Made by a program: the position numbers and the translations under genes
DNA from: Candidatus Kaiserbacteria bacterium RIFCSPHIGHO2_02_FULL_55_25
GTDB lineage: Bacteria > Patescibacteriota > Minisyncoccia > Phycocordibacterales > UBA2100
Length of the DNA: 50,941 nt
Direction: 5' to 3'
Assembly: GCA_001781335.1 (NCBI GenBank)
Contig: MFLL01000015.1
Coordinates: 1-50,941, forward strand
Notes under the pieces: model-generated
Told to the model about the DNA's origin: nothing
Databases searched by the model: none
Seen by the model: the letters and a program-made list of their open reading frames with translations, nothing else
Part shown: positions 1 through 50,941 of the stretch, one piece after another
Position numbering within the stretch: position 1 is the first letter of the stretch
How the letters are laid out: the number at the start of each line of letters is the position of its first letter

Positions 1-179
1 TGAAACCCGAGGACTCGGTGATGGTCGGCGATACCACTTCCGACATTGAGGCGGGCAAAGCGGCTGGTTGCGCGAAGACCATTGCCATCACGCACGGTCT
101 CGGTACACGTGAATCATTGGAAAAAAGCGGGGCGGACCACATCGTGACAAGCCTGCCGGATATCCTCCCGCTTGTTTGA
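1..179 (+). CDS. HAD-family phosphatase, C-terminal part (truncated by window edge)
   Basis: The reading frame is open from base 3 and ends with TGA at 177-179. The last 58 residues contain the HAD motif IV pattern GDTTSDIEAGKAAG, the acidic Mg2+-binding loop of haloacid-dehalogenase phosphatases, followed by a typical C-terminal helix and strand. Family knowledge suggests a phosphoglycolate phosphatase-like or histidinol-phosphatase/GmhB-like enzyme. The substrate cannot be told from this fragment because the nucleophile motif and cap lie outside the window. Confidence 0.8.
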   Translation, partial: KPEDSVMVGDTTSDIEAGKAAGCAKTIAITHGLGTRESLEKSGADHIVTSLPDILPLV

Positions 180-197
180 AAGCTGGCAAGAAATTAA

Positions 198-222
198 GGC
201 GCGCGGGAGTCTCCCGCGCGCC
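198..222 (-). terminator. Intrinsic terminator of argG
   Basis: A perfect 11-bp GC-rich stem (198-208 with 212-222, 3-nt loop) lies 20 bases beyond the argG stop. On the minus strand it is followed by a T-rich tail. It may also serve the converging HAD gene. Confidence 0.8.
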
Positions 223-242
223 GTAGTTGTTGGGACCGGTCA

Positions 243-1496
243 TCAGGCGTTGCGCACCTGTCGGGCAGACGCGAGTGCGCGTGACCGTACATTCGCAATT
301 CCCATATAACCCTGCGAATCAATGTGATCGAAGTTACCGATCTTTTCCATCGAAGCGGTGTCGGCACTGTAGAGTGAGTGAACGACATCGTTCGCAGTCA
401 GGAAACGAACATTTCCCTTATAGAGTCCAAACGCAACCGTGCCGGTGACGTGTTGCGCCACGCTTCCGCTCGCCGCGAGCAGATCGCTTGCTATCGGCGC
501 GAACCACTCGCCCTCGTAGATCGCATCGGCGAGTTGCCGTGAGACGGTGTCGAAGAACTTGCGTCGGGAGCGGTCCATCACAAGCTCGAGCAACTTGCCG
601 TATGCTTGGTACATGATGGTTGCCCCTGGGGCTTCGTACACGCCGCGCGATTTGATACCGACACGCCGGTTTTCCACGACGTCGAGGCCGATACCGATAC
701 CGTTCCGGCCGCCGATGTCGTTGAGCGTGAGAAACGCTTCCAGTACCGTGCACGCACGTCCATTGATTTGCACCGGCCGTCCTTGCTCGAATCCGACCGA
801 GACGACTTCTTCCGCGTCGGGCGCAAATTGTGGCGATACGCCCATGAGGAATTCGACGTAGTCGGGCCGTTCGAAGATTGATTCGAGTCGGCTGGCCTCG
901 TGGGTAAGACCGCAGAAATTGGCGTCGGTGGAGTAGGGCTTCTCTTCCGTCGCTGTGATTGAGAGTTGCCGCTCCAGGCAGTATTTGATCATTTGTTTCC
1001 GCCCGCCGAGTTCGTCGACAAATTCCGGGTCGCGCCACGGCGCATAGACACGCATGTTGGGATTGAGCATGATCACAGCGAGCTCAAACCGGACTTGGTC
1101 GTTACCGCGCCCTGTCGAGCCGTGCACCACGACGTCGATACCGCGCCTTTCGATTTCGGGCATCGCGACCTTCACGGTCGCCATGCGGGCGATACCCGTC
1201 GTGTTCAGGTAGCCACCCTCATGCGCCGCCTGGCCTTGGATTACGCCAGAGAGCATGTACTCGGCAAGTAGCGCACTGCCATCGACGAAAAGTGCTTCAC
1301 CGGCTCCGGCCGCTTTCATCCGGCGCGGAATATCGGACATATCTTTTTCGTCCGGCTGGCTCAAGTCGGCGGTTATCGCGGTGATGTCGACACCCCGCTC
1401 GCTCATCCAGCGGATAATCGACGTACTGTCGAGACCGCCGGATACAAGCGCGGCCACTCGCTTACCTTTGAGGTCGCGTATGGTGAGTGCTTTCAT
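243..1496 (-). CDS. argG: Argininosuccinate synthase (E. coli-type)
   Basis: This 417-aa enzyme joins citrulline and aspartate using ATP to make argininosuccinate. Visible motifs are the N-type ATP pyrophosphatase P-loop SGGLDST near residue 20, STGRGNDQVRFE, and KPYSTDANFCGLTHEASRLE. The last motif and the C-terminal part (GGRNGIG, SRGVYEAPG) resemble the longer E. coli-type ArgG rather than the shorter common type. A Shine-Dalgarno AGGAG lies about 12 nt before the ATG. No other arginine gene is in the window, so the product either feeds a scavenging route or the partner genes are elsewhere. Confidence 0.93.
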   Translation of the reverse strand: MKALTIRDLKGKRVAALVSGGLDSTSIIRWMSERGVDITAITADLSQPDEKDMSDIPRRMKAAGAGEALFVDGSALLAEYMLSGVIQGQAAHEGGYLNTTGIARMATVKVAMPEIERRGIDVVVHGSTGRGNDQVRFELAVIMLNPNMRVYAPWRDPEFVDELGGRKQMIKYCLERQLSITATEEKPYSTDANFCGLTHEASRLESIFERPDYVEFLMGVSPQFAPDAEEVVSVGFEQGRPVQINGRACTVLEAFLTLNDIGGRNGIGIGLDVVENRRVGIKSRGVYEAPGATIMYQAYGKLLELVMDRSRRKFFDTVSRQLADAIYEGEWFAPIASDLLAASGSVAQHVTGTVAFGLYKGNVRFLTANDVVHSLYSADTASMEKIGNFDHIDSQGYMGIANVRSRALASARQVRNA

Positions 1497-1541
1497 TTCG
1501 CCATTCTCCTGTTTCTACGCATCAGGTATCCTCCACCTAAG

Positions 1542-1570
1542 ACACTAGTGCTGTCTCAGGTCCGTGTCAA
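1542..1570 (-). promoter_or_regulatory. argG promoter
   Basis: On the minus strand TTGACA (1565-1570), a 17-nt spacer and TAGTGT (1542-1547) form a sigma70-like promoter. The 8-bp palindrome CACTAGTG overlaps the -10 element and could be an operator. The leader would be about 40 nt. Confidence 0.6.
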
Positions 1571-1605
1571 GAAATACACAACAAGGCGGATATACGAAAT
1601 AGAAA

Positions 1606-1622
1606 GGGGCCCACCGGGCCCC
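1606..1622 (-). terminator. Terminator of the 66-aa orphan gene
   Basis: GGGGCCC and GGGCCCC form a 7-bp stem with a 3-nt loop. On the minus strand it is followed by TTTCTATTT, shortly after the stop codon at 1640. Confidence 0.65.
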
Positions 1623-1639
1623 GATCGAACCTTATGCAC

Positions 1640-1840
1640 TCAGCAGCGGAAGCCGAGTGTGAACGCGAGTCGAACGAATAGTTCAACGGTTGCGGTTGCG
1701 AAGGCCTCGAACATGTCGTTGAGCACGACCTGTCTTACGCCGAACGGGTGCTTACCCTCCTCCCGATCCGCGACCGCATCGAACGATAATGCCGGGACCT
1801 CAAAGTTCGGCATAAGTGTGTCTGGACTTGCGACTGTCAT
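1640..1840 (-). CDS. Small orphan protein, 66 aa
   Basis: I do not recognise this protein. It has no membrane segment or clear motif; the N-terminal half is acidic (MTVASPDTLMPNFEVPAL) and the C-terminal half hydrophobic. It is supported by its own terminator just downstream and by being the only sensible use of the space between argG and the recombinase gene. The start is uncertain because no strong Shine-Dalgarno sequence is visible. Confidence 0.45.
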   Translation of the reverse strand: MTVASPDTLMPNFEVPALSFDAVADREEGKHPFGVRQVVLNDMFEAFATATVELFVRLAFTLGFRC

Positions 1841-1945
1841 GGCTCAGCTCACTCGTTTGCTGACAGGTTGACGTTAAACTGCTGGCATCATTGTAGCCCT
1901 CCGTGGGAGAGGTATGTCGCACAATATTGTTGATAGAATGGGGAT

Positions 1946-2881
1946 ATGGCCGACTTGAAGTCACTGAAAACTCAATTTCTTGAGTATCTTGAGATAGAAA
2001 AGGGGCGCGGGGTGAAGACGGTCGAGAATTATGACCGCTACCTCAATCGCTTTCTCTCGTTCGGCAAGGTAAAGGCACCCGGACAAATTACGGAGCAAAT
2101 GGTGCGCGAATTCCGCATCACTTTGAACCGTTCGGCGGGTGTGAGCGGAACGATGAAAAAGAATACGCAAAATTATCATCTCATCGCACTGCGCGCGTTT
2201 CTCAAATTTCTCCGCAAGCGCGATATTGAGTCGCTCAATCCCGAGCGCATCGAACTTGCGAAGACCGGCGGTCGCGACTTGGATTTAATTACCGCAGATG
2301 AGTTGAACCGCATTATGAAAGCCCCCTACTCCGCCAAGGCTTCGAAGGGCACAGCCGCAGGCGACCTCACCACACTGCGCGATGCCGCAATCTTGGAACT
2401 TCTCTTCTCGACCGGCCTGCGCGTCTCCGAGTTGTGCAATCTGAATCAGGACCTCGACCTGTCTCGCGACGAATTCTCGGTGCGCGGCAAAGGCGACAAG
2501 GTGCGCGTCGTCTTCCTCTCCTCGTCGGCAAAAAAAGCAGTGAGTGAATATATAAAAAAGCGCGCCGACATGTCGGACGCACTTTTTGTGAGCTACGGTA
2601 AGGGCTCACCGAAGACCAAAGACCTGCCGCGGCTCACTCCCCGCTCGGTGGAGCGCATTGTAAAACAGTATGCGGTCAAAGCCGGCATCACGCGCAAAGT
2701 GACACCGCACGTCATCCGCCACAGCTTCGCGACCGACTTACTTTCAAACGGCGCGGACCTTCGCTCGGTGCAGGCGCTTCTCGGTCATGCCAATATCGCA
2801 ACAACGCAGGTGTACACCCACGTCACCGACAAACACCTGCGCGAGGTACACAAACAGTTCCACGGCAAACGCCGCAATTAG
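1946..2881 (+). CDS. xerD: Tyrosine recombinase, XerC/XerD type
   Basis: The 311-aa protein has an N-terminal SAM-like core-binding domain (residues 5-95) and a C-terminal catalytic domain. The catalytic set is visible: R in TGLRVSEL (about 158), HVIRH (about 255-259), the H of LLGHAN, and the tyrosine in QVYTH (about 290). It probably resolves chromosome dimers at a dif site. A TAGAAT -10 box (1934-1939) sits 6 nt before the ATG, so the mRNA is probably leaderless. The segment AYSAKASKGTAAG between the two domains (from about 2325) looks like an in-frame insertion of a dispersed repeat also seen at 49949-49970. XerC and XerD cannot be told apart here. Confidence 0.92.
   Translation: MADLKSLKTQFLEYLEIEKGRGVKTVENYDRYLNRFLSFGKVKAPGQITEQMVREFRITLNRSAGVSGTMKKNTQNYHLIALRAFLKFLRKRDIESLNPERIELAKTGGRDLDLITADELNRIMKAPYSAKASKGTAAGDLTTLRDAAILELLFSTGLRVSELCNLNQDLDLSRDEFSVRGKGDKVRVVFLSSSAKKAVSEYIKKRADMSDALFVSYGKGSPKTKDLPRLTPRSVERIVKQYAVKAGITRKVTPHVIRHSFATDLLSNGADLRSVQALLGHANIATTQVYTHVTDKHLREVHKQFHGKRRN
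2332..2353 (+). repeat. Dispersed palindromic repeat inside xerD
   Basis: This 22-nt stretch matches the reverse complement of 49949-49970 at 21 of 22 positions. It is translated in frame in the recombinase and lies in the linker before the catalytic domain. Confidence 0.55.
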
Positions 2882-2890
2882 TGCGGCGTT
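2868..2890 (+). terminator. Terminator overlapping the xerD stop codon
   Basis: AACGCCGC (2868-2875) pairs with GCGGCGTT (2883-2890), followed by TTC. The stop codon (2879-2881) lies in the loop. Confidence 0.65.
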
Positions 2891-2905
2891 TTCAACGAGA
2901 GAGAT

Positions 2906-3115
2906 TTAAGCTGTGCGGTAGCGGCGAATGGGGACGATGTTGGAGTAGCGGGGAGTTTCGCGATTGCGGGGTGTTGCGACGGGGAACATTTCTGTCTGGT
3001 CGCCGCGTATCGTGTTGAACGCGCTCCACTCACCGGAGCCTCTGCCGTTGCTCCTGCTTCCGGTTGTGAAAAGACTTGTCCGACGGGCCGCGAGTATGTT
3101 TTTGATGTGTTCCAT
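2906..3115 (-). CDS. Small basic hypothetical protein, 69 aa
   Basis: The frame is open and rich in Arg, Ser and Thr, with no recognised motif. No convincing Shine-Dalgarno or -10 box lies upstream, and a weak hairpin separates it from livF. It could be a chance frame. If it is not a gene, 2891-3272 holds no gene. Confidence 0.3.
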   Translation of the reverse strand: MEHIKNILAARRTSLFTTGSRSNGRGSGEWSAFNTIRGDQTEMFPVATPRNRETPRYSNIVPIRRYRTA

Positions 3116-3217
3116 ATGTTTGATTTGTTAGGCGAGTTGGTTGCTCCCGCTATCTCTGTAGACGGATGCCTTCCCGACTCGTTACATCCTTACATAGTGA
3201 ACATGATGTCTGAATGA

Positions 3218-3249
3218 AACGCCACGGCATCCGTACCGCAAGGCGTGTT
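3218..3249 (-). terminator. Hairpin downstream of the liv operon
   Basis: AACGCC with CGG pairs with CCG and GGCGTGTT, with small internal bulges. It lies 24-55 nt beyond the livF stop. The T-tract is poor, so it may be an mRNA 3' end hairpin rather than a strong intrinsic terminator. Confidence 0.4.
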
Positions 3250-3272
3250 ACAACAGGCTCCGCAGCGCCTGA

Positions 3273-3998
3273 CTATCTCGCATTCTGTCCAAGAAATATG
3301 CGCTCCAGCGTGTCACTTTTGAGCGTATCGGGAGTTCCGTCGAACGCGATTTTGCCCTCCGCGAGCACATAGACACGCTGCGCAATAGCGAGCACGGACT
3401 TTATGCTGTGTTCGATGATAACGACCGCGATCTTTCGCTGCTCGTGTATCTCCCGTATTTTCTCAAACACCTCCTTCACGATTTTCGGCGCGAGCCCGAG
3501 CGACGGCTCGTCGAGAAGCAGTACCTTGGGATCGCTTACCAGTCCGCGCGCGATGGTGAGCATTTGCTGCTGTCCTCCCGAAAGCGATGCCGCTTTCTCG
3601 CGAAGTTTTCCCTGAAGTGCGGGAAAAAGCCGCAGTGCCGATTCGATGTTTCCCTTCAGGTCGTTGCGGGCAGCAAGTGCATAGCCACCCAATTCAAGAT
3701 TTTCATATACCGTGAGATTTTTGAAGACCTGGCGTCCCTGCGGGACGTAGCTAATCCCGCGACCGGCCATTTCGTACGGCTTCGGGTGTATTTTTTGTCC
3801 GTGCCACAATACATTTCCTCGTACAGGCTGAACGAGCCCAAAAATTGTTTTCAGCACGGTCGACTTGCCGGCACCGTTGGGCCCCATGAGAGCCACTATC
3901 TCCCCTTCTTCCACCCGTACCGTTACGTCTTGCAGTGCTTTCACGCCGCCGTAGTGTACCGCTGCGTTCTGAAGTGAAAAAAGAATTTCTTTTTGCAT
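3273..3998 (-). CDS. livF: Branched-chain amino-acid-type ABC transporter ATPase LivF
   Basis: This 241-aa cytoplasmic ATPase powers uptake through LivH/LivM. It shows Walker A GPNGAGKST, the Q-loop (YVPQGRQVF), the ABC signature LSGGQQQM, Walker B VLLLDEPSLGLAP and the H-switch. GLAPKIV and the overall length are typical of LivF. The start MQKEILF at 3998 is chosen because it sits 2 nt after the livG stop; a longer upstream frame exists but overlaps livG. It is the last gene of the livHMGF operon. Confidence 0.93.
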   Translation of the reverse strand: MQKEILFSLQNAAVHYGGVKALQDVTVRVEEGEIVALMGPNGAGKSTVLKTIFGLVQPVRGNVLWHGQKIHPKPYEMAGRGISYVPQGRQVFKNLTVYENLELGGYALAARNDLKGNIESALRLFPALQGKLREKAASLSGGQQQMLTIARGLVSDPKVLLLDEPSLGLAPKIVKEVFEKIREIHEQRKIAVVIIEHSIKSVLAIAQRVYVLAEGKIAFDGTPDTLKSDTLERIFLGQNAR

Positions 3999-4000
3999 AC

Positions 4001-4735
4001 TTATTTCCCGAGATACGCCTCGACGACATGCGGCTCGCGCAGAACGTCGGCCGGTTTTCCGGAGGCGATGACCTTTCCGCTGTCCAATACATAGCAATGG
4101 TCGGCGAGGTCGCGGATGAGTTCCATATCGTGTTCGACCAGTACGACCGCGGCGCCCTGGTCGCGCAGGCGTCGGAGAATTCGCGAAACAACGGTGCGCA
4201 TTTCCGGGAACAGTCCCGCGAACGGTTCGTCGAAAAGGTACACGCTTGCGTTCATGGAGATTGCTCGCGCTATCTCGAGAAGCTTTCGTTGTCCGAATGA
4301 GAGGTTTTCAGCCAATTCATGACGCTTTTCCCACAGGCCGACCTCTGTCAGTGTTTTTTGTGCCGAGTCGAGATGGAATGCACCATGCCGCTCGAAGAGA
4401 GCACCCCAGACGGTGCGTTCCGTCAGAACAAGCAAGATATTATCAAGTACGCTCATTTGTCCGATAAGCCGCACGCTCTGGAATGTGCGGGTTATCCCGT
4501 ATGCCGAGACGTCGCTTGACCTGACACCGTCGGGTACGACCGAATCGCCAATCAGCACATGCCCGCCGTCCATGGGCACAAATCCCGTCAACACGTTTAT
4601 AAGCGTACTTTTTCCCGAGCCGTTGGGGCCGACCAACGCCGTTACGGCGCCCGCTTCGAAAGACAAGTCCACTCCATCGAGCGCATGTACGCCGCCGAAG
4701 TGTTTTGTCAGACGTTTTGTCCGCAAGAGCGTCAT
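4001..4735 (-). CDS. livG: Branched-chain amino-acid-type ABC transporter ATPase LivG
   Basis: This 244-aa ABC ATPase pairs with LivF. Walker A is GPNGSGKST, the signature is LSFGQRKLLEIARA, and Walker B is VYLFDEPFAGLFPEM. The LSFGQ form of the signature is typical of LivG. The start MTLLRTKRL at 4735 leaves 1 nt to the livM stop. The catalytic glutamate and the H-loop (VVLVEHDMELI) are present, so the protein looks functional. Confidence 0.92.
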   Translation of the reverse strand: MTLLRTKRLTKHFGGVHALDGVDLSFEAGAVTALVGPNGSGKSTLINVLTGFVPMDGGHVLIGDSVVPDGVRSSDVSAYGITRTFQSVRLIGQMSVLDNILLVLTERTVWGALFERHGAFHLDSAQKTLTEVGLWEKRHELAENLSFGQRKLLEIARAISMNASVYLFDEPFAGLFPEMRTVVSRILRRLRDQGAAVVLVEHDMELIRDLADHCYVLDSGKVIASGKPADVLREPHVVEAYLGK

Positions 4736-4736
4736 A

Positions 4737-5603
4737 TTAAATACGAAATTTGCCCAGGATGCCCTGCGGCCGGTAGAGCATGAGAAGAACAAGGACGAGG
4801 CCATAGGTCATTTGACGCATCTGGGCCGCAATGTCTGAGGGAAACCCAACGAAGCGAAGCGCTTCAGGCAGGATGACCAACAAAAATGCCCCCAGAACCG
4901 CTCCGCGCGTGGAGGAAAGTCCGCCGAGAATTATCATCGCAAGAATGAATATGGATTCCGGGAGAGCGAACGTCGAAGGGTCGATATAGCTTATGTAGGT
5001 CGCGTAGAGACCGCTCGCATATGCCGTGAACATCGCCGCTATCGTAAACACGGCGAGTTTGTAGTGATGCGTCGCGTACCCAAAAACCGACGTTGCTTCC
5101 TCGTCCTCTCGTATCGCGTGAAGCACCCGACCGAACGAGGAGTTTTTAATGAATGTGCAAAGACCGTATATGGCGGCGAGAGATGCAAGAGCAAGTCCCA
5201 AGAACATGTGGTTGTCTGAAAAAATGAATCCGAATAGTTCGGGACGCGGAATACCCGGTATGCCGAGAGGACCGCGTGTGACGCTGTTCCAATTGAGCAA
5301 CACCGTATACAGAATGACGTTGAAGCCGACGGTCCCGAACACGTAATACACTTCCTGCAGTCTGGTGAATATAGCTCCGACGAGAAATGCGATGGCCCCC
5401 GCCGCAAGCATCGACAAAATAACTGCCAAGAAAAAGTTGATGCCCAAGGCCAACAAAAGCAGCGCCGTTACATACGCGCCGATGCCACTGAAAGCGGCTT
5501 GTGCTACGGAAATCATGCCTGTTTCCCCGACGACGAGATTGAGAGAAAGCGCGACCATTCCGTACACGCAGATCAAAATGCCGATGTGAACGAAATACTC
5601 CAT
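4737..5603 (-). CDS. livM: Branched-chain amino-acid-type ABC permease LivM
   Basis: This 288-aa integral membrane permease has about 8-9 hydrophobic segments. It contains the family pattern GVLGAFLLVILPEALR near the C-terminus and the cytoplasmic EAA-like region REDEEATSVFGYATHHYKLAVF, which contacts the ATPases. It lies 1 nt from livH and 1 nt from livG, showing tight translational coupling. Confidence 0.92.
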   Translation of the reverse strand: MEYFVHIGILICVYGMVALSLNLVVGETGMISVAQAAFSGIGAYVTALLLLALGINFFLAVILSMLAAGAIAFLVGAIFTRLQEVYYVFGTVGFNVILYTVLLNWNSVTRGPLGIPGIPRPELFGFIFSDNHMFLGLALASLAAIYGLCTFIKNSSFGRVLHAIREDEEATSVFGYATHHYKLAVFTIAAMFTAYASGLYATYISYIDPSTFALPESIFILAMIILGGLSSTRGAVLGAFLLVILPEALRFVGFPSDIAAQMRQMTYGLVLVLLMLYRPQGILGKFRI

Positions 5604-5604
5604 A

Positions 5605-6468
5605 TCACTTCGGGAATATGCCTTGCGGACGGAAGATGAGGAAAATGATTAGGATGCCGAACGCGACCGCAAATTTCCACTCGCCGCCGATGTGCCATGC
5701 GGCGATATTTTCTGCGAACGCGAGCATGAACGCACCCAAGACGCCCCCGTAGACATTCCCCACTCCCCCGACAATGGCGGCGATGACCCCGCTGAGCAAA
5801 AGGGCCATGCCCATTGGCTGGATGCCGGTATCAAAGCCCGCCGCAATACCTGCGAGACCTCCGATAGCGGCGCCGATAAAAAAGACGATGCCCAAAAGTT
5901 TCTCGCTGTTGATGCCCACGACCTGCGCTACCTCCTCGTCATCGGAAATCGCCCTGACCGCTTTTCCGAACGGTGTGTATTTCAGGGTGTATGCAAGGAC
6001 TATCATGATGGACAATGCGACCAAAAGTATAAGTACCTGAGTCTGCGTAATTATTCCGCCAAAAAAAGAAAAAAGTCTCTCCGAGCCGATGTCGCGAGAG
6101 AGCGTTTGGAATTGACTGGAGAAAAGAATCGCAAAAAGTCCTTGGGCAACGGTGAAAACACCCAAAGACGCCACCAAGAGAACCGTGCTCGACGCTTTGC
6201 GTGTCCGTAGCTTCCGATAGACTATTTTTTCGACGAGGAACCCGACCATTCCCGCAGCTACCATGCCGAGAATCACTGCGGGAATAATTCCGAACCCGAG
6301 CATTTTGTGGAAATAGAGGACCGTATAGCCTCCGACGATAAGATAGGCCCCGTACCCGAGGTCAAAGAACCGTGCGGTGCTGTATATGAGATTGAAACCG
6401 AGCGCGGCAAGGCTGTAGATAGCGCCCGCGATAACGATATTGAGGCCGATTTGGGCAATGATATCCAT
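5605..6468 (-). CDS. livH: Branched-chain amino-acid-type ABC permease LivH
   Basis: This 287-aa permease has about 8 membrane segments and the LivH pattern AISDDEEVAQVVGIN (ATPase contact) and GGVGNVYGGVLGAF. The start is ATG at 6468; an in-frame GTG at 6474 is possible. On the minus strand a TACACT box lies about 10 nt before the ATG. The permease-ATPase genes may therefore have their own promoter behind the hairpin that follows livK. Confidence 0.92.
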   Translation of the reverse strand: MDIIAQIGLNIVIAGAIYSLAALGFNLIYSTARFFDLGYGAYLIVGGYTVLYFHKMLGFGIIPAVILGMVAAGMVGFLVEKIVYRKLRTRKASSTVLLVASLGVFTVAQGLFAILFSSQFQTLSRDIGSERLFSFFGGIITQTQVLILLVALSIMIVLAYTLKYTPFGKAVRAISDDEEVAQVVGINSEKLLGIVFFIGAAIGGLAGIAAGFDTGIQPMGMALLLSGVIAAIVGGVGNVYGGVLGAFMLAFAENIAAWHIGGEWKFAVAFGILIIFLIFRPQGIFPK

Positions 6469-6503
6469 GCGCACGGTAAGTGTAGCCTAAAGGGCGTCAT
6501 ACC

Positions 6504-6531
6504 AAAACCCGCGACGAGCGCCGCGGGTTTT
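6504..6531 (-). terminator. Intercistronic terminator between livK and livH
   Basis: A 10-bp perfect stem AAAACCCGCG/CGCGGGTTTT with an 8-nt loop. It probably lowers read-through from livK into livHMGF, so more binding protein than permease is made. The A/T ends make it bidirectional. Confidence 0.8.
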
Positions 6532-6546
6532 AGGAAATGACTGCAG

Positions 6547-7668
6547 TTACTGAACGAGGGTCGACGTCCCGCCGGCGATTCTGTTCACCGTGTACTCTGC
6601 GGCGGTCAGGTCACCATTCTCATCGAACTCTATGTGGCCCGAGACCCCGTCGTACTTCGTGGCGCGTATCGCATCGGCAAGCTTATCGGGGTCGGTACCG
6701 GCTGTTTTCAGAGCCTGAGCGATGATGTAGACCGCGTCGTATGCCTGCGGCGCTCCGATTGGTACTTGGTCCCCTCCTGTCTTCGTCAGAAGTTTCGCCT
6801 TGAACGATTCGGGTGAACTGGCCTTGCCGGTCGTGTAGAGCAGGTCAAGCCCGAGACCGTTCACGTCTTTGTAGAGTTGCGGATCGCCCCAAGCGTCGGC
6901 TCCGAGGAACTTGGTTTTGATACCAAGCTCCTTCGCCTGCTTCAAAAGCGCAGTGCCTCCTTCCGGATAGGTCGGGGAGTATATGTAATCTGGATTCGCG
7001 GCCTTCGTTTTCGACAGGTCCGTGCGATAGTCGCGTGCGATCTGAGGCTCCCCGTTCTCGGCGACTATCTGACCTCCGAGTTCCTTGAAGCGAGCCTCGA
7101 ATATCTCTTTGATACCGGTGCCCCAGTCGCTGATGTGATAGATAACCGCGATCTTGCGTGCGCCGAGCGTGTTGTACGCATATTCCGCCGCGAACTTACC
7201 CTGGTACGCGTCGGAAGGATAATTTCTGAAGAAGTACTTCCCCGTCTTGCTCAGGTTCGGCGCCGAAGACGCCGGAGAAAAAACAATGACCTTGCTCTGC
7301 ATCGCCCCGGGTGCGAATGTCGCGGTCTCGGTGGAACAGAGGCCGCCGATAATCGCTACCACTTTGTCGGCGTTGATAAGTTTGTTTGCGGCGCTGCTCG
7401 CCGGCGTGGCGGCGCACTGGCCGTCTTCATAGATGACGCTGAGCTGCCTTCCATTTATGCCCCCGCTCTGATTTACTTCATCAACGGCGATTTCGATTGC
7501 CACCTTATCTATCGTTCCGATAGAAGCCGCGTCTCCTGTGAGCGGCAAAATGGATCCAATCTTAATTGGTCCTGTTTCGGTGAGAGCCGAGTCGTCGTTC
7601 TTGCTGAGGCCCCACCATCCGAGACCGATAATGATAATCGCAACGATTGCCCATCCGAGTTTATTCAT
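6547..7668 (-). CDS. livK: Periplasmic-type substrate-binding protein of the Liv transporter
   Basis: This 373-aa type I ligand-binding protein (Peripla_BP_6 fold) has an N-terminal anchor (residues 5-20, AIVAIIIIGLGWWGL) with no lipobox cysteine. It is thus held by an uncleaved membrane helix or signal. KIGSILPLTGDAASIG starts the mature domain; two cysteines (GQCAAT, GGLCSTE) probably form the usual disulfide. The ligand could be Leu/Ile/Val or another amino acid or amide. The leader carries two CTANNNN heptads (7675-7688). Confidence 0.88.
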   Translation of the reverse strand: MNKLGWAIVAIIIIGLGWWGLSKNDDSALTETGPIKIGSILPLTGDAASIGTIDKVAIEIAVDEVNQSGGINGRQLSVIYEDGQCAATPASSAANKLINADKVVAIIGGLCSTETATFAPGAMQSKVIVFSPASSAPNLSKTGKYFFRNYPSDAYQGKFAAEYAYNTLGARKIAVIYHISDWGTGIKEIFEARFKELGGQIVAENGEPQIARDYRTDLSKTKAANPDYIYSPTYPEGGTALLKQAKELGIKTKFLGADAWGDPQLYKDVNGLGLDLLYTTGKASSPESFKAKLLTKTGGDQVPIGAPQAYDAVYIIAQALKTAGTDPDKLADAIRATKYDGVSGHIEFDENGDLTAAEYTVNRIAGGTSTLVQ

Positions 7669-7706
7669 AGACCCCTGTTAGTAGTTAGTTTTTAAGACCA
7701 CGGTAC

Positions 7707-7734
7707 ATGGTATGTGAGTCGATAATCCTGTCAA
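7707..7734 (-). promoter_or_regulatory. livK promoter
   Basis: On the minus strand TTGACA (7729-7734), a 16-nt spacer and TACCAT (7707-7712). The leader of about 35 nt contains CTAACTA and CTAACAG. Confidence 0.55.
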
Positions 7735-7826
7735 GCGTCGCGATTTTGCCCCAATTTGTGCATGGCGCTCGAGTCCTTTATGCCGATGTGCTATCGTGAT
7801 TCACGTAGAACTTCCTCAATTTCCCC

Positions 7827-8624
7827 ATGAAACTCGTCTCTTGGAACGTGAACGGCATACGCGCAGTACACAAGAAAGGCTTTTTTGTGCCGTTCGTGGA
7901 CAAGGTGAAACCCGACATTATTTGCCTGCAGGAGACCAAAGCCGAGGAGCACCAGTCTGAGATTGATTTGCCGGAGTACGAAGAATACTGGAATTCGGCC
8001 AAGAAGAAGGGCTATAGCGGAACCGCCATCTTCTCAAAAACCAAGCCTTTGAGCGTTATTTTCGGGCTTCCGGAGGATATTGTGCAGAAATTCCACATGG
8101 GGGACGACAAGTATGGCGACCCAAATGAGGAGGGGCGCGTTACGGCGGCCGAATTCGAGGATTTTTACGTCGTCACCGTCTACACGCCCAATTCCAAGGA
8201 TGACTTGAGCCGGATTCCGTTGCGCCACAAGCTCTGGGACCCTGCGTTTCTCGCCTACATGAAACGTCTTGAGGAAGAAAAGCCGGTTATCTTCTGCGGG
8301 GACCTCAATGTCGCGCATACGCCCGACGATTTGGCCAATCCCAAGCCGAATGAGGGCAAGAAAGGGTTCACGCGGGAAGAGCGCGAGGGTATCGATGCGA
8401 TGATAAAGGCCGGATTTGTGGATACGTTCAGAATGTTCACGCAAGGTAACGGGCACTACACGTGGTGGAGTCATTTTTCCCACGCACGCGAGCGCAACGT
8501 AGGGTGGAGAATAGATTACTTCTTCGCGAGCAAGGCTCTTGTCCCCCACATACGGCGCTCCACCATCTATGCCGACGTGTATGGCTCCGACCACTGCCCC
8601 ATCCTGTTAGAGCTTGATATATAG
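7827..8624 (+). CDS. xth: Exodeoxyribonuclease III / AP endonuclease
   Basis: This 265-aa Mg2+-dependent enzyme of the endonuclease/exonuclease/phosphatase fold cuts DNA at abasic sites in base excision repair. Motifs are MKLVSWNVNGIRA, LQETKAEE (metal-binding Glu), FCGDLNVAH, RIDYFFASK and the catalytic end GSDHCPILLEL. The length is normal for the family. The -10-like TATCGT box lies about 30 nt upstream. Confidence 0.95.
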   Translation: MKLVSWNVNGIRAVHKKGFFVPFVDKVKPDIICLQETKAEEHQSEIDLPEYEEYWNSAKKKGYSGTAIFSKTKPLSVIFGLPEDIVQKFHMGDDKYGDPNEEGRVTAAEFEDFYVVTVYTPNSKDDLSRIPLRHKLWDPAFLAYMKRLEEEKPVIFCGDLNVAHTPDDLANPKPNEGKKGFTREEREGIDAMIKAGFVDTFRMFTQGNGHYTWWSHFSHARERNVGWRIDYFFASKALVPHIRRSTIYADVYGSDHCPILLELDI

Positions 8625-8635
8625 CCATCTCAAGA

Positions 8636-8700
8636 GTGTCCTATAAAGGACACCCGACGGCTGGTGGATATCCACAGGGTGTCCTTTACAGTGTCCTATA
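8636..8700. repeat. GTGTCCT repeat cluster with alternative hairpins
   Basis: GTGTCCT occurs at 8636, 8679 and 8691 and its complement AGGACAC at 8647. The complement can pair with the first copy (7 bp, 4-nt loop) or with the second (11 bp, 8645-8655 with 8677-8687). These two hairpins exclude each other. The loop of the larger contains the palindrome TGGATATCCA, with a DnaA-box-like ATATCCACA. Confidence 0.6.
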
Positions 8701-8960
8701 GAGAGGTATTCTTATCAACGGTTGCTCGTTCAGGATTTCTCGTTGTTTCACCACAAACGGGATACATAGTGCTTACAAATACTCAAACCAATTGTTACGA
8801 CACAGTTGCCTCTGCAACTGACTGGAATAAAAGTATTTACCGCACACAATCTCGCGCTCTTTTTGAAAGAACGTAGATCCAAACCAAATGCCGTCTGACG
8901 ACGGCGAACTTAAAAAAGAAAGTAGGTTCGCCAGGTCAGGCGGTATTTCTTTTGTATAGT

Positions 8961-9050
8961 GCAGGCACCCGCAAAGCCGCAAGATTTTTTGCCTGCGGGA
9001 CTTTCGCACAATGTCCTCGGCTGCAAAACCTCGCGGCTTTGCGGGTGCAC
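8961..9050 (-). terminator. Long stem-loop immediately downstream of pcnB
   Basis: A perfect 16-bp stem (8965-8980 with 9033-9048) encloses 52 nt and begins 2 nt after the pcnB stop. A competing inner pairing (GCAGGC 8961-8966 with GCCTGC 8991-8996) is possible. It has no clear T-tract, so it may be a 3' end stabiliser, an attenuator or a small structured RNA. Confidence 0.5.
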
Positions 9051-10520
9051 TCAACTGACGTGATGTTTTTTTCGAAGCTCCGCCACGGCGGCCTCGTCCT
9101 CCTCCGTTTTCCGGTCTTTTCCTTGTTCTCCGAGAACTTTCAACTCCTTTTCGTCCAATTTCGCCAGCTCTTTTGTGCGATTTTCCAAATATTCCTCCGT
9201 GTTTTTTCTCGGGTCGTCGAGCACTTCTTCCAGAAGCGCGTGCAGTATCCACCCGATACGTGGTGATGGTTTTTCGCCGAGTTCCATTATTTTTGAGCCG
9301 TCGATTTTGAGCATGCTCACCGACACCGGGTCGCGCAGAGCCTCGTCCACCATCGACATATATTTGCGCAGGCGGAACGGATGCTCTTTGGGCCGGCCGG
9401 TACCGATGCGGTCACACACACGAAGGTTCAAAAGGTCGTTGATGCTATCAGTCCCCACGCGCGCGATGACACGGCGCACCGCGCTCAATGTGACGACGTC
9501 GGGGTCGGAGAAAAACATGTGCCAGCGTACGAGCGACGCCACCTTCTCGATAGTTTCTTTCGGGAACTTGAGATTCGCGAGGATTTTCTTCGTCATGCGG
9601 GACGACACCACATCGTGTCCGTGGAATGTCCAGTCGTTCTTTTCGTCCGAGCGTACGCGTGTCGCCGGCTTCCCCACGTCGTGCAGCATTGCCGCGAGTC
9701 TGATTTCAAGCGCCCATTCTTTGTCGGCGGCGTGTTGCAGAGAGCGCATAAGGTGCTCAAAAACGTCGAACGAATGCGCCTGATTCTGGTCGCACCCGAT
9801 TCCCTCCTCCAGTTCGGGGATGACGTATTTCAAAAGCCCGAGTTTTTGCGCCACGTAGAGGGCCTGCATGGGGCGCGGACTCATGACGACGCGGATGAGC
9901 TCGTCGCGCACGCGCTCACGCGAGATTTTGCCCAACTGCGCGGCCTGCGCACTGATACCGGCCGCCGCGCTCGCATCGATGGCGAAATCCAACTCCGCAG
10001 AAATGCGTACCGCGCGCAGCATACGCAGCGCATCTTCTTCAAATCGCTCGTGCGGGTCGCCGACCGTGGCAATGACTTTGCGTTTCAAATCTTCTTTACC
10101 GCCGTGCTCGTCCACAAGCTCGCCCGTAGATGGGTCGTATGCTATTGCATTGATGGTGAAGTCGCGACGCTTGAGGTCGTCGGAAAGGTTGTCGCTGAAT
10201 TTCACTTCGTCCGGATGGCGCGCATTCGAGTACTCCCCTTCGATGCGGAAGGGCGTTATTTCGATTACTTTGAGGCGGGGATTTTCCGATTGCGTGACGA
10301 CGCCCACAGTTCCGTATGTATTCTCGTAAAATGTTTCCGGAAACAGCTTCTGTATTTCTTCGGGGTTTGCGTTGGTCGTGATGTCCCAGTCTTTCGGCTC
10401 GCGGCCGATGATGAGATCGCGCACGCAGCCGCCGACGAGGTACGCCTGAAAACCCGCTTTCTTGAGCGTGTCGCAAAGTTCGCGCACGACGGGCGGCACG
10501 GACAGTTCAACGGTTTTCAT
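9051..10520 (-). CDS. cca: CCA-adding tRNA nucleotidyltransferase with HD domain
   Basis: This 489-aa enzyme adds or repairs the 3' CCA of tRNAs. The polymerase beta-type head has LVGGCVRDLIIGREPKDWDI near residues 30-48 (the G-G-x-VRD-LLG signature and D-x-D metal pair) and RRDFTINAIAYD. An HD domain follows (AAMLHDVGKPATR, about 275). The C-terminal tail is charged and may be a coiled coil. It is needed here because three of the four tRNA genes do not encode CCA. Confidence 0.92.
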   Translation of the reverse strand: MKTVELSVPPVVRELCDTLKKAGFQAYLVGGCVRDLIIGREPKDWDITTNANPEEIQKLFPETFYENTYGTVGVVTQSENPRLKVIEITPFRIEGEYSNARHPDEVKFSDNLSDDLKRRDFTINAIAYDPSTGELVDEHGGKEDLKRKVIATVGDPHERFEEDALRMLRAVRISAELDFAIDASAAAGISAQAAQLGKISRERVRDELIRVVMSPRPMQALYVAQKLGLLKYVIPELEEGIGCDQNQAHSFDVFEHLMRSLQHAADKEWALEIRLAAMLHDVGKPATRVRSDEKNDWTFHGHDVVSSRMTKKILANLKFPKETIEKVASLVRWHMFFSDPDVVTLSAVRRVIARVGTDSINDLLNLRVCDRIGTGRPKEHPFRLRKYMSMVDEALRDPVSVSMLKIDGSKIMELGEKPSPRIGWILHALLEEVLDDPRKNTEEYLENRTKELAKLDEKELKVLGEQGKDRKTEEDEAAVAELRKKHHVS

Positions 10521-10601
10521 AAAGGTATTGTAACCGGAATATGTTAGTTATACACGTTCTACGACTTTTGTATATTCGAACCATAGTCTATAGTTAATAT
10601 T

Positions 10602-11276
10602 ATGCGGGCGTTGGTACGGGAGAAGGAGTTGGCGGTGTCACTGCGTAAACGCGGCTACAGTTATCGAGATATTTTGAAATCAGTGCCGGTTGCGAAAAGT
10701 ACGCTTTCCGAGTGGCTGAAGGATGCTCCCCTAACTCGAGTCGAAAAGACCGCTCTCAAGAGGCGCAGAGATAGTAATATCACGCGGGGCCGGATTCGTG
10801 CCGCCGCCGCACTGACTGCGCTGCGTTTGGAGCGCGAACACGCGCTGCTGGTCGAGGCCCGAGCCGAATACGGGCGCTTCATTGCCGATCAGTGGTTTCG
10901 AACTGGCATTGCGCTTTACTGGGCAGAGGGAACGAAGCGACACGGAGGGTTTGCTTTCACAAATTCAGATGTCGACATGATGCATTATATGGTTACGTGG
11001 ATGAAAAAATTTCTCCACCTGCCGCGTGTCGAGATGAAAGCGCGACTGTATATTCATAAGCCATATGCACACGAAAACCTCGAGCGATATTGGAGTGCTC
11101 GTTTGGGAATTCCGATGAAGAATTTTCGGAAAACGATTTATAAGCCAACAAGTCTGCTTATCAAAAAAAGGCCAGAATACAAGGGGTGTTTGAAAATTTT
11201 TGCAGACAAAGTATCACTACGTCTAAAAATGTTATTTTGGCAAAACATGCTCATTGAAGAACACCGAGAAAGGTAG
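10602..11276 (+). CDS. HTH protein with possible homing-endonuclease-like domain
   Basis: The 224-aa protein begins with a resolvase-like helix-turn-helix (SLRKRGYSYRDILKSVPVAKSTLSEWLKD, residues 12-40). A conserved-looking block GIALYWAEGTKR...FTNSDVDMMHYMVTWMKKFL (about 105-145) recalls a LAGLIDADG-like or WhiA-like fold. It resembles HTH proteins common in Parcubacteria; the function is unknown. A TATAGT box lies 8 nt before the ATG, suggesting a leaderless mRNA. Confidence 0.7.
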   Translation: MRALVREKELAVSLRKRGYSYRDILKSVPVAKSTLSEWLKDAPLTRVEKTALKRRRDSNITRGRIRAAAALTALRLEREHALLVEARAEYGRFIADQWFRTGIALYWAEGTKRHGGFAFTNSDVDMMHYMVTWMKKFLHLPRVEMKARLYIHKPYAHENLERYWSARLGIPMKNFRKTIYKPTSLLIKKRPEYKGCLKIFADKVSLRLKMLFWQNMLIEEHRER

Positions 11277-11290
11277 TACCGTACGGAGGC

Positions 11291-11363
11291 GCCCCCGTAG
11301 CTCAATGGATAGAGCGCTTCGCTTCGGACGAAGAGGTTCTGGGTTCGAATCCTGGCGGGGGCA
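11291..11363 (+). tRNA. tRNA-Arg (anticodon UCG)
   Basis: Acceptor GCCCCCG/CGGGGGC, D-arm GCTC/GAGC, anticodon stem CTTCG/CGAAG with loop CTTCGGA (anticodon TCG), and T-loop TTCGAAT. The discriminator is A and CCA is not encoded. Confidence 0.95.
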
Positions 11364-11412
11364 CAAAGATGGACGAGACAAAATCAATTGTATCTGTATA
11401 ATCATCACGTTC

Positions 11413-11483
11413 GCGGGTATGGTTCAATGGTAGAACATTTGGTTGCCAATCAAATGACCCGGGTTCGATTCCCGGTACCCGCA
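11413..11483 (+). tRNA. tRNA-Gly (anticodon GCC)
   Basis: Acceptor GCGGGTA/TACCCGC, D-stem GTTC/GAAC, anticodon loop TTGCCAA, T-arm CCGGG/CCCGG with loop TTCGATT. CCA is not encoded. It lies 49 nt after tRNA-Arg, probably in one transcript. Confidence 0.95.
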
Positions 11484-11495
11484 CAGAAACTGTTT

Positions 11496-12482
11496 TTACT
11501 TCTTAACGGGCGGCGGCGTAATGATAGTTGCCGCAGGGACGGAATTCTTTTCGAATGTCGTAACGGGTTGTTTCATCGGGGGTTTTGCCTCCGGAAGCTG
11601 GATGGCCTTCTTTACCAGCGGCATCTCCTGGTCGCGGAAAGCAGTCACAAGTCCGATAGCCGCGGCCACGATAAGGACAACGGGTATCCATCCGGCGACT
11701 CTGCATAGAGGCGCCAGATACCAGAACCCGAGCAAAAGGACAAGCGGTACCAGTATCGCGGCAAGCGGCACCCCAGGCCCCTTGTTCCCCAGCGGTGGCT
11801 CCGCGAAGGCCACTAGACCTATCACGACCATAAAGAGTGCCAACAAGATGAACCAGAGCTGGTAAGGGCCGGCCGCTTCGCACGCTTTGGTAAGCGAGCT
11901 CTGCAGTCCCCCGCCGACCACCGGACTTGCGGTTACGAAGGGAGAGGTGGTCGCTTCTTCTGAAGTCTCCTCATTATTTGTCACAGGGGCCGGTTCAGGT
12001 GCTACGGAGGTAGTCGTTACCGGTGTTATTTTCACGGGCTTCGCAGGTCCGGTGAGTGTGAAAGACACCACGGAGACGCAAACAGGCTTCCCGCTTGGGG
12101 CGGAAAGGAGAGTCAGGGAGACGGGCAAGATGCCGTTTACCGGAGTGCTCTGAATATCGACGTGGATGCGGAGGGTGCCGTCGGCGTTCATTCTACGGGT
12201 CATAAAGCTCAATGGGATTCCCGTATTGCCCACCGAACCGATTACCGATACGTACGACGGGTCGGTAATCGTAACGTCGAATGAGTCAAGATTGTTGTTG
12301 TATATATAAGGATTGACGCTCTGAACCTGAAGCGGTGCACATGTATTGGCGCCCCGCGGAAGCAGTTGTTGCGTCGGCGAGACAAGACCGGACACTGTAG
12401 CGGCCGACGCAAATACCGGCAACGCTAGACCGGCAATCGCGAACAAAGTAATCGTTGCCTTTGTTGCGTGACCAACTATCAT
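11496..12482 (-). CDS. Secreted/membrane-anchored hypothetical protein with three membrane segments
   Basis: This 328-aa protein has an N-terminal signal peptide (ITLFAIAGLALPVFASA, residues 11-28) and an exported beta-rich domain (about 30-150) with two cysteines (C47, C135). A Thr/Pro/Glu-rich linker follows (150-190), then membrane helices near 210-228, 240-258 and 265-285, and a Pro-rich cytoplasmic tail. No family is recognised. It resembles adhesin-like or cell-envelope proteins of Parcubacteria. The minus-strand gene ends 12 nt from tRNA-Gly. Confidence 0.75.
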   Translation of the reverse strand: MIVGHATKATITLFAIAGLALPVFASAATVSGLVSPTQQLLPRGANTCAPLQVQSVNPYIYNNNLDSFDVTITDPSYVSVIGSVGNTGIPLSFMTRRMNADGTLRIHVDIQSTPVNGILPVSLTLLSAPSGKPVCVSVVSFTLTGPAKPVKITPVTTTSVAPEPAPVTNNEETSEEATTSPFVTASPVVGGGLQSSLTKACEAAGPYQLWFILLALFMVVIGLVAFAEPPLGNKGPGVPLAAILVPLVLLLGFWYLAPLCRVAGWIPVVLIVAAAIGLVTAFRDQEMPLVKKAIQLPEAKPPMKQPVTTFEKNSVPAATIITPPPVKK

Positions 12483-12859
12483 GGGACGATCTTAGTCCCT
12501 CATCCTGTATCGGTCAATATTGACGAACACCAAAAAATGGCGGAAAACATAGCTTTTTTGTCCTTTACAGAGAATATCGGACAGCAAGTGTCGCGCATTT
12601 GTTGAACAGAATTTCAGACACATCGTGAATAATCCAGCAGTAGAAGCACAAATTGTGCATAACTGGGGATAAGTCGGTGGATATGTGGATAAAGGACGAC
12701 CTTTAGGCGTTATTATGTCCTTAAAGCGGGTCAAATAGCCATATATTGAGCCATATAGTGCGATTTCCCTATCAGACGGGGCGAAACAGGCCTGTAACGT
12801 TACTTAAGAAACGTATGATTGCCACGTTCCACGTGAACCGTCGTGTTAGACTTGTCCCA
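12483..12859. other. 377-base intergenic region, candidate replication-related locus
   Basis: No gene is seen before the yraN start. The region contains GTCCTTTACAG (12560-12570), ATATCGGACA (12574-12583), a tight DnaA-box cluster (12654-12692), TGTCCTTAAAG from 12715, and a parS-like site near 12830. Confidence 0.55.
12654..12692 (-). promoter_or_regulatory. Cluster of four DnaA-box-like sequences
   Basis: Read on the minus strand: TTATCCACA (12684-12692, exact consensus), ATATCCACC (12676-12684), TTATCCCCA (12664-12672) and TTATGCACA (12654-12662). All have the same orientation within 39 bp. A weaker one (TTATTCACG) is at 12624-12632. This is the arrangement expected for DnaA binding at an origin or a DnaA-regulated region. 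Confidence 0.6.
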
Positions 12860-13228
12860 ATGATTCCGGATGACGTTCGCAAGCAGGTTGGGCGCGGGGG
12901 TGAGGAAATTGCGGCTCAATTTCTTGAGCGCAAGGGGTACAAGATTATAGAAAGAAACTATCGGAAGAAGTGGGGGGAAATCGACGTTATTGCGGAGAAA
13001 GACAATGTTGTGCATTTTGTAGAGGTAAAGGCAGTTTCACGTGAAAGCAGGGACTACCGGCCGGAAGAGCTAATACATGAGTCTAAACTGCGAAAAGTCG
13101 CGAGAACAGCGGCGCTCTACATGGAACAGCACCGTGACGGTAGAGAATTCCAGATAGATGGTATCGCTGTAATTATGGACATGGAGGCGAGAACGGCTCG
13201 GTGCAGATTCTACGAGCAGGTGATGTAG
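12860..13228 (+). CDS. YraN/UPF0102-family nuclease-like protein
   Basis: The 122-aa protein has the UPF0102 layout: GRGGEEIAAQFLERKGYKIIERNYRKKWGEIDVIAEKDNVVHFVEVKAV. This is a PD-(D/E)xK-type core with GEID and FVEVK as putative metal and lysine residues. The role is unknown, perhaps Holliday-junction or DNA repair. The start MIPDDVRK at 12860 gives the usual family length; ATG 12815 in the same frame would add 15 residues. A parS-like palindrome lies inside the gene. Confidence 0.85.
   Translation: MIPDDVRKQVGRGGEEIAAQFLERKGYKIIERNYRKKWGEIDVIAEKDNVVHFVEVKAVSRESRDYRPEELIHESKLRKVARTAALYMEQHRDGREFQIDGIAVIMDMEARTARCRFYEQVM
13033..13048. promoter_or_regulatory. parS-like palindrome
   Basis: The 12-bp palindrome TTTCACGTGAAA matches the core of the bacterial parS consensus, with 13 of 16 positions matching. 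A second, weaker match (12 of 16) lies near 12828-12843. No parA or parB gene is in the window. Confidence 0.35.
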
Positions 13229-13237
13229 CTTTACCCA

Positions 13238-13298
13238 TATCGGACATCTTGTCCGATACTATGTCCTATAAATTTGGGATTATGTTGAGTATCCCAAA
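13238..13298 (+). terminator. Two hairpins downstream of yraN
   Basis: TATCGGACA/TGTCCGATA form a 9-bp perfect stem with a 3-nt loop (13238-13258). TTTGGGAT/ATCCCAAA form a second (13273-13298). Between them is TGTCCTATAAA. Neither has a good T-tract. Confidence 0.45.
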
Positions 13299-13319
13299 AT
13301 TAGTGATACGCTAAGGTAG

Positions 13320-13703
13320 ATGAATCCGAAAGATAAGCTCTGTAGATATTGTGGTAGATTATGCCCCGAAGACGCATTCGGCGTGGCGTTAACAACGAAG
13401 ATAAAAGTTTATCGGCGCCACAAGTGCCGTGATTGTTACCGAAGCACCAAGAAAGCTTTAATCGCTCGTCATTATGATTGGCTTTCTTCTTATAAACGGG
13501 AAAGAGGCTGTGCAAGGTGCGGGGTGGCGGACCCAAGAGTGCTCGATTTCCATCATAAGGATAAAAAGGATAAACTGTTCGGTATTGGAGGCTATCGAAG
13601 AGAAATTGGCTTTCAGAGATTGAAGGACGAAATAGAGAAGTGTGAGGTTGTTTGCGCAAATTGTCATCGAATTCTGCACGATGAAGTGAGAAATGGCAGG
13701 TGA
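13320..13703 (+). CDS. HNH endonuclease-like zinc protein
   Basis: The 127-aa protein has zinc pairs CRYCGR (8-13) and CRDC, followed by CARCG...LDFHHKDKKDK and CEVVCANCHRILH, the pattern of a small HNH/HNHc nuclease. It may be a free-standing homing or phage-type endonuclease. It sits between the origin-like region and tRNA-Pro, 13 nt upstream of the tRNA. Confidence 0.75.
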   Translation: MNPKDKLCRYCGRLCPEDAFGVALTTKIKVYRRHKCRDCYRSTKKALIARHYDWLSSYKRERGCARCGVADPRVLDFHHKDKKDKLFGIGGYRREIGFQRLKDEIEKCEVVCANCHRILHDEVRNGR

Positions 13704-13716
13704 AAAGCAGAGAGAA

Positions 13717-13787
13717 CGGGCCGTCGTATACCGGTAGTACGCGTGCTTTGGGAGCACGATGACCCAGTCCGATTCTGGGCGGCCCGA
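13717..13787 (+). tRNA. tRNA-Pro (anticodon UGG)
   Basis: Acceptor CGGGCCG/CGGCCCG, 3-bp D-stem GTA/TAC, anticodon stem CGTGC/GCACG with loop TTTGGGA, T-stem CCCAG/CTGGG. The T-loop is TCCGATT, so position 55 is C in place of the near-universal U. CCA is not encoded. Confidence 0.9.
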
Positions 13788-13790
13788 AAA

Positions 13791-14954
13791 TTATTTAGTT
13801 AGTTGCTTGAGAAACTGTTGTATAAGCAATGGTGATTGAGTGGTGAAAAATTCGTCGGTCTTTGCCACCGTATCGCCGGCGAGCATCGCAGAAAGGCCGG
13901 CACCGGTTTGCGCCACAAGGTCGCGGTCGATGTAGGAGAGTGTGATGCCACGCAACTCGCGCTGTGCCGTCGTGGTGCCTTCGCTGGTCGTCGTGATGAC
14001 GCCGACAAGGCGTCCCCACTCATTCACTATTGCACCGCCGGAAGAGCCGCTCTGCGCTTGGATGACACTTCCGACAGAGATGACGTCCACCGAGCCGGTC
14101 GTGAACGTCAGGAATTGCTGTACCGTTGTAAAAGTAGATGCGGGGTAGAGATTGGAAGCGGCGGATGCGCCGGTGAATTCGGCCGGATAGCTTGCGATGA
14201 GAACGGTGTTGTCGATGAAGGCGACCGCCTCGCGTGTATCGGGCGCTACAAACGGGAATTCCGGAAGAGGAGAGCCGTCAACCGAGGCGGCAATGGAAAG
14301 GAGTCCGTAGTCGTGCTCTCCGGTACCGAGCGGACGGTCGGCATTGATGTCGGCGACGTGTGCACGCACCCACACCGGCGGAATATACAGGACTCGCGGC
14401 ACCCAGTGGACGGCCGCAGGGGAGCCGCTTCGGATGTAGCATTTGAGGTCGAAACGCGGGCTCTGTGAGAGAAGCACATATTGGGCGACGTGCGCATTGG
14501 TGAGGATAATGCCGCGTGGGTCAATAATGACACCGGAACCTGAGATGGGCCGGAGACTTCCGTTGTTCGCGTAGCAAAGTATGTTGACGAGTGCGGCGCG
14601 AGTCATGGCGTTTACATCTCCGGAGGCGAGCGGTGGAGTCGTGTACGGATTTTCTATGCGAATCGCCAGCGGTGCCGCGGGAGCGGCGGCGGAAGGCATA
14701 TTTTGGCTTGGCGGAAGTGTCTTTTGGATAGTAGGTGCCGCCGCTTGAGAGATTGTTGCGGGCGCTGTCGTTGCTACGGGCGGTGTGCCAGTTGCCGTCG
14801 TGACGGCCGCGCCGGCGGATACTTGCGACGTGGTTGTCGCTACCGTGTCTGATGGGGGAGCTTGCAGAGAATTTTGGTGAACAAGGAATAAGAGCGCCCC
14901 TATAAGCACCGCAAGAACGAAGAGCTGGGGTATGAGCGACGTACTCCGTTCCAT
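13791..14954 (-). CDS. Membrane-anchored trypsin-like serine protease
   Basis: This 387-aa S1-family (DegP/HtrA-like) protease has one N-terminal membrane helix (LFVLAVLIGALLFLV, 11-25), a Thr/Ala/Pro-rich stalk (30-95) and a chymotrypsin-fold domain. The triad is visible: H in LTNAHVAQ, D in GEHDYGLLS and S in QSGSSGGAIV. No PDZ domain follows. It probably acts outside the membrane in protein quality control or signalling. The ATG lies 1 nt after the CCA end of tRNA-Gly(UCC) on the same strand, so processing of the tRNA would leave a leaderless mRNA. Confidence 0.85.
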   Translation of the reverse strand: MERSTSLIPQLFVLAVLIGALLFLVHQNSLQAPPSDTVATTTSQVSAGAAVTTATGTPPVATTAPATISQAAAPTIQKTLPPSQNMPSAAAPAAPLAIRIENPYTTPPLASGDVNAMTRAALVNILCYANNGSLRPISGSGVIIDPRGIILTNAHVAQYVLLSQSPRFDLKCYIRSGSPAAVHWVPRVLYIPPVWVRAHVADINADRPLGTGEHDYGLLSIAASVDGSPLPEFPFVAPDTREAVAFIDNTVLIASYPAEFTGASAASNLYPASTFTTVQQFLTFTTGSVDVISVGSVIQAQSGSSGGAIVNEWGRLVGVITTTSEGTTTAQRELRGITLSYIDRDLVAQTGAGLSAMLAGDTVAKTDEFFTTQSPLLIQQFLKQLTK

Positions 14955-14955
14955 A

Positions 14956-15029
14956 TGGTGCGGGACGGGGGAATCGAACCCCCACTAACAGGTTGGAAAC
15001 CTGCTGTTCTGCCACTAAACTAGTCCCGC
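14956..15029 (-). tRNA. tRNA-Gly (anticodon UCC), CCA encoded
   Basis: Acceptor GCGGGAC/GTCCCGC, D-stem GTTT/GAAC (with G-T pairing), anticodon stem GCAGG/CCTGT with loop TTTCCAA, and T-arm GGGGG/CCCCC with loop TTCGATT. The discriminator A is followed by CCA (14956-14958), then one T and the protease ATG. Confidence 0.94.
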
Positions 15030-15060
15030 GTTCAGTCACTTTACACGAAACGTCACACCA

Positions 15061-15094
15061 ACACAAAATCCCGCCGTACGGCGGGATTTTGTGT
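15061..15094 (-). terminator. Bidirectional terminator after hup
   Basis: A 15-bp perfect stem (15061-15075 with 15080-15094) with a GTAC loop and A/T-rich ends. It lies 34 nt beyond the HU stop. Confidence 0.85.
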
Positions 15095-15127
15095 TCTCGA
15101 GAATGCGCGCGACGTTAAACGAAATCG

Positions 15128-15403
15128 TTATTTCACCGCGTCCTTCAAGGTCTTGGAAGCGCGGAATTTCGGTACGCGCATCGCCTTGATTTGAATGGTC
15201 TCGCCCGTGCGCGGGTTCCTACCCGTGCGGCCGGCGCGTGTCTTCGCTTCGAAGATGCCGAGGCCCGCAATAGAGACCTCCTGTCCGCTCTGGAGCGAGC
15301 TGGTGATCATAGCGATGATGGCCTCGACCGCGCGCTCCGCATCGGCCTTGGTACTGCCGATGGTCGCCGCGACTTTCTCAACCAAATCCATTTTGTTTGC
15401 CAT
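15128..15403 (-). CDS. hup: DNA-binding protein HU
   Basis: This 91-aa histone-like protein bends and compacts DNA as a dimer. The sequence has the HU/IHF core: MDLVEKVAATIGSTKADAERAV, VSIAGLGIFEAKTRAGRTGRNPRTGETI and the C-terminal FRASKTLKDAV. The beta-arm RTGRNPRTG with the conserved proline is present. A CATAAT box lies about 13 nt before the ATG on the minus strand. Confidence 0.96.
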   Translation of the reverse strand: MANKMDLVEKVAATIGSTKADAERAVEAIIAMITSSLQSGQEVSIAGLGIFEAKTRAGRTGRNPRTGETIQIKAMRVPKFRASKTLKDAVK

Positions 15404-15481
15404 AGTTACGTTTTATTATGATGATTGTTAAATTCGGCTATCCCGCACGCTCGACCCTAAAGCGCCGAAGGCGCTCGGGCG

Positions 15482-15502
15482 ACGCGAGGTAAAACCTCGC
15501 GT
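15482..15502 (+). terminator. Isolated hairpin in the hup upstream region
   Basis: ACGCGAGGT/ACCTCGCGT form a 9-bp stem with an AAA loop, followed by TTAGCC. Just before it AGCGCC/GGCGCT is a second small hairpin. No gene ends here on the plus strand. Confidence 0.4.
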
Positions 15503-15588
15503 TTAGCCGACACATACCATTCTGGGCCGTATTTTCCGGCTGTCAAATGGCTATAAACCGTGCTATCCACAGGCAAGTCAAAAGGGAA

Positions 15589-15606
15589 GGGCGCCTTGCG
15601 GCGCCC
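15589..15606 (-). terminator. Terminator of the 180-aa orphan gene
   Basis: GGGCGCC/GGCGCCC, 7-bp stem with a 4-nt loop, followed on the minus strand by TTCCCTTTTG. It starts 9 nt beyond the stop codon. Confidence 0.75.
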
Positions 15607-15614
15607 CAGTTTCG

Positions 15615-16157
15615 TTAGTTTCGTGCTTGGTCCGCGAAGAGGTATGCGGACGCCTCTCCGAAAGCTTCCAGTATGACATCGGTAAGTTGGTCTGCCGCTG
15701 TCTTTTCCGCTTCGGATGATGTCACCGAGTGAATGCTCTCACGCATGTGCAAGAGTCCTTCCCGCAGAATTGCCACGGCACCCTTAGGCATGGTCCCAAC
15801 TTCGTCGGAATGTGCGATGAAGTATGCGCCAATGACCTTGTCTTTGTCGACCACCACCATGGTGATCGTTTCGAGAGGGTAGTGTCCCTCTTGGTCGTTA
15901 CGGGGAAACATCATTTCGCGAGGTGCGACGTACGCACACCGAGTCGCACTTGTGTCTGTGGCAAGTACAGATTGGGCTCGTTTAATAATTTCCTCGGACA
16001 TCAGGTCAAACTTGTGCTGGATGTTCCCGGGCGAGCGTCTTTTCACGACACATTGTTCATGTGGGTATCTCACCCGCAGCATTTCTCCGATGAAGTGCAA
16101 AAGGGTGGGGGCGGTGTCGTCTTCCGGGTCAAGTTCGACCATCACGAGCGTTCCCAT
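15615..16157 (-). CDS. Orphan soluble protein, 180 aa
   Basis: I do not recognise this protein. It has no signal peptide or membrane segment. The centre, TITMVVVDKDKVIGAYFIAHSDEVGTMPKGAVAILREGLLHMRESI, reads like an alpha/beta domain with a long helix, and the C-terminus is helical. A strong Shine-Dalgarno (GAGGAG) lies 7 nt before the ATG and a terminator follows, so it is a monocistronic gene. It lies just outside the duplicated rny tail. Confidence 0.65.
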   Translation of the reverse strand: MGTLVMVELDPEDDTAPTLLHFIGEMLRVRYPHEQCVVKRRSPGNIQHKFDLMSEEIIKRAQSVLATDTSATRCAYVAPREMMFPRNDQEGHYPLETITMVVVDKDKVIGAYFIAHSDEVGTMPKGAVAILREGLLHMRESIHSVTSSEAEKTAADQLTDVILEAFGEASAYLFADQARN

Positions 16158-16214
16158 TGGCTTCTCCTCATTCTATGGAGAAACTAGCGGAGCGCGGTAG
16201 TGTTGTCAAATCGG

Positions 16215-16304
16215 TTACTTGGCGTACTCAATCACTCTCGTCTCACGAATTACACTCACTTTGATTTCGCCCGGGTACTGGAGTTCTTTTTCTATTTTGT
16301 CGGC
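16215..16304 (-). pseudogene. Detached 3' end of an RNase Y gene
   Basis: On the minus strand this encodes the last 29 residues and stop of RNase Y (from [12 protein letters not shown] to EYAK), identical in protein to the end of the intact rny gene at 18295. The DNA differs at 25 of 90 positions, all silent by my codon-by-codon comparison. There is no start or upstream part; similarity stops at 16304, one base before the relE stop codon. It marks the left edge of the 2-kb block 16305-18294. Confidence 0.85.
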
Positions 16305-16305
16305 G

Positions 16306-16557
16306 CTATAAATCGCCGTACGCCTTGTCACGTTTTTTAATGCGTAGCACAAACAGTTCATCATTCCTTACCTCGAACATGACTCGGTAAATGCCCACCC
16401 GAAAACGATACGCATCATATCCGGTCAGATGCTCGGCGAATTTCAAAGGATTTTCTTGTCGAGCGTAAAAATGGACCTTCGTCAAAATCCTCTCCCGCGC
16501 GTCATGAGGCAGTGAATCAAGATGCGCTAATGCCGTAGCGGTGTATCCGACTTTCAT
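16306..16557 (-). CDS. relE: RelE/ParE-family toxin
   Basis: This 83-aa protein shows the small RelE-type fold pattern: [72 protein letters not shown]. The [14 protein letters not shown] and [11 protein letters not shown] strands are typical of RelE ribosome-dependent mRNA interferases. It lies 9 nt downstream of its antitoxin gene, the usual operon order. The stop codon abuts the rny fragment. Confidence 0.85.
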
Positions 16558-16566
16558 CGGATTATT

Positions 16567-16812
16567 CTACCTCGGCATCTTAATACCAAGACGCTTGAAA
16601 ACTTCCTTTTCGGGAATAACCCTGCCTTGTCGGATATCTTCTCGTGCGTCGTCCAAGTCTCTTCGAAGTGCAGTAATCTCGAGTGAGTCGTTCACATACG
16701 AACGTGTTGCGATGTTTAGGAGCGCAGAGAGGGTAATGCCCTCGCGACGTGCCTTTTTCATGGCGGCTTCCTTGAGTTTTTTATCGGTGTTGAATATGAC
16801 TTTCGTGTTCAT
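16567..16812 (-). CDS. relB: RelB-type antitoxin with ribbon-helix-helix-like N-terminus
   Basis: The 81-aa protein begins MNTKVIFNTDKKLKEAAMKKARREGITLSALLNIATRSYV, the strand-helix-helix of RelB/DinJ antitoxins, followed by a charged toxin-binding helix. It neutralises the toxin and represses the operon. A perfect inverted repeat overlaps its start codon, fitting autoregulation. Confidence 0.85.
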   Translation of the reverse strand: MNTKVIFNTDKKLKEAAMKKARREGITLSALLNIATRSYVNDSLEITALRRDLDDAREDIRQGRVIPEKEVFKRLGIKMPR

Positions 16813-16828
16813 ATATACCCAGTATATA
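16812..16828. promoter_or_regulatory. Palindromic operator of the toxin-antitoxin operon
   Basis: TATATAC, a 3-nt spacer and GTATATA form a perfect inverted repeat that touches the antitoxin ATG (16810-16812 on the minus strand). This suits RelB binding and may also include the -10 element. Confidence 0.6.
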
Positions 16829-16872
16829 CGTCAGAGACGTGCTGTCAAGCCGCTTCTTGCCGCTGCAGACGA

Positions 16873-17628
16873 CTAAACTCCCTTCTCCCACACGATCTGG
16901 AAAATTGAGCGGAAGGCGTCGGCCGTACTTTTGTCGTCAATGATAGTTACCTGCAGATTCTTCTCATCATCAATGCGCACAAAGTCTTCCGCTATCTCGA
17001 CTGAGATGTTGGGCGGGTAAAGATAATTCTTTAAATACTGTATCCGGATGGCCTCGGGCTCCGCAACCGCGAGGTCGGCGATATCCTTGTAGTACTTATT
17101 TTTTGCGTCCTCCGGCATAATTAGCTCAAAAGACATGTCGCTTGCAATCGCACGCTTGTCCCACGCGGTGTAGAGTTTCATTATCTCCGGATTGCCGCCC
17201 ATGAGGCTTCCGTAAAATGAGTGGAAAGTTTTTCCGCGCATCGCATCAAACTTAAACTCAAGCGCTTCGGCACATCCGCGCAGCCCCGTAAAGAAATACA
17301 CGTTCGGCCCGCTCGCGCCACCGAGCGCTTGTAGCTGCGGCATGATGGCCTCGACCGCGCGGAGTTTGCGCTTCTGTTCCTCCAGGAACTCACCAATGTC
17401 TCGCGCTGCGTAAAGTGCTTTTTTGGCATGTGGAACTTTCAGTACAAGCCCCTTTTGTCGTAATTCCTCAAGGATGACATATACGGTCGGCTTTTTGACC
17501 TCGCAGTGCTGTGCGACCTGATACGCAGTAATACTCTCGAGAGAGAGGAGCGCAAGATACACCCCAGCCTCTTTTTCTTTGAGTCCGATTTGTTGGAGCG
17601 TTTGCGCCAAACCCGCGTTTACTGCCAC
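16873..17628 (-). CDS. TrmB-family transcriptional regulator
   Basis: This 251-aa protein has an N-terminal winged helix (LKEKEAGVYLALLSLESITAYQVAQHCEVKKPTVYVILEELRQKGLV, 16-60) like archaeal TrmB and many CPR regulators. A coiled-coil segment follows (85-105), then a C-terminal sensor-like domain beginning VYFFTGLRGCAEAL, similar to the phospholipase-D-like TrmB effector domain. The ligand is unknown. A palindrome overlapping its -35 box suggests self-control. It lies inside the block bounded by the two rny tails. Confidence 0.8.
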   Translation of the reverse strand: MAVNAGLAQTLQQIGLKEKEAGVYLALLSLESITAYQVAQHCEVKKPTVYVILEELRQKGLVLKVPHAKKALYAARDIGEFLEEQKRKLRAVEAIMPQLQALGGASGPNVYFFTGLRGCAEALEFKFDAMRGKTFHSFYGSLMGGNPEIMKLYTAWDKRAIASDMSFELIMPEDAKNKYYKDIADLAVAEPEAIRIQYLKNYLYPPNISVEIAEDFVRIDDEKNLQVTIIDDKSTADAFRSIFQIVWEKGV

Positions 17629-17656
17629 TTCCTTATGCTATCCAGAATCACTAAAA

Positions 17657-17673
17657 AGTCAATATTATTGACT
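17657..17673. promoter_or_regulatory. Operator-like palindrome upstream of the TrmB-type gene
   Basis: AGTCAAT, ATT and ATTGACT form a perfect 7-bp inverted repeat, 29 nt before the ATG. On the minus strand it supplies a TTGACT -35 box with a possible TAGCAT -10 after a 16-nt spacer. Confidence 0.55.
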
Positions 17674-17806
17674 ACCATACGGATAACCTTGATAAATCAG
17701 GCTATTTTTGTATATTTATGCATTCATATTTTGACTATATGAGAATGTTGTTGCAAAATCGCGTCAGGAAATGACTCTAGAGGCCCAAGAGAGGAGCGAA
17801 TCAACG

Positions 17807-18244
17807 ATGAGCAGCCATGGCAAAATAAGTTCTCGCGAAGGAGTTGTGACTAATATCGTCGTGACACTACTTGGACTTTCTACGGTTGCAACGCTAGTTG
17901 GCATGACGGGTTGGATAGTGACACATAAGTATTTCTCTTCTGAAGTTCGATATGTCGTGCACTGCGTCATTGAACGTCATGTGACCGTAAAAAAGCTCGA
18001 TGGTGCACCCCGCGTCTCTGCTCACGAACAATGTGACGCGCTGAGGTTGCTCGGTAAATCCTCCATCGACTACTATTCCAATGGATGGAGAGAGGTCTTC
18101 CCAGAGCTCATTCCCATTGGAACTAAGTTTGAGTACGACTTTGTTTTCAAAGAAAGTCGCTTTCTGATCACTATCAGCGAACCTCTTCGAGCCGAAAACT
18201 TTCGTCTCGTTCCGAACGGCATAAAGCCAAGCGGGCACGAGTAG
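17807..18244 (+). CDS. Single-pass membrane orphan protein, 145 aa
   Basis: I do not recognise this protein. It has one membrane helix (IVVTLLGLSTVATLVGMTGWIV) near the N-terminus and a cysteine-containing soluble part that probably faces outward. The start at 17807 is chosen because GAGGAG lies about 10 nt before it; an ATG at 17771 in the same frame would add 12 residues. It is followed by a clear terminator and converges on rny. Its AT-rich upstream region is shared with the divergent TrmB-type gene. Confidence 0.6.
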   Translation: MSSHGKISSREGVVTNIVVTLLGLSTVATLVGMTGWIVTHKYFSSEVRYVVHCVIERHVTVKKLDGAPRVSAHEQCDALRLLGKSSIDYYSNGWREVFPELIPIGTKFEYDFVFKESRFLITISEPLRAENFRLVPNGIKPSGHE

Positions 18245-18265
18245 TCGCTCTTCAGTCGTCGCAAA

Positions 18266-18293
18266 TCAGGCACTCACAGACTCGGGTGCCTGA
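18266..18293. terminator. Terminator between the orphan gene and rny
   Basis: TCAGGCAC/GTGCCTGA, 8-bp stem with a 12-nt loop. On the plus strand it is followed by CTTATTTT. It sits 1 nt from the rny stop and may serve both convergent genes. Confidence 0.75.
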
Positions 18294-18294
18294 C

Positions 18295-19827
18295 TTATTT
18301 TGCGTATTCGATTACGCGCGTTTCTCTAATTACCGATACCTTAATTTCTCCAGGATATTGGAGTTCCTTCTCGATTTTATCAGCAATATCTCTCGCCAAT
18401 TTTCTGGATTCAAGATCGCTGAGCTGTTCCGGCTTCACGATGACGCGGATTTCGCGGCCAGCGGCGATGGCGTAGCTCTTCTCGACACCGGGCAGGTTGT
18501 TGGCGATTGCTTCGAGCTCTTCGAGTCGCTTGATGTAATTCTCGACAGAGTCGCGACGAGCGCCGGGGCGACCGCCCGAGATGGCGTCGGCGACTTGGAC
18601 AATCATCGATTCAGGAGTTTCGTACGGATATTCCTCGTGGTGCGCCTGCATCGCCTTGATGACCGCTTCATCTACACCGAATTTCTGCAGAATGCGGCGG
18701 CCGATTTCTACGTGCGTGCCGGGGACTTCGTGGTCCACCGCCTTGCCCACATCGTGGAAGAGGGCGCCTGCGCGCGCGACGGCAGAATCCGCGCCGAGTT
18801 CTTCGGCGAGCATGCCGGCGAGATGAGCGACTTCGACCGAGTGGTCGAGCACATTCTGGCCGTAGCTGGTGCGGAAGTAGAGACGGCCCAAAATCATGAG
18901 CAATTTCGGGTCCAAATTCGGGACCTTGGCGGCGTACGCGGCCTCGGCACCCTTCTTTTTGATGATGTTGTTGATTTCGCCTTCGGCTTTTTGTACCGCC
19001 TCCTCAATCTTGGCCGGCTGAATGCGGCCGTCGAGAATAAGATTCTCGAGCGCAATGCGCGCTATCTGACGACGGATAGGGTCGTACGAAGAAAGGGTGA
19101 GCGTGCCCGGCGTGTCGTCGATGATGACATCAACGCCGGTCGAGCGCTCGAATTGTCGGATGTTGCGGCCTTCTTTGCCGATGATTTTCCCTTTGATTTC
19201 GTCATTCGGGAGTGAAACGGTCGTCGCCAAGACATCGGATACGACGGAGTTGCCGAGGCGGTGCACGGAAGTCGTGAGGATTTCGCGCGCGCGCTGTTCG
19301 AGCTTCTCGTTGCCGGAGATTTCGAGCTTGCGCATCCGGCCTTCGATGTCGGATTCGTTCTGTTTTTCTACCGCACGGATGAGTTCATGCTTCGCTTCGT
19401 CGGCGGTGAGGCCGGCGACCTTCTCGAGCTTCTCCTGTTGTGCGGCGATGACCTTCTGCGCCTCTTCGCGGGCACTCTGAAGGTCTTCGTTCTTTTTTGC
19501 GATTGTTTCCTGCTCGGAATCAAGGTTCGTCTGGCGCTTGTCGAGAAGCTCTTCCTTTCGCACGAGGCGCTCTTCGGTCGATTTCAGCTCACGAGTGCGC
19601 TCGGTGAGCTCTCCGGCGATAGTATCCGCCCGCTCACGGCCTTTCTTCTCGGCGTCCTCGATTATTTTCTTTGCGCGCTCTTCGGCATCGAGCTGCATCT
19701 GCCTGATTTCGAGTTCCATCGAGCCGCGTTTGCCCATCGAGATGAGCACACGGAGGTAGTAGCCGATTGCAATGCCGATGACTCCTGCGAGTCCGAGGAG
19801 TGCTAGGGCGAGTTTTAATGAAGTCAT
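18295..19827 (-). CDS. rny: Ribonuclease Y
   Basis: This 510-aa membrane-bound endoribonuclease starts mRNA decay. It has an N-terminal membrane helix (LALALLGLAGVIGIAIGYYL), a long charged coiled coil (about 30-190), a KH domain (VSLPNDEIKGKIIGKEGRNIRQFERSTGVDVIIDD), an HD domain (ALFHDVGKAVDHEVPGTHVEIG) and the conserved C-terminus ending [10 protein letters not shown]. The length is normal. A second copy of its last 29 codons lies at 16215-16304. Confidence 0.95.
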   Translation of the reverse strand: MTSLKLALALLGLAGVIGIAIGYYLRVLISMGKRGSMELEIRQMQLDAEERAKKIIEDAEKKGRERADTIAGELTERTRELKSTEERLVRKEELLDKRQTNLDSEQETIAKKNEDLQSAREEAQKVIAAQQEKLEKVAGLTADEAKHELIRAVEKQNESDIEGRMRKLEISGNEKLEQRAREILTTSVHRLGNSVVSDVLATTVSLPNDEIKGKIIGKEGRNIRQFERSTGVDVIIDDTPGTLTLSSYDPIRRQIARIALENLILDGRIQPAKIEEAVQKAEGEINNIIKKKGAEAAYAAKVPNLDPKLLMILGRLYFRTSYGQNVLDHSVEVAHLAGMLAEELGADSAVARAGALFHDVGKAVDHEVPGTHVEIGRRILQKFGVDEAVIKAMQAHHEEYPYETPESMIVQVADAISGGRPGARRDSVENYIKRLEELEAIANNLPGVEKSYAIAAGREIRVIVKPEQLSDLESRKLARDIADKIEKELQYPGEIKVSVIRETRVIEYAK

Positions 19828-19848
19828 ACGCGTCTATATCAGACGCGT
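19828..19848. promoter_or_regulatory. Inverted repeat touching the rny start codon
   Basis: ACGCGTCT/AGACGCGT, perfect 8-bp arms with a 5-nt spacer, directly before the ATG. It could be an operator or an mRNA hairpin that limits initiation. The rest of 19849-20078 shows nothing I can assign. Confidence 0.45.
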
Positions 19849-20078
19849 ACCTGTTACGTTACGAGCGGAAAAGATGCGAGAATGGCTGTGTTGAGCTAAC
19901 TCTGACAAGTTCCTGACGCATATACAGATACGCGAATGAAGAATTGAATTGCATATTATTAAGGTGTAACCGCACTATACCAGCTCTTCGTGAGCTGACA
20001 AGGCGGCTTGACCCATCTTTCGCAGGCCGTATCATTCAGTGAGTGAGGTTTGGCAGGAAAGTCGGAAGGGACACCGCC

Positions 20079-20543
20079 ATGAACAGAGATTTGGACGCCG
20101 CCGCGTGGGAAGTCGTTTTATTTAATGCGCTCATCGTCATGTTCGGCAGCTTTATGGTCAGCGCCGGCATGTTGATTAACGAAGCAGCAGCGCTCGTGCT
20201 CTCTCCGTACACCTTGGTGAAGGCGGGCTACGTGCTGCTAATCGTCGCCGGTGCGTTCGCACTATTTCACCGGAACGTTGCGCGGGATAGCGAGCGCGTA
20301 AAATGGTACGCCGCGATTGTATGCGAGTGGGCCGGTTCGCTGTGTGTCGCTTCCGCGGCCATTTCGATGCCGCAGAAGATGAGCACCGTTCTCTACGTGC
20401 TCATGGGCATCGTGCTGCTGGTCGGGGCGACGTGTCTTCGTGCAAGTAGGCCCCGCGACATGATGTGGCAGGCCATCATCAGAACGCGCACGTTCGGCGA
20501 GATGGCCAACCGCACCGAGACCCAACTCAAGCTGCCGCTCTAA
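20079..20543 (+). CDS. Four-helix membrane orphan protein, 154 aa
   Basis: I do not recognise this protein. It has about four membrane helices (VVLFNALIVMFGSFMVSAGML; AGYVLLIVAGAFALF; WYAAIVCEWAGSLCVASAAI; VLYVLMGIVLLVGATCL) and short cytoplasmic ends. The start MNRDLDAAAW is preferred over an upstream ATG (20043) because GGAAGG lies about 13 nt before it. A terminator follows. Confidence 0.65.
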   Translation: MNRDLDAAAWEVVLFNALIVMFGSFMVSAGMLINEAAALVLSPYTLVKAGYVLLIVAGAFALFHRNVARDSERVKWYAAIVCEWAGSLCVASAAISMPQKMSTVLYVLMGIVLLVGATCLRASRPRDMMWQAIIRTRTFGEMANRTETQLKLPL

Positions 20544-20563
20544 GCGACCACATTCGATAAAGT

Positions 20564-20585
20564 CCCTCGCCTGTGTAGGCGGGGG
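20564..20585 (+). terminator. Terminator after the 154-aa membrane protein gene
   Basis: CCC-CGCCT pairs with AGGCG-GGG with one bulge, followed by CATTCTCTTTT. Confidence 0.65.
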
Positions 20586-20618
20586 CATTCTCTTTTGGAT
20601 GCAGGAGTTTTGAATCGT

Positions 20619-21221
20619 TTAGACGAGCACCTTGTCGATGATGCCGTATTTTACGGACTCGTCGGCGGTCATGAAGAAGTCGCGGTCCACGTCGTCGGCG
20701 ATTTTCTCCACCTTTTGCCCCGTATTCTTGGCCAAAATCTTGTTGAGCCGCTCGCGGATTTTGAGAATCTGCTTGGCGGTGATTTCGATATCCGATGCCA
20801 TACCTTCGGCGCCGCCCGAGGGCTGGTGAATCATGACTTCGGCGTTGGGGAGCGCAAATCGCTTGCCCTTTTCTCCCGCCGAGAGCAGGAGCGCGCCCAT
20901 CGAGGCGGCCATACCCACGCACACGGTCGAGACCGCCGGCTGAATGTGATTCATCGTGTCGAGAATCGCGAGACCCGCCGATACGTGTCCGCCGGGAGAG
21001 TTGATGTAGAAGGAAATATCTTTTTTGGGGTCTTCGGAAGCGAGAAAGAGGAGCTGTGCCACTACGAGGTTTGCGGTGTCGCTATCTACCGGACCGCCGA
21101 GGAAGATAATGCGCTCTTTGAGCAGGCGTGAGTAAATGTCATATGCGCGCTCGCCCATCGAGGTTTTCTCGATGACCATCGGTACGAGCATCTGAGCACG
21201 GGGCCCTGTGTCTGTTTTCAT
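20619..21221 (-). CDS. clpP: ATP-dependent Clp protease proteolytic subunit
   Basis: This 200-aa serine protease forms tetradecamers with a Clp ATPase. The triad is Ser in [11 protein letters not shown], His in MIHQPSGG and Asp in the DVDRDFFM region. Other landmarks are [14 protein letters not shown] and the usual length. On the minus strand TTGAAA, a 16-nt spacer and TACACT lie just upstream, with TACACT 7 nt before the chosen ATG, so the mRNA is likely leaderless. Confidence 0.95.
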
Positions 21222-21308
21222 AGGGGGAGTGTACCCCAGTAGCAAATATTTTCAAAATTGCTACGGGGCGAGTAGAAAAAAGGCGCGCGTAGCAAATGAA
21301 AAGAAAAG

Positions 21309-21334
21309 GCGGCCGCGCTCAATCGCGCGGCCGC
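21309..21334 (-). terminator. Terminator of the 358-aa orphan gene
   Basis: GCGGCCGCGC/GCGCGGCCGC, 10-bp stem, with TTTTCTTTTC on the minus strand. It is 36 nt beyond the stop. Confidence 0.85.
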
Positions 21335-21369
21335 AAGGATCTTGGGTACCACCCATTTTTTGAACTGGA

Positions 21370-22446
21370 TTAGTTCTGACTTCGGAGCGCTATACGACGA
21401 GCGCGCCGCCGCAGATAGGCCGCGTGCATCCACGTGCCGATGCGAATCACTTTCCGCACCGGCCATGTAAGCCGCAAGACTATCCGGTACGCCACTTCGA
21501 GCAGGCTCATGAGCGCGAATGCCACGATGCCTGCAAGAAAGGCGACGCCTGCCCACGCGGGCAAGCCGACTTGCTGCGCTACCCAACCCGCCGCGCTAAT
21601 CATGAGCGACGGATTGTACGCGACGATTGCCGCGACCGAGACGGCCCCGACGACGGCAACGGACTTGATTACCGTGCGCGCAGTCGAGAATGCGCCGCTC
21701 GTTTTCGCGAGCATCGTGGCCTTGCCGGCAACTTTCGCTCCCTGCAAGACCTTCGCCACTGAAGCGGCTCCGCCGACGATGACGGAGACGTCGAGTACGG
21801 CGTGTGCGACATGCTTCCACGTAACCTTTTCCCCGCGGATCATCCGCGCTTCGAGGTTCGTGATGCCGCCCGTAAACAGTTCGGTCGCCGCCGAGATTAA
21901 GCGCTTGACGTGCTTGCGCTTGACCTCGTCGAGGAACTCAAACTCGGCGAGCAGATTGTGCCCGCGTCGCTTGAGCTCCTGTATGGCGATGAACCCGTGC
22001 TCGTCCGGCGTAAGTTTGACCGGAGGCACGTCGAGCGGCTCCCCGCTGCGGAATCGCTCCCACAGCTGGTGCATTCGCGCACGGAAGCGGAATTCTCGCG
22101 ATTCCCGCTCGCGGAAGTACTGGATTGTCGCCAGCGCCTCCGCACCGTACTTATCGACGACGAGTCGGAAGTCTTCCAACTCGCCGTACGTCGCAAAGAG
22201 CGTGCCTGCGACCTCGCGGTTCTCCCGCGCGGCGAGGTAGCTCTTCAGCCCGAAGGTGGAGCAGATAGAGATGAGCCCCACATCCTCGGATTTGAGCGAC
22301 GCATACGAGAGAGGGCACTTCTCGCCCATCTCGTACTTCAGTGCGACGCGAGTCGCCGCGCTGCCGAAGTCATGTTCGCCGAGATGCGACCACAAAGCGG
22401 TCACAAGCGCGACGATTATTAAGGTACCCGTTACTATCCTGAGCAT
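21370..22446 (-). CDS. Orphan membrane protein, 358 aa
   Basis: I do not recognise this protein. It has an N-terminal signal or anchor (IVTGTLIIVALVTALWSHL), a soluble, mainly helical exported region (25-195) with two cysteines (C44, C62), then several hydrophobic segments (about 205-330) and a basic C-terminus. AAAGGAG lies 6 nt before the ATG, an ideal Shine-Dalgarno, and a strong terminator follows. It could be an envelope or toxin-like secreted protein, but there is no evidence for a function. Confidence 0.65.
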   Translation of the reverse strand: MLRIVTGTLIIVALVTALWSHLGEHDFGSAATRVALKYEMGEKCPLSYASLKSEDVGLISICSTFGLKSYLAARENREVAGTLFATYGELEDFRLVVDKYGAEALATIQYFRERESREFRFRARMHQLWERFRSGEPLDVPPVKLTPDEHGFIAIQELKRRGHNLLAEFEFLDEVKRKHVKRLISAATELFTGGITNLEARMIRGEKVTWKHVAHAVLDVSVIVGGAASVAKVLQGAKVAGKATMLAKTSGAFSTARTVIKSVAVVGAVSVAAIVAYNPSLMISAAGWVAQQVGLPAWAGVAFLAGIVAFALMSLLEVAYRIVLRLTWPVRKVIRIGTWMHAAYLRRRARRIALRSQN

Positions 22447-22576
22447 TCAAGCTCCTTTCGTTGGACGTAACCTACGAATTATACCAAATATTGGGCGAAA
22501 GTCAAGGTTTTCTCTTGACACTTTTCCGGGCGGGAGCATGCTTCAGGTAGCTAGGGGCCACAAGGAGTTTGTCCCG

Positions 22577-22798
22577 ATGAAAAACGCGGTAGCACGTCTG
22601 GCGGCGGTCCTCGCGAACGCGAGCAAGCCGCTGAATATCACGTCGAAGCGCAACATCGAATTGTTGACCAAGGCAGTGGATGCCGGCGTTTGCAAATTCA
22701 CGCGCGAAGTCACCCGCCATTCAGTAATCGACCCGGCGTGGAAGGTCAAATTCGGCGTCGAGCTGACGAATGACGGAAAGAGAATCGCGGTCGCATAG
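22577..22798 (+). CDS. Small orphan protein, 73 aa
   Basis: I do not recognise this protein. It is predicted soluble and basic at the N-terminus (MKNAVARLAAVLANASKPLNITSKRN). AAGGAG lies 9 nt before the ATG; TTGACA at 22514-22519 may be its -35 box. A terminator follows 20 nt after the stop. The longer frame upstream is a shadow of the divergent gene. Confidence 0.6.
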   Translation: MKNAVARLAAVLANASKPLNITSKRNIELLTKAVDAGVCKFTREVTRHSVIDPAWKVKFGVELTNDGKRIAVA

Positions 22799-22818
22799 CG
22801 GCGTGCTGACGGAGAAGT

Positions 22819-22838
22819 CGGCGGGCACCAGCTCGCCG
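22819..22838 (+). terminator. Terminator after the 73-aa orphan
   Basis: CGGCGGGC/GCTCGCCG, 8-bp stem with one G-T pair, followed by ATTTTTAA. Confidence 0.75.
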
Positions 22839-22896
22839 ATTTTTAATGGTATGGCGCATAAATGGCGCGGCTTTCAAAATACGGCATAATGCGAGA

Positions 22897-25683
22897 ATGG
22901 CCGTAAGTTGGAGCAACATTCAGACAGAAGTCGAAAAAGCAGTTCTCAAGTACTTGGACGCGAAAGACGAGGACAGGGACGCGAAATCGTTCTGGAAAGA
23001 CGTCATGACCTGTTACGGCGTCGAAGCCCGCTCCGTCGGCGCGTTCGAAGAGCGCGTCAAGGTATATGGCAGGTCGGGTGTCGCGAAAATTGACTACTTC
23101 GCGCCGCGCAAATTTCTCATCGAACACAAGTCGCGCGGCAAAGACCTCGACGACGCGTATCGGCAGGCGCTCGATTATTTCGACGCACTTTCTGACGACA
23201 TAAAACCGCAGTACATCATCGTTTCCGATTTTGCCCGAATCCGCGTGTACGATTTGCTCGCCAAAGGCGAGGAGAAAATGACGGAGTTTGCACTCGAAGA
23301 CTTCCCACAGCGCATCCGTTCACTCGCATTTTTTGCAGAGGAAGAAGTGCGCGAGTACAAACCAGAGGAACATATCGATGTTCGCGCAGTGCGTGTTATT
23401 GGCAAATTGCACGATGCGCTCAAAGTGTCCAACTACAAGCCGGAGCACTTGCCTCGGCTCCTTACGCGGCTCGTGTTTTGTTTTTTCGCCGATGACATCG
23501 GCATCTTCGAGAAAAACGCAATGCGTCGATACTTGGAAGAGCATACAAAATCCGATGGCGGGGATATCGGCAACAAGCTAAGCAATATTTTCGACGTGCT
23601 CGACACTCCCGACGGGACGGCGGGAAGCGAGAACGTGCGGCAGGCAGGCATGGACGACACACTCAAAAGTTTGCCATGGGTCAACGGCGGCATGTTCGCG
23701 GGCCACATCGACGTCGTGTTCGGCACCAAAGAAATACGTGACATGCTTTTGAAATGCATGGAGTTCGATTGGGCGTATGTGTCACCGGCGATATTCGGCT
23801 CGATGTTCCAGTCGGTCATGAATGAAAAAGAACGGCACGATCTCGGCGCGCACTACACGTCGGAGACCAACATTCTTAAAGTTATCAACGGGCTTTTTCT
23901 CGAAGAACTTAAAGCGGAGCTCGAAGTGGCGGCCACCAACAAAGAACGACTCAATGCGCTGTGGGACAAAATCGCCGCAATCACTCTGCTCGACCCTGCG
24001 TGCGGGTGCGGGAACTTCCTCGTGGTCGCATATCGTGAGCTTCGCGCGATAGAAAATGAAATCATCCGACGCATTCACGGCAGGGAAGACAAACGCAGCG
24101 CGGCGCATGCGGCAAGCCACGGCAGGCTTGATTTGGGCGACGTAAAGCTTGAGACGATTTCCAGACTTTCGGTCGAACGGATGTATGGAATAGAAATCGA
24201 TTCGTTCCCCGCCGAAATAGCCAAGCTTTCATTGTGGCTCATAGATCACAAGATGAACATGGAACTCGGCAAAATATTCGGCAAACCATTCAAGAAGTTG
24301 CCTCTCACCGAAGCGCCGCACATCGTGCAGGGCAACGCGCTCCGACTTGATTGGGAGTCGGTCGTCCCGAAAAATAAACTCACCCACATTCTCGGCAACC
24401 CACCATTTCTTGGCCACCACCTTCAATCACACGAACAAAAGGAGGAGTTAGAAAATACACTTCATAACTTACCCTCGGTTGGGGTGATGGACTATGTCTC
24501 AGCGTGGTACGTAAAAGCAGCTGAGTATATTCAGGGAACACAGATTCGATGTGCCTTTGTTTCAACCAATTCAATTTCTCAAGGCGAGCAGGTGGGAATT
24601 CTATGGGGAGATTTACTTTTTCCACTCGGCATGAAAATTCAGTTTGCACATCGTACGTTCAGGTGGAGCAATGAAGCGACCGGGAAAGCAGCTGTATATT
24701 GCGTCATTATCGGATTCGGTTTGGAATCCAAGAAACGGCCAGTCCTATATGAATATGCCGACATTCGTGGCGATGCTAGAGAAGTATTCGCAAAAAATAT
24801 TAACCCATATCTTGTAGATGCGGCGGATGTCATCGTTCGTAACCGCCGTGTGCCTATGTGTGACGTTCCTGCAATGCAGTACGGAAGCAAGCCTACTGAT
24901 GGCGGCAACCTCATTCTTTCGGATGAAGAAAAAGGAGATTTGTTAAGAAAAGAACCCGCGGCAGAGAAGTATGTCCGACGTTTCCTCGGTGCAGATGATT
25001 TCTTGAACAGTGAAAAAAGATGGTGTATTTGGCTAGTGGATGCAAAGCCGGATGAATTACGCCGCCTGCCGGAGATTATGCGACATGTTGAACTCGTGCG
25101 CGTTTTTCGCAGTATAAGTAAAGCGGCTGCGACCCGTGACTATCCGCACCCGACTCTTTTTCGTCAAATAACCCAACCGGATAAGGATTTCATTCTTGTG
25201 CCGCGGCACTCGTCCGAGAATCGGAGGTACATTCCATTCGGACTCTTCAGTCAAGACAACATTGTTGCGGATAGTTGTATGGCAGTTGGGGGAGCCACCC
25301 TTTACCACTTTGGCGTACTTGAAAGCGAAATGCATATGTCGTGGATGAGGGCAGTATGCGGACGGCTTGAAAGCCGCTACCGATATTCCAAAGATATTGT
25401 TTACAACAACTTCCCGTGGCCGGAGACGCCGACCGAGGCACAGAAGAAAGCGGTGGCGGATGCGGCGCAGGAGGTGCTCGATGTCCGCAAAAAATATCCG
25501 ACCGCAACGCTCGCCGATTTATACGACCCCAACACAATGCCCACCGACTTGCTCAAAGCGCACAAAACCCTCGATAAGGCAGTTGATGTCTGCTACGGCA
25601 TCAAAGGATTTAAGGGCGAACCCGAGCGATTGGAATTTTTGTTTGAACAGTACAAGGAACTTACGATAACAAAGGTGGTATAG
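22897..25683 (+). CDS. MmeI-type (type IIL/IIG) restriction-modification enzyme
   Basis: This 928-aa single polypeptide should both cut and methylate DNA. The nuclease motif D66-x9-E76-x-K78 (IDYFAPRKFLIEHK) has the same spacing as in MmeI. The methyltransferase has motif I LDPACGCGNFLVVAYREL (about 365-383), GIEIDSFPAEIAKLSLWL, and NPPF (501-504), a gamma-class adenine N6-methyltransferase. A target-recognition domain follows, then a helical C-terminus. MmeI has a similar length (about 919 aa). The start at 22897 lies 6 nt after a CATAAT box; the upstream frame is longer but lacks support. Methylation by this family protects only one strand of the site. Confidence 0.9.
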   Translation: MAVSWSNIQTEVEKAVLKYLDAKDEDRDAKSFWKDVMTCYGVEARSVGAFEERVKVYGRSGVAKIDYFAPRKFLIEHKSRGKDLDDAYRQALDYFDALSDDIKPQYIIVSDFARIRVYDLLAKGEEKMTEFALEDFPQRIRSLAFFAEEEVREYKPEEHIDVRAVRVIGKLHDALKVSNYKPEHLPRLLTRLVFCFFADDIGIFEKNAMRRYLEEHTKSDGGDIGNKLSNIFDVLDTPDGTAGSENVRQAGMDDTLKSLPWVNGGMFAGHIDVVFGTKEIRDMLLKCMEFDWAYVSPAIFGSMFQSVMNEKERHDLGAHYTSETNILKVINGLFLEELKAELEVAATNKERLNALWDKIAAITLLDPACGCGNFLVVAYRELRAIENEIIRRIHGREDKRSAAHAASHGRLDLGDVKLETISRLSVERMYGIEIDSFPAEIAKLSLWLIDHKMNMELGKIFGKPFKKLPLTEAPHIVQGNALRLDWESVVPKNKLTHILGNPPFLGHHLQSHEQKEELENTLHNLPSVGVMDYVSAWYVKAAEYIQGTQIRCAFVSTNSISQGEQVGILWGDLLFPLGMKIQFAHRTFRWSNEATGKAAVYCVIIGFGLESKKRPVLYEYADIRGDAREVFAKNINPYLVDAADVIVRNRRVPMCDVPAMQYGSKPTDGGNLILSDEEKGDLLRKEPAAEKYVRRFLGADDFLNSEKRWCIWLVDAKPDELRRLPEIMRHVELVRVFRSISKAAATRDYPHPTLFRQITQPDKDFILVPRHSSENRRYIPFGLFSQDNIVADSCMAVGGATLYHFGVLESEMHMSWMRAVCGRLESRYRYSKDIVYNNFPWPETPTEAQKKAVADAAQEVLDVRKKYPTATLADLYDPNTMPTDLLKAHKTLDKAVDVCYGIKGFKGEPERLEFLFEQYKELTITKVV

Positions 25684-25694
25684 GGTGCACAAAT

Positions 25695-25742
25695 ACCGGG
25701 AATCCCGGTGTCTTGACAAAGTACCGGGATTCCCGGTAAGAT
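25695..25742 (+). promoter_or_regulatory. Promoter with two palindromic operators for the GHKL/DUF4325 operon
   Basis: TTGACA (25713-25718), an 18-nt spacer and TAAGAT (25737-25742) form the promoter. Two near-identical 15-bp palindromes with ACCGGGA/TCCCGGT arms lie at 25695-25709 (upstream of -35) and 25723-25737 (in the spacer), centres 28 bp apart. The start codon at 25749 is 6 nt after the -10 box. Confidence 0.7.
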
Positions 25743-25748
25743 GATGAT

Positions 25749-26711
25749 ATGAAGGTGCATCTTCCGAATAGCGCGTTTCTAGGGAACATAGATTCCTTTT
25801 TCAATTCATTGGACATGAGTGATACAAACACGTTGCAGATAAGCGCGAATAAGAAGTGGATATCTGTACATCCGCTTGTCCTTGCTATGGTCGCTGCCCT
25901 CGGGCAAACGGTACGCCCAGAAAACATCGCCTGCGAAGTCTTTGAAGCAAAATCAAAACATTACTTTGAGCGAATGGGGCTCTTCCGTTTTCTTGGTGTG
26001 AGATCAGGTATTGATGTTGTCGAGCACGAATCAGCCGGACGATTCGTGCCACTTACGCAGATACAGAGTCAAGAAGCCCTCTCGAAGTTCGTCACTGATA
26101 TGATTCCACTGCTCCACCTCTCTCCGGCGCACGCGGAGCCGATACGTTACATTGTCACCGAACTTGTGCGCAACGTTATCGAGCATGCGGAATCTCCGCA
26201 CGGAGCATTCGTGGCGGCGCAATACTATGAAAAAAGCAATTCAATCCGGATAGGTATCGCAGATGTGGGTGTCGGCATCAAGAAGACTATTGGTAGGTCG
26301 CACCGCGTTTCTGGAGATTTATCCGCGATAGGCTTAGCGCTTACGCCCGGCATTACGGGCACTACGGCGCGAGAAGGTGGGACAGAGCAAAATGCTGGGG
26401 CAGGACTTTTCTTCATAAAATCTATCGCATCAATCAACGGCGATTTCTTTGCAATTTATAGCGGAAGTGCCTTATACAAGCTCCTCAGACAACACGCTAC
26501 CAAAAGACATATCTTGCACGCGGATCCATTCAGAGACCGACACTCCGCACGAGAAAATCTGCCGCAGTGGACAGGTACTGCTGTCGGAATAGATATGATG
26601 CTTGATGAAACTGAGAAATTCAGTGCGTTACTTGAACATATTCGGGGGACGTACGCGCGAGCCGTCAGAGAACGAAGAAAAGAACGCTATAAGAAACCTC
26701 GATTCGTATGA
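25749..26711 (+). CDS. GHKL-type ATPase (HATPase_c) protein, partner of DUF4325
   Basis: In this 320-aa protein, residues 1-125 form an alpha/beta region of unknown role. A GHKL ATP-binding domain follows: N-box ELVRNVIEHAESP (138-150), G1 box IADVGVGI (170-177), G2 box NAGAGLFFIKSIA (215-227). It lacks a histidine-kinase phosphoacceptor domain. The stop overlaps the next ATG by 4 nt, so the two proteins are probably made together. The family pairs GHKL ATPases with STAS-like DUF4325 proteins, often near defence or mobile genes. This suggests an anti-sigma/anti-anti-sigma-like switch, but no target is visible. Confidence 0.8.
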   Translation: MKVHLPNSAFLGNIDSFFNSLDMSDTNTLQISANKKWISVHPLVLAMVAALGQTVRPENIACEVFEAKSKHYFERMGLFRFLGVRSGIDVVEHESAGRFVPLTQIQSQEALSKFVTDMIPLLHLSPAHAEPIRYIVTELVRNVIEHAESPHGAFVAAQYYEKSNSIRIGIADVGVGIKKTIGRSHRVSGDLSAIGLALTPGITGTTAREGGTEQNAGAGLFFIKSIASINGDFFAIYSGSALYKLLRQHATKRHILHADPFRDRHSARENLPQWTGTAVGIDMMLDETEKFSALLEHIRGTYARAVRERRKERYKKPRFV

Positions 26712-26998
26712 TAACGATTACATTGCACAAGGTTGTCGGAGATTTTGCGGAGAACAAAGACGTTGCCCGCGATATCCGGGAGAAAGAGATATTGCCAGCT
26801 CTAGAAAAGGGGGACGAGGTCGTCGTTGATTTTGAGGGCATTACTGGGGCGACACAATCCTTCGTACACGCGCTGATTAGCGAAGCCATCAGGCGCTACG
26901 GTGGCGATGCTCTCGATAGGATTTCTTTCAAGAATTGTAACGAGACGGTACAGAAGATTATCACCATAGTGACGGAATACATGCAGGAGTCAGGATAG
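26708..26998 (+). CDS. STAS-like DUF4325 protein
   Basis: This 96-aa protein has the pattern VVGDFAENKDVARDIREKEILPALEKGDEVVVDFEGITGATQSFVHALISEAIRRYG. This matches the STAS-like DUF4325 domain: a strand ending in VDFEGI, then a switch region with T and S before a helix (SFVHAL). By analogy with anti-anti-sigma factors, Thr/Ser in GATQSF may be the phosphorylation site of the upstream ATPase, which is inference. It is translationally coupled to that gene. Confidence 0.8.
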   Translation: MITITLHKVVGDFAENKDVARDIREKEILPALEKGDEVVVDFEGITGATQSFVHALISEAIRRYGGDALDRISFKNCNETVQKIITIVTEYMQESG

Positions 26999-26999
26999 G

Positions 27000-27140
27000 T
27001 CACCAATCTTGGCGCAAGTGTTCCCATAAACGAAAAACACGCCGGTCTTCTTTCGTCCGTGCGCGTTTCGGTACCCAATAGCCATAAGAATTACGACGTC
27101 GTTTAGCCCGCGTTCCCTGATTGTGTCGTTTGTAATGCAT
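27000..27140 (-). CDS. Very small basic protein, 46 aa
   Basis: The frame (MHYKRHNQGTRAKRRR... ending RLWEHLRQDW) is strongly basic, with about 16 Arg/Lys, and rich in aromatic residues. It ends 1 nt from the DUF4325 stop on the other strand. It could be a nucleic-acid-binding or ribosome-associated peptide; no family is recognised. The start has no clear Shine-Dalgarno; a TATAAG box lies about 55 nt upstream. Confidence 0.4.
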   Translation of the reverse strand: MHYKRHNQGTRAKRRRNSYGYWVPKRARTKEDRRVFRLWEHLRQDW

Positions 27141-27247
27141 TTCGCCGAGTGTCCGCTGTGGCACGGCTGCTGGCGAGGCTAGCCGATTTAGACGCTCTTA
27201 TAGCGTAGCACAAAAAGTCTCGCGAGAAAGAGTTTCCCACTTCCGAA

Positions 27248-28345
27248 TTAGTGGTCGTGACTTGTGTGGCCGACCGGTTCGGGGTTGCCCTCGAGGAAGC
27301 GCAGAACCATTTCATTTTTCATGCCGTGCGAGATGTGAGCGCGCAGTACGTCGTCGGAAGCGTCTTTGTAATGCTCTTTGGCGTGCGAGAGTTCGTGGTC
27401 GAGCGCGGCGGCGTCGGGCTCGATCATTTCTTTGCGGGCGATTTCTGCGAGAATGAGACGGACCTTTGCCCGCTTGTCGGCGGCATCCTTCCAGCTCGTG
27501 CGCAATTCTTCCCGCGTCTTTTTTATTTCCGCCAAATACGATTCAAATGTCTGATGTATCTGGGCGAGGTCGCCTTTGACGCGCTCCTCCATGTCGTCGA
27601 GCTCGTATTCGCGCAGGGTAGCGGGATAAGAAATCTTGGAATCTTTCACCAGCTCGTCGAGTATCGCGGCGCGGCGTTTCTCCTGCGCACGCAGTTCTTT
27701 TTCATTCTGGATATTTTTTCGCAATGCTTCGGAGAATGCGGTAGCGTCGGGGTAGCCGAGCGATTGCACGAACCCGTCGTCGAGAACAGGCAGGTCTTTT
27801 TCATCCGTGGCCCGTGATTCCTCGGCCGCTTTTTGCGGTTCTGTGCCCGCCTCTATTTTGTCGATGCGGTGGCGTTCGCGGCGCAGGTGCGTCATCGCCT
27901 GTGAGTGTTCTTCATCGGTGACGCCCGTGTCTTCTTTCACGGCTTGATGCTTGGTTGAAATGGCTTTGTAGTCGGGGAGTACTATCTCCGGTGCGAGGGC
28001 GGCACGGGCCGTGAATGAGAGCGGTTTGCCCGCAACCGGTTCGTCGGTGGTCACACGCGGCGTCTCGACGATGAGCAATTTTTGCGCGGCAAAAATCTCC
28101 GGCAATTCGCTCTGTATCGCGCGCTCGGCGGCGGCGCGCAAGAGCGCGGGCTCGCCGTACACTCGGAGCACCGCGTCCTCCGGCGCTTTGCCAGGACGGA
28201 AACCGTCGAGCTTGGCAGTCTTCTGAATTTCCTTGAGCGCTTCCGCGCGATAGGTGTCCATCGCGGCGGCGGGAATTTCGGCCCTTACTTCGGCCTCCCA
28301 TGCCGTCTCATCGCGCGAGACTTTTATATTAGTTGCGTGTGACAT
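27248..28345 (-). CDS. tig: Trigger factor, short form without a clear PPIase domain
   Basis: This 365-aa ribosome-associated chaperone has the N-terminal ribosome-binding signature GFRPGKAP (48-55) and a C-terminal helical chaperone domain. The segment normally holding the FKBP-type PPIase domain is only a short linker (about 145-195, ending VLDDGFVQSLGY), so it is shorter than the usual 430 aa. The tail GHTSHDH is His-rich. Its role is to hold nascent chains. Confidence 0.88.
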   Translation of the reverse strand: MSHATNIKVSRDETAWEAEVRAEIPAAAMDTYRAEALKEIQKTAKLDGFRPGKAPEDAVLRVYGEPALLRAAAERAIQSELPEIFAAQKLLIVETPRVTTDEPVAGKPLSFTARAALAPEIVLPDYKAISTKHQAVKEDTGVTDEEHSQAMTHLRRERHRIDKIEAGTEPQKAAEESRATDEKDLPVLDDGFVQSLGYPDATAFSEALRKNIQNEKELRAQEKRRAAILDELVKDSKISYPATLREYELDDMEERVKGDLAQIHQTFESYLAEIKKTREELRTSWKDAADKRAKVRLILAEIARKEMIEPDAAALDHELSHAKEHYKDASDDVLRAHISHGMKNEMVLRFLEGNPEPVGHTSHDH

Positions 28346-28410
28346 CGCAGGAGTGTAGCAGAAAAAAATTGCAGCTCAAGGTTTGAGCTCTCAAATTCAT
28401 GCGACGCATC

Positions 28411-28629
28411 TTATTGCTGACTTGTCGCTGGGTCTCCGGGGATGAGTGGTAGCTGCTGATCTTGGTTCTTAGAATTGAGGTATGCGCCCCAGAAGTAGAG
28501 TGCGCCGAAGAGCATCAGAATGACGATGATGACGATTCCCGCAGTGGCTCCCACGCCGCCTTTTTTCTTGGGCATGGTCGTTACGGGCGGGGCAGGGTTT
28601 TGCGGTGGGGTGGGGTATACGGGTGGCAT
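28411..28629 (-). CDS. Small single-pass membrane protein, 72 aa
   Basis: A Pro-rich N-terminus (MPPVYPTPPQNPAPPVTTM) is followed by KKK and one membrane helix (ATAGIVIIVILMLFGALYFWGAYL), then a short tail outside. This is a common layout of tiny CPR membrane proteins; the function is unknown. It lies 65 nt from tig on the same strand. Confidence 0.65.
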   Translation of the reverse strand: MPPVYPTPPQNPAPPVTTMPKKKGGVGATAGIVIIVILMLFGALYFWGAYLNSKNQDQQLPLIPGDPATSQQ

Positions 28630-28717
28630 AGATGCATTGTAGCATCCGCCTGTTTCCGTTAATCAGACAGAACAGGGGATTTTGTCTCTCGGGCGGCGTG
28701 CCATATACTTGGTTCTC

Positions 28718-29635
28718 ATGGATGCCATAAAAGTATTCGGGCACAAATCGCCCGACACCGACACAACCTGCTCGGCAATTATCTGGGCGTGGTATCTCAA
28801 TGCGACGGGGCAGGGGGCCAAGCCCTACATGTTGGGGGAGCCGAACAACGAGACCGCATATGTGCTCAAGCGCTGGAACACCCCGCAGCCGGACCTTCTT
28901 CCCGCGCTCACGGGAAAAGATTCCGTTGTCATCGTGGATACGAACAATCCGCAGGAGTTGCCGGAAAATATTTCAGATGTAAATATTGTCGCAATAATCG
29001 ACCACCACAAGTTGAGTGGTCTCGCGACTAAGTCGCCGCTCACGATGCATCTGCGGCCAGTCGCATGCACCGCAACCGTTATGTACGACCTGATGGGGGA
29101 AAAAGCAAAAGACATGCCGGAAAACATCGCGGGCATTGTGCTTAGCTGCATACTTTCCGACACGCTTGAGTTCCGCTCACCGACGACGACGCCGCGTGAC
29201 CAAGAAGTCGCCGAGAAAATCGCGGCTCAGTACGAAATCGATGCCCACGCGCTTGCCGAGGAAATGTTTGCCGCGAAATCCGACGTCTCGAAATACAGCG
29301 AGGCCGAGCTCCTCACGCTCGACGCGAAGAAATTCGAAGTCGCGGGCAAAAACCTCCTCGTCTCGTCGCTCGAAACCACGTCGCCCGCGGGTGTGCTCGC
29401 GCGCAAAGCGGGCTTCGTGGCCGCCATCAAAGATATTGCCGCCAAGGAGGGTGTGGACGACGTACTCTTTTTTATCGTCGACATACTCAAGGAGGAAGCG
29501 ACTGTGCTTTTGCACAATGATTTTGTTAAGAAAATGATACACACCTCTTTCGGCGCCGACGTAAGCGGTGACACAGCAGTTTTGCCCGGCGTCGTCTCGC
29601 GCAAGAAGCAGATTTTGCCGGTTCTCAAAGTATAA
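28718..29635 (+). CDS. ppaC: Manganese-dependent inorganic pyrophosphatase (family II)
   Basis: This 305-aa DHH-family enzyme splits pyrophosphate to drive biosynthesis. The motifs are FGHKSPDTDTTCSAI (metal ligands His and two Asp), VDTNNPQEL, IIDHHKLSG (DHH) and the C-terminal substrate motif SRKKQILPVL. The start MDAIKVFG at 28718 lies 8 nt after TATACT (28704-28709); the longer frame upstream is not supported. Confidence 0.94.
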   Translation: MDAIKVFGHKSPDTDTTCSAIIWAWYLNATGQGAKPYMLGEPNNETAYVLKRWNTPQPDLLPALTGKDSVVIVDTNNPQELPENISDVNIVAIIDHHKLSGLATKSPLTMHLRPVACTATVMYDLMGEKAKDMPENIAGIVLSCILSDTLEFRSPTTTPRDQEVAEKIAAQYEIDAHALAEEMFAAKSDVSKYSEAELLTLDAKKFEVAGKNLLVSSLETTSPAGVLARKAGFVAAIKDIAAKEGVDDVLFFIVDILKEEATVLLHNDFVKKMIHTSFGADVSGDTAVLPGVVSRKKQILPVLKV

Positions 29636-29638
29636 AGA

Positions 29639-29665
29639 GAAAGGCCACGCACTGCGTGGCCTTTC
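29639..29665. terminator. Bidirectional terminator between ppaC and nusA
   Basis: GAAAGGCCACGC/GCGTGGCCTTTC, 12-bp perfect stem with a 3-nt loop, between the convergent genes. Confidence 0.85.
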
Positions 29666-29683
29666 GAAGAGTCGCCGCAGGAG

Positions 29684-31024
29684 TTATTCGGCGTCTTTTT
29701 CTTTTGATTCGTCGGTTGATTCCTGTTGTTCTTCCACTTTCTCCGATGCTACATCGCGGTCTTGGGCGACGGGGTCGATACCTTTCTCGCCCGTGTCGGC
29801 GGCCTCATCGTCGGCGCCCATTTCTTTCTTTGTTTCCTCAAACGCGCTTTCTTTTTCGGTGATGTCTTCCACGTCGGTCGGCTGTACGGCGGGCTTCGCT
29901 TCGCCCGTCTCCACCGCGAGCGCTTCGCCGCCCGTGCTGCGGATATCAATCTTCCATCCCGTGAGACGCGCGGCCAAGCGGACGTTCTGGCCGCCGCGGC
30001 CGATTGCGAGCGACTGCTGGTCTTCGGCGACCTGCACAACGGCGCGGTTCTCGGATTCGAAGAGTTCGATGCCGATGACCTGCGCGGGCTTGAGCGCCTC
30101 CTTCACATAGTCGCCGGTATTTTCGGACCACTCGACGACGTCTATCTTCTCACCGCCGAGCTCCGATGTGACGACTGCGACGCGTACGCCGCGCTGGCCG
30201 ACCAGTGCGCCGACAGGGTCGACGTGGCCGTCATTTGAAAATACGGCAATCTTGGCGCGGCTACCCGGCTCGCGGACGATGCCTTTGACTTCGACAACGC
30301 CCGAGGCCATTTCCGGCACTTCGGTCTCGAACAATTTCGTGAGGAAGCGCGGGTGCGAGCGCGAGAGACGGATGAATGTACCGCGTACGCCTTCGTCAAC
30401 ACGCAGTAAGAGTGCGCGCACGCGCTCGCCCTGTCGGTAGCGTTCGCCGGGGATTTGTTCGTCGTAGGGGAGTATCGCGGTCGCGCGGCCGAGGTCGACA
30501 AACAGGTTGCCGCGCTCGAAGCGCTGGACGTGGCCGGTGACGATTTCGCCTTCGCGCGCGCCGTATTCGGTGATGATGCTCGCGCGCTCCGCTTCGCGGA
30601 CCTTCTGCATGATGACCTGCTTCGCGGCTTGTGCGGCGATGCGGCCGAAATCCTCTTTGGCTTCTAGCGGGAACGAGACCTCCTCGTCGAGTACCGCGTC
30701 TTTTTTGATGCGGCGCGCGTCTTCTATCATTATGTGCTGTTCCGGATTGAAGCGGCTGCGTTCGTCGCTTTCACCGGCCGATTCCTCGTCTTCGCCGCGT
30801 ACGAGCGTGGAATCAACAACGATTTTTGCCTGTCGGAATTCCATGTCGCCGGTCTCGGGATTGAATGTCGCACGAATAATCTGCCCGCGTTTGCCGTATT
30901 CGCGGCGGTACGCCGCGGCGAGTGCTGTCGCGAGCGCATCGACGACCGACTCGCGCGAAATACCGCGCTCGGTCTGCAGCTCGTCGAGAGCCGAGTTCAA
31001 TGATTTGAGGTCGAATAGGGCCAT
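29684..31024 (-). CDS. nusA: Transcription termination/antitermination factor NusA
   Basis: This 446-aa protein has the RNA-polymerase-binding N-domain (1-130), an S1 domain (GEIVTGHVQRFERGNLFVDLGRATAILPYDEQ) and two KH domains (DPVGALVGQRGVRVAVV; LAIGRGGQNVRLAARLTGWKIDI). It ends in an acidic Glu/Asp-rich tail of about 80 residues in place of the E. coli acidic repeats. It modulates pausing and hairpin termination. Its own leader carries an intrinsic terminator and five 7-nt repeats. Confidence 0.94.
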   Translation of the reverse strand: MALFDLKSLNSALDELQTERGISRESVVDALATALAAAYRREYGKRGQIIRATFNPETGDMEFRQAKIVVDSTLVRGEDEESAGESDERSRFNPEQHIMIEDARRIKKDAVLDEEVSFPLEAKEDFGRIAAQAAKQVIMQKVREAERASIITEYGAREGEIVTGHVQRFERGNLFVDLGRATAILPYDEQIPGERYRQGERVRALLLRVDEGVRGTFIRLSRSHPRFLTKLFETEVPEMASGVVEVKGIVREPGSRAKIAVFSNDGHVDPVGALVGQRGVRVAVVTSELGGEKIDVVEWSENTGDYVKEALKPAQVIGIELFESENRAVVQVAEDQQSLAIGRGGQNVRLAARLTGWKIDIRSTGGEALAVETGEAKPAVQPTDVEDITEKESAFEETKKEMGADDEAADTGEKGIDPVAQDRDVASEKVEEQQESTDESKEKDAE

Positions 31025-31025
31025 A

Positions 31026-31060
31026 AAGATAGGGACTAGGTGTTAGGGAATAGGGATTAG
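31026..31060 (-). repeat. Five tandem heptads before the nusA start codon
   Basis: On the minus strand: CTAATCC, CTATTCC, CTAACAC, CTAGTCC and CTATCTT, each exactly 7 nt, then T and the ATG. No Shine-Dalgarno sequence is present. Confidence 0.8.
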
Positions 31061-31071
31061 TAAAGCCTTTT

Positions 31072-31096
31072 AAAAAAAGCGTCCGCCAACGGCGGA
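31072..31096 (-). terminator. Attenuator-like terminator in the nusA leader
   Basis: TCCGCC/GGCGGA (6-bp stem, 3-nt loop, 31082-31096) is followed on the minus strand by GC and seven T. It lies 13 nt after the nusA -10 box and before the heptads, so it should end transcription early unless passed. Confidence 0.75.
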
Positions 31097-31108
31097 ACTT
31101 ATGTGCGC

Positions 31109-31136
31109 AGTATATCTATCGTAAGTGGTTTGTCAA
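31109..31136 (-). promoter_or_regulatory. nusA promoter
   Basis: TTGACA (31131-31136), a 16-nt spacer and TATACT (31109-31114) on the minus strand. This is one of the best sigma70-type matches in the window. The predicted leader is about 75-80 nt. Confidence 0.75.
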
Positions 31137-31148
31137 ACAAAAGCAAAA

Positions 31149-31168
31149 CCCCCTCGTCGCCGAGGGGG
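31149..31168 (-). terminator. Terminator of the 194-aa membrane protein transcript
   Basis: CCCCCTCG/CGAGGGGG, 8-bp stem with a 4-nt loop, followed on the minus strand by TTTTGCTTTTG. It lies 180 nt beyond the stop of the gene at 31348. Confidence 0.75.
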
Positions 31169-31295
31169 CAGTACCGGTGCTACTGCGAGCACACGGCCTT
31201 CTACGGAACAGGGGATCTGCAAGTCCAATGACTGCGATCGACACCTATTCCTGGAATTTTGGTATGAACCCGCCGAATCTATCGGGGGTGGGGTT

Positions 31296-31330
31296 GGTAG
31301 ACGCAGCGGGTTCAATACCCGTCGTCTGCC
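31296..31330. other. Hairpin resembling a tRNA acceptor/T-arm
   Basis: On the plus strand an 8-bp stem (GGTAGACG/CGTCTGCC) encloses CAG and a T-arm-like unit, GCGGG-TTCAATA-CCCGT. No D-arm or anticodon arm can be drawn around it. It lies in the 3' untranslated part of the minus-strand gene at 31348. Confidence 0.4.
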
Positions 31331-31347
31331 TTTACGGTGTCGGAGCG

Positions 31348-31932
31348 TTAGTGAACGGCTGCCGACTCCGCTTCGGGACGCTGGTCCCGATCAGGACGCT
31401 GGTCCCGATTTCTTCCATCAGAGGCGGCGGCAGGTGCCGACTTCTGACGGTCTTCCCGTCTGGGCCGCGGAGGCGTATCGGTCATCACGGGTGACGCCGA
31501 AGTCGGCTCGACTTTCCAGTACTTCCGCCCGCGCCGCTTCGTCTTCCAAGACGAAGTCACGACGTGCGGTTGCTCGGCGATTCTCCGGGCACCGTCCGCA
31601 ATTTCGCGGCGGGTAAACCCCTCGAATCCTTGAGCCGGCAACTTGCCGTCTTTGTAGGGAGTGCGGGGAACTTCAGTTTCGCCGGACGAGTGGATGACGG
31701 AAACCGCCTTCGTATCGCCGTTGAAACTGACGCCCTTCGTCCCTGCATTCTTCATCTTGTGGGCCAAGTGTCTCTCGGCCAGTCGCGCGCGCCGGTGGCG
31801 AATGATTGCCACTGCGAGGACGATGCCGAGTAGAATACCCAGCCCCAGAATCCATGTCTCCTGCGAGACCGGGACCTGTGGAATGTTTATCGCGGGCAAG
31901 TGGATGCCCGTAGTGTCGAAGAACGTTTTCAT
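31348..31932 (-). CDS. Single-pass membrane protein with charged tail, 194 aa
   Basis: One membrane helix (TWILGLGILLGIVLAVAII, about 27-45) is followed by a basic cytoplasmic region and a C-terminal Arg/Asp/Pro-rich tail with the repeat RDQRP. AGGAG lies about 6 nt before the chosen ATG (31932), which is preferred over the upstream one (31989). The function is unknown. A 180-nt 3' region with a tRNA-like hairpin follows before the terminator. Confidence 0.65.
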   Translation of the reverse strand: MKTFFDTTGIHLPAINIPQVPVSQETWILGLGILLGIVLAVAIIRHRRARLAERHLAHKMKNAGTKGVSFNGDTKAVSVIHSSGETEVPRTPYKDGKLPAQGFEGFTRREIADGARRIAEQPHVVTSSWKTKRRGRKYWKVEPTSASPVMTDTPPRPRREDRQKSAPAAASDGRNRDQRPDRDQRPEAESAAVH

Positions 31933-32042
31933 TGCTTCTCCTAAATCCTCCCCCGCCGGCTTTGTATCACAACTCGTGCCGTATGTCAAGCGCCCGCGGA
32001 GGCACGTTCATAGCGCAAACGCTTGCTCGCGTGTAGCAATGC

Positions 32043-32048
32043 TATAAT
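32043..32048 (+). promoter_or_regulatory. pilB -10 element (extended)
   Basis: TGCTATAAT (TATAAT at 32043-32048) is an extended -10. Transcription from here would start about 32055, so the heptad array forms the whole leader of pilB. Confidence 0.6.
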
Positions 32049-32055
32049 TGTGTTT

Positions 32056-32104
32056 CTAGAACCTAACACCTAGTCCCTAGTCCCTAGTCCCTAGTCCCTA
32101 TCCA
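32056..32104 (+). repeat. Seven tandem heptads before pilB
   Basis: CTAGAAC, CTAACAC, four copies of CTAGTCC, then CTATCCA, without gaps, followed by T and the ATG at 32106. CTAACAC and CTAGTCC are the same units as in the nusA leader. Confidence 0.85.
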
Positions 32105-32105
32105 T

Positions 32106-33845
32106 ATGTACATTTCGGACACACATCTGAAGTCATTTCTCGCCGATGCGGGGCTGGTCTCGCAGAAGGATTTTGATTCTGCGGAAAAAGAGGCCAAGGA
32201 GAGTGGCCGTCCGGTCGGCGAAATTCTTACATCCAAAAACGCGATAGGCGAAGACGAATTGCGCCGTACGTACGCGTACATCCTCGGTATCCCGTTCGTC
32301 TCACTGATGGGGACAACGATTAAGTACGAAACCCTCTCGCTCATTCCCGAACCGGTCGCTCGGCGCAACAATATCATCGCGTACAACCATCGCGGCGACG
32401 AACTCGAAGTGGCGATGCTTGACACCGACGACCTCGCGGCAATTGATTTCATCAAGAAAAAGACGCGTCTCAAGGTGCTCGCGCGCCTCACCGATGCGGC
32501 CTCGGTAAAAACAGCGCTCAAGCAGTATCAGCAGGGACTCAAAGACAATCTCGGCGACGTGATACAGCGTGAGACGGCGGCGCTCGAGAAGATTGCCGGC
32601 GGCGACAAAGAAGAAGACATCCGCCAACTCGCCGAGGGAGTGCCGGCGGTGCGAATTGTCGACACGCTCCTGCGTCACGCCAATGCGCAAGGCGCATCCG
32701 ACATCCACATCGAGCCGCTCGAAGACTCGCTCATCATCCGCTACCGCATCGACGGCATTTTGCACGACGCGATGGAACTGCCCAAGCATGCGGCCCCCGC
32801 TATCACGGCGCGCATCAAGGTGCTCGCCAACATGCGTCTCGACGAACACCGTCTGCCGCAAGACGGACGCTTCGGCACCGAATCCGGCGGCGAGCGCGTC
32901 TCGCTCCGCGTCTCCGTGTTGCCGACGTACTACGGTGAAAAAATCGTCATGCGACTTTTGCGCGACTCGGTGTCCGGATTTACGCTCGAGAGTATCGGCT
33001 TCCACGGTATCGCGCTCGACCGAATGCACGATGCGATGAAGAAGACGACCGGCATGGTGCTCTCCTGCGGTCCCACCGGCGCCGGAAAATCCACCACGCT
33101 CTACACGCTCCTCGATATCGTAAACACGCCCGACGTGAACATCTCAACTATTGAAGACCCGATTGAATACCAGATGCAGCGCGTCAATCAGACGCAGGTG
33201 CGGCCGGAGATAGGGTTCACGTTTGCCAACGGTCTGCGGAGCCTCGTGCGTCAGGACCCGGACATCGTCATGGTCGGCGAAATCCGCGACAAAGAGACCG
33301 CCAATCTCGCCATCAACGCCGCACTCACCGGTCACCTGGTACTTTCCACGTTGCATACCAATTCCGCTGCAGGTGCGGTGGCGCGACTCATCGACATGGG
33401 TGTCGAGCCGTTCCTCCTCGTCTCCACGCTTCGCGTCATCGTAGGTCAACGCCTCGTACGCCGGCTGTGTGCGGACCGCGAACCGTACGAACTTTCGCGC
33501 GACGAGCAGGCGCAGCTCGACAAGGTGGTGGATGCGGGCGCGGTCCTCAAAGGTCTCAAAGACGAAAAGGCTGTCGCAAAAGATGCGACATGGAAAAATA
33601 TTCCGTTCTACAAACCGAAAGAAGGCGGGCAAAGCCCAAGCGGGTATTCGGGCCGCATCGGCATCTATGAAGTGCTGCCGGTGACATCGACGATAAAGGA
33701 GCTAGTGATAGGTAACGCGACGGGGGATGCCATCGAAGCGCAGGCGCGCAAAGAGGGGATGCTCACCATGAGCGAGGACGGTATATTCAGAGCAGCCCAA
33801 GGAACAACGACGATTGAAGAAGTTCTCCGCGTCATCACCGAATAG
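32106..33845 (+). CDS. pilB: Type IV pilus assembly ATPase PilB
   Basis: This 579-aa GspE/PilB-family hexameric ATPase powers pilus extension. It has an N-terminal GspE-N domain (1-150), Walker A GPTGAGKST (about 322), the Asp box STIEDPIEYQ, Walker B VRQDPDIVMVGEIRD and the His box STLHTNSA. The zinc tetracysteine usual in this family is reduced to one Cys (RRLCADREPY); the stretch before SGRIGIYEVLPV lacks the others. It heads the pilus cluster. Confidence 0.93.
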   Translation: MYISDTHLKSFLADAGLVSQKDFDSAEKEAKESGRPVGEILTSKNAIGEDELRRTYAYILGIPFVSLMGTTIKYETLSLIPEPVARRNNIIAYNHRGDELEVAMLDTDDLAAIDFIKKKTRLKVLARLTDAASVKTALKQYQQGLKDNLGDVIQRETAALEKIAGGDKEEDIRQLAEGVPAVRIVDTLLRHANAQGASDIHIEPLEDSLIIRYRIDGILHDAMELPKHAAPAITARIKVLANMRLDEHRLPQDGRFGTESGGERVSLRVSVLPTYYGEKIVMRLLRDSVSGFTLESIGFHGIALDRMHDAMKKTTGMVLSCGPTGAGKSTTLYTLLDIVNTPDVNISTIEDPIEYQMQRVNQTQVRPEIGFTFANGLRSLVRQDPDIVMVGEIRDKETANLAINAALTGHLVLSTLHTNSAAGAVARLIDMGVEPFLLVSTLRVIVGQRLVRRLCADREPYELSRDEQAQLDKVVDAGAVLKGLKDEKAVAKDATWKNIPFYKPKEGGQSPSGYSGRIGIYEVLPVTSTIKELVIGNATGDAIEAQARKEGMLTMSEDGIFRAAQGTTTIEEVLRVITE

Positions 33846-33879
33846 CGCTCTCCACAGGGGCGATATCCACCGGAGCGGA

Positions 33880-33933
33880 TTGACATGTCCGTGCAAAATT
33901 CCGATACTTAAGAAAAAATATGAAGTATTGGAA
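33880..33933 (+). promoter_or_regulatory. Promoter and operator of the ArsR-like gene
   Basis: TTGACA (33880-33885), a 17-nt spacer and GATACT (33903-33908). The inverted repeat TTCCGATACTT (33899-33909) / AAGTATTGGAA (33923-33933) covers the -10 box, the ATG (33920) and the first codons, which suits self-repression. Confidence 0.65.
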
Positions 33934-34324
33934 CAAGGCTCGGATATCGCGGCAAAAAGAGCGGCGTGAGAAGCGGGAGGCACGGGCGTTGCAAGGTTAT
34001 CTCGCCACCGAAGAGCGCAAGCGCACCTATACAAAAGGGGACGCGCGCAAGAACGCTCGTCTCATGCTCGAGGCGCTCGGGTCTTCGCTTCACCGGCGTA
34101 TGCTGACGCGTTTGCAGTCAGGCGGTGCAATGTCGGTGTCGCATCTCGCCCGCCCATTCCGCATCATGCTTCCAGACGCACTTCGCCACGTGCATATTTT
34201 GGAGCGAGCGGGACTTATCATTACCGAAAAGCGTGGTCGCATCCGTTTCTGTATTTACAACCCGCAAGCGCCACGAGAACTTTCCGGCTGGCTCACGACG
34301 CACCGGCCGTTCGACCTTGATTGA
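33920..34324 (+). CDS. ArsR-like winged-helix regulator
   Basis: This 134-aa protein has a very basic N-terminal arm (RQKERREKREARALQ) and a winged helix: ARLMLEALGSSLHRRMLTRLQSGGAMSVSHLARPFRIMLPDALRHVHILERAGLIITEKRGRIRFCIYN. This matches the ArsR/HTH_20 pattern, with recognition helix near LPDALRHVHILERAGLI and wing RIRFCIY. No metal-binding cysteine pair is seen. Related inverted repeats lie at both ends of the gene. It sits between pilB and pilC and may control pilus genes. Confidence 0.8.
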   Translation: MKYWNKARISRQKERREKREARALQGYLATEERKRTYTKGDARKNARLMLEALGSSLHRRMLTRLQSGGAMSVSHLARPFRIMLPDALRHVHILERAGLIITEKRGRIRFCIYNPQAPRELSGWLTTHRPFDLD

Positions 34325-34344
34325 ACACAACGGTAGTCGGAATT

Positions 34345-34389
34345 CCACATTCCAATACTTAATAAAGATTCTTAAGTATTAGAATGTGG
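34345..34389. repeat. Long inverted repeat downstream of the ArsR-like gene
   Basis: 18-bp arms (34345-34362 with 34372-34389) with one mismatch and a 9-nt loop. The core ATTCCAATACTTAA repeats the operator motif upstream of the gene. It could be a second binding site or a terminator-like hairpin without a T-tract. Confidence 0.65.
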
Positions 34390-34424
34390 TGCAAGGAATG
34401 TTTGAGTAAGTACGGAATAAAGAA

Positions 34425-34450
34425 GAAAGCCGGCATGGAATCCGGCTTTC
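34425..34450. terminator. Bidirectional terminator
   Basis: GAAAGCCGG/CCGGCTTTC, 9-bp stem with an 8-nt loop. On the minus strand it is followed by TTCTTTATT, ending the gene at 34478. Confidence 0.75.
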
Positions 34451-34477
34451 GTTTCGGTGTGTTCGGCGTCGTCGAGC

Positions 34478-34828
34478 TCAGGTCTCGGGCACGGGAACAG
34501 TCTTTTTCCACATCGCCGGCGCCCGCTCGAATTCGAGCAACGTGACGGGGATATCGTTGCTGGTGCCGGGCGATTGCTTCCCTATTCGAAGCGTTGAACC
34601 GTTCGGGAGGCGGTGCTTCGAGCCAACAGGTCCCATGATCTCCCATGTAGACGCGAAAAGTCCGAAGAGCCGACTGACGCGGATCTGCACCCGCGTTGCC
34701 TCACCGGTCTTCGCGACATGAAAACGGACGCCGCCGAACCATGCCGAAAAGAACGATATCGTCGACAAGCTGGACGCGGCGACCGAATAGCCGAGCCCTG
34801 CCTGGAAAGAACAAGCAATCGGTTTCAT
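34478..34828 (-). CDS. Orphan protein, 116 aa
   Basis: I do not recognise this protein. The first 33 residues are hydrophobic (GYSVAASSLSTISFFSAWFGGV) and may be a weak signal or an internal strand; the rest looks beta-rich. GAGGTG lies 3 nt before the ATG and a terminator follows, supporting a separate gene on the strand opposite to the pilus genes. Confidence 0.55.
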   Translation of the reverse strand: MKPIACSFQAGLGYSVAASSLSTISFFSAWFGGVRFHVAKTGEATRVQIRVSRLFGLFASTWEIMGPVGSKHRLPNGSTLRIGKQSPGTSNDIPVTLLEFERAPAMWKKTVPVPET

Positions 34829-34936
34829 GACACCTCATCCTTCCATGTGAAGTTTCAATTCTGAGAGCATACGCTACTCCCCATTTCTAGTCAAAAAGAT
34901 CCCTAAAGATGGACAATCCGTTCTATAATTCAAGTA

Positions 34937-36154
34937 ATGAAGTTCGTATACACCGCCGAAAAAAGCGATGGCGAAGTCTACAAAGGAATCGCGGAAGCCG
35001 CGGACCGCTTCGAGCTCTACGGCGTCGTGCGCCGCGAGGGCGGGAGAATAATTTCTGTTGGAGAAGACACGAGGAGCAGTTGGCTCAGTATCGGCTATTG
35101 GAACGCCAAACTCACGTCGGTAAAAGAGATGGACAAAATACTCATGGCGCGCAATCTCGGCGCCATGCTCGGGGCGGGATTGAGCCTTGCCCGCGCGCTC
35201 GCAGTACTCGAGCGGCAGACCAAGAACCTGCGTCTGTGTGCCGCCATCTCACAGGTCGCAAGCGACGTGCGGCGGGGCGAGACCCTGCATGCGTCACTCG
35301 CAAAATTCCCGCGTGTCTTTTCAAATCTGTTTATCGCCATGGTGCGCTCCGGCGAGGAGAGCGGCACGTTGCCGGATGCGCTCAAGGTGACCTCGGACCA
35401 GATGGAGCGCATGTATGACCTCAAGAAGAAGATACGCGGCGCGATGATATACCCGAGCATTATTCTCGTCGCAATCATCGGTATCGGTATTCTCATGATG
35501 ATATACGTGGTACCGACGCTTGCGCAGACGTTTGCCGAAATGAATGCGAAGTTGCCGACTTCCACGCTCGTCGTCATCGGTATCAGCAATTTCCTCGTGC
35601 AATACACCACGCTCGCCATCGGACTCATTTTCGGCGTAATCGCTTTCTTCTACGTGGGCGTACGCACGCGGATGGGAAAGCGGACGGGTGATTTTATTTT
35701 TCTCCACACGCCGGTCATCGGGGAGATGGTGCGCGAAGTGAATGCCGCACGCACATCGCGCACACTCGCATCGCTCATCGCCTCGGGCGTGGACGTGATG
35801 ACCGCGCTCGATATCGTCCGAGAGGTCGTGCAGAACACATATTTTCAGGAGGTTCTGGAGTCGGCAAAAACGGCCGTAGGACAGGGTGAGCCGCTCTCCG
35901 CCGCGTTCGTCAGACGTGAAGACCTGTATCCGCCCTTCGTCGGCGAGATGATGGCGGTCGGTGAAGAGACGGGTCAGACGTCGGAGATGTTGAAACGTCT
36001 CGCCGTGTATTACGAAGAGGAGGTGGACCGCAAAACAAAAGACATGTCGACGATTATCGAGCCGTTTCTCATGGTCATCATCGGCGGAGCGGTCGGATTT
36101 TTTGCGGTTTCGATGATAACTCCCATCTACTCTCTTTCGCAGACAATCAATTAG
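34937..36154 (+). CDS. pilC: Type IV pilus inner-membrane platform protein PilC
   Basis: This 405-aa protein has two T2SF (GspF) domains, about 65-190 and 270-395, each with ARNLGAMLGAGLSLARAL-like and SRTLASLIASGVDVMTALDIV helices and GEESGTLPDAL / GEETGQTSEML motifs. Three membrane helices are near 168-190, 215-240 and 375-398. It anchors PilB and passes pilins to the fibre. TATAAT (34924-34929) ends 7 nt before the ATG, so the mRNA is likely leaderless. Confidence 0.93.
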   Translation: MKFVYTAEKSDGEVYKGIAEAADRFELYGVVRREGGRIISVGEDTRSSWLSIGYWNAKLTSVKEMDKILMARNLGAMLGAGLSLARALAVLERQTKNLRLCAAISQVASDVRRGETLHASLAKFPRVFSNLFIAMVRSGEESGTLPDALKVTSDQMERMYDLKKKIRGAMIYPSIILVAIIGIGILMMIYVVPTLAQTFAEMNAKLPTSTLVVIGISNFLVQYTTLAIGLIFGVIAFFYVGVRTRMGKRTGDFIFLHTPVIGEMVREVNAARTSRTLASLIASGVDVMTALDIVREVVQNTYFQEVLESAKTAVGQGEPLSAAFVRREDLYPPFVGEMMAVGEETGQTSEMLKRLAVYYEEEVDRKTKDMSTIIEPFLMVIIGGAVGFFAVSMITPIYSLSQTIN

Positions 36155-36236
36155 TGCGTAGAACGTAGTTCGTAGTACGTAGATATCATGACAACTCTCC
36201 TGGATTCACTACGTACTACGTTCTACTGGCTACAAA
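36155..36236. repeat. Two opposed heptad arrays before the large pilin gene
   Basis: Minus strand (36155-36182): CTACGTA, CTACGAA, CTACGTT, CTACGCA. Plus strand (36209-36236): CTACGTA, CTACGTT, CTACTGG, CTACAAA, then CT and a GTG codon at 36239. The two arrays can pair into a hairpin with a 26-nt loop. The first array begins directly after the pilC stop. Confidence 0.8.
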
Positions 36237-36238
36237 CT

Positions 36239-37972
36239 GTGCGCCGCGGTTCCCGTGGCGTCACGCTCATAGACACACTGGTCGCCACTTCGCTCATGGT
36301 GCTCATATTTATGGGCATCTTCGGCGCGTTCCAGCTTTCGGTGGATGTCGTAACCAACAACAAGGCGCGGGCCGGCGCCGTCGCATTGGCTGACGAGCGC
36401 ATGGAATATCTCCGCTCGCTGCCGTACTCGTCCCTTGGAACCGTGGGCGGCATTCCTGCGGGCTCGCTCGCACAAACGGAATCTGTCTCGCTCAACGGCG
36501 TCAACTACACGCGCCGCACGCTTGTCGTGTATGCCGACGACCCCAAAGACGGCGCTGGCGGGAGTGATACGACGGGTATCGCGGATTACAAAGCGGTGAA
36601 AGTGAATGTTTCATGGAGCTCGCGAACGGGCCAGCGCGACTTGTATCTCGTGTCGCGTTTTGAGCCGTTGAGCGGTCTTGAGTCGGCAGTTTCCGGCGGC
36701 ACACTCGTTATTAACGTGGTGAACGCAAACAGCCAGCCGGTGAGTAGCGCGCAAGTTACCGTCACGAACACGTCCGTCTCGCCGGCGGTAAATCTCACGA
36801 CATACACCAACACGAGCGGCGTCGTTACCCTCGTCGGCACTCCCGCCGCGACAAACTATGCCGTCGTCGCCACAAAGGGCGGCTACTCCACAGCGCAGAC
36901 GTACCCCTCGACTCCTTCGAATCCCAACCCGTCGCCCGCAAATCTTACTGTCTCCAACAACCAAACGACGTCGGCGACGTTTGCCATCGACCTGCTTTCG
37001 AGCATGACCGTCAGTACATATTCGCTCTCGACGGGAACGTGGCAGGATTCGTTCGGTGACAACAGCAAAATCGGCGAAGGAACGGATTACATGGAGGCCG
37101 CCGGCAATCAAGCACGGCTCGAAGGCAATCAGCCGTGGACGAGGCCGGGGGAACTCCGCTCCATTCCCATCACGCCGGTCGCGCTCTCGCGATGGGGAAT
37201 ATTCTCGTGGAACGACACCCGGCCGTCTCAGACCACCATCACCTACCACGTCTACTATCCGAGCGGTGGCTCGCTCGCACTCGTCCCCGATTCGGTGCTT
37301 GCGGGGAACAGTACCGGATATGCGACGGAAACGCAGACATCGGTAGACTTGAGTGCGATATCCGCCGCATTGTATCCGACGCTTGTGCTCGGTGCGCATC
37401 TTGTCGCCCAAGACCCGAACGCGCCCTCGCCCTCGATTCAGGATTGGAGCTTGACCTACGAGAGCGGTCAGGGGATATCCATCCCGTTCACCCTGCAGGG
37501 TGCAAAAGTCATCGGCAACGGTCCGCCGCTCGTCTACAAATACTCGCAAGTCATCACCACCAATCAAAGCGGCACCGCATCGTTGTCGAACATGGAATGG
37601 GATACATACACCATGTCAGTCAATTCTTCGACGGGGTACGACATCGCGTCGTCGTGCACACCACAACCGATTGTGCTCGCGCCGAACTCGACGGCGGCGA
37701 CGCTCCTGTACCTCTCGCCGCACACATCCAATTCGCTTCTTGTTGATGTGAAAAATACATCCGGCGCGTACCTCCCGGGCGCTCTCGTGCGGCTCACGAA
37801 AGGCGGCTCGTACGACCGGACAATCTATGCGGATGCGTGCGGGCAGGCATTCTTCTCCTCGCTCACCAACGGTTCGTATTCGATTTCTGTTTCAGCGAGC
37901 GGGTATCAGACGTACACGTCTTCGGGAGTAAACGTGTCGGGAGCCTCGCGTCTCTCGGCCATACTCAATTGA
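36239..37972 (+). CDS. Large pilin-like protein with carboxypeptidase-regulatory-like domains
   Basis: From the GTG start this is 577 aa. A class III prepilin leader, RRGSRG|VTLIDTLVATSLMVLIFMGIFGAFQL, is followed by two regions resembling CarboxypepD_reg domains (TLVINVVNANSQPVSSAQVTV and LLVDVKNTSGAYLPGALVRLTKGG, at the C-terminus) and a central beta-rich region. It is much longer than normal pilins and probably acts as a tip or adhesive minor pilin. An ATG at 36188 in frame would add 17 residues, but the short leader and the heptads ending at 36236 favour GTG. Confidence 0.75.
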   Translation: MRRGSRGVTLIDTLVATSLMVLIFMGIFGAFQLSVDVVTNNKARAGAVALADERMEYLRSLPYSSLGTVGGIPAGSLAQTESVSLNGVNYTRRTLVVYADDPKDGAGGSDTTGIADYKAVKVNVSWSSRTGQRDLYLVSRFEPLSGLESAVSGGTLVINVVNANSQPVSSAQVTVTNTSVSPAVNLTTYTNTSGVVTLVGTPAATNYAVVATKGGYSTAQTYPSTPSNPNPSPANLTVSNNQTTSATFAIDLLSSMTVSTYSLSTGTWQDSFGDNSKIGEGTDYMEAAGNQARLEGNQPWTRPGELRSIPITPVALSRWGIFSWNDTRPSQTTITYHVYYPSGGSLALVPDSVLAGNSTGYATETQTSVDLSAISAALYPTLVLGAHLVAQDPNAPSPSIQDWSLTYESGQGISIPFTLQGAKVIGNGPPLVYKYSQVITTNQSGTASLSNMEWDTYTMSVNSSTGYDIASSCTPQPIVLAPNSTAATLLYLSPHTSNSLLVDVKNTSGAYLPGALVRLTKGGSYDRTIYADACGQAFFSSLTNGSYSISVSASGYQTYTSSGVNVSGASRLSAILN

Positions 37973-37973
37973 T

Positions 37974-38570
37974 ATGAAACGGTACGCGAACAACCGAGGG
38001 GTGACATTTATCGAGACACTCGTATGGATAGTTCTTTTTACGCTGGTCATGTTGGCCATTACGCAATCGGTACTCTACTTTTACCGCACGAGCGGCTACG
38101 TAATACAAGAAGCGACTGCCGTCTCGTCCGTGCAGCGCGGCATAGATTCAATGGTTCGAATCATACGCGAGACCGCCTATTCAGACATCGGAGCGTATCC
38201 GGTCGTGAGCATGGCGACGAGCAGCTTCACGTTTTATGCAAACACCGATACCGATACGGCGGCCGAAAAGGTGCGCTACTATATTTCCGGCACAACACTC
38301 TATCTCGGCGTAGTAAACCCCTCGGGCGATCCGGCCGTATATACCGGAGCAGAAGCGGCAACAACACTTTCCGACAATATCAAGAACATCAGTCAGAACG
38401 TAAACCTCTTCACCTACTACGACCAGAACGGCGCGCAGATAAGCGATTACACCAAGGTAGGTGACGTGCGTTTCGTTACACTCAATCTCGTTGCGGATAT
38501 AGACCCCAACAGAGCGCCCGCGCTCATCACACTGCGCTCCTCCGCGGCATTGAGGAATCTCATCTATTGA
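37974..38570 (+). CDS. Minor pilin, PilW/PilV-like
   Basis: In this 198-aa protein, the leader MKRYANNRG|VTFIETLVWIVLFTLVMLAITQSVLYFY has the prepilin cleavage site and Glu at +5, followed by a globular C-terminal domain. It starts 1 nt after the preceding pilin stop and ends 1 nt before the next gene, so the three are co-translated. It probably belongs to the initiation complex of the pilus. Confidence 0.82.
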   Translation: MKRYANNRGVTFIETLVWIVLFTLVMLAITQSVLYFYRTSGYVIQEATAVSSVQRGIDSMVRIIRETAYSDIGAYPVVSMATSSFTFYANTDTDTAAEKVRYYISGTTLYLGVVNPSGDPAVYTGAEAATTLSDNIKNISQNVNLFTYYDQNGAQISDYTKVGDVRFVTLNLVADIDPNRAPALITLRSSAALRNLIY

Positions 38571-38571
38571 T

Positions 38572-40023
38572 ATGTATATCCGGACACCCTGCTCACATAC
38601 ACGCGGCGTCACAACACTCCTCGTTATCGGATTTATGGGCGTCTTTACGCTCATTCTCGCGACTATCACAAGCTCTGCACTTGAACAGGCACGGTACGGC
38701 CGCGCGCTTTTGGGCCGTGAACAGGCACTCCACGTAGCGGAAGCCGGACTCGAATACTACCGCTGGTTCCTCGCGCACAATCCCGGCAATCTCACCAACG
38801 GCACCGGTGGCGCCGGTCCGTACAGCTATACCGTGAGCGACCCGGAAGGCGGTACGATGGGCACCGCATCGCTCACCGTAACGGGCAACACGCAGTGCGG
38901 CGCACTGCAGTACGTTGACATTACATCGAGAGGTATCTCAAATCAGAATCCCGGTTTCCCGCGCACGATATCGGCGCGCCACATGCAGCACAACGTCGCG
39001 GAGTACGCAGCCCTCAGCAATACGAACGTGTGGTACGGTTCCTCCAGCTCGAATGTCGGCCCCTATTTCTCGAACGGCGGCATCCGCGAAGACGGCACCA
39101 ATAATTCCACCGTCACGAGCGCGCTCTCGACATTTTCTTGCGACTCATCTATGGGATGTTCGCCCACGCAAACGAAAAACGGCGTGTTCGGTGCAGGTCC
39201 GGGTTCTGCACTCTGGAAGTACCCTGCGGCATCAATTGACTTTTCCGGTATGGCGACCAATTTCAGTACGTTGCGCGGATACGCGCAAGCGAGCGGGAAA
39301 TATCTGCAGGACGTAACCGTCTCGGCGAACCACGATTCGATGGGGTATCGCATCGTTCTCAAGTCAGACGGTACCTATGATGTGTACAAAGTGACAGGCA
39401 CAACATGGGTCTACGGATACCGTGCGAATGGCGATTGCGCCTCGGGCGGCGGGTGGTGCAGCGATTACGACATCATCAATACCGGCGGCGAGACGTATGT
39501 AGGGAATTACCCCGTCTCGTCCACGTGCGGCCTCATATATGTGGAGGGGACGCTCTGGCTTGAAGGCACGCTCAGGGGAAAGCTCACCATCGTCGCGGCC
39601 GACCCTGGCAGCTACGCGCCGGATATTTTGCTCAACGGCAACATCACGTACGCGACGACGGACGGTACCACGGGGCTTACGGCAGTCGCTGAACACTCGA
39701 TACGTATCCCGCTCAAATCGCCGGATTCGATGAATATTCGCGGCATCTTCGTCGCGCAGAGCGGCTATTTCGGACGCGACTACTATCTTGCCGGATACAC
39801 CTCCGGGAATGACTCATACATCGTAAGAACCTTGCTGAGCCTCATCGGCACTCTCGTTTCGTCACAGCGGCCAGTCGTGTGTTGGAGTTCGGGCGGAGGT
39901 ACGTGCGATTCCGGCTACAACAACCGAAGCTACAGCTACGACCGCGTTCTCGCTTTCAGCCCGCCACCCTTTACGCCCGTCACTTCGAGCGATTACCACT
40001 ACGCGCTGTGGAACGAGCAGTAG
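38572..40023 (+). CDS. PilX/GspK-like pilus protein
   Basis: In this 483-aa protein, the N-terminus CSHTRGVTTLLVIGFMGVFTLILATITSSALEQARYGRALLGREQALHVAEAGLEYYRW has the PilX_N look: a helix without Glu5 followed by QALHVAEAGLEYY. The rest is beta-rich, with cysteines that may form disulfides and a right-handed repeat-like segment (GLIYVEGTLWLEGTLRGKLTIVAADPG). It is probably a minor pilin or surface component. Confidence 0.75.
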   Translation: MYIRTPCSHTRGVTTLLVIGFMGVFTLILATITSSALEQARYGRALLGREQALHVAEAGLEYYRWFLAHNPGNLTNGTGGAGPYSYTVSDPEGGTMGTASLTVTGNTQCGALQYVDITSRGISNQNPGFPRTISARHMQHNVAEYAALSNTNVWYGSSSSNVGPYFSNGGIREDGTNNSTVTSALSTFSCDSSMGCSPTQTKNGVFGAGPGSALWKYPAASIDFSGMATNFSTLRGYAQASGKYLQDVTVSANHDSMGYRIVLKSDGTYDVYKVTGTTWVYGYRANGDCASGGGWCSDYDIINTGGETYVGNYPVSSTCGLIYVEGTLWLEGTLRGKLTIVAADPGSYAPDILLNGNITYATTDGTTGLTAVAEHSIRIPLKSPDSMNIRGIFVAQSGYFGRDYYLAGYTSGNDSYIVRTLLSLIGTLVSSQRPVVCWSSGGGTCDSGYNNRSYSYDRVLAFSPPPFTPVTSSDYHYALWNEQ

Positions 40024-40100
40024 CTTGATTTTCTTGCAATTTGGGTCATAATCCGCCGCAGTATAAACCATGCTGCCAATGGGCGGCAGAAAGGCTGGAA

Positions 40101-40802
40101 ATGAATAAAACCGTTCGCTTGGCGTGTGTCGCCCTATCGACGGTCGCGCTTCTCGGCGTGAACGTCCGAATCCAGTGGCATCCAAACGCAGATATCCCCA
40201 CTGTCGGAGTGGGCTTCGCGATGAACGAGGCTAGTGCGGATATAGTTCCGCCACCGCCACCGCCACCGCCACCGCCACCGCCACCGCCACCGCCGCCTCC
40301 GCCTCCGCCGCCACCTCCTCCGCCGCCACCTCCTCCTCCGCCGCCACCTCCTCCTCCGCCGCCACCTCCGCCTCCGAAGCCGGAGCCGGTAAAGCCAAAG
40401 CAGGAGAATAGTGGCGGCAATCGGTCGAAGGTCGACGGAGCGAAGATGGCCACGGCAGCGCTCGTTTGTCTGGGCCTCAACGAAGGTCTTGACGCAGTTG
40501 CGAACCTGCCCCGCCCGACATTCGCTCGGGGCGTGTTCCGTAGCTTCACCTGCAACGGCGTTGCGGCGCTGGTCCCGGTCGGCGGTGTCGGCGGCGGACT
40601 GGTCGGCGGTGTCTTCGGCAAGGTCGGCTATGAGACGACGTTCGGTGTCGATGGGATGGTCACACACACCATCGACGACACGTGGAAATGTCAACCGAAC
40701 GATTTCCGTCCTCATTGCGCGATCTGGGTGCAGGAGCACCCCGTCGAGGTGCTGAAGACCAAGAAAAAGAAGAAGAAATTTGCACGTCGCCCGAGGCATT
40801 AG
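40101..40802 (+). CDS. Secreted protein with a 43-residue polyproline tract
   Basis: This 233-aa protein has a signal or anchor (LACVALSTVALLGVNV, 7-22), then 43 unbroken proline codons (40248-40376), a KPEPVKPK hinge and a C-terminal domain of about 140 aa. That domain has four cysteines, a Gly-rich hydrophobic stretch (AALVPVGGVGGGLVGGVFG) and a Lys-rich end. The tract could be a rigid rod across the cell wall. Translation would need EF-P. The domain is unrecognised. AAAGG lies 10 nt before the ATG. Confidence 0.7.
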   Translation: MNKTVRLACVALSTVALLGVNVRIQWHPNADIPTVGVGFAMNEASADIVPPPPPPPPPPPPPPPPPPPPPPPPPPPPPPPPPPPPPPPPPPPKPEPVKPKQENSGGNRSKVDGAKMATAALVCLGLNEGLDAVANLPRPTFARGVFRSFTCNGVAALVPVGGVGGGLVGGVFGKVGYETTFGVDGMVTHTIDDTWKCQPNDFRPHCAIWVQEHPVEVLKTKKKKKKFARRPRH

Positions 40803-40815
40803 GCTTCCGGCAAAC

Positions 40816-40840
40816 GGTGCGCCCTGTAACGGAGCGCACC
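40816..40840 (+). terminator. Terminator after the polyproline gene
   Basis: GGTGCGC/GCGCACC, 7-bp stem, followed by GATTTTCTTTT. The T-rich tail runs into the tpiA -10 region. Confidence 0.75.
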
Positions 40841-40865
40841 GATTTTCTTTTGATATACTCTCTTA

Positions 40866-41618
40866 ATGAAATCCATCGTCGTTGCGAACTGGAAGATGAA
40901 TCCTGCGACGTTTAAAGAGGCGAGAAAGTTGTTTGAGGCCACACGCAAGGCGGCCGAGTCTGCAAAAAACGTGGCCGTCATCGTCGCGCCGCCCGCGATT
41001 TTTTTGCGCGAGCTTTCGGTAGGCTACAAAGGCAAACGACTCTCGTTCGCGGCGCAAAACGCGCATTACGAAGCGGGCGGCGCCTTCACCGGCGAGATTT
41101 CGATGAGCGAAGCGCGAGATGCGAAGTGCTCGTCGGTCATTATCGGTCACGCGGAGCGACGCGGGATGGGCGAGGAGAACGATGACACGCGCCGCAAAGT
41201 CGTTGCCGCGCTCACCATAGGACTTACGCCGGTGCTCTGCGTCGGCGAACGTACGCGTTCGCAGAGCGGAGAGCATTTTGAATTCGTTCGTGAACAGCTT
41301 GTCGCTGGATTTGCGGATGTACCGCCGGCGAAAATTCCGCGCGTCATCATTGTCTACGAACCGGTGTGGGCAATCGGTGCGGAGCGTCCGATGAATGCGC
41401 GCGATATGCATGAGATGGCGATTTTCATCCGCAAAACGGTTGTTGACCGCTACGGGCAGGGCGGCATGAATCTGAAAATCCTGTACGGCGGTTCCATTGA
41501 TGAAAGCAATGCGGAGGACATGATACAAAACGGTGACGTGAACGGCCTTTTGGTTGGCCGCGCATCGACCGATGCGGAGAAATTTTCCGCGCTTGTCTCT
41601 GCACTCGGCGCACTATGA
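40866..41618 (+). CDS. tpiA: Triosephosphate isomerase
   Basis: This 250-aa TIM-barrel enzyme interconverts DHAP and glyceraldehyde-3-phosphate. Catalytic residues: Lys in NWKMN, His in IIGHAERR (Ala replaces the usual Ser) and Glu in VYEPVWAIG. The phosphate loop ILYGGSI is present. TATACT (40854-40859) ends 6 nt before the ATG. The stop overlaps the pgk start. Confidence 0.95.
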   Translation: MKSIVVANWKMNPATFKEARKLFEATRKAAESAKNVAVIVAPPAIFLRELSVGYKGKRLSFAAQNAHYEAGGAFTGEISMSEARDAKCSSVIIGHAERRGMGEENDDTRRKVVAALTIGLTPVLCVGERTRSQSGEHFEFVREQLVAGFADVPPAKIPRVIIVYEPVWAIGAERPMNARDMHEMAIFIRKTVVDRYGQGGMNLKILYGGSIDESNAEDMIQNGDVNGLLVGRASTDAEKFSALVSALGAL

Positions 41619-42745
41619 AGTGCATTGACGAGGTCCCGGCCGGCGAGCTCAAGGGGAAGCGCGTGCTCGTGCGAGCGGGACTCGATGTTTCGCTCGATAA
41701 GGACGGGGAGGTCATTGATCTCTTGCGTATACAGAAGGCATGCCCCACAATCGCGTATCTCAAAGACGCGGGTGCCAAGGTAATCATCTTGTCGCACATC
41801 GGCCGTGACCCGTTGCTCACCAACGAACCGGTTGCGAGGGCCCTGAAGAAATATTTTCCCGTGGTCTATGTCGCCGACTTGCTCGGTCCCGTCGCGCGCG
41901 GCGCAGTGGAGGCCATGAAAGACGGAGAAATATTGATGTTGGAAAACCTCCGACAATATTACGACTTGGAGAAAGCGAATGATGAAGCATTTACTGACAC
42001 CCTCGCGTCTTTCGGTGATATCTATGTGAACGACGCATTCTCAAACTCGCATCGCCCTCACGCGTCCATGGTAGGTATTCCCAAGTTGCTCCCATCGTAC
42101 GCGGGACTTCTGTTGCGCGACGAGGTCGCACATCTCTCGGAGGCACTTGACCCCGTTCATCCGGCGCTCGCGATTATAGGCGGCGCAAAGTTTGAAACGA
42201 AAGACCCGGTCATTCGCACATTTCTTACCCGTTACGACCACGTCTGCGTTGTCGGTGCGATAGCGAATGACGTACTGCGTGTCCAAGGCCACCCCGTCGG
42301 GCGCTCGCGTATTTCCGACCATGCGCCGGAGCGGGATGTCGTCGAGAATCCGAAACTCATTAGCCCTGTGGATGTTACCGTCGAGCGTCTTGATATGCAG
42401 GCACGCGTGAAATTGCCGAAGGATGTCGAAGAAGGCGATAAAATCGTGGACATCGGGCCGGATACGGTCGCAAAACTCGCCCCGGTCATCGCCGACGCGA
42501 AATTCATCATATGGAACGGGCCTACGGGGCTCTACGAAGACGGCTACACTTCATTCACACTCGCCATTGCCGAGCTTATTACGGAGAGCAATGCAAAAAA
42601 AGTCATCGGCGGGGGAGACACCATAGCGCTGCTACAAGAGAACGGCATTGCTGAGGAAAAACTCGGCTTTCTTTCGACCGGCGGCGGCGCCATGCTTGAG
42701 TATCTCCTAAAAGGCACGTTGCCGGCGATAGACGCACTCGGCTAG
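41615..42745 (+). CDS. pgk: Phosphoglycerate kinase
   Basis: In this 376-aa glycolytic enzyme, the N-domain begins LKGKRVLVRAGLDVSLD (RAGLDVS replaces the usual RVDFNVP), with ILSHIGRD, LLENLRQY, FVNDAF-like YVNDAFSNSHRPHASMVGI. The C-domain holds the nucleotide site (IIGGAKFETK, WNGPTGLYE, VIGGGDT). It overlaps tpiA by 4 nt. Slightly shorter than the typical 390 aa, with all key loops present. Confidence 0.93.
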   Translation: MKCIDEVPAGELKGKRVLVRAGLDVSLDKDGEVIDLLRIQKACPTIAYLKDAGAKVIILSHIGRDPLLTNEPVARALKKYFPVVYVADLLGPVARGAVEAMKDGEILMLENLRQYYDLEKANDEAFTDTLASFGDIYVNDAFSNSHRPHASMVGIPKLLPSYAGLLLRDEVAHLSEALDPVHPALAIIGGAKFETKDPVIRTFLTRYDHVCVVGAIANDVLRVQGHPVGRSRISDHAPERDVVENPKLISPVDVTVERLDMQARVKLPKDVEEGDKIVDIGPDTVAKLAPVIADAKFIIWNGPTGLYEDGYTSFTLAIAELITESNAKKVIGGGDTIALLQENGIAEEKLGFLSTGGGAMLEYLLKGTLPAIDALG

Positions 42746-42795
42746 GTTGCGCGGAAGCCCGCAAGGGTGTTTGCTGTATTAGGGAGGTAGTCTTC

Positions 42796-42942
42796 ATGCA
42801 TTTTTTGGACCGTTTTATTCCGGCTGCTCCTGAGTTTGAGGAACCCGAGGAGTGGCGTGAGCAGGTTCTGGCCGTCTACGGCTGCGTGATCGGGCTCTCG
42901 CTCGCCTTCGGTGTCCCGTTGCTAATCGGTCTCAACAGCTGA
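42796..42942 (+). CDS. Small single-pass membrane protein, 48 aa
   Basis: The frame reads MHFLDRFIPAAPEFEEPEEW, then a helix VYGCVIGLSLAFGVPLLIGL near the C-terminus. GGGAGG lies 8 nt before the ATG, the strongest Shine-Dalgarno in the region, and a terminator follows 20 nt after the stop. The function is unknown. Confidence 0.6.
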   Translation: MHFLDRFIPAAPEFEEPEEWREQVLAVYGCVIGLSLAFGVPLLIGLNS

Positions 42943-42962
42943 TTGAATGCTCACGTAAAGAA

Positions 42963-42983
42963 ACGGCGCCCGCAAGGCGCCGT
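42963..42983 (+). terminator. Terminator after the 48-aa gene
   Basis: ACGGCGCC/GGCGCCGT, 8-bp stem with a 5-nt loop, then CGACTTTTAT. It may also act for the converging HIT gene. Confidence 0.75.
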
Positions 42984-42989
42984 CGACTT

Positions 42990-43403
42990 TTATAGTGCCG
43001 AACGGATCTTTTCTTTTATAGAATTTGCTTCGCCCTCCTTGTATGCTTTGTGCTGCCACTGCCCGAGACCGTCGCCTTTGTAACGTGGGATGACGTGGAT
43101 GTGCGGATGGTCCACCACCTGTCCGGCATGCTCTCTGTTGTTCATCATAATGTTGACGCCGTCGGCATGCATCGCTTTCTCCAGCGCATGCGCGACTTTG
43201 CGCGCGGTCTCGGTCGTCGCCATCCAATCTTCGGGCGTGACGTCGAAAATATTGCGTGCCGTTTCCGCTTTCGGAATGACGAGTGTGTGGCCGGCACTGA
43301 TGGGGTGAATGTCGAGGAACGCGAGCGTTTTGTCGTCCTCGTACACCTTGAAAGACGGCAATTCGCCGCGGATTATCTTGCAGAAGACACAGTTGTCGGC
43401 CAT
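42990..43403 (-). CDS. HIT-family nucleotide hydrolase
   Basis: This 137-aa Hint-type protein starts MADNCVFCKIIRGELPSFKVYEDDKTLAFLDIHPISAGHTLVIPK and has the histidine triad VVDHPHIHVIPRY. CVFC may bind zinc. It hydrolyses AMP-linked amidates; the natural substrate is unknown. A TATAGT box lies about 9 nt before the ATG on the minus strand, next to the divergent recJ promoter. Confidence 0.92.
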   Translation of the reverse strand: MADNCVFCKIIRGELPSFKVYEDDKTLAFLDIHPISAGHTLVIPKAETARNIFDVTPEDWMATTETARKVAHALEKAMHADGVNIMMNNREHAGQVVDHPHIHVIPRYKGDGLGQWQHKAYKEGEANSIKEKIRSAL

Positions 43404-43435
43404 ATGAATTTCACTATAGCGTATACTGGACTGTG

Positions 43436-45124
43436 ATGGAAATTTCGGAACTTGTCCGCGGACTCCTTTCCCGCCGCGGGGTTACTTCAGACGAAGACAT
43501 AACGGCTTTTTTGGCGCCCGATTACGAAAAGCACACGCACGCACCGCAGCTTTTGCTCGGGATGGAACGCGCAACGGCCCGCATTCTCGCGGCAATGCGG
43601 GGCAACGAGCGCATCGCCGTATATGCGGATTTTGATTGTGACGGCATTCCCGGGGCGGCGGTACTTTCCGACTTTTTCAACAAAGTAGGGTATCAGAATT
43701 TTGAAGTGTACTTGCCGCACCGCGACCGCGAGGGTTATGGTTTTCATACGGAGGCGATATCGCAGCTCGCTTCGCGCGGAGTCACACTCATTATTACGGT
43801 GGATGTCGGCACGACAGCGGTTGAGCCGGTGGCTTTTGCGAAAGAAAAAGGAATCGACGTGATAGTCACCGACCATCACGAAATCACGGGCGCACTGCCC
43901 GAGTGCATTGCGGTCCTGAATCCGAAACTGGGCACGTACCCGTTCCCGAGTCTGTGCGGCGCGGCGATGGCTTTCAAGCTCGTCCAGGCCCTCCTTCGCT
44001 CGCCGTCAGGCGAGCTTCGGCAGGGCGCAGCGACCACTGTGAGAGAGAAGTATGGCATTCCGGAAGGCTGGGAAAAATGGCTGTTGGACCTCGTCGCCAT
44101 CGCGACCGTCGCCGACATGGTGCCGCTCACCGGCGAGAACCGCGTGCTTGCATACTGGGGATTGCAGGTGCTGCGAAAATCACCGCGTCAGGGGCTCGTG
44201 GCGCTTTGCAATCGTCTGCGTCTGCGCCGCGCGGAACTGACGGAAGACGACATCGGGTTTTCTATTGCTCCGCGCATCAATGCCGCCTCGCGCATGGATG
44301 AGCCCGACCTTGCTCTCCGGTTGCTCACGACGCAAGACGCTGCCGAGGCGGAACAGCTCGCGGCACATTTGGAAGAGCTCAACGCGTCACGCAAAGGCGT
44401 CGTCGGTTCCATCGTGCGCGAAGCAAAAAAGCATGCACGCGAACGTTTCGGGGCACATGAGCGCGTCGTCGTGCTCGGTAATCCGGAGTGGAAACCCGCG
44501 TTGCTTGGTCTCGCGGCAAATTCGCTCATGGAAGAACGCGGGGGAATGGTCTGTCTGTGGGGGCGCGACGCGCTCGGACGTATCAAAGGTTCGTGCCGCT
44601 CCGACGGGGCGCTTAGCGTGGTGGACGTGTTCGCGAGCGCAGGAGAGTCGTTCGTCGAATACGGCGGTCATGCACGCTCCGGCGGCTTCAGTGTGCTCGC
44701 GGAGCACGTGCATACGTTGCATGAAACCCTTGCGCGCGCATCGGCGGCCATGGGGCGCGCGGAGATTGCAGTCAGCGGCGCGCATGATGCGCTCATCACA
44801 CTGCGCGAAGTGTCCTCGCCGCTTCACAAAGACATTTCCAGACTTGCGCCGTTTGGCGCGGGAAATCCGAAACCGGTGTTCCGTATCGCGCGCGCCGCCG
44901 TGGCGCAGGTAAAACGGTTCGGCAAAGAAAAGAATCATGTCGAGGTGACGTTTACGTGTGACGACACGGGCGCGTCGGCGCGCGCGTTCGATTTCTTCCG
45001 CGCGCCCGAAGATTTTACTCAAGCGCCCGTCCCGGGCGCGAGTGCAAGCGTGCTTGCGACCGTGGAGCGCGATTCGTACCGCGGCGGATTCGCCTTGCGG
45101 CTTGTGGATATATTGCCTATCTGA
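43436..45124 (+). CDS. recJ: Single-stranded-DNA exonuclease RecJ
   Basis: This 562-aa protein has a DHH domain with DFDCDGIPGAAVL (motif I; usual form is DYDVDG), VDVGTTAVEPV, VTDHHEITG (DHH, about 145) and a DHHA1 domain with GGHARSGGFSV. The C-terminal OB-like domain contains PFGAGNPKPVF. It trims 5' ends in recombination and repair. TATACT (43422-43427) ends 8 nt before the ATG; a GTG at 43433 is an alternative start. The segment RSPSGELRQGAAT may be a repeat insertion. Confidence 0.9.
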   Translation: MEISELVRGLLSRRGVTSDEDITAFLAPDYEKHTHAPQLLLGMERATARILAAMRGNERIAVYADFDCDGIPGAAVLSDFFNKVGYQNFEVYLPHRDREGYGFHTEAISQLASRGVTLIITVDVGTTAVEPVAFAKEKGIDVIVTDHHEITGALPECIAVLNPKLGTYPFPSLCGAAMAFKLVQALLRSPSGELRQGAATTVREKYGIPEGWEKWLLDLVAIATVADMVPLTGENRVLAYWGLQVLRKSPRQGLVALCNRLRLRRAELTEDDIGFSIAPRINAASRMDEPDLALRLLTTQDAAEAEQLAAHLEELNASRKGVVGSIVREAKKHARERFGAHERVVVLGNPEWKPALLGLAANSLMEERGGMVCLWGRDALGRIKGSCRSDGALSVVDVFASAGESFVEYGGHARSGGFSVLAEHVHTLHETLARASAAMGRAEIAVSGAHDALITLREVSSPLHKDISRLAPFGAGNPKPVFRIARAAVAQVKRFGKEKNHVEVTFTCDDTGASARAFDFFRAPEDFTQAPVPGASASVLATVERDSYRGGFALRLVDILPI

Positions 45125-45142
45125 CCGTGCTACCATTCCGGT

Positions 45143-45793
45143 ATGAATCCAATACCTGCTGGGGCGATGCTACGGTTCGGGTGGGAGACGTTTAAAAAAC
45201 GGCCGTGGTTTTTTATCGGCGTCATGGCCGTCATCTGGGTTGTCTCCGGCGTTTTCAGCCAGATGAGTTCGTATGCCAACGAAACATCTGGTGCTGCGGT
45301 CGTTTTTGCTCTCGTCGGTGTTTTTGTCGGCGTTGTGGGACAGCTACTCGTCAAAATGGGGACGATATCGTTCACACTCAAAGCGCACGACGCCCCCGAG
45401 GCCGCCCGTTTTGAGGACCTGTGGGCACCGGAGAAATTCTGGTCATACTTTCTCGCATCAATCCTCGTCGGTCTCATTGTTGTCGTCGGCATCCTCCTCC
45501 TTATCGTGCCGGGTATCATGTGGGCGCTACGGTTCATGTTCGTGCCCTACCTGATTATCGACAGGAAACTTGATGTCTCCGCCGCCATGCGTGAGAGCAG
45601 CCGTATCACTCTCGGGCACAAATGGCAGCTACTGGGCTTGGTCGTAGTGCTCGGTCTTCTGAATATTCTAGGTCTGCTTGCGCTCGTTGTGGGGCTTCTG
45701 GTGACGGTACCCGTGACAATGCTCGCGGTAGTGCACGCATACCGGACGCTTGAACATTCGGCTAGTGAAGTTGCCCTTGCACCGGCAGTGTGA
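45143..45793 (+). CDS. Polytopic membrane protein, 216 aa
   Basis: About five membrane helices, with a C-terminal layout of the glycerophosphodiester-phosphodiesterase membrane-domain or DUF975 kind (LLLIVPGIMWALRFMFVPYLIIDRKLDVSAAMRESSRITLGHKWQLLGL). It is common in Parcubacteria; the function is unknown. It lies 18 nt after recJ and overlaps the region before the RNase H start. Confidence 0.7.
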   Translation: MNPIPAGAMLRFGWETFKKRPWFFIGVMAVIWVVSGVFSQMSSYANETSGAAVVFALVGVFVGVVGQLLVKMGTISFTLKAHDAPEAARFEDLWAPEKFWSYFLASILVGLIVVVGILLLIVPGIMWALRFMFVPYLIIDRKLDVSAAMRESSRITLGHKWQLLGLVVVLGLLNILGLLALVVGLLVTVPVTMLAVVHAYRTLEHSASEVALAPAV

Positions 45794-45795
45794 GC

Positions 45796-46221
45796 ATGCA
45801 GAAGGTTGTTATCTACACTGATGGCGGGGCAAGAAACAATCCGGGACCGGCGGGAGCAGGTGTCGCTATTTACGAAGGCGACCCTTCAACAGGCTCAGGG
45901 CGAGAACTTTCTAGCATAAAGAAATTTCTCGGAAGCCAGACCAACAATTGGGCCGAATATGAAGCGGTTGCCATCGCGCTTACGGAAGCGAAACGGCTCA
46001 GGCTTACAGAGCGCACGCTCGAAATTCGAATGGACAGCAAGCTCGTCGTCGAACAGGTCATGGGCAACTGGAAAATCAAAGAGCCGACGCTCAAACCGCA
46101 GTGCGCGAAAGTCAGAGCACTGTTGAAAGATTTCGCCGCGTACTCATTTGTCCACATTCCTCGCGAAGAAAATGCCGAAGCCGACCGTCTAGTGAACGAA
46201 GCGATAGACGAAGCAATTTGA
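45796..46221 (+). CDS. rnhA: RNase H I-like protein
   Basis: This 141-aa protein removes RNA from RNA-DNA hybrids. Catalytic acidic residues: D in YTDGGARNNPGPAG, E in NNWAEYEAV, D in IRMDSKLVVEQ and D near AEADRLVNEA. The loop DPSTGSGREL after the first strand is longer than usual and encoded by a palindromic-repeat-like segment (45881-45904). The start ATG 45796 follows an in-frame GTG (45790). Confidence 0.9.
   Translation: MQKVVIYTDGGARNNPGPAGAGVAIYEGDPSTGSGRELSSIKKFLGSQTNNWAEYEAVAIALTEAKRLRLTERTLEIRMDSKLVVEQVMGNWKIKEPTLKPQCAKVRALLKDFAAYSFVHIPREENAEADRLVNEAIDEAI
45881..45904 (+). repeat. Repeat-like insertion in rnhA
   Basis: The minus strand reads CCCTGAGCCTGTTGAAGGG, close to the dispersed CCTGAGCTTGTCGAAGG-type palindromes known from many environmental bacteria. 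It is translated in frame as STGSGREL. Confidence 0.5.
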
Positions 46222-46296
46222 CGGATTAGGCGACTTTGCCTATTGTGCGGTACAGAAGCTTCGCTCTGCGAGGCAGGTTTCCGTGGGAGAAAACCC

Positions 46297-46845
46297 TTGA
46301 ACATTAAAAAGAAGACTAAATCAAGTGCAGGACGCGAAACCGACCGCGTGCAGTACGAAGACATGAGGAGACAGTTCGCCGAGTTTTGCACGCGAGGGAA
46401 TGCCAATGGGTGTGAGCAGCGCTATTCCAAGGGCATCAAGGACTATGATGTCGTGTGCGCGTTACCGGGCGTTCAAATGCTCGGGCTACGGTGGCAAACG
46501 CCGATTGCGCTCGTGATTGGCACTGACCTAGTGCGCTGTCACGACAATAGAGGCGTCTTACGCGAGGTCGGCGAGTTCGTAATCGTGATACAAAAAGAAC
46601 CACCTACGTTTCGATTGCATAACATCACGCAGAGGATATACACGAATCACGGGTTGGTACATCATCCGCATATCAACGGCGACGGGGTGCTCTGCATCCA
46701 AGCCGGCAAGATGGAAGTACTGACTGCTATCGTCGACGGCGATATGCCGGTAGCGCTACCTATTCTGCTCGATGCTCTGTGGATGCGGGCAGAGCTGGGG
46801 ACACCGTACATCAATCTTTCTTGTTGGCCGGAAGCGAGGATATGA
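46297..46845 (+). CDS. E2-like (ubiquitin-conjugating-fold) protein
   Basis: The 182-aa product has the C-terminal half of an E2 fold: strands (GEFVIVIQKEPPTFRL), then HPHINGDGVLC with catalytic-type C133 ten residues after H123. This matches the spacing of the eukaryotic E2 motif HPN-x7-C, and HPH occurs in UBE2W. The following helix VALPILLDALWMRAEL fits the E2 C-terminal helix. The first 40 residues are basic and unlike E2. The start is taken as TTG 46297 because GGGAG lies 7 nt before it; ATG 46363 is an alternative. It is coupled (1-nt gap) to an E1-like gene. Confidence 0.75.
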   Translation: MNIKKKTKSSAGRETDRVQYEDMRRQFAEFCTRGNANGCEQRYSKGIKDYDVVCALPGVQMLGLRWQTPIALVIGTDLVRCHDNRGVLREVGEFVIVIQKEPPTFRLHNITQRIYTNHGLVHHPHINGDGVLCIQAGKMEVLTAIVDGDMPVALPILLDALWMRAELGTPYINLSCWPEARI

Positions 46846-46846
46846 C

Positions 46847-47494
46847 ATGGTTCACAAACTCATGCTGCCGGTGCATGTCATCGGAATCGGTGCGGGTGGC
46901 AGCCGCACGGTTCGCCATCTCGTGTCGGAGCGCACGCACATTGCCGGACCGCTTCACATTTGTGACGGAGACTCGGTCGAGGAAAAGAACTGCAAGAATC
47001 AACTCTACCAACCGTCTCACGTCGGCATGCGGAAAGTCCATGCGCTTGCGGAACAAGTGCGTGCGTGGAGCGAAGGCGATGTCGTTCCGGTGCTGCGTCC
47101 GGAATACTTTACTCCGGGGGAGCCCCTCAGTGGCGTAGTCTTCCTCTGCGTCGACAAGATGCACGTAAGAAAGGCTATTATTGACGCATCAATTCGCGGC
47201 AACAGAGCAGTGAGTCTCTTGATTGAGGCTCGCGGCGACACTGAAAACGCGCTCATGCACTTCGTCGATCCCAACGATGAGAAGCAGATGCAGCAATGGG
47301 ATCGGTACTGGTATCCCGACGACGAAGCCGTCAATCAGGGTGATTGCGGCGGCGTTCCGACAGTCGGGCCGCGGGTCGCCGACATCACCGCCTATCTCGC
47401 GGTCCAAGAACTGGTCCGTCGCGTGAGTCTCTCCAGTCTTACCGTCGGCCAAGATTGCCAGTTCCGCATCAAATTGCAGACTTACGCATGGTAG
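46847..47494 (+). CDS. E1-like ThiF/MoeB-fold adenylating protein
   Basis: This 215-aa protein has the Rossmann nucleotide loop VIGIGAGGSR (11-20), ICDGDSVEEKNCKNQLYQPSHVGMRKVHALAEQ (the D-x-D, N..Q and K positions of ThiF-family enzymes), FLCVDKMHVRKAI (C-x-D....R) and a C-terminal GDCGGVPTVGPRVADITAYLAVQELVRR with C167 as a possible thiol site. No CxxC zinc pairs are seen. It resembles E1-like proteins encoded next to E2-like genes in bacteria, including the PRTRC type. It starts 1 nt after the E2 stop, with GAGG about 6 nt upstream. Confidence 0.8.
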   Translation: MVHKLMLPVHVIGIGAGGSRTVRHLVSERTHIAGPLHICDGDSVEEKNCKNQLYQPSHVGMRKVHALAEQVRAWSEGDVVPVLRPEYFTPGEPLSGVVFLCVDKMHVRKAIIDASIRGNRAVSLLIEARGDTENALMHFVDPNDEKQMQQWDRYWYPDDEAVNQGDCGGVPTVGPRVADITAYLAVQELVRRVSLSSLTVGQDCQFRIKLQTYAW

Positions 47495-47505
47495 TGCTGC
47501 ACACA

Positions 47506-47526
47506 CCGAGGGGCTTGACCCCTCGG
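47506..47526 (+). terminator. Terminator after the E2/E1 pair
   Basis: CCGAGGGG/CCCCTCGG, 8-bp stem with a 5-nt loop, then CGTGTCTTCTTTATT. It closes the operon after two genes. Confidence 0.8.
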
Positions 47527-47593
47527 CGTGTCTTCTTTATTCTGGGTGATGGGATATGCGGCTCGCGTATTCCGCAACAGGAGGAAGAGCGTC

Positions 47594-47764
47594 ATGAAAC
47601 TGGATCAGGCCATGGCCGATCTTACCGCGGGCAATGTTGTCAGGCCCGGCGAATTGGCTCAACGTCTCGGTGTGCAGGCGCCTGCCGACGCCGGCTCCGG
47701 CGTCGCTTCCAACCGCCGGACTCAGGAAAGTCCCGGTCTGTCGGCTCGCCCGTCGCTCTGGTAG
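47594..47764 (+). CDS. Small orphan protein, 56 aa
   Basis: The 56-aa product starts MKLDQAMADLTAGNVVRPGELAQRLGV and ends with a Ser/Pro/Arg-rich tail. AGGAGG lies 8 nt before the ATG and a strong terminator follows. The first part could be a short helix-turn-helix. It is not a beta-grasp (ubiquitin-like) protein as far as I can see. Confidence 0.55.
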   Translation: MKLDQAMADLTAGNVVRPGELAQRLGVQAPADAGSGVASNRRTQESPGLSARPSLW

Positions 47765-47783
47765 CCACCTGCCCGCGAACGAT

Positions 47784-47809
47784 CGCCCCGGTGCTGCGGC
47801 TCCGGGGCG
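47784..47809 (+). terminator. Terminator after the 56-aa gene
   Basis: CGCCCCGG/CCGGGGCG, 8-bp stem with a 10-nt loop, followed by GTTTTCTTTT, directly before the comEC promoter. Confidence 0.85.
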
Positions 47810-47834
47810 GTTTTCTTTTGATACGATTCGCAGA

Positions 47835-49388
47835 ATGTCGTCACGCATATTGTGGGCGATAGTCGGAGGATTTTTGGCGGGAGTTTTTGTGCGTTCGTTT
47901 ATCGCACTGCCGTGGCCGTTTGCGGCCTTTTTCGTATTGCTCGCCGTTGCTTCGCTCGCGTACATATCTGTCGTCAGAGAAAAGAAATACGTGCTCATTA
48001 TTGTTGCGACCGTCTGCGTTGCGTTTGCCGTCGGCGTGTTGAGAATGGAGTCGGCGGGGCAGGCGGGCGACGGAAGTCTGACTTCCGTGGTTGGCAAGAA
48101 AGTAACAATTGTCGGAACGGTTTTTGATGAGCCGGACGTGCGCGAAAACGGCATTCGTCTTTCGGTGCGAGTGACGGAGTTCGTGGTCGCGAATGCCACG
48201 ACGTCCGTGAGTGCGGGCCTGCCTCGCCCGACGAGCGTACGAGTCGAGGCGGGTGTGCTTGTCCTCGCGCCACCGCATAGCGACGTCGCCTACGGCGATA
48301 TAGTCCGCGCGACGGGAACGCTGCAATTGCCGGAGACATTTGATACGGGCGCGGGCCGCACGTTCAACTATCCGCAGTACCTCGCAAAAGACGGAATTTT
48401 GTACACGCTCTCGTTTGCGCAAGCGGAACGCATCGGGGAGGGCAGGAAGAATTATCTGAAAGTCGCGGCTCTGCAAACGAAACAGCTCTATTTGCATGGC
48501 TTGCAGGCGGCGTTGCCGGAACCTGAATCAGGGCTTGCCGGGGGCATTACCGTGGGAGATAAACGCGGAGTAGGGGAAGAGTATTCGGACATATTTATCG
48601 CAGTCGGGCTCATACACATCATCGTGCTTTCCGGTTACAACATAACGCTCGTGATGAATATGGTGGGGAAATTACTTTCAAGAGCACCTCGCCCGGTACA
48701 AGTAATTTCGAACGCATTCATCGTGGTGTTTATAGTGCTCATGGCGGGGGCGGCTCCGAGCGCCATGCGCGCGGGCGCCATGGCGCTTCTGCCGCTTGTC
48801 GCCCGCATGACGGGGCGCGTCTATCTGGCACTCCGCGCACTCGGCGTCGTCGCGTTTGTGATGGTGGCGTGGAATCCGTTGCTACTCGCGTATGATCCGG
48901 GGTTTCAACTGTCCGTCCTCGCGACGCTCGGGCTCGTGCTCTTTTCGCCGGTATGTGCCGGATGGCTCCATTGGGTTCCGGAGAAATTTGCTCTTCGCGA
49001 AATCGCCGCCTCGACGCTCGGTACGCAGACGATGGTATTACCGCTCCTCTTGTATCAAAACGGACTTCTTTCGCTCGTCGCACTGCCCGCAAACCTTCTC
49101 GCGCTCGTAGTAGTGCCGTGGGCGATGGGGCTTTCTGTCGTCGCGGCACTTGCAGGAATCGTTCTCGGTTCGTATGCCGTTGTAATCGCATTTCCCGCAT
49201 ACGTCATCCTCGCGTACATCATCGGCGTCGCGCGGTTTTTTGCCGCATTGCCGTTTGCTTCGGTATCTGTCGGCGCATTCAGCGTGTGGTGGATGTTTGC
49301 CGCATACGCGCTCCTGTTCGGCGGCCTCGTGTTACTCCAAAAAAGAAAAAGCCGGACACGGAGTCCGGCGATTTCCCAGAAAGACTAG
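47835..49388 (+). CDS. comEC: ComEC, N-terminal OB and competence membrane domains
   Basis: The 517-aa protein forms the channel for single-stranded DNA uptake. It starts with two membrane helices and an OB-like DUF4131 region (VGKKVTIVGTVFDEPDVRENGIRLSVRV). The Competence domain follows, with the conserved HIIVLSGYNITLVMN and about eight helices. It lacks the C-terminal metallo-beta-lactamase domain, which is encoded separately from 50702. TACGAT (47822-47827) ends 7 nt before the ATG. Confidence 0.9.
   Translation: MSSRILWAIVGGFLAGVFVRSFIALPWPFAAFFVLLAVASLAYISVVREKKYVLIIVATVCVAFAVGVLRMESAGQAGDGSLTSVVGKKVTIVGTVFDEPDVRENGIRLSVRVTEFVVANATTSVSAGLPRPTSVRVEAGVLVLAPPHSDVAYGDIVRATGTLQLPETFDTGAGRTFNYPQYLAKDGILYTLSFAQAERIGEGRKNYLKVAALQTKQLYLHGLQAALPEPESGLAGGITVGDKRGVGEEYSDIFIAVGLIHIIVLSGYNITLVMNMVGKLLSRAPRPVQVISNAFIVVFIVLMAGAAPSAMRAGAMALLPLVARMTGRVYLALRALGVVAFVMVAWNPLLLAYDPGFQLSVLATLGLVLFSPVCAGWLHWVPEKFALREIAASTLGTQTMVLPLLLYQNGLLSLVALPANLLALVVVPWAMGLSVVAALAGIVLGSYAVVIAFPAYVILAYIIGVARFFAALPFASVSVGAFSVWWMFAAYALLFGGLVLLQKRKSRTRSPAISQKD
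49351..49369 (-). terminator. Terminator of the minus-strand gene, inside the comEC 3' end
   Basis: GCCGGAC/GTCCGGC, 7-bp stem with a 5-nt loop, followed on the minus strand by TTTTTCTTTTTT. It lies within the last codons of comEC on the other strand. Confidence 0.7.
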
Positions 49389-49397
49389 GCCCAAGTC

Positions 49398-49841
49398 TTA
49401 CATCATCGGCGAAGGAGACGAGGAGCGGCCGAGGTACCAGCCCATGAGGGCGGCGGGGACGATCCAGTAGATGGCCAAGACGAGCGTCGAGTAGCTCGCG
49501 AGGAACGGCCAGAAATTCGGGACGATGCCGGCCATCTGCGAGAGCGAACCGGTCTGCGTGAGCACTCCCGCAAGTCCGGAGATGAACGCGGTCGCAAGCG
49601 CGACAAGGAACCCGATGACGCCGAAGATGACGCCTGACCTCAGGTTTTTACCCGCTCCCTGCATGTACCACCATGTAAGGACGGCGACGACGACGAGCGC
49701 GAGCACCACGTAGCTGATGTACTGCGGCGTGAATACGCCGGGGGTGGCACTTGCCGGGACGAGGGCGACCAACGCCGCGACCACGGTATTGGTAAGGTAG
49801 TTACCCAAAAACGCGATTAGTATAGAACGTTCAATGTTCAT
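49398..49841 (-). CDS. Four-helix membrane protein, 147 aa
   Basis: Four membrane segments (ILIAFLGNYLTNTVVAALVALV; YISYVVLALVVVAVLTWWYM; GVIFGVIGFLVALATAFI; FLASYSTLVLAIYWIVPAALMGWYL) with a short cytoplasmic end. No family is recognised; similar small membrane proteins are frequent in Parcubacteria. Confidence 0.65.
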   Translation of the reverse strand: MNIERSILIAFLGNYLTNTVVAALVALVPASATPGVFTPQYISYVVLALVVVAVLTWWYMQGAGKNLRSGVIFGVIGFLVALATAFISGLAGVLTQTGSLSQMAGIVPNFWPFLASYSTLVLAIYWIVPAALMGWYLGRSSSPSPMM

Positions 49842-49903
49842 AATTATTTGTAGACCGATAATCCATTAAGGATATCACGCCGCGAGGGCGTCAAACCGCT
49901 TCT

Positions 49904-49979
49904 CCACACTTCTTCGCTCGCTCCAGAATAGGCGTTAATGCGAGGAAGTGTGCCCTGCGAAGCCTTGGCGTAGCAGGGC
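49904..49979. repeat. Hairpin and palindromic dispersed repeat before sodA's 3' end
   Basis: An outer hairpin (arms ACACTTC near 49906 and GAAGTGT near 49945) is followed by GCCCTGC (49952-49958) ... GCAGGGC (49973-49979). The stretch 49949-49970 matches the repeat inside xerD at 21 of 22 positions on the opposite strand. The remainder of 49842-50019 holds no gene that I can support. Confidence 0.6.
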
Positions 49980-50019
49980 CATAGACGCATTGGGGCGCGA
50001 GCTTCGAAGTGCAGGCACT

Positions 50020-50610
50020 TTATGTTGTTGCTTTCTCAAACCGTTGCTCGATTACACCCCAATTCAGGTTCTTGAAGAAGGCATCTACGTATTTGCCCTT
50101 GCCCGCGGCGCCATAATCCAGAATATACGTGTGTTCCCATACATCGAGCGCCAGAATGACGGGAAGTGTGACGAAATGCCCTTGATGCTGTTCGCCGGCA
50201 AAACCCATCTGGAACTGCTTGCCGGCCGGATCGTAGTAGAGAATCGCCCAGCCCGGACCACGTATGCCCGCAATCGCTTTCAGGTACTCGACGAAGTATC
50301 CGTGATATTCGGCGGAGAGAGCTTTTCCCAAACCGGATTGTTCGTCGAGTGCTTTTGACCCACCCTCAAATTGCGTGAAGTACAACTCGTGCAAACGCAT
50401 CCCGTCAAACTCAAAGGATTTACGGCGGACCAATTCCCCGAGCGCAATCGCGTTCTTTTCCGTGCTCTCCTTTGCGTACTCAACCAGCTTGGCGGAAATC
50501 GCATTGAAATTCTTCACGTACCCTTCGTAGAGGCCGATGTGCTGCTTGACCGACTCATCCGAGATGCCGTCGAGTGACGGCAGAGTAAACTTTTTCGCTG
50601 TGTATTCCAT
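50020..50610 (-). CDS. sodA: Fe/Mn superoxide dismutase
   Basis: This 196-aa enzyme removes superoxide. Metal ligands: His in KQHIGLYEGYVKN (about 23), His in MRLHELYFTQFEGG, and DVWEHTYILDYG (Asp and His). The length is normal. The start MEYTAKKF at 50610 lies directly after five 7-nt repeats, with no Shine-Dalgarno. It sits between the two halves of comEC, on the opposite strand. Confidence 0.93.
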   Translation of the reverse strand: MEYTAKKFTLPSLDGISDESVKQHIGLYEGYVKNFNAISAKLVEYAKESTEKNAIALGELVRRKSFEFDGMRLHELYFTQFEGGSKALDEQSGLGKALSAEYHGYFVEYLKAIAGIRGPGWAILYYDPAGKQFQMGFAGEQHQGHFVTLPVILALDVWEHTYILDYGAAGKGKYVDAFFKNLNWGVIEQRFEKATT

Positions 50611-50645
50611 ATACTGACAACTACAAACTAGCAACTAATAACTAT
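50611..50645 (-). repeat. Five tandem heptads directly before sodA
   Basis: On the minus strand: ATAGTTA, TTAGTTG, CTAGTTT, GTAGTTG, TCAGTAT, immediately followed by the ATG. Spacing is exactly 7 nt throughout. Confidence 0.8.
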
Positions 50646-50653
50646 TTTGTTTG

Positions 50654-50695
50654 AGTATAGCACCGTCATTCATGAAGACATGGTGACGCTATAAT
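50654..50695. promoter_or_regulatory. Divergent promoters for sodA and the second comEC gene
   Basis: On the minus strand TGCTATACT (TATACT at 50654-50659) would start the sodA leader just before the heptads. On the plus strand TATAAT (50690-50695) ends 6 nt before the ATG at 50702. Confidence 0.65.
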
Positions 50696-50701
50696 TCGCG
50701 C

Positions 50702-50941
50702 ATGCGAAAAAGCTCGCGACTTACCGGCGCAGCGCTCCTCGTCCTCTTGTGTATTGTCATCGTTATTTGGTACGCGGCGCTTCGCGAAGACAGGCACGGT
50801 ATCCTTACCATTTCCTTCCTCGATGTGGGACAGGGCGACTCTATATATATTGACGCGCCGTCAGGCAGGCAGGTGCTGATAGACGGCGGGCGCAGTTCGG
50901 TTGTTTTGAGACAGCTCTCGCGAATGACGCCTTGGTGGGAC
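50702..50941 (+). CDS. ComEC C-terminal metallo-beta-lactamase part (truncated by window edge)
   Basis: The first 80 residues show one membrane anchor (GAALLVLLCIVIVIWYAAL), then ISFLDVGQGDSIYIDAPSGRQVLIDGG. This is the start of the beta-lactamase fold domain that follows the Competence domain in normal ComEC proteins. Here it has its own start, promoter and anchor, 1.3 kb from the first part. Confidence 0.85.
   Translation, partial: MRKSSRLTGAALLVLLCIVIVIWYAALREDRHGILTISFLDVGQGDSIYIDAPSGRQVLIDGGRSSVVLRQLSRMTPWWD

Follow-up and report, generated by a model that had tools for sequence, protein, structure and literature searches.

The window, which is the whole 50,941-nt stretch analyzed and contig 15 of the 868-kb genome (33 contigs; labelled G000) of Candidatus Kaiserbacteria bacterium RIFCSPHIGHO2_02_FULL_55_25, encodes a pilB/gspE-type secretion ATPase, a PilC/GspF protein, a type IV pilin-like protein, nusA, sodA, and a livK-like gene. 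Arrays of 7-nt units, CTANNNN or TAGNNNN, lie next to these genes. The pilB gene (32106–33845, + strand; TIGR02538, 1.4e-152; TIGR02533, 6.4e-153) is preceded by seven gapless CTANNNN units (32056–32104, +) that fill its predicted 5′ leader. A TATAAT −10-like box (32043–32048, +), 7 nt upstream of the array, places the predicted transcription start at the first unit. The array is followed by a T at 32105 and the ATG at 32106, a gap of 1 nt to the start codon. A reading made earlier from the sequence only had described these seven exact units, their distance to the ATG, and their beginning at the predicted RNA start, and all were confirmed. Its statement that every unit carries TAG, TAA, or TAC was wrong for the last pilB unit, which has TAT.

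The nusA gene (29684–31024, − strand; TIGR01953, 6.3e-111) is led by five CTANNNN units (31026–31060, −) that end 1 nt before the ATG at 31024. Two of them, the ACAC and GTCC units, also occur in the pilB array, as had been noted. Homologous five-unit arrays precede nusA in three relatives. Most members of the genus carry a G+C-rich hairpin followed by a T-run upstream of the nusA leader (approximately 31061–31095 in the window, −), which looks like an attenuator and could serve NusA autoregulation. Two CTANNNN units followed by AGGGG (7675–7688, −) were found, as reported, before the livK-like gene (6547–7668, −), whose name is that given in the sequence-only reading; here 10 nt separate the last CTA from the ATG. 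Upstream of sodA (50020–50610, −; superoxide dismutase), a repeat is present as claimed, comprising four TAGNNNN units on the minus strand (50621–50644) and one CAG unit before the ATG at 50610. It does not share the pilB design, since its orientation is reversed.

The PilC/GspF gene (34937–36154, +) ends in a TAG stop codon at 36152–36154 that doubles as the first of five TAG cores in a TAGNNNN array (36152–36182, +). This array is the 5′ arm of a junction hairpin, and a four-unit CTANNNN array (36209–36236, +) is the 3′ arm. The second array lies 2 nt before a GTG at 36239, where the type IV pilin-like protein (36239–37972, +; weak N-terminal match to pseudopilin GspK) is predicted to begin. 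This start appears better placed than the ATG at 36188 because it yields a type IV pilin leader (MRRGSRG|VTLID) and the CTA array ends 2 nt upstream. The junction (36152–36241) folds with an MFE of −32.4 (z −4.4). The sequence-only reading had correctly seen an array here, but the one that ends at the pilin start is the separate CTA array; the TAG-type array at 36152–36182 starts at the pilC stop. No Rfam match was obtained for the window's arrays or for five stretches that bear arrays. The window also contains about seven copies of an 18-nt tandem repeat, CCGCCACCTCCTCCTCCG, at 40248–40376.

Abundance, make-up, and position of the arrays

The pattern CTAN4CTAN4CTA matches 17 times in the window versus 0.02 in shuffles, and 183 times in the 868-kb genome versus 10 for a backwards control pattern. 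When sampled G000 stretches were scanned for any three-base core in at least four non-coding copies, 47 degenerate arrays were found at period 7 and no more than six at each of the other periods scanned (5–15). Several relatives have the same excess at period 7 and others have no arrays; cores other than CTA (ATAC, AAATTCC, and AACTTC) are also used among relatives. At least one four-unit CTA match is present in 151 of the 287 genomes in the phylum sample. Mean lag-7 autocorrelation over all gene leaders was set aside as too weak a signal, since arrays occur in just ~6–8% of genes.

Common units are CTACGTT, CTACGTA, CTACGAA, and CTAACAA. The seventh base agrees more often within arrays than between them (0.70 vs 0.30). 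Neighboring units are no more similar than distant units of the same array, so a slippage-prone tuning region, the idea offered earlier, fits poorly as the main cause, though unit number does vary between species. Across four homologous nusA leaders that match in length (five units, T, ATG), the base is unchanged in 14 of 15 CTA columns versus 2 of 20 other columns, a contrast that is partly ascertained because these leaders were chosen for carrying arrays. Array leaders are G-poor (9% vs 23%) and weakly folded between −35 and +15 (mean MFE −3.3 vs −8.1 kcal/mol, p 2.5e-7). Provision of stop codons in three frames was rejected as a purpose: the coding strand of CTAC-type arrays contains no stop, and small open reading frames pass through them.

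Genes were called with a home-made codon-usage caller on ~397 kb of G000 (~46% of the genome), with contigs partly chosen because they bear arrays, and on smaller samples of relatives. Offsets were counted from the last CTA to the start codon, so that the mode of 5 corresponds to NNNN plus 1 nt. Of the 32 CTA arrays in G000 whose next gene is on the same strand, 16 lie at offset 4–6 before it, whereas random placement in the same gaps gave a mean of 2.6 and a maximum of 9 in 5,000 runs. Across the order, 24 of 57 arrays lie at this offset versus 3.4 by random placement. A caller-free check, which required an ATG 3–7 nt after the last CTA that opens a frame of 40 codons or more, was positive for 19 of 51 G000 arrays and 17 of 71 arrays in other genomes of the order, with a peak at 5. 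The counts were 2 of 29 in Patescibacteria that bear an anti-Shine-Dalgarno (anti-SD) sequence and, for exact CTAGTCC arrays from other phyla, 6 of 312. Enrichment within 10 nt of start codons on the coding strand, which had been put forward as a check on the arrays, is thus present by both measures. Roughly half of the arrays show no lock to a start codon, and some lie away from genes. A scan of 85k genomes for exact CTAGTCCx3 gave matches in Acidobacteria, Cyanobacteria, Geomonas, and others. They were rejected as the same start signal, and are probably plain intergenic repeats, because they lack start anchoring.

Array-led genes and translation context

Arrays close to start codons lead four consecutive genes, atpE, atpH, atpA, and atpG, as well as the ribosomal-protein genes for S3, L16, S8, L15, L3, L23, L27, and S9. 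They also precede nusA, pilB, metK, ftsH, yebC, pth, VirB4-like genes, and others. TAG arrays precede genes resembling those for L24 and L5, identified from their first residues alone. Ribosomal-protein and ATP-synthase genes make up about half of the array-led list versus an assumed 7–12% of the sample. Array-led genes are mostly internal cistrons of these operons. Since the arrays are mostly intercistronic, they are not promoters, and any action would be at the RNA or translation level.

The 3′ end of the G000 16S rRNA has helix 45 followed by GTGGATTCATTCC in place of GGATCACCTCC, and CCUCC is absent. The same type of anti-SD loss is found in every member of the order with a readable 16S tail. 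The canonical tail is present in 148 of the 287 genomes of the phylum sample, and hardly any genome outside this order shows the altered pattern. Both tails occur in G217, a member of the order, perhaps from contamination. An initial tail search pattern, GYTGGATCA, was discarded as too loose. No Shine-Dalgarno (SD) peak was seen upstream of starts in sampled gene leaders, and the reported lack of an SD at array sites holds, with an SD-like 4-mer in the tested region of 0 of 26 CTA-array genes. The units carry no GGAATGAATCC-like stretch. No complement between arrays and the 16S tail was found, and pairing of the two was dropped. In the G000 sample, a −10-like hexamer ends 5–9 nt before the start in 67 of 349 ATG genes versus ~4 per 5-nt bin elsewhere; by such promoter placement, roughly one ATG gene in five (~20%) seems to lack a leader.

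The 16S rRNA gene of G000, on contig 4 (L046 1–1600), is split by a group I intron (1256–1540). It holds a further insert with an apparent homing-endonuclease-like open reading frame and ends in the tail GTGGATTCATTCC, without an anti-SD. A four-helix-bundle protein of the 23S rRNA intervening-sequence family (PF05635) is encoded at L051 9027–9395 and is led by a palindromic CTAGGTTCTAGCGG array.

Readings of the arrays

The best explanation, which we hold to be evenly poised between right and wrong, is that CTANNNN arrays are SD-independent leaders, that is, 5′ untranslated regions and intercistronic spacers, for cistrons that cannot be leaderless. They stand at sites where a gene could not start without a leader, or where a leader has taken the place of such a start. 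An array may offer the 30S subunit a repeated, unobstructed landing platform and so bring the start codon into the P site, with contact made either directly or via S1 or another RNA-binding protein touching ~7 nt per site. A TAG array at the upstream stop could pair with the CTA array and close the platform, which would reopen once the upstream gene, or a small open reading frame in the loop, is translated, giving coupling. A translation-start signal was one of three ideas in the sequence-only reading and is the best supported of them: the arrays are start-locked, stand within operons, occur in a genome with neither an SD signal nor an anti-SD, and favor ribosomal-protein and ATP-synthase cistrons. 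The leader reading explains where the arrays lie, their spacing and orientation, which genes they lead, their low structure, and why the core is conserved. It leaves unexplained the array-less genomes of the same genus, the rapid turnover, and the arrays that are not at starts.

A stronger form is tentative, and we would sooner doubt than accept it. In place of its lost anti-SD, this order may have evolved a dedicated signal, namely a leader of degenerate CTA heptads that the 30S subunit, or a protein associated with the ribosome, reads 7 nt at a time. Such a leader would mark the starts of leadered and internal cistrons and could be masked by a complementary TAG heptad at the upstream stop. 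In either form, the array is a concrete, sequence-defined candidate for how internal-cistron starts are found in bacteria without an anti-SD, with a fixed spacing to the start codon.

Relatives of G000 have genomes of 0.4–2 Mb. (In one of them, G006, the 20-kb stretch 80001–100000 of contig 5 is entirely N in the stored genome.) Arrays are absent from four genomes of the same genus (G001, G003, G019, and G024), so they are dispensable for translation without an SD. Orthologs of pilB without an array mostly have a −10 box 6–12 nt before the ATG and look leaderless, and atpA-atpG junctions without arrays are often tight TAA-N3-ATG couplings. Arrays therefore seem to stand where a gene has, or acquired, a leader, and look like later insertions. 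The array-less species of the genus serve as natural controls. Patescibacteria with a canonical anti-SD also carry heptad arrays, mostly away from starts, and the arrays and anti-SD loss are therefore separable.

The main rival to the leader reading is a junction-repeat process with partial co-option. In its plain form, which we consider somewhat unlikely, the arrays have no dedicated function. They would be repeats of mutational or mobile origin that survive only between genes and fill the stop-to-start space of a compact genome, the G-poor strand being what translation tolerates. The quick turnover of arrays between species of one genus favors this view, as does their occurrence away from genes and in anti-SD-bearing lineages. 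Other repeats take the same junctions in relatives: atpA-atpG in G010, G017, G021, and G023, the nusA leader in G007, and the pilB leader in G013. They are of CTTCGAC..CTCAGGATGTAAGA..CTAACTCG..CTCGTAA..CTAAC-ATG types that also end just before the ATG; further substitutes at the atpA-atpG, pilB, and nusA junctions are CTTCGAC..CTCAGGATG elements and ATAC or AAATTCC heptads. Among genomes of the same genus (G000–G024), split 16S genes go with more CTA arrays than intact ones, as if inserts were tolerated generally (p 0.004, uncorrected for relatedness; p 0.0008 with genomes whose 16S was not found classed as split). Many bacteria have an excess of heptamers, for which polymerase slippage has been proposed (PMC4692102). 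Against it stand the phase lock to the start codon, the retention of the CTA core versus other bases in homologous leaders, the lack of extra likeness between neighboring units, and the strong bias to ribosomal-protein and ATP-synthase cistrons.

Paired arrays suggest another function, which we judge clearly unlikely as a general one. A TAG array at a stop and a CTA array at the next start would be two arms of a hairpin setting coupling, attenuation, or RNA processing, and lone CTA arrays would be remnants. Reverse arrays tend to begin at the upstream stop, which supplies the first TAG in 10 of 34 of them, and TAG and CTA arrays together form a hairpin from that stop to the next start. Seven of ten paired junctions fold beyond shuffles at z −2.8 or lower (minimum −5.4), and two more reach −2.5 and −2.1, but the tenth shows no such folding (z 0.2). 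Upstream of VirB4-like genes, two junctions (L051 9977–10049 and 10740–10813) contain a near-identical small open reading frame (MQTQDTIQGIL..) that begins in the hairpin loop, crosses the CTA array, and stops at the array's last unit, leaving 3 nt to the following ATG. Its product is possibly a leader peptide for coupling. Against a general role, most start-locked arrays have no partner, including those of pilB, nusA, and the ribosomal-protein genes.

The sequence-only reading had also raised an RNA-binding array. A sequence-specific regulator (Csp, CsrA, S1-like, or other) binding one protein per heptad and defining a translational regulon is conceivable, yet we think it improbable. The 7-nt steps and conserved CTA would suit one site per unit, CspB binds heptamer repeats (cited in PMC4679880), and the shared seventh base makes arrays appear to come in recognizable types. 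However, the led genes are constitutive housekeeping genes with no obvious regulon. CsrA is unlikely because the units lack GGA. A Csp regulator is weakened, and a cold-shock protein was rejected as the obligatory binder, because cold-shock-domain genes were not found in the array-rich, nearly complete genomes G005, G014, G028, and G033. An operator or promoter part recognized as double-stranded DNA is very improbable: the pilB array does begin right after a −10 box and inverted array pairs exist, but arrays lie mostly between operon cistrons, are locked to the start codon rather than to a promoter, and have a −10-like hexamer 7 nt upstream in just 2 of 21 start-locked G000 cases.

Comparison with known heptamer systems

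Loss of the anti-SD in some members of the candidate phyla radiation is already published (PMC10783764). According to two surveys (PMC6107228, PMC10783764), organisms without CCUCC, including Candidatus Wolfebacteria, Campbellbacteria, and SR1, have lost both anti-SD and SD motifs and have leaderless or unstructured starts. The present order has likewise lost both motifs. The parts of those surveys consulted describe no replacement motif of the heptad-leader kind, and no description of heptad leaders in Patescibacteria was found in the open-access literature. A CTANNNN array differs from an SD site in being repeated, in having no complement to the 16S tail, and in residing in a host whose anti-SD is missing.

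The sequence-only reading knew of no described element like this one, but two share its geometry. In marine Beggiatoaceae, TAACTGA occurs as direct repeats of two to six copies, mostly directly upstream of start codons (MacGregor 2015, PMC4679880). These sets most often end 1 nt before the start, replace the SD, precede essential genes including those for ribosomal proteins, and are sometimes split by related 7-mers (PMC4679880). Flexibacter litoralis has a reverse-orientation TAACTGA set right after a stop codon (PMC4679880). CTANNNN arrays similarly are tandem 7-mers in non-coding sequence upstream of starts, run forward, most often end 1 nt before the start codon, and lead genes without an SD. 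Unlike the fixed TAACTGA heptamer, they consist of a CTA core, four variable bases, and an array-specific seventh base. They also differ in their frequent inverted pairs across junctions, their anti-SD-less genome, and their phylum-wide presence.

The heterogeneous GGGNATC and GGGGA(C/T)T heptamers of Xanthomonas and Nostoc lie at gene junctions with a preference for four units (Rehm 2015, PMC4692102). Their G-rich strand is the non-coding strand within 50 bp before open reading frames and the coding strand within 50 bp after stops; some overlap the stop codon, and inverted repeats occur (PMC4692102). A comparable flip in orientation separates start-side from stop-side CTANNNN arrays. In contrast to these G-quadruplex-forming units, most CTANNNN units have no G-run, and arrays lack four G-tracts: CTACGTT, CTACGTA, CTACGAA, and CTAACAA have a G-run on neither strand, and antisense GGG occurs only in CTAGTCC-type arrays. 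The Xanthomonas and Nostoc report gives distances of 0–50 bp without a lock to the start codon (PMC4692102), whereas CTANNNN arrays are start-locked. The CTANNNN arrays share the geometry of the Beggiatoaceae, Xanthomonas, and Nostoc repeats, and what is new is the core, its degeneracy, the pairing across junctions, and the anti-SD-less host. The common geometry links these scattered and unexplained reports of heptamer repeats at gene junctions.

Follow-up and report, generated by a model that had tools for sequence, protein, structure and literature searches.

A candidate minimal ubiquitin-like conjugation cassette with a short peptide as putative modifier in Patescibacteria

Three genes on the forward strand of the window, by which we mean the whole stretch of 50,941 nucleotides that was analysed, probably form a minimal ubiquitin-like conjugation cassette consisting of an E2, an E1 and a short peptide that would act as the modifier, as judged from sequence and predicted structures. 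On balance, we lean towards a more specific proposal: that, in Patescibacteria of the window's order, a disordered peptide of ~50 residues took over from the beta-grasp protein that serves as modifier in an E2-JAB-E1-Ubl system, and that this peptide would be activated at its C-terminal Gly by a minimal E1 and passed to the E2. Such a peptide would be a Pup-like tag working on ubiquitin-type enzymes, without a processing or deconjugating protease. Nearly all modifiers of E1-E2 systems have the beta-grasp fold; the disordered Pup works with an unrelated ligase. If our proposal is true, the fold of the modifier would be dispensable and mainly its tail would matter, as the CBASS case discussed below hinted, and the cassette, from a genome of <0.9 Mb, would rank with the smallest known conjugation cascades. 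Since the candidate tags are ~50 residues long and can be synthesised, a direct in vitro test of the idea is feasible.

The proposed pathway has the following steps. The E1 would use ATP to adenylate the peptide at its last residue, normally a Gly, and the peptide would then move onto C167 of the E1 as a thioester and from there to C133 of the E2; the E2 would in turn join the peptide to a target amine. Expressed from its own transcription unit, the peptide would stand in for the Ubl, a beta-grasp protein, that the parental E2-JAB-E1-Ubl operons encode, and because its tail would be exposed from the start, a JAB processing protease would be unneeded. We infer the adenylation, the thioester relay, the role of the peptide as substrate and any target by analogy.

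The genome containing the window comprises 0.87 Mb in 33 contigs and is 99% complete; the genomes compared here are metagenome assemblies. The first gene (46297-46845, forward strand) ends 1 nt before the second begins (46845 versus 46847), as a preliminary description of the locus had reported, and encodes an E2-like protein of 182 residues, numbered from its predicted TTG start. Family profile searches returned no match above threshold for this protein. The E2-type HPH...C motif that the preliminary description had placed at H123 and C133 is correctly positioned: C133 (codon 46693-46695) lies ~10 residues past H123-P124-H125, the spacing at which the catalytic Cys follows the HP(N/H) motif of E2s, and a profile alignment sets it onto the catalytic Cys of UBE2B/UBE2A (RAD6). 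The motif and C133 are identical in two relatives of the same genus, and the conservation extends to a broader alignment of 26 relatives, where every sequence has P124 and C133, and at least 90% have G92 and H125.

The predicted structure of this protein points in the same direction. Its AlphaFold2 model (pLDDT 88.8, pTM 0.83) has a UBC fold, and nearly all of the best 50 entries found with VIA-align were E2 or UEV chains, matched over residues about 25-181 with Z of 5.5-6.5; values in this range can arise at random, though so uniform a match list and a fitting active-site register speak against that here. Foldseek gave weak matches for the same model, with E2 and UEV chains on top (best E 0.08), and a profile search of the PDB returned many E2s at marginal E-values. 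Because Foldseek is weak by itself, we combine the support for the fold across tests instead of drawing it from a single one. Taken together, alignment and model predict that the protein has an E2 fold with intact active-site residues.

The second gene (46847-47494, forward strand) encodes an E1-like protein of 215 residues, for which a ThiF-type adenylating fold had been suggested. This assignment is borne out by Pfam, where the protein scores 35.5 bits against a ThiF cut-off of 28.1, and by its model (pLDDT 91.9), whose Foldseek matches were headed by PaaA and included Cap2, ThiF, MoeB, Uba4, BubCD and UBA5 (E 1e-10 to 1e-8). The GxGxxG and DxD motifs, the Lys, the Asp and the catalytic Cys expected of E1/ThiF enzymes are all found: in an alignment of 35 sequences, G13, G15, G18, D40, D42 and N48 are strictly conserved, and E45, Q52, K63, D103, R108 and the candidate catalytic C167 (codon 47345-47347) are kept in at least 90%. 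Sequence and model thus predict a ThiF/MoeB-fold enzyme with the full set of adenylation residues, reduced to a single short adenylation domain whose Rossmann strand begins at residue 9. A second ThiF match in the window's genome proved to be a malic-enzyme-like ORF. All nine E1s of the peptide-type loci described below end with a Trp or have one close to the C-terminus (W215 in the window), possibly an E2 docking tail.

The likeness to PaaA, the top match of the E1, raises the possibility of a RiPP-like pathway. The short gene would then encode a precursor peptide, and the ThiF-like enzyme would adenylate the C-terminus of this peptide and modify or cyclise it; the E2-like protein would have an unusual helper role, and no protein would be conjugated at all. 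Enzymes such as MccB (acting on MccA), PaaA and IndF share the ThiF fold and do work on the C-termini of short, gene-encoded precursors (PMC12150305, PMC12250964). They differ, however, in having a recognition domain and accompanying peptidases or transporters, and in having no E2. The window's cassette has neither a peptidase nor a transporter, and the Rossmann strand begins too early in the E1 for a RiPP recognition element to fit in front of it. Furthermore, an active-site E2 next to a conserved E1 cysteine points to thioester transfer, and the kin of the pair are Ubl operons. We therefore regard a RiPP-like pathway as unlikely.

The preliminary description took the locus for a two-gene system and missed a third gene of 56 residues (MKLDQAMADLTAGNVVRPGELAQRLGVQAPADAGSGVASNRRTQESPGLSARPSLW; 47594-47764, forward strand), which begins 99 nt downstream of the E1 gene and has the properties of a candidate peptide modifier. 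Together with its eight counterparts, this gene is represented in all nine comparable genomes, namely those with an E2-E1 pair and no adjoining JAB or Ubl. Besides the window's own genome (G000), the set comprises five genomes of its genus (G022, 'Candidatus Kaiserbacteria bacterium CG10_big_fil_rev_8_21_14_0_10_59_10', locus L058; G037; G043; G044; G045), one of its family (G002) and two from other families of its order (G1125, G1038), and the nine loci span two E1 clades and four genera. In every one of them, a short ORF of 47-63 codons with a Shine-Dalgarno sequence directly follows the E1 gene on the same strand.

Several lines of evidence argue that these ORFs are real genes. First, dinucleotide shuffles predict such an ORF in 0.07 of nine loci and a C-terminal Gly in 0.005, compared with nine and seven observed, respectively; four of the nine ORFs had been spotted by eye before the criteria were fixed, and the remaining five were found later, all fitting. 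Second, of the 227 gene ends that these loci contain, 11 are followed by such an ORF: the nine E1s and two of the 218 others, and neither of the latter two ORFs ends in Gly. Third, the last 12 residues of the peptides are conserved within each of the two E1 clades (0 of 2000 shuffles scored as high), for example NDPRMRAYLDG in G044 versus DDPRTRKYVDG in G045, while the sequences are scarcely alignable beyond their C-termini. The nine peptides (47-63 residues) are disordered; A, G, S, T and P make up 56% of their residues, and Lys and aromatic residues are few.

A short ORF of this kind could also be something other than a protein modifier: spurious, regulatory, or an unrelated small protein travelling with the pair. 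Its low-complexity composition would fit this explanation, as would its Trp end in the window, the lack of a clear coding signature in the codon-position GC of the short genes and the lack of a Pfam match for any of the nine peptides. The shuffles, gene ends, C-terminal conservation and promoter statistics (below) all speak against it, as do the Shine-Dalgarno sequence and 3' hairpin found in all nine loci and the presence of the short gene in other families, where the neighbouring genes differ (L202, L213). We consider it very unlikely that the short gene is not a modifier, and of the partners that the preliminary description had entertained for the pair, a peptide substrate is the better-supported one.

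The genetic arrangement around the short gene suggests a transcription unit of its own. Within 1.8 kb of the window there are only two promoter-like sites, both sigma-70-like: TTGACG-17-TATTGT before the E2 gene (46218-46246, forward strand), a consensus match that overlaps the rnhA stop codon, and TTGACC-17-TATTCT before the short gene (47515-47543, forward strand). A strict promoter of this type lies between the E1 and peptide genes in five of the nine homologous regions, where 0.18 would be expected. The pair had been described as closed by a terminator, and a terminator-like GC hairpin is indeed present after the E1 gene (47506-47526, forward strand); since the promoter of the next gene has its -35 element within the loop of this hairpin, however, that description is only partly right. 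The short gene itself is preceded by the Shine-Dalgarno sequence AGGAGG (47579-47584, forward strand) and followed by an intrinsic-terminator-like hairpin with a T tract (47777-47820, forward strand; -27.8 kcal/mol, z -2.6), and inspection revealed a hairpin 3' of the short gene at all nine loci. Rfam returned no match within the cassette.

Comparison with relatives shows that the three genes are inserted as one segment. The insertion site is flanked on the left by rnhA, encoding an RNase HI-like protein (45790-46221, forward strand), and on the right by a gene that, from its sequence, we take to be comEC-like (47835-49388, forward strand). In ten genomes of the same genus that lack the E2-E1 pair, the gap from rnhA/mscL to comEC measures 6-104 nt, compared with an interval of 1.6 kb in the window that holds the three genes of the cassette and the hairpin behind the short gene. 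As the site is empty in these ten relatives, the short gene belongs to the inserted segment together with the E2 and E1 genes. The interval between rnhA/mscL and comEC (46222-47834 in the window; also L043, L046, L203 and L205) is a variable site of this family: it is empty in the ten genomes and occupied by an E2-E1-peptide cassette in others.

The kin of the pair were found by E1-based searches of genomes and contigs, and their neighbourhoods were read with home-made E2, JAB, E1 and Ubl profiles; a nine-member E1 alignment was too divergent to scan contigs. The widespread sister operon is E2-JAB-E1 with a Ubl, single or in tandem, usually after and sometimes before these genes; this Ubl often ends in (K/R)GN, NG, GG or GS. 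Such E2-JAB-E1-Ubl operons occur across the window's class and in Doudnabacteria, Melainabacteria, Obscuribacter and many viral contigs. For example, among the nine closest readable E1s outside the window's order in a class-wide draw (L266-L274), a JAB and an E2-profile match lie upstream in all nine and a Ubl-profile match right after the E1 in eight, some of these matches being weak. In the complete sister operons, the Ubl usually has the very place, right after the E1, that the short gene occupies in the nine loci, and the sequence comparison suggests that the peptide of this gene probably takes ubiquitin's place as the attached tag.

A very divergent but conventional Ubl encoded elsewhere in the genome could instead serve the E2-E1 pair, leaving the short gene accessory or unrelated. 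Ubls are short and diverge fast, our own Ubl profile, made from relatives, might overlook one, and the Ubl stands before the E2 instead of after the E1 in some sister operons (L049, L051). Nevertheless, profile and ThiS searches at the sensitivity used detected no Ubl in the cassette or in the whole 99%-complete genome of the window, although the positive controls were found (G581 at 6e-23, G518 at 2e-16); the matches obtained in four genomes proved to be TGS domains of RelA/SpoT, ribosomal protein S5 and similar proteins. Together with the short gene filling the slot after the E1 in nine of nine loci, these searches make a Ubl encoded elsewhere rather unlikely. At that sensitivity, JAB was likewise undetected in the cassettes and in genomes G000, G022, G037 and G044. 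The preliminary description had seen no Ubl, JAB or cyclase beside the pair, and for Ubl and JAB the observation now extends genome-wide.

How could the proposed exchange of Ubl for peptide have come about? In a tree of 57 E1 sequences, the peptide type falls into two groups, requiring 2 changes compared with 8.6 when the labels are shuffled; this tree is quick and unrooted, with L207 and L213 on long branches. In one genome, G002, a peptide-type pair (L203) coexists with a Ubl-type operon (L204). As far as these sequences indicate, the simplest history would be that the Ubl was replaced and the JAB lost within the window's order, an unrooted tree giving no direction of gain or loss. Given the E2-JAB-E1-Ubl kin in the class, in Melainabacteria and on viral contigs, the E2-E1 pair is a derivative of a system of known kind. 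The preliminary description had found no described system of this form in such a bacterium. Among freely accessible published papers, preprints aside, we likewise found none described in Patescibacteria, but the locus does have clear kin in the E2-JAB-E1-Ubl operon family.

The cassette differs from each of the systems with which it might be grouped. The bacterial E1/E2/JAB/Ubl operons of types 6a-6e, in all of which the JAB is fused or adjacent (Iyer et al. 2006, PMC1779556), as well as BilABCD (PMC11354881) and Bub, share the E1 and E2 folds and the active-site cysteines of the window's pair. In contrast to these systems, the window's cassette has no JAB, fused or adjacent, and no beta-grasp Ubl in the operon, carries a short gene for a disordered peptide where the Ubl would be, and encodes an E1 that is a single short adenylation domain. 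The peptide-type group thus breaks the JAB rule of Iyer et al. (PMC1779556). In Pup (PMC3511204) there is a likeness in the modifier, which is small, intrinsically disordered and acts via its C-terminus, whereas its ligase PafA is glutamine-synthetase-like and its end is Glu, unlike the E1/E2 enzymes of the cassette; no PafA-type Pup ligase (PF03136) was found in the nine genomes, and a Corynebacterium control was detected. The E1 is weakly similar to PRTRC ThiF (TIGR03736), at 27.7 bits far below the curated cut-off of 144.75, and no PRTRC partner genes were seen in the cassette. Assignment to PRTRC is therefore excluded by score, and assignment to Bil or CBASS by gene content.

The comparison with CBASS is nonetheless instructive. 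Its E1-E2 enzyme Cap2 works on a protein that lacks the beta-grasp fold, through a single Gly or Ala at that protein's C-terminus (PMC10097602), which is the kind of chemistry that we propose for the window's cassette. In CBASS, E1 and E2 are fused in a single protein, Cap2, and a nucleotidyltransferase (CD-NTase) serves as modifier, whereas the window has separate E2 and E1 genes and a peptide of ~50 residues; the inserted segment holds only the E2, the E1 and the short gene, with no cyclase or Cap3. In CBASS, a C-terminal Ala is partly tolerated, while Ser, Val, Arg and Trp are not, and a Gly-to-Trp change abolished conjugation (PMC10097602). The nine peptides end in Gly (seven), Ala (one) and Trp (one, in the window): SLW in the window, DLG in G022, SLG in G037, SGA in G043, LDG in G044, VDG in G045, YTG in G002, TLG in G1125 and RLG in G1038. 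These tolerances fit the Gly and Ala ends in eight of the nine genomes, which makes the Trp end of the window's peptide the main puzzle and, because of the Gly-to-Trp result, a point against the three-gene reading. The window's peptide may be a decayed copy, may be trimmed before use, or may reflect an assembly or population variant.

Complete E2-JAB-E1-Ubl operons also lie on large viral contigs of up to 316 kb (L095-L107, L109, L118-L134). A second scan of viral loci found a JAB near every E1 examined, a Ubl near most and the short gene in none; the window's E2, used as sole query against phages, plasmids and viral contigs, gave no matches. At the viral JAB-E1 locus L111 (9270-10421), the next large gene encodes a reverse transcriptase (PF00078, E 9e-20), and next genes of similar size, judged by size or sequence only, are present at L108, L110 and L112-L117. 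In Melainabacteria and Obscuribacter (L049-L051, L053-L057), the gene after the E1 of E2-JAB-E1 operons encodes a large protein, and a tandem Ubl precedes the E2. At L049 (8883-11348) this protein is a ClpB/ClpC-like AAA+ unfoldase, and that at L054 is similar in appearance, which hints that the system in these bacteria is tied to protein unfolding or degradation. Finally, one genome of the window's class carries two tandem E2-like/JAB/E1 sets (L044, G090:C2, 2-5871), in which the E2-like and JAB genes were called by eye.
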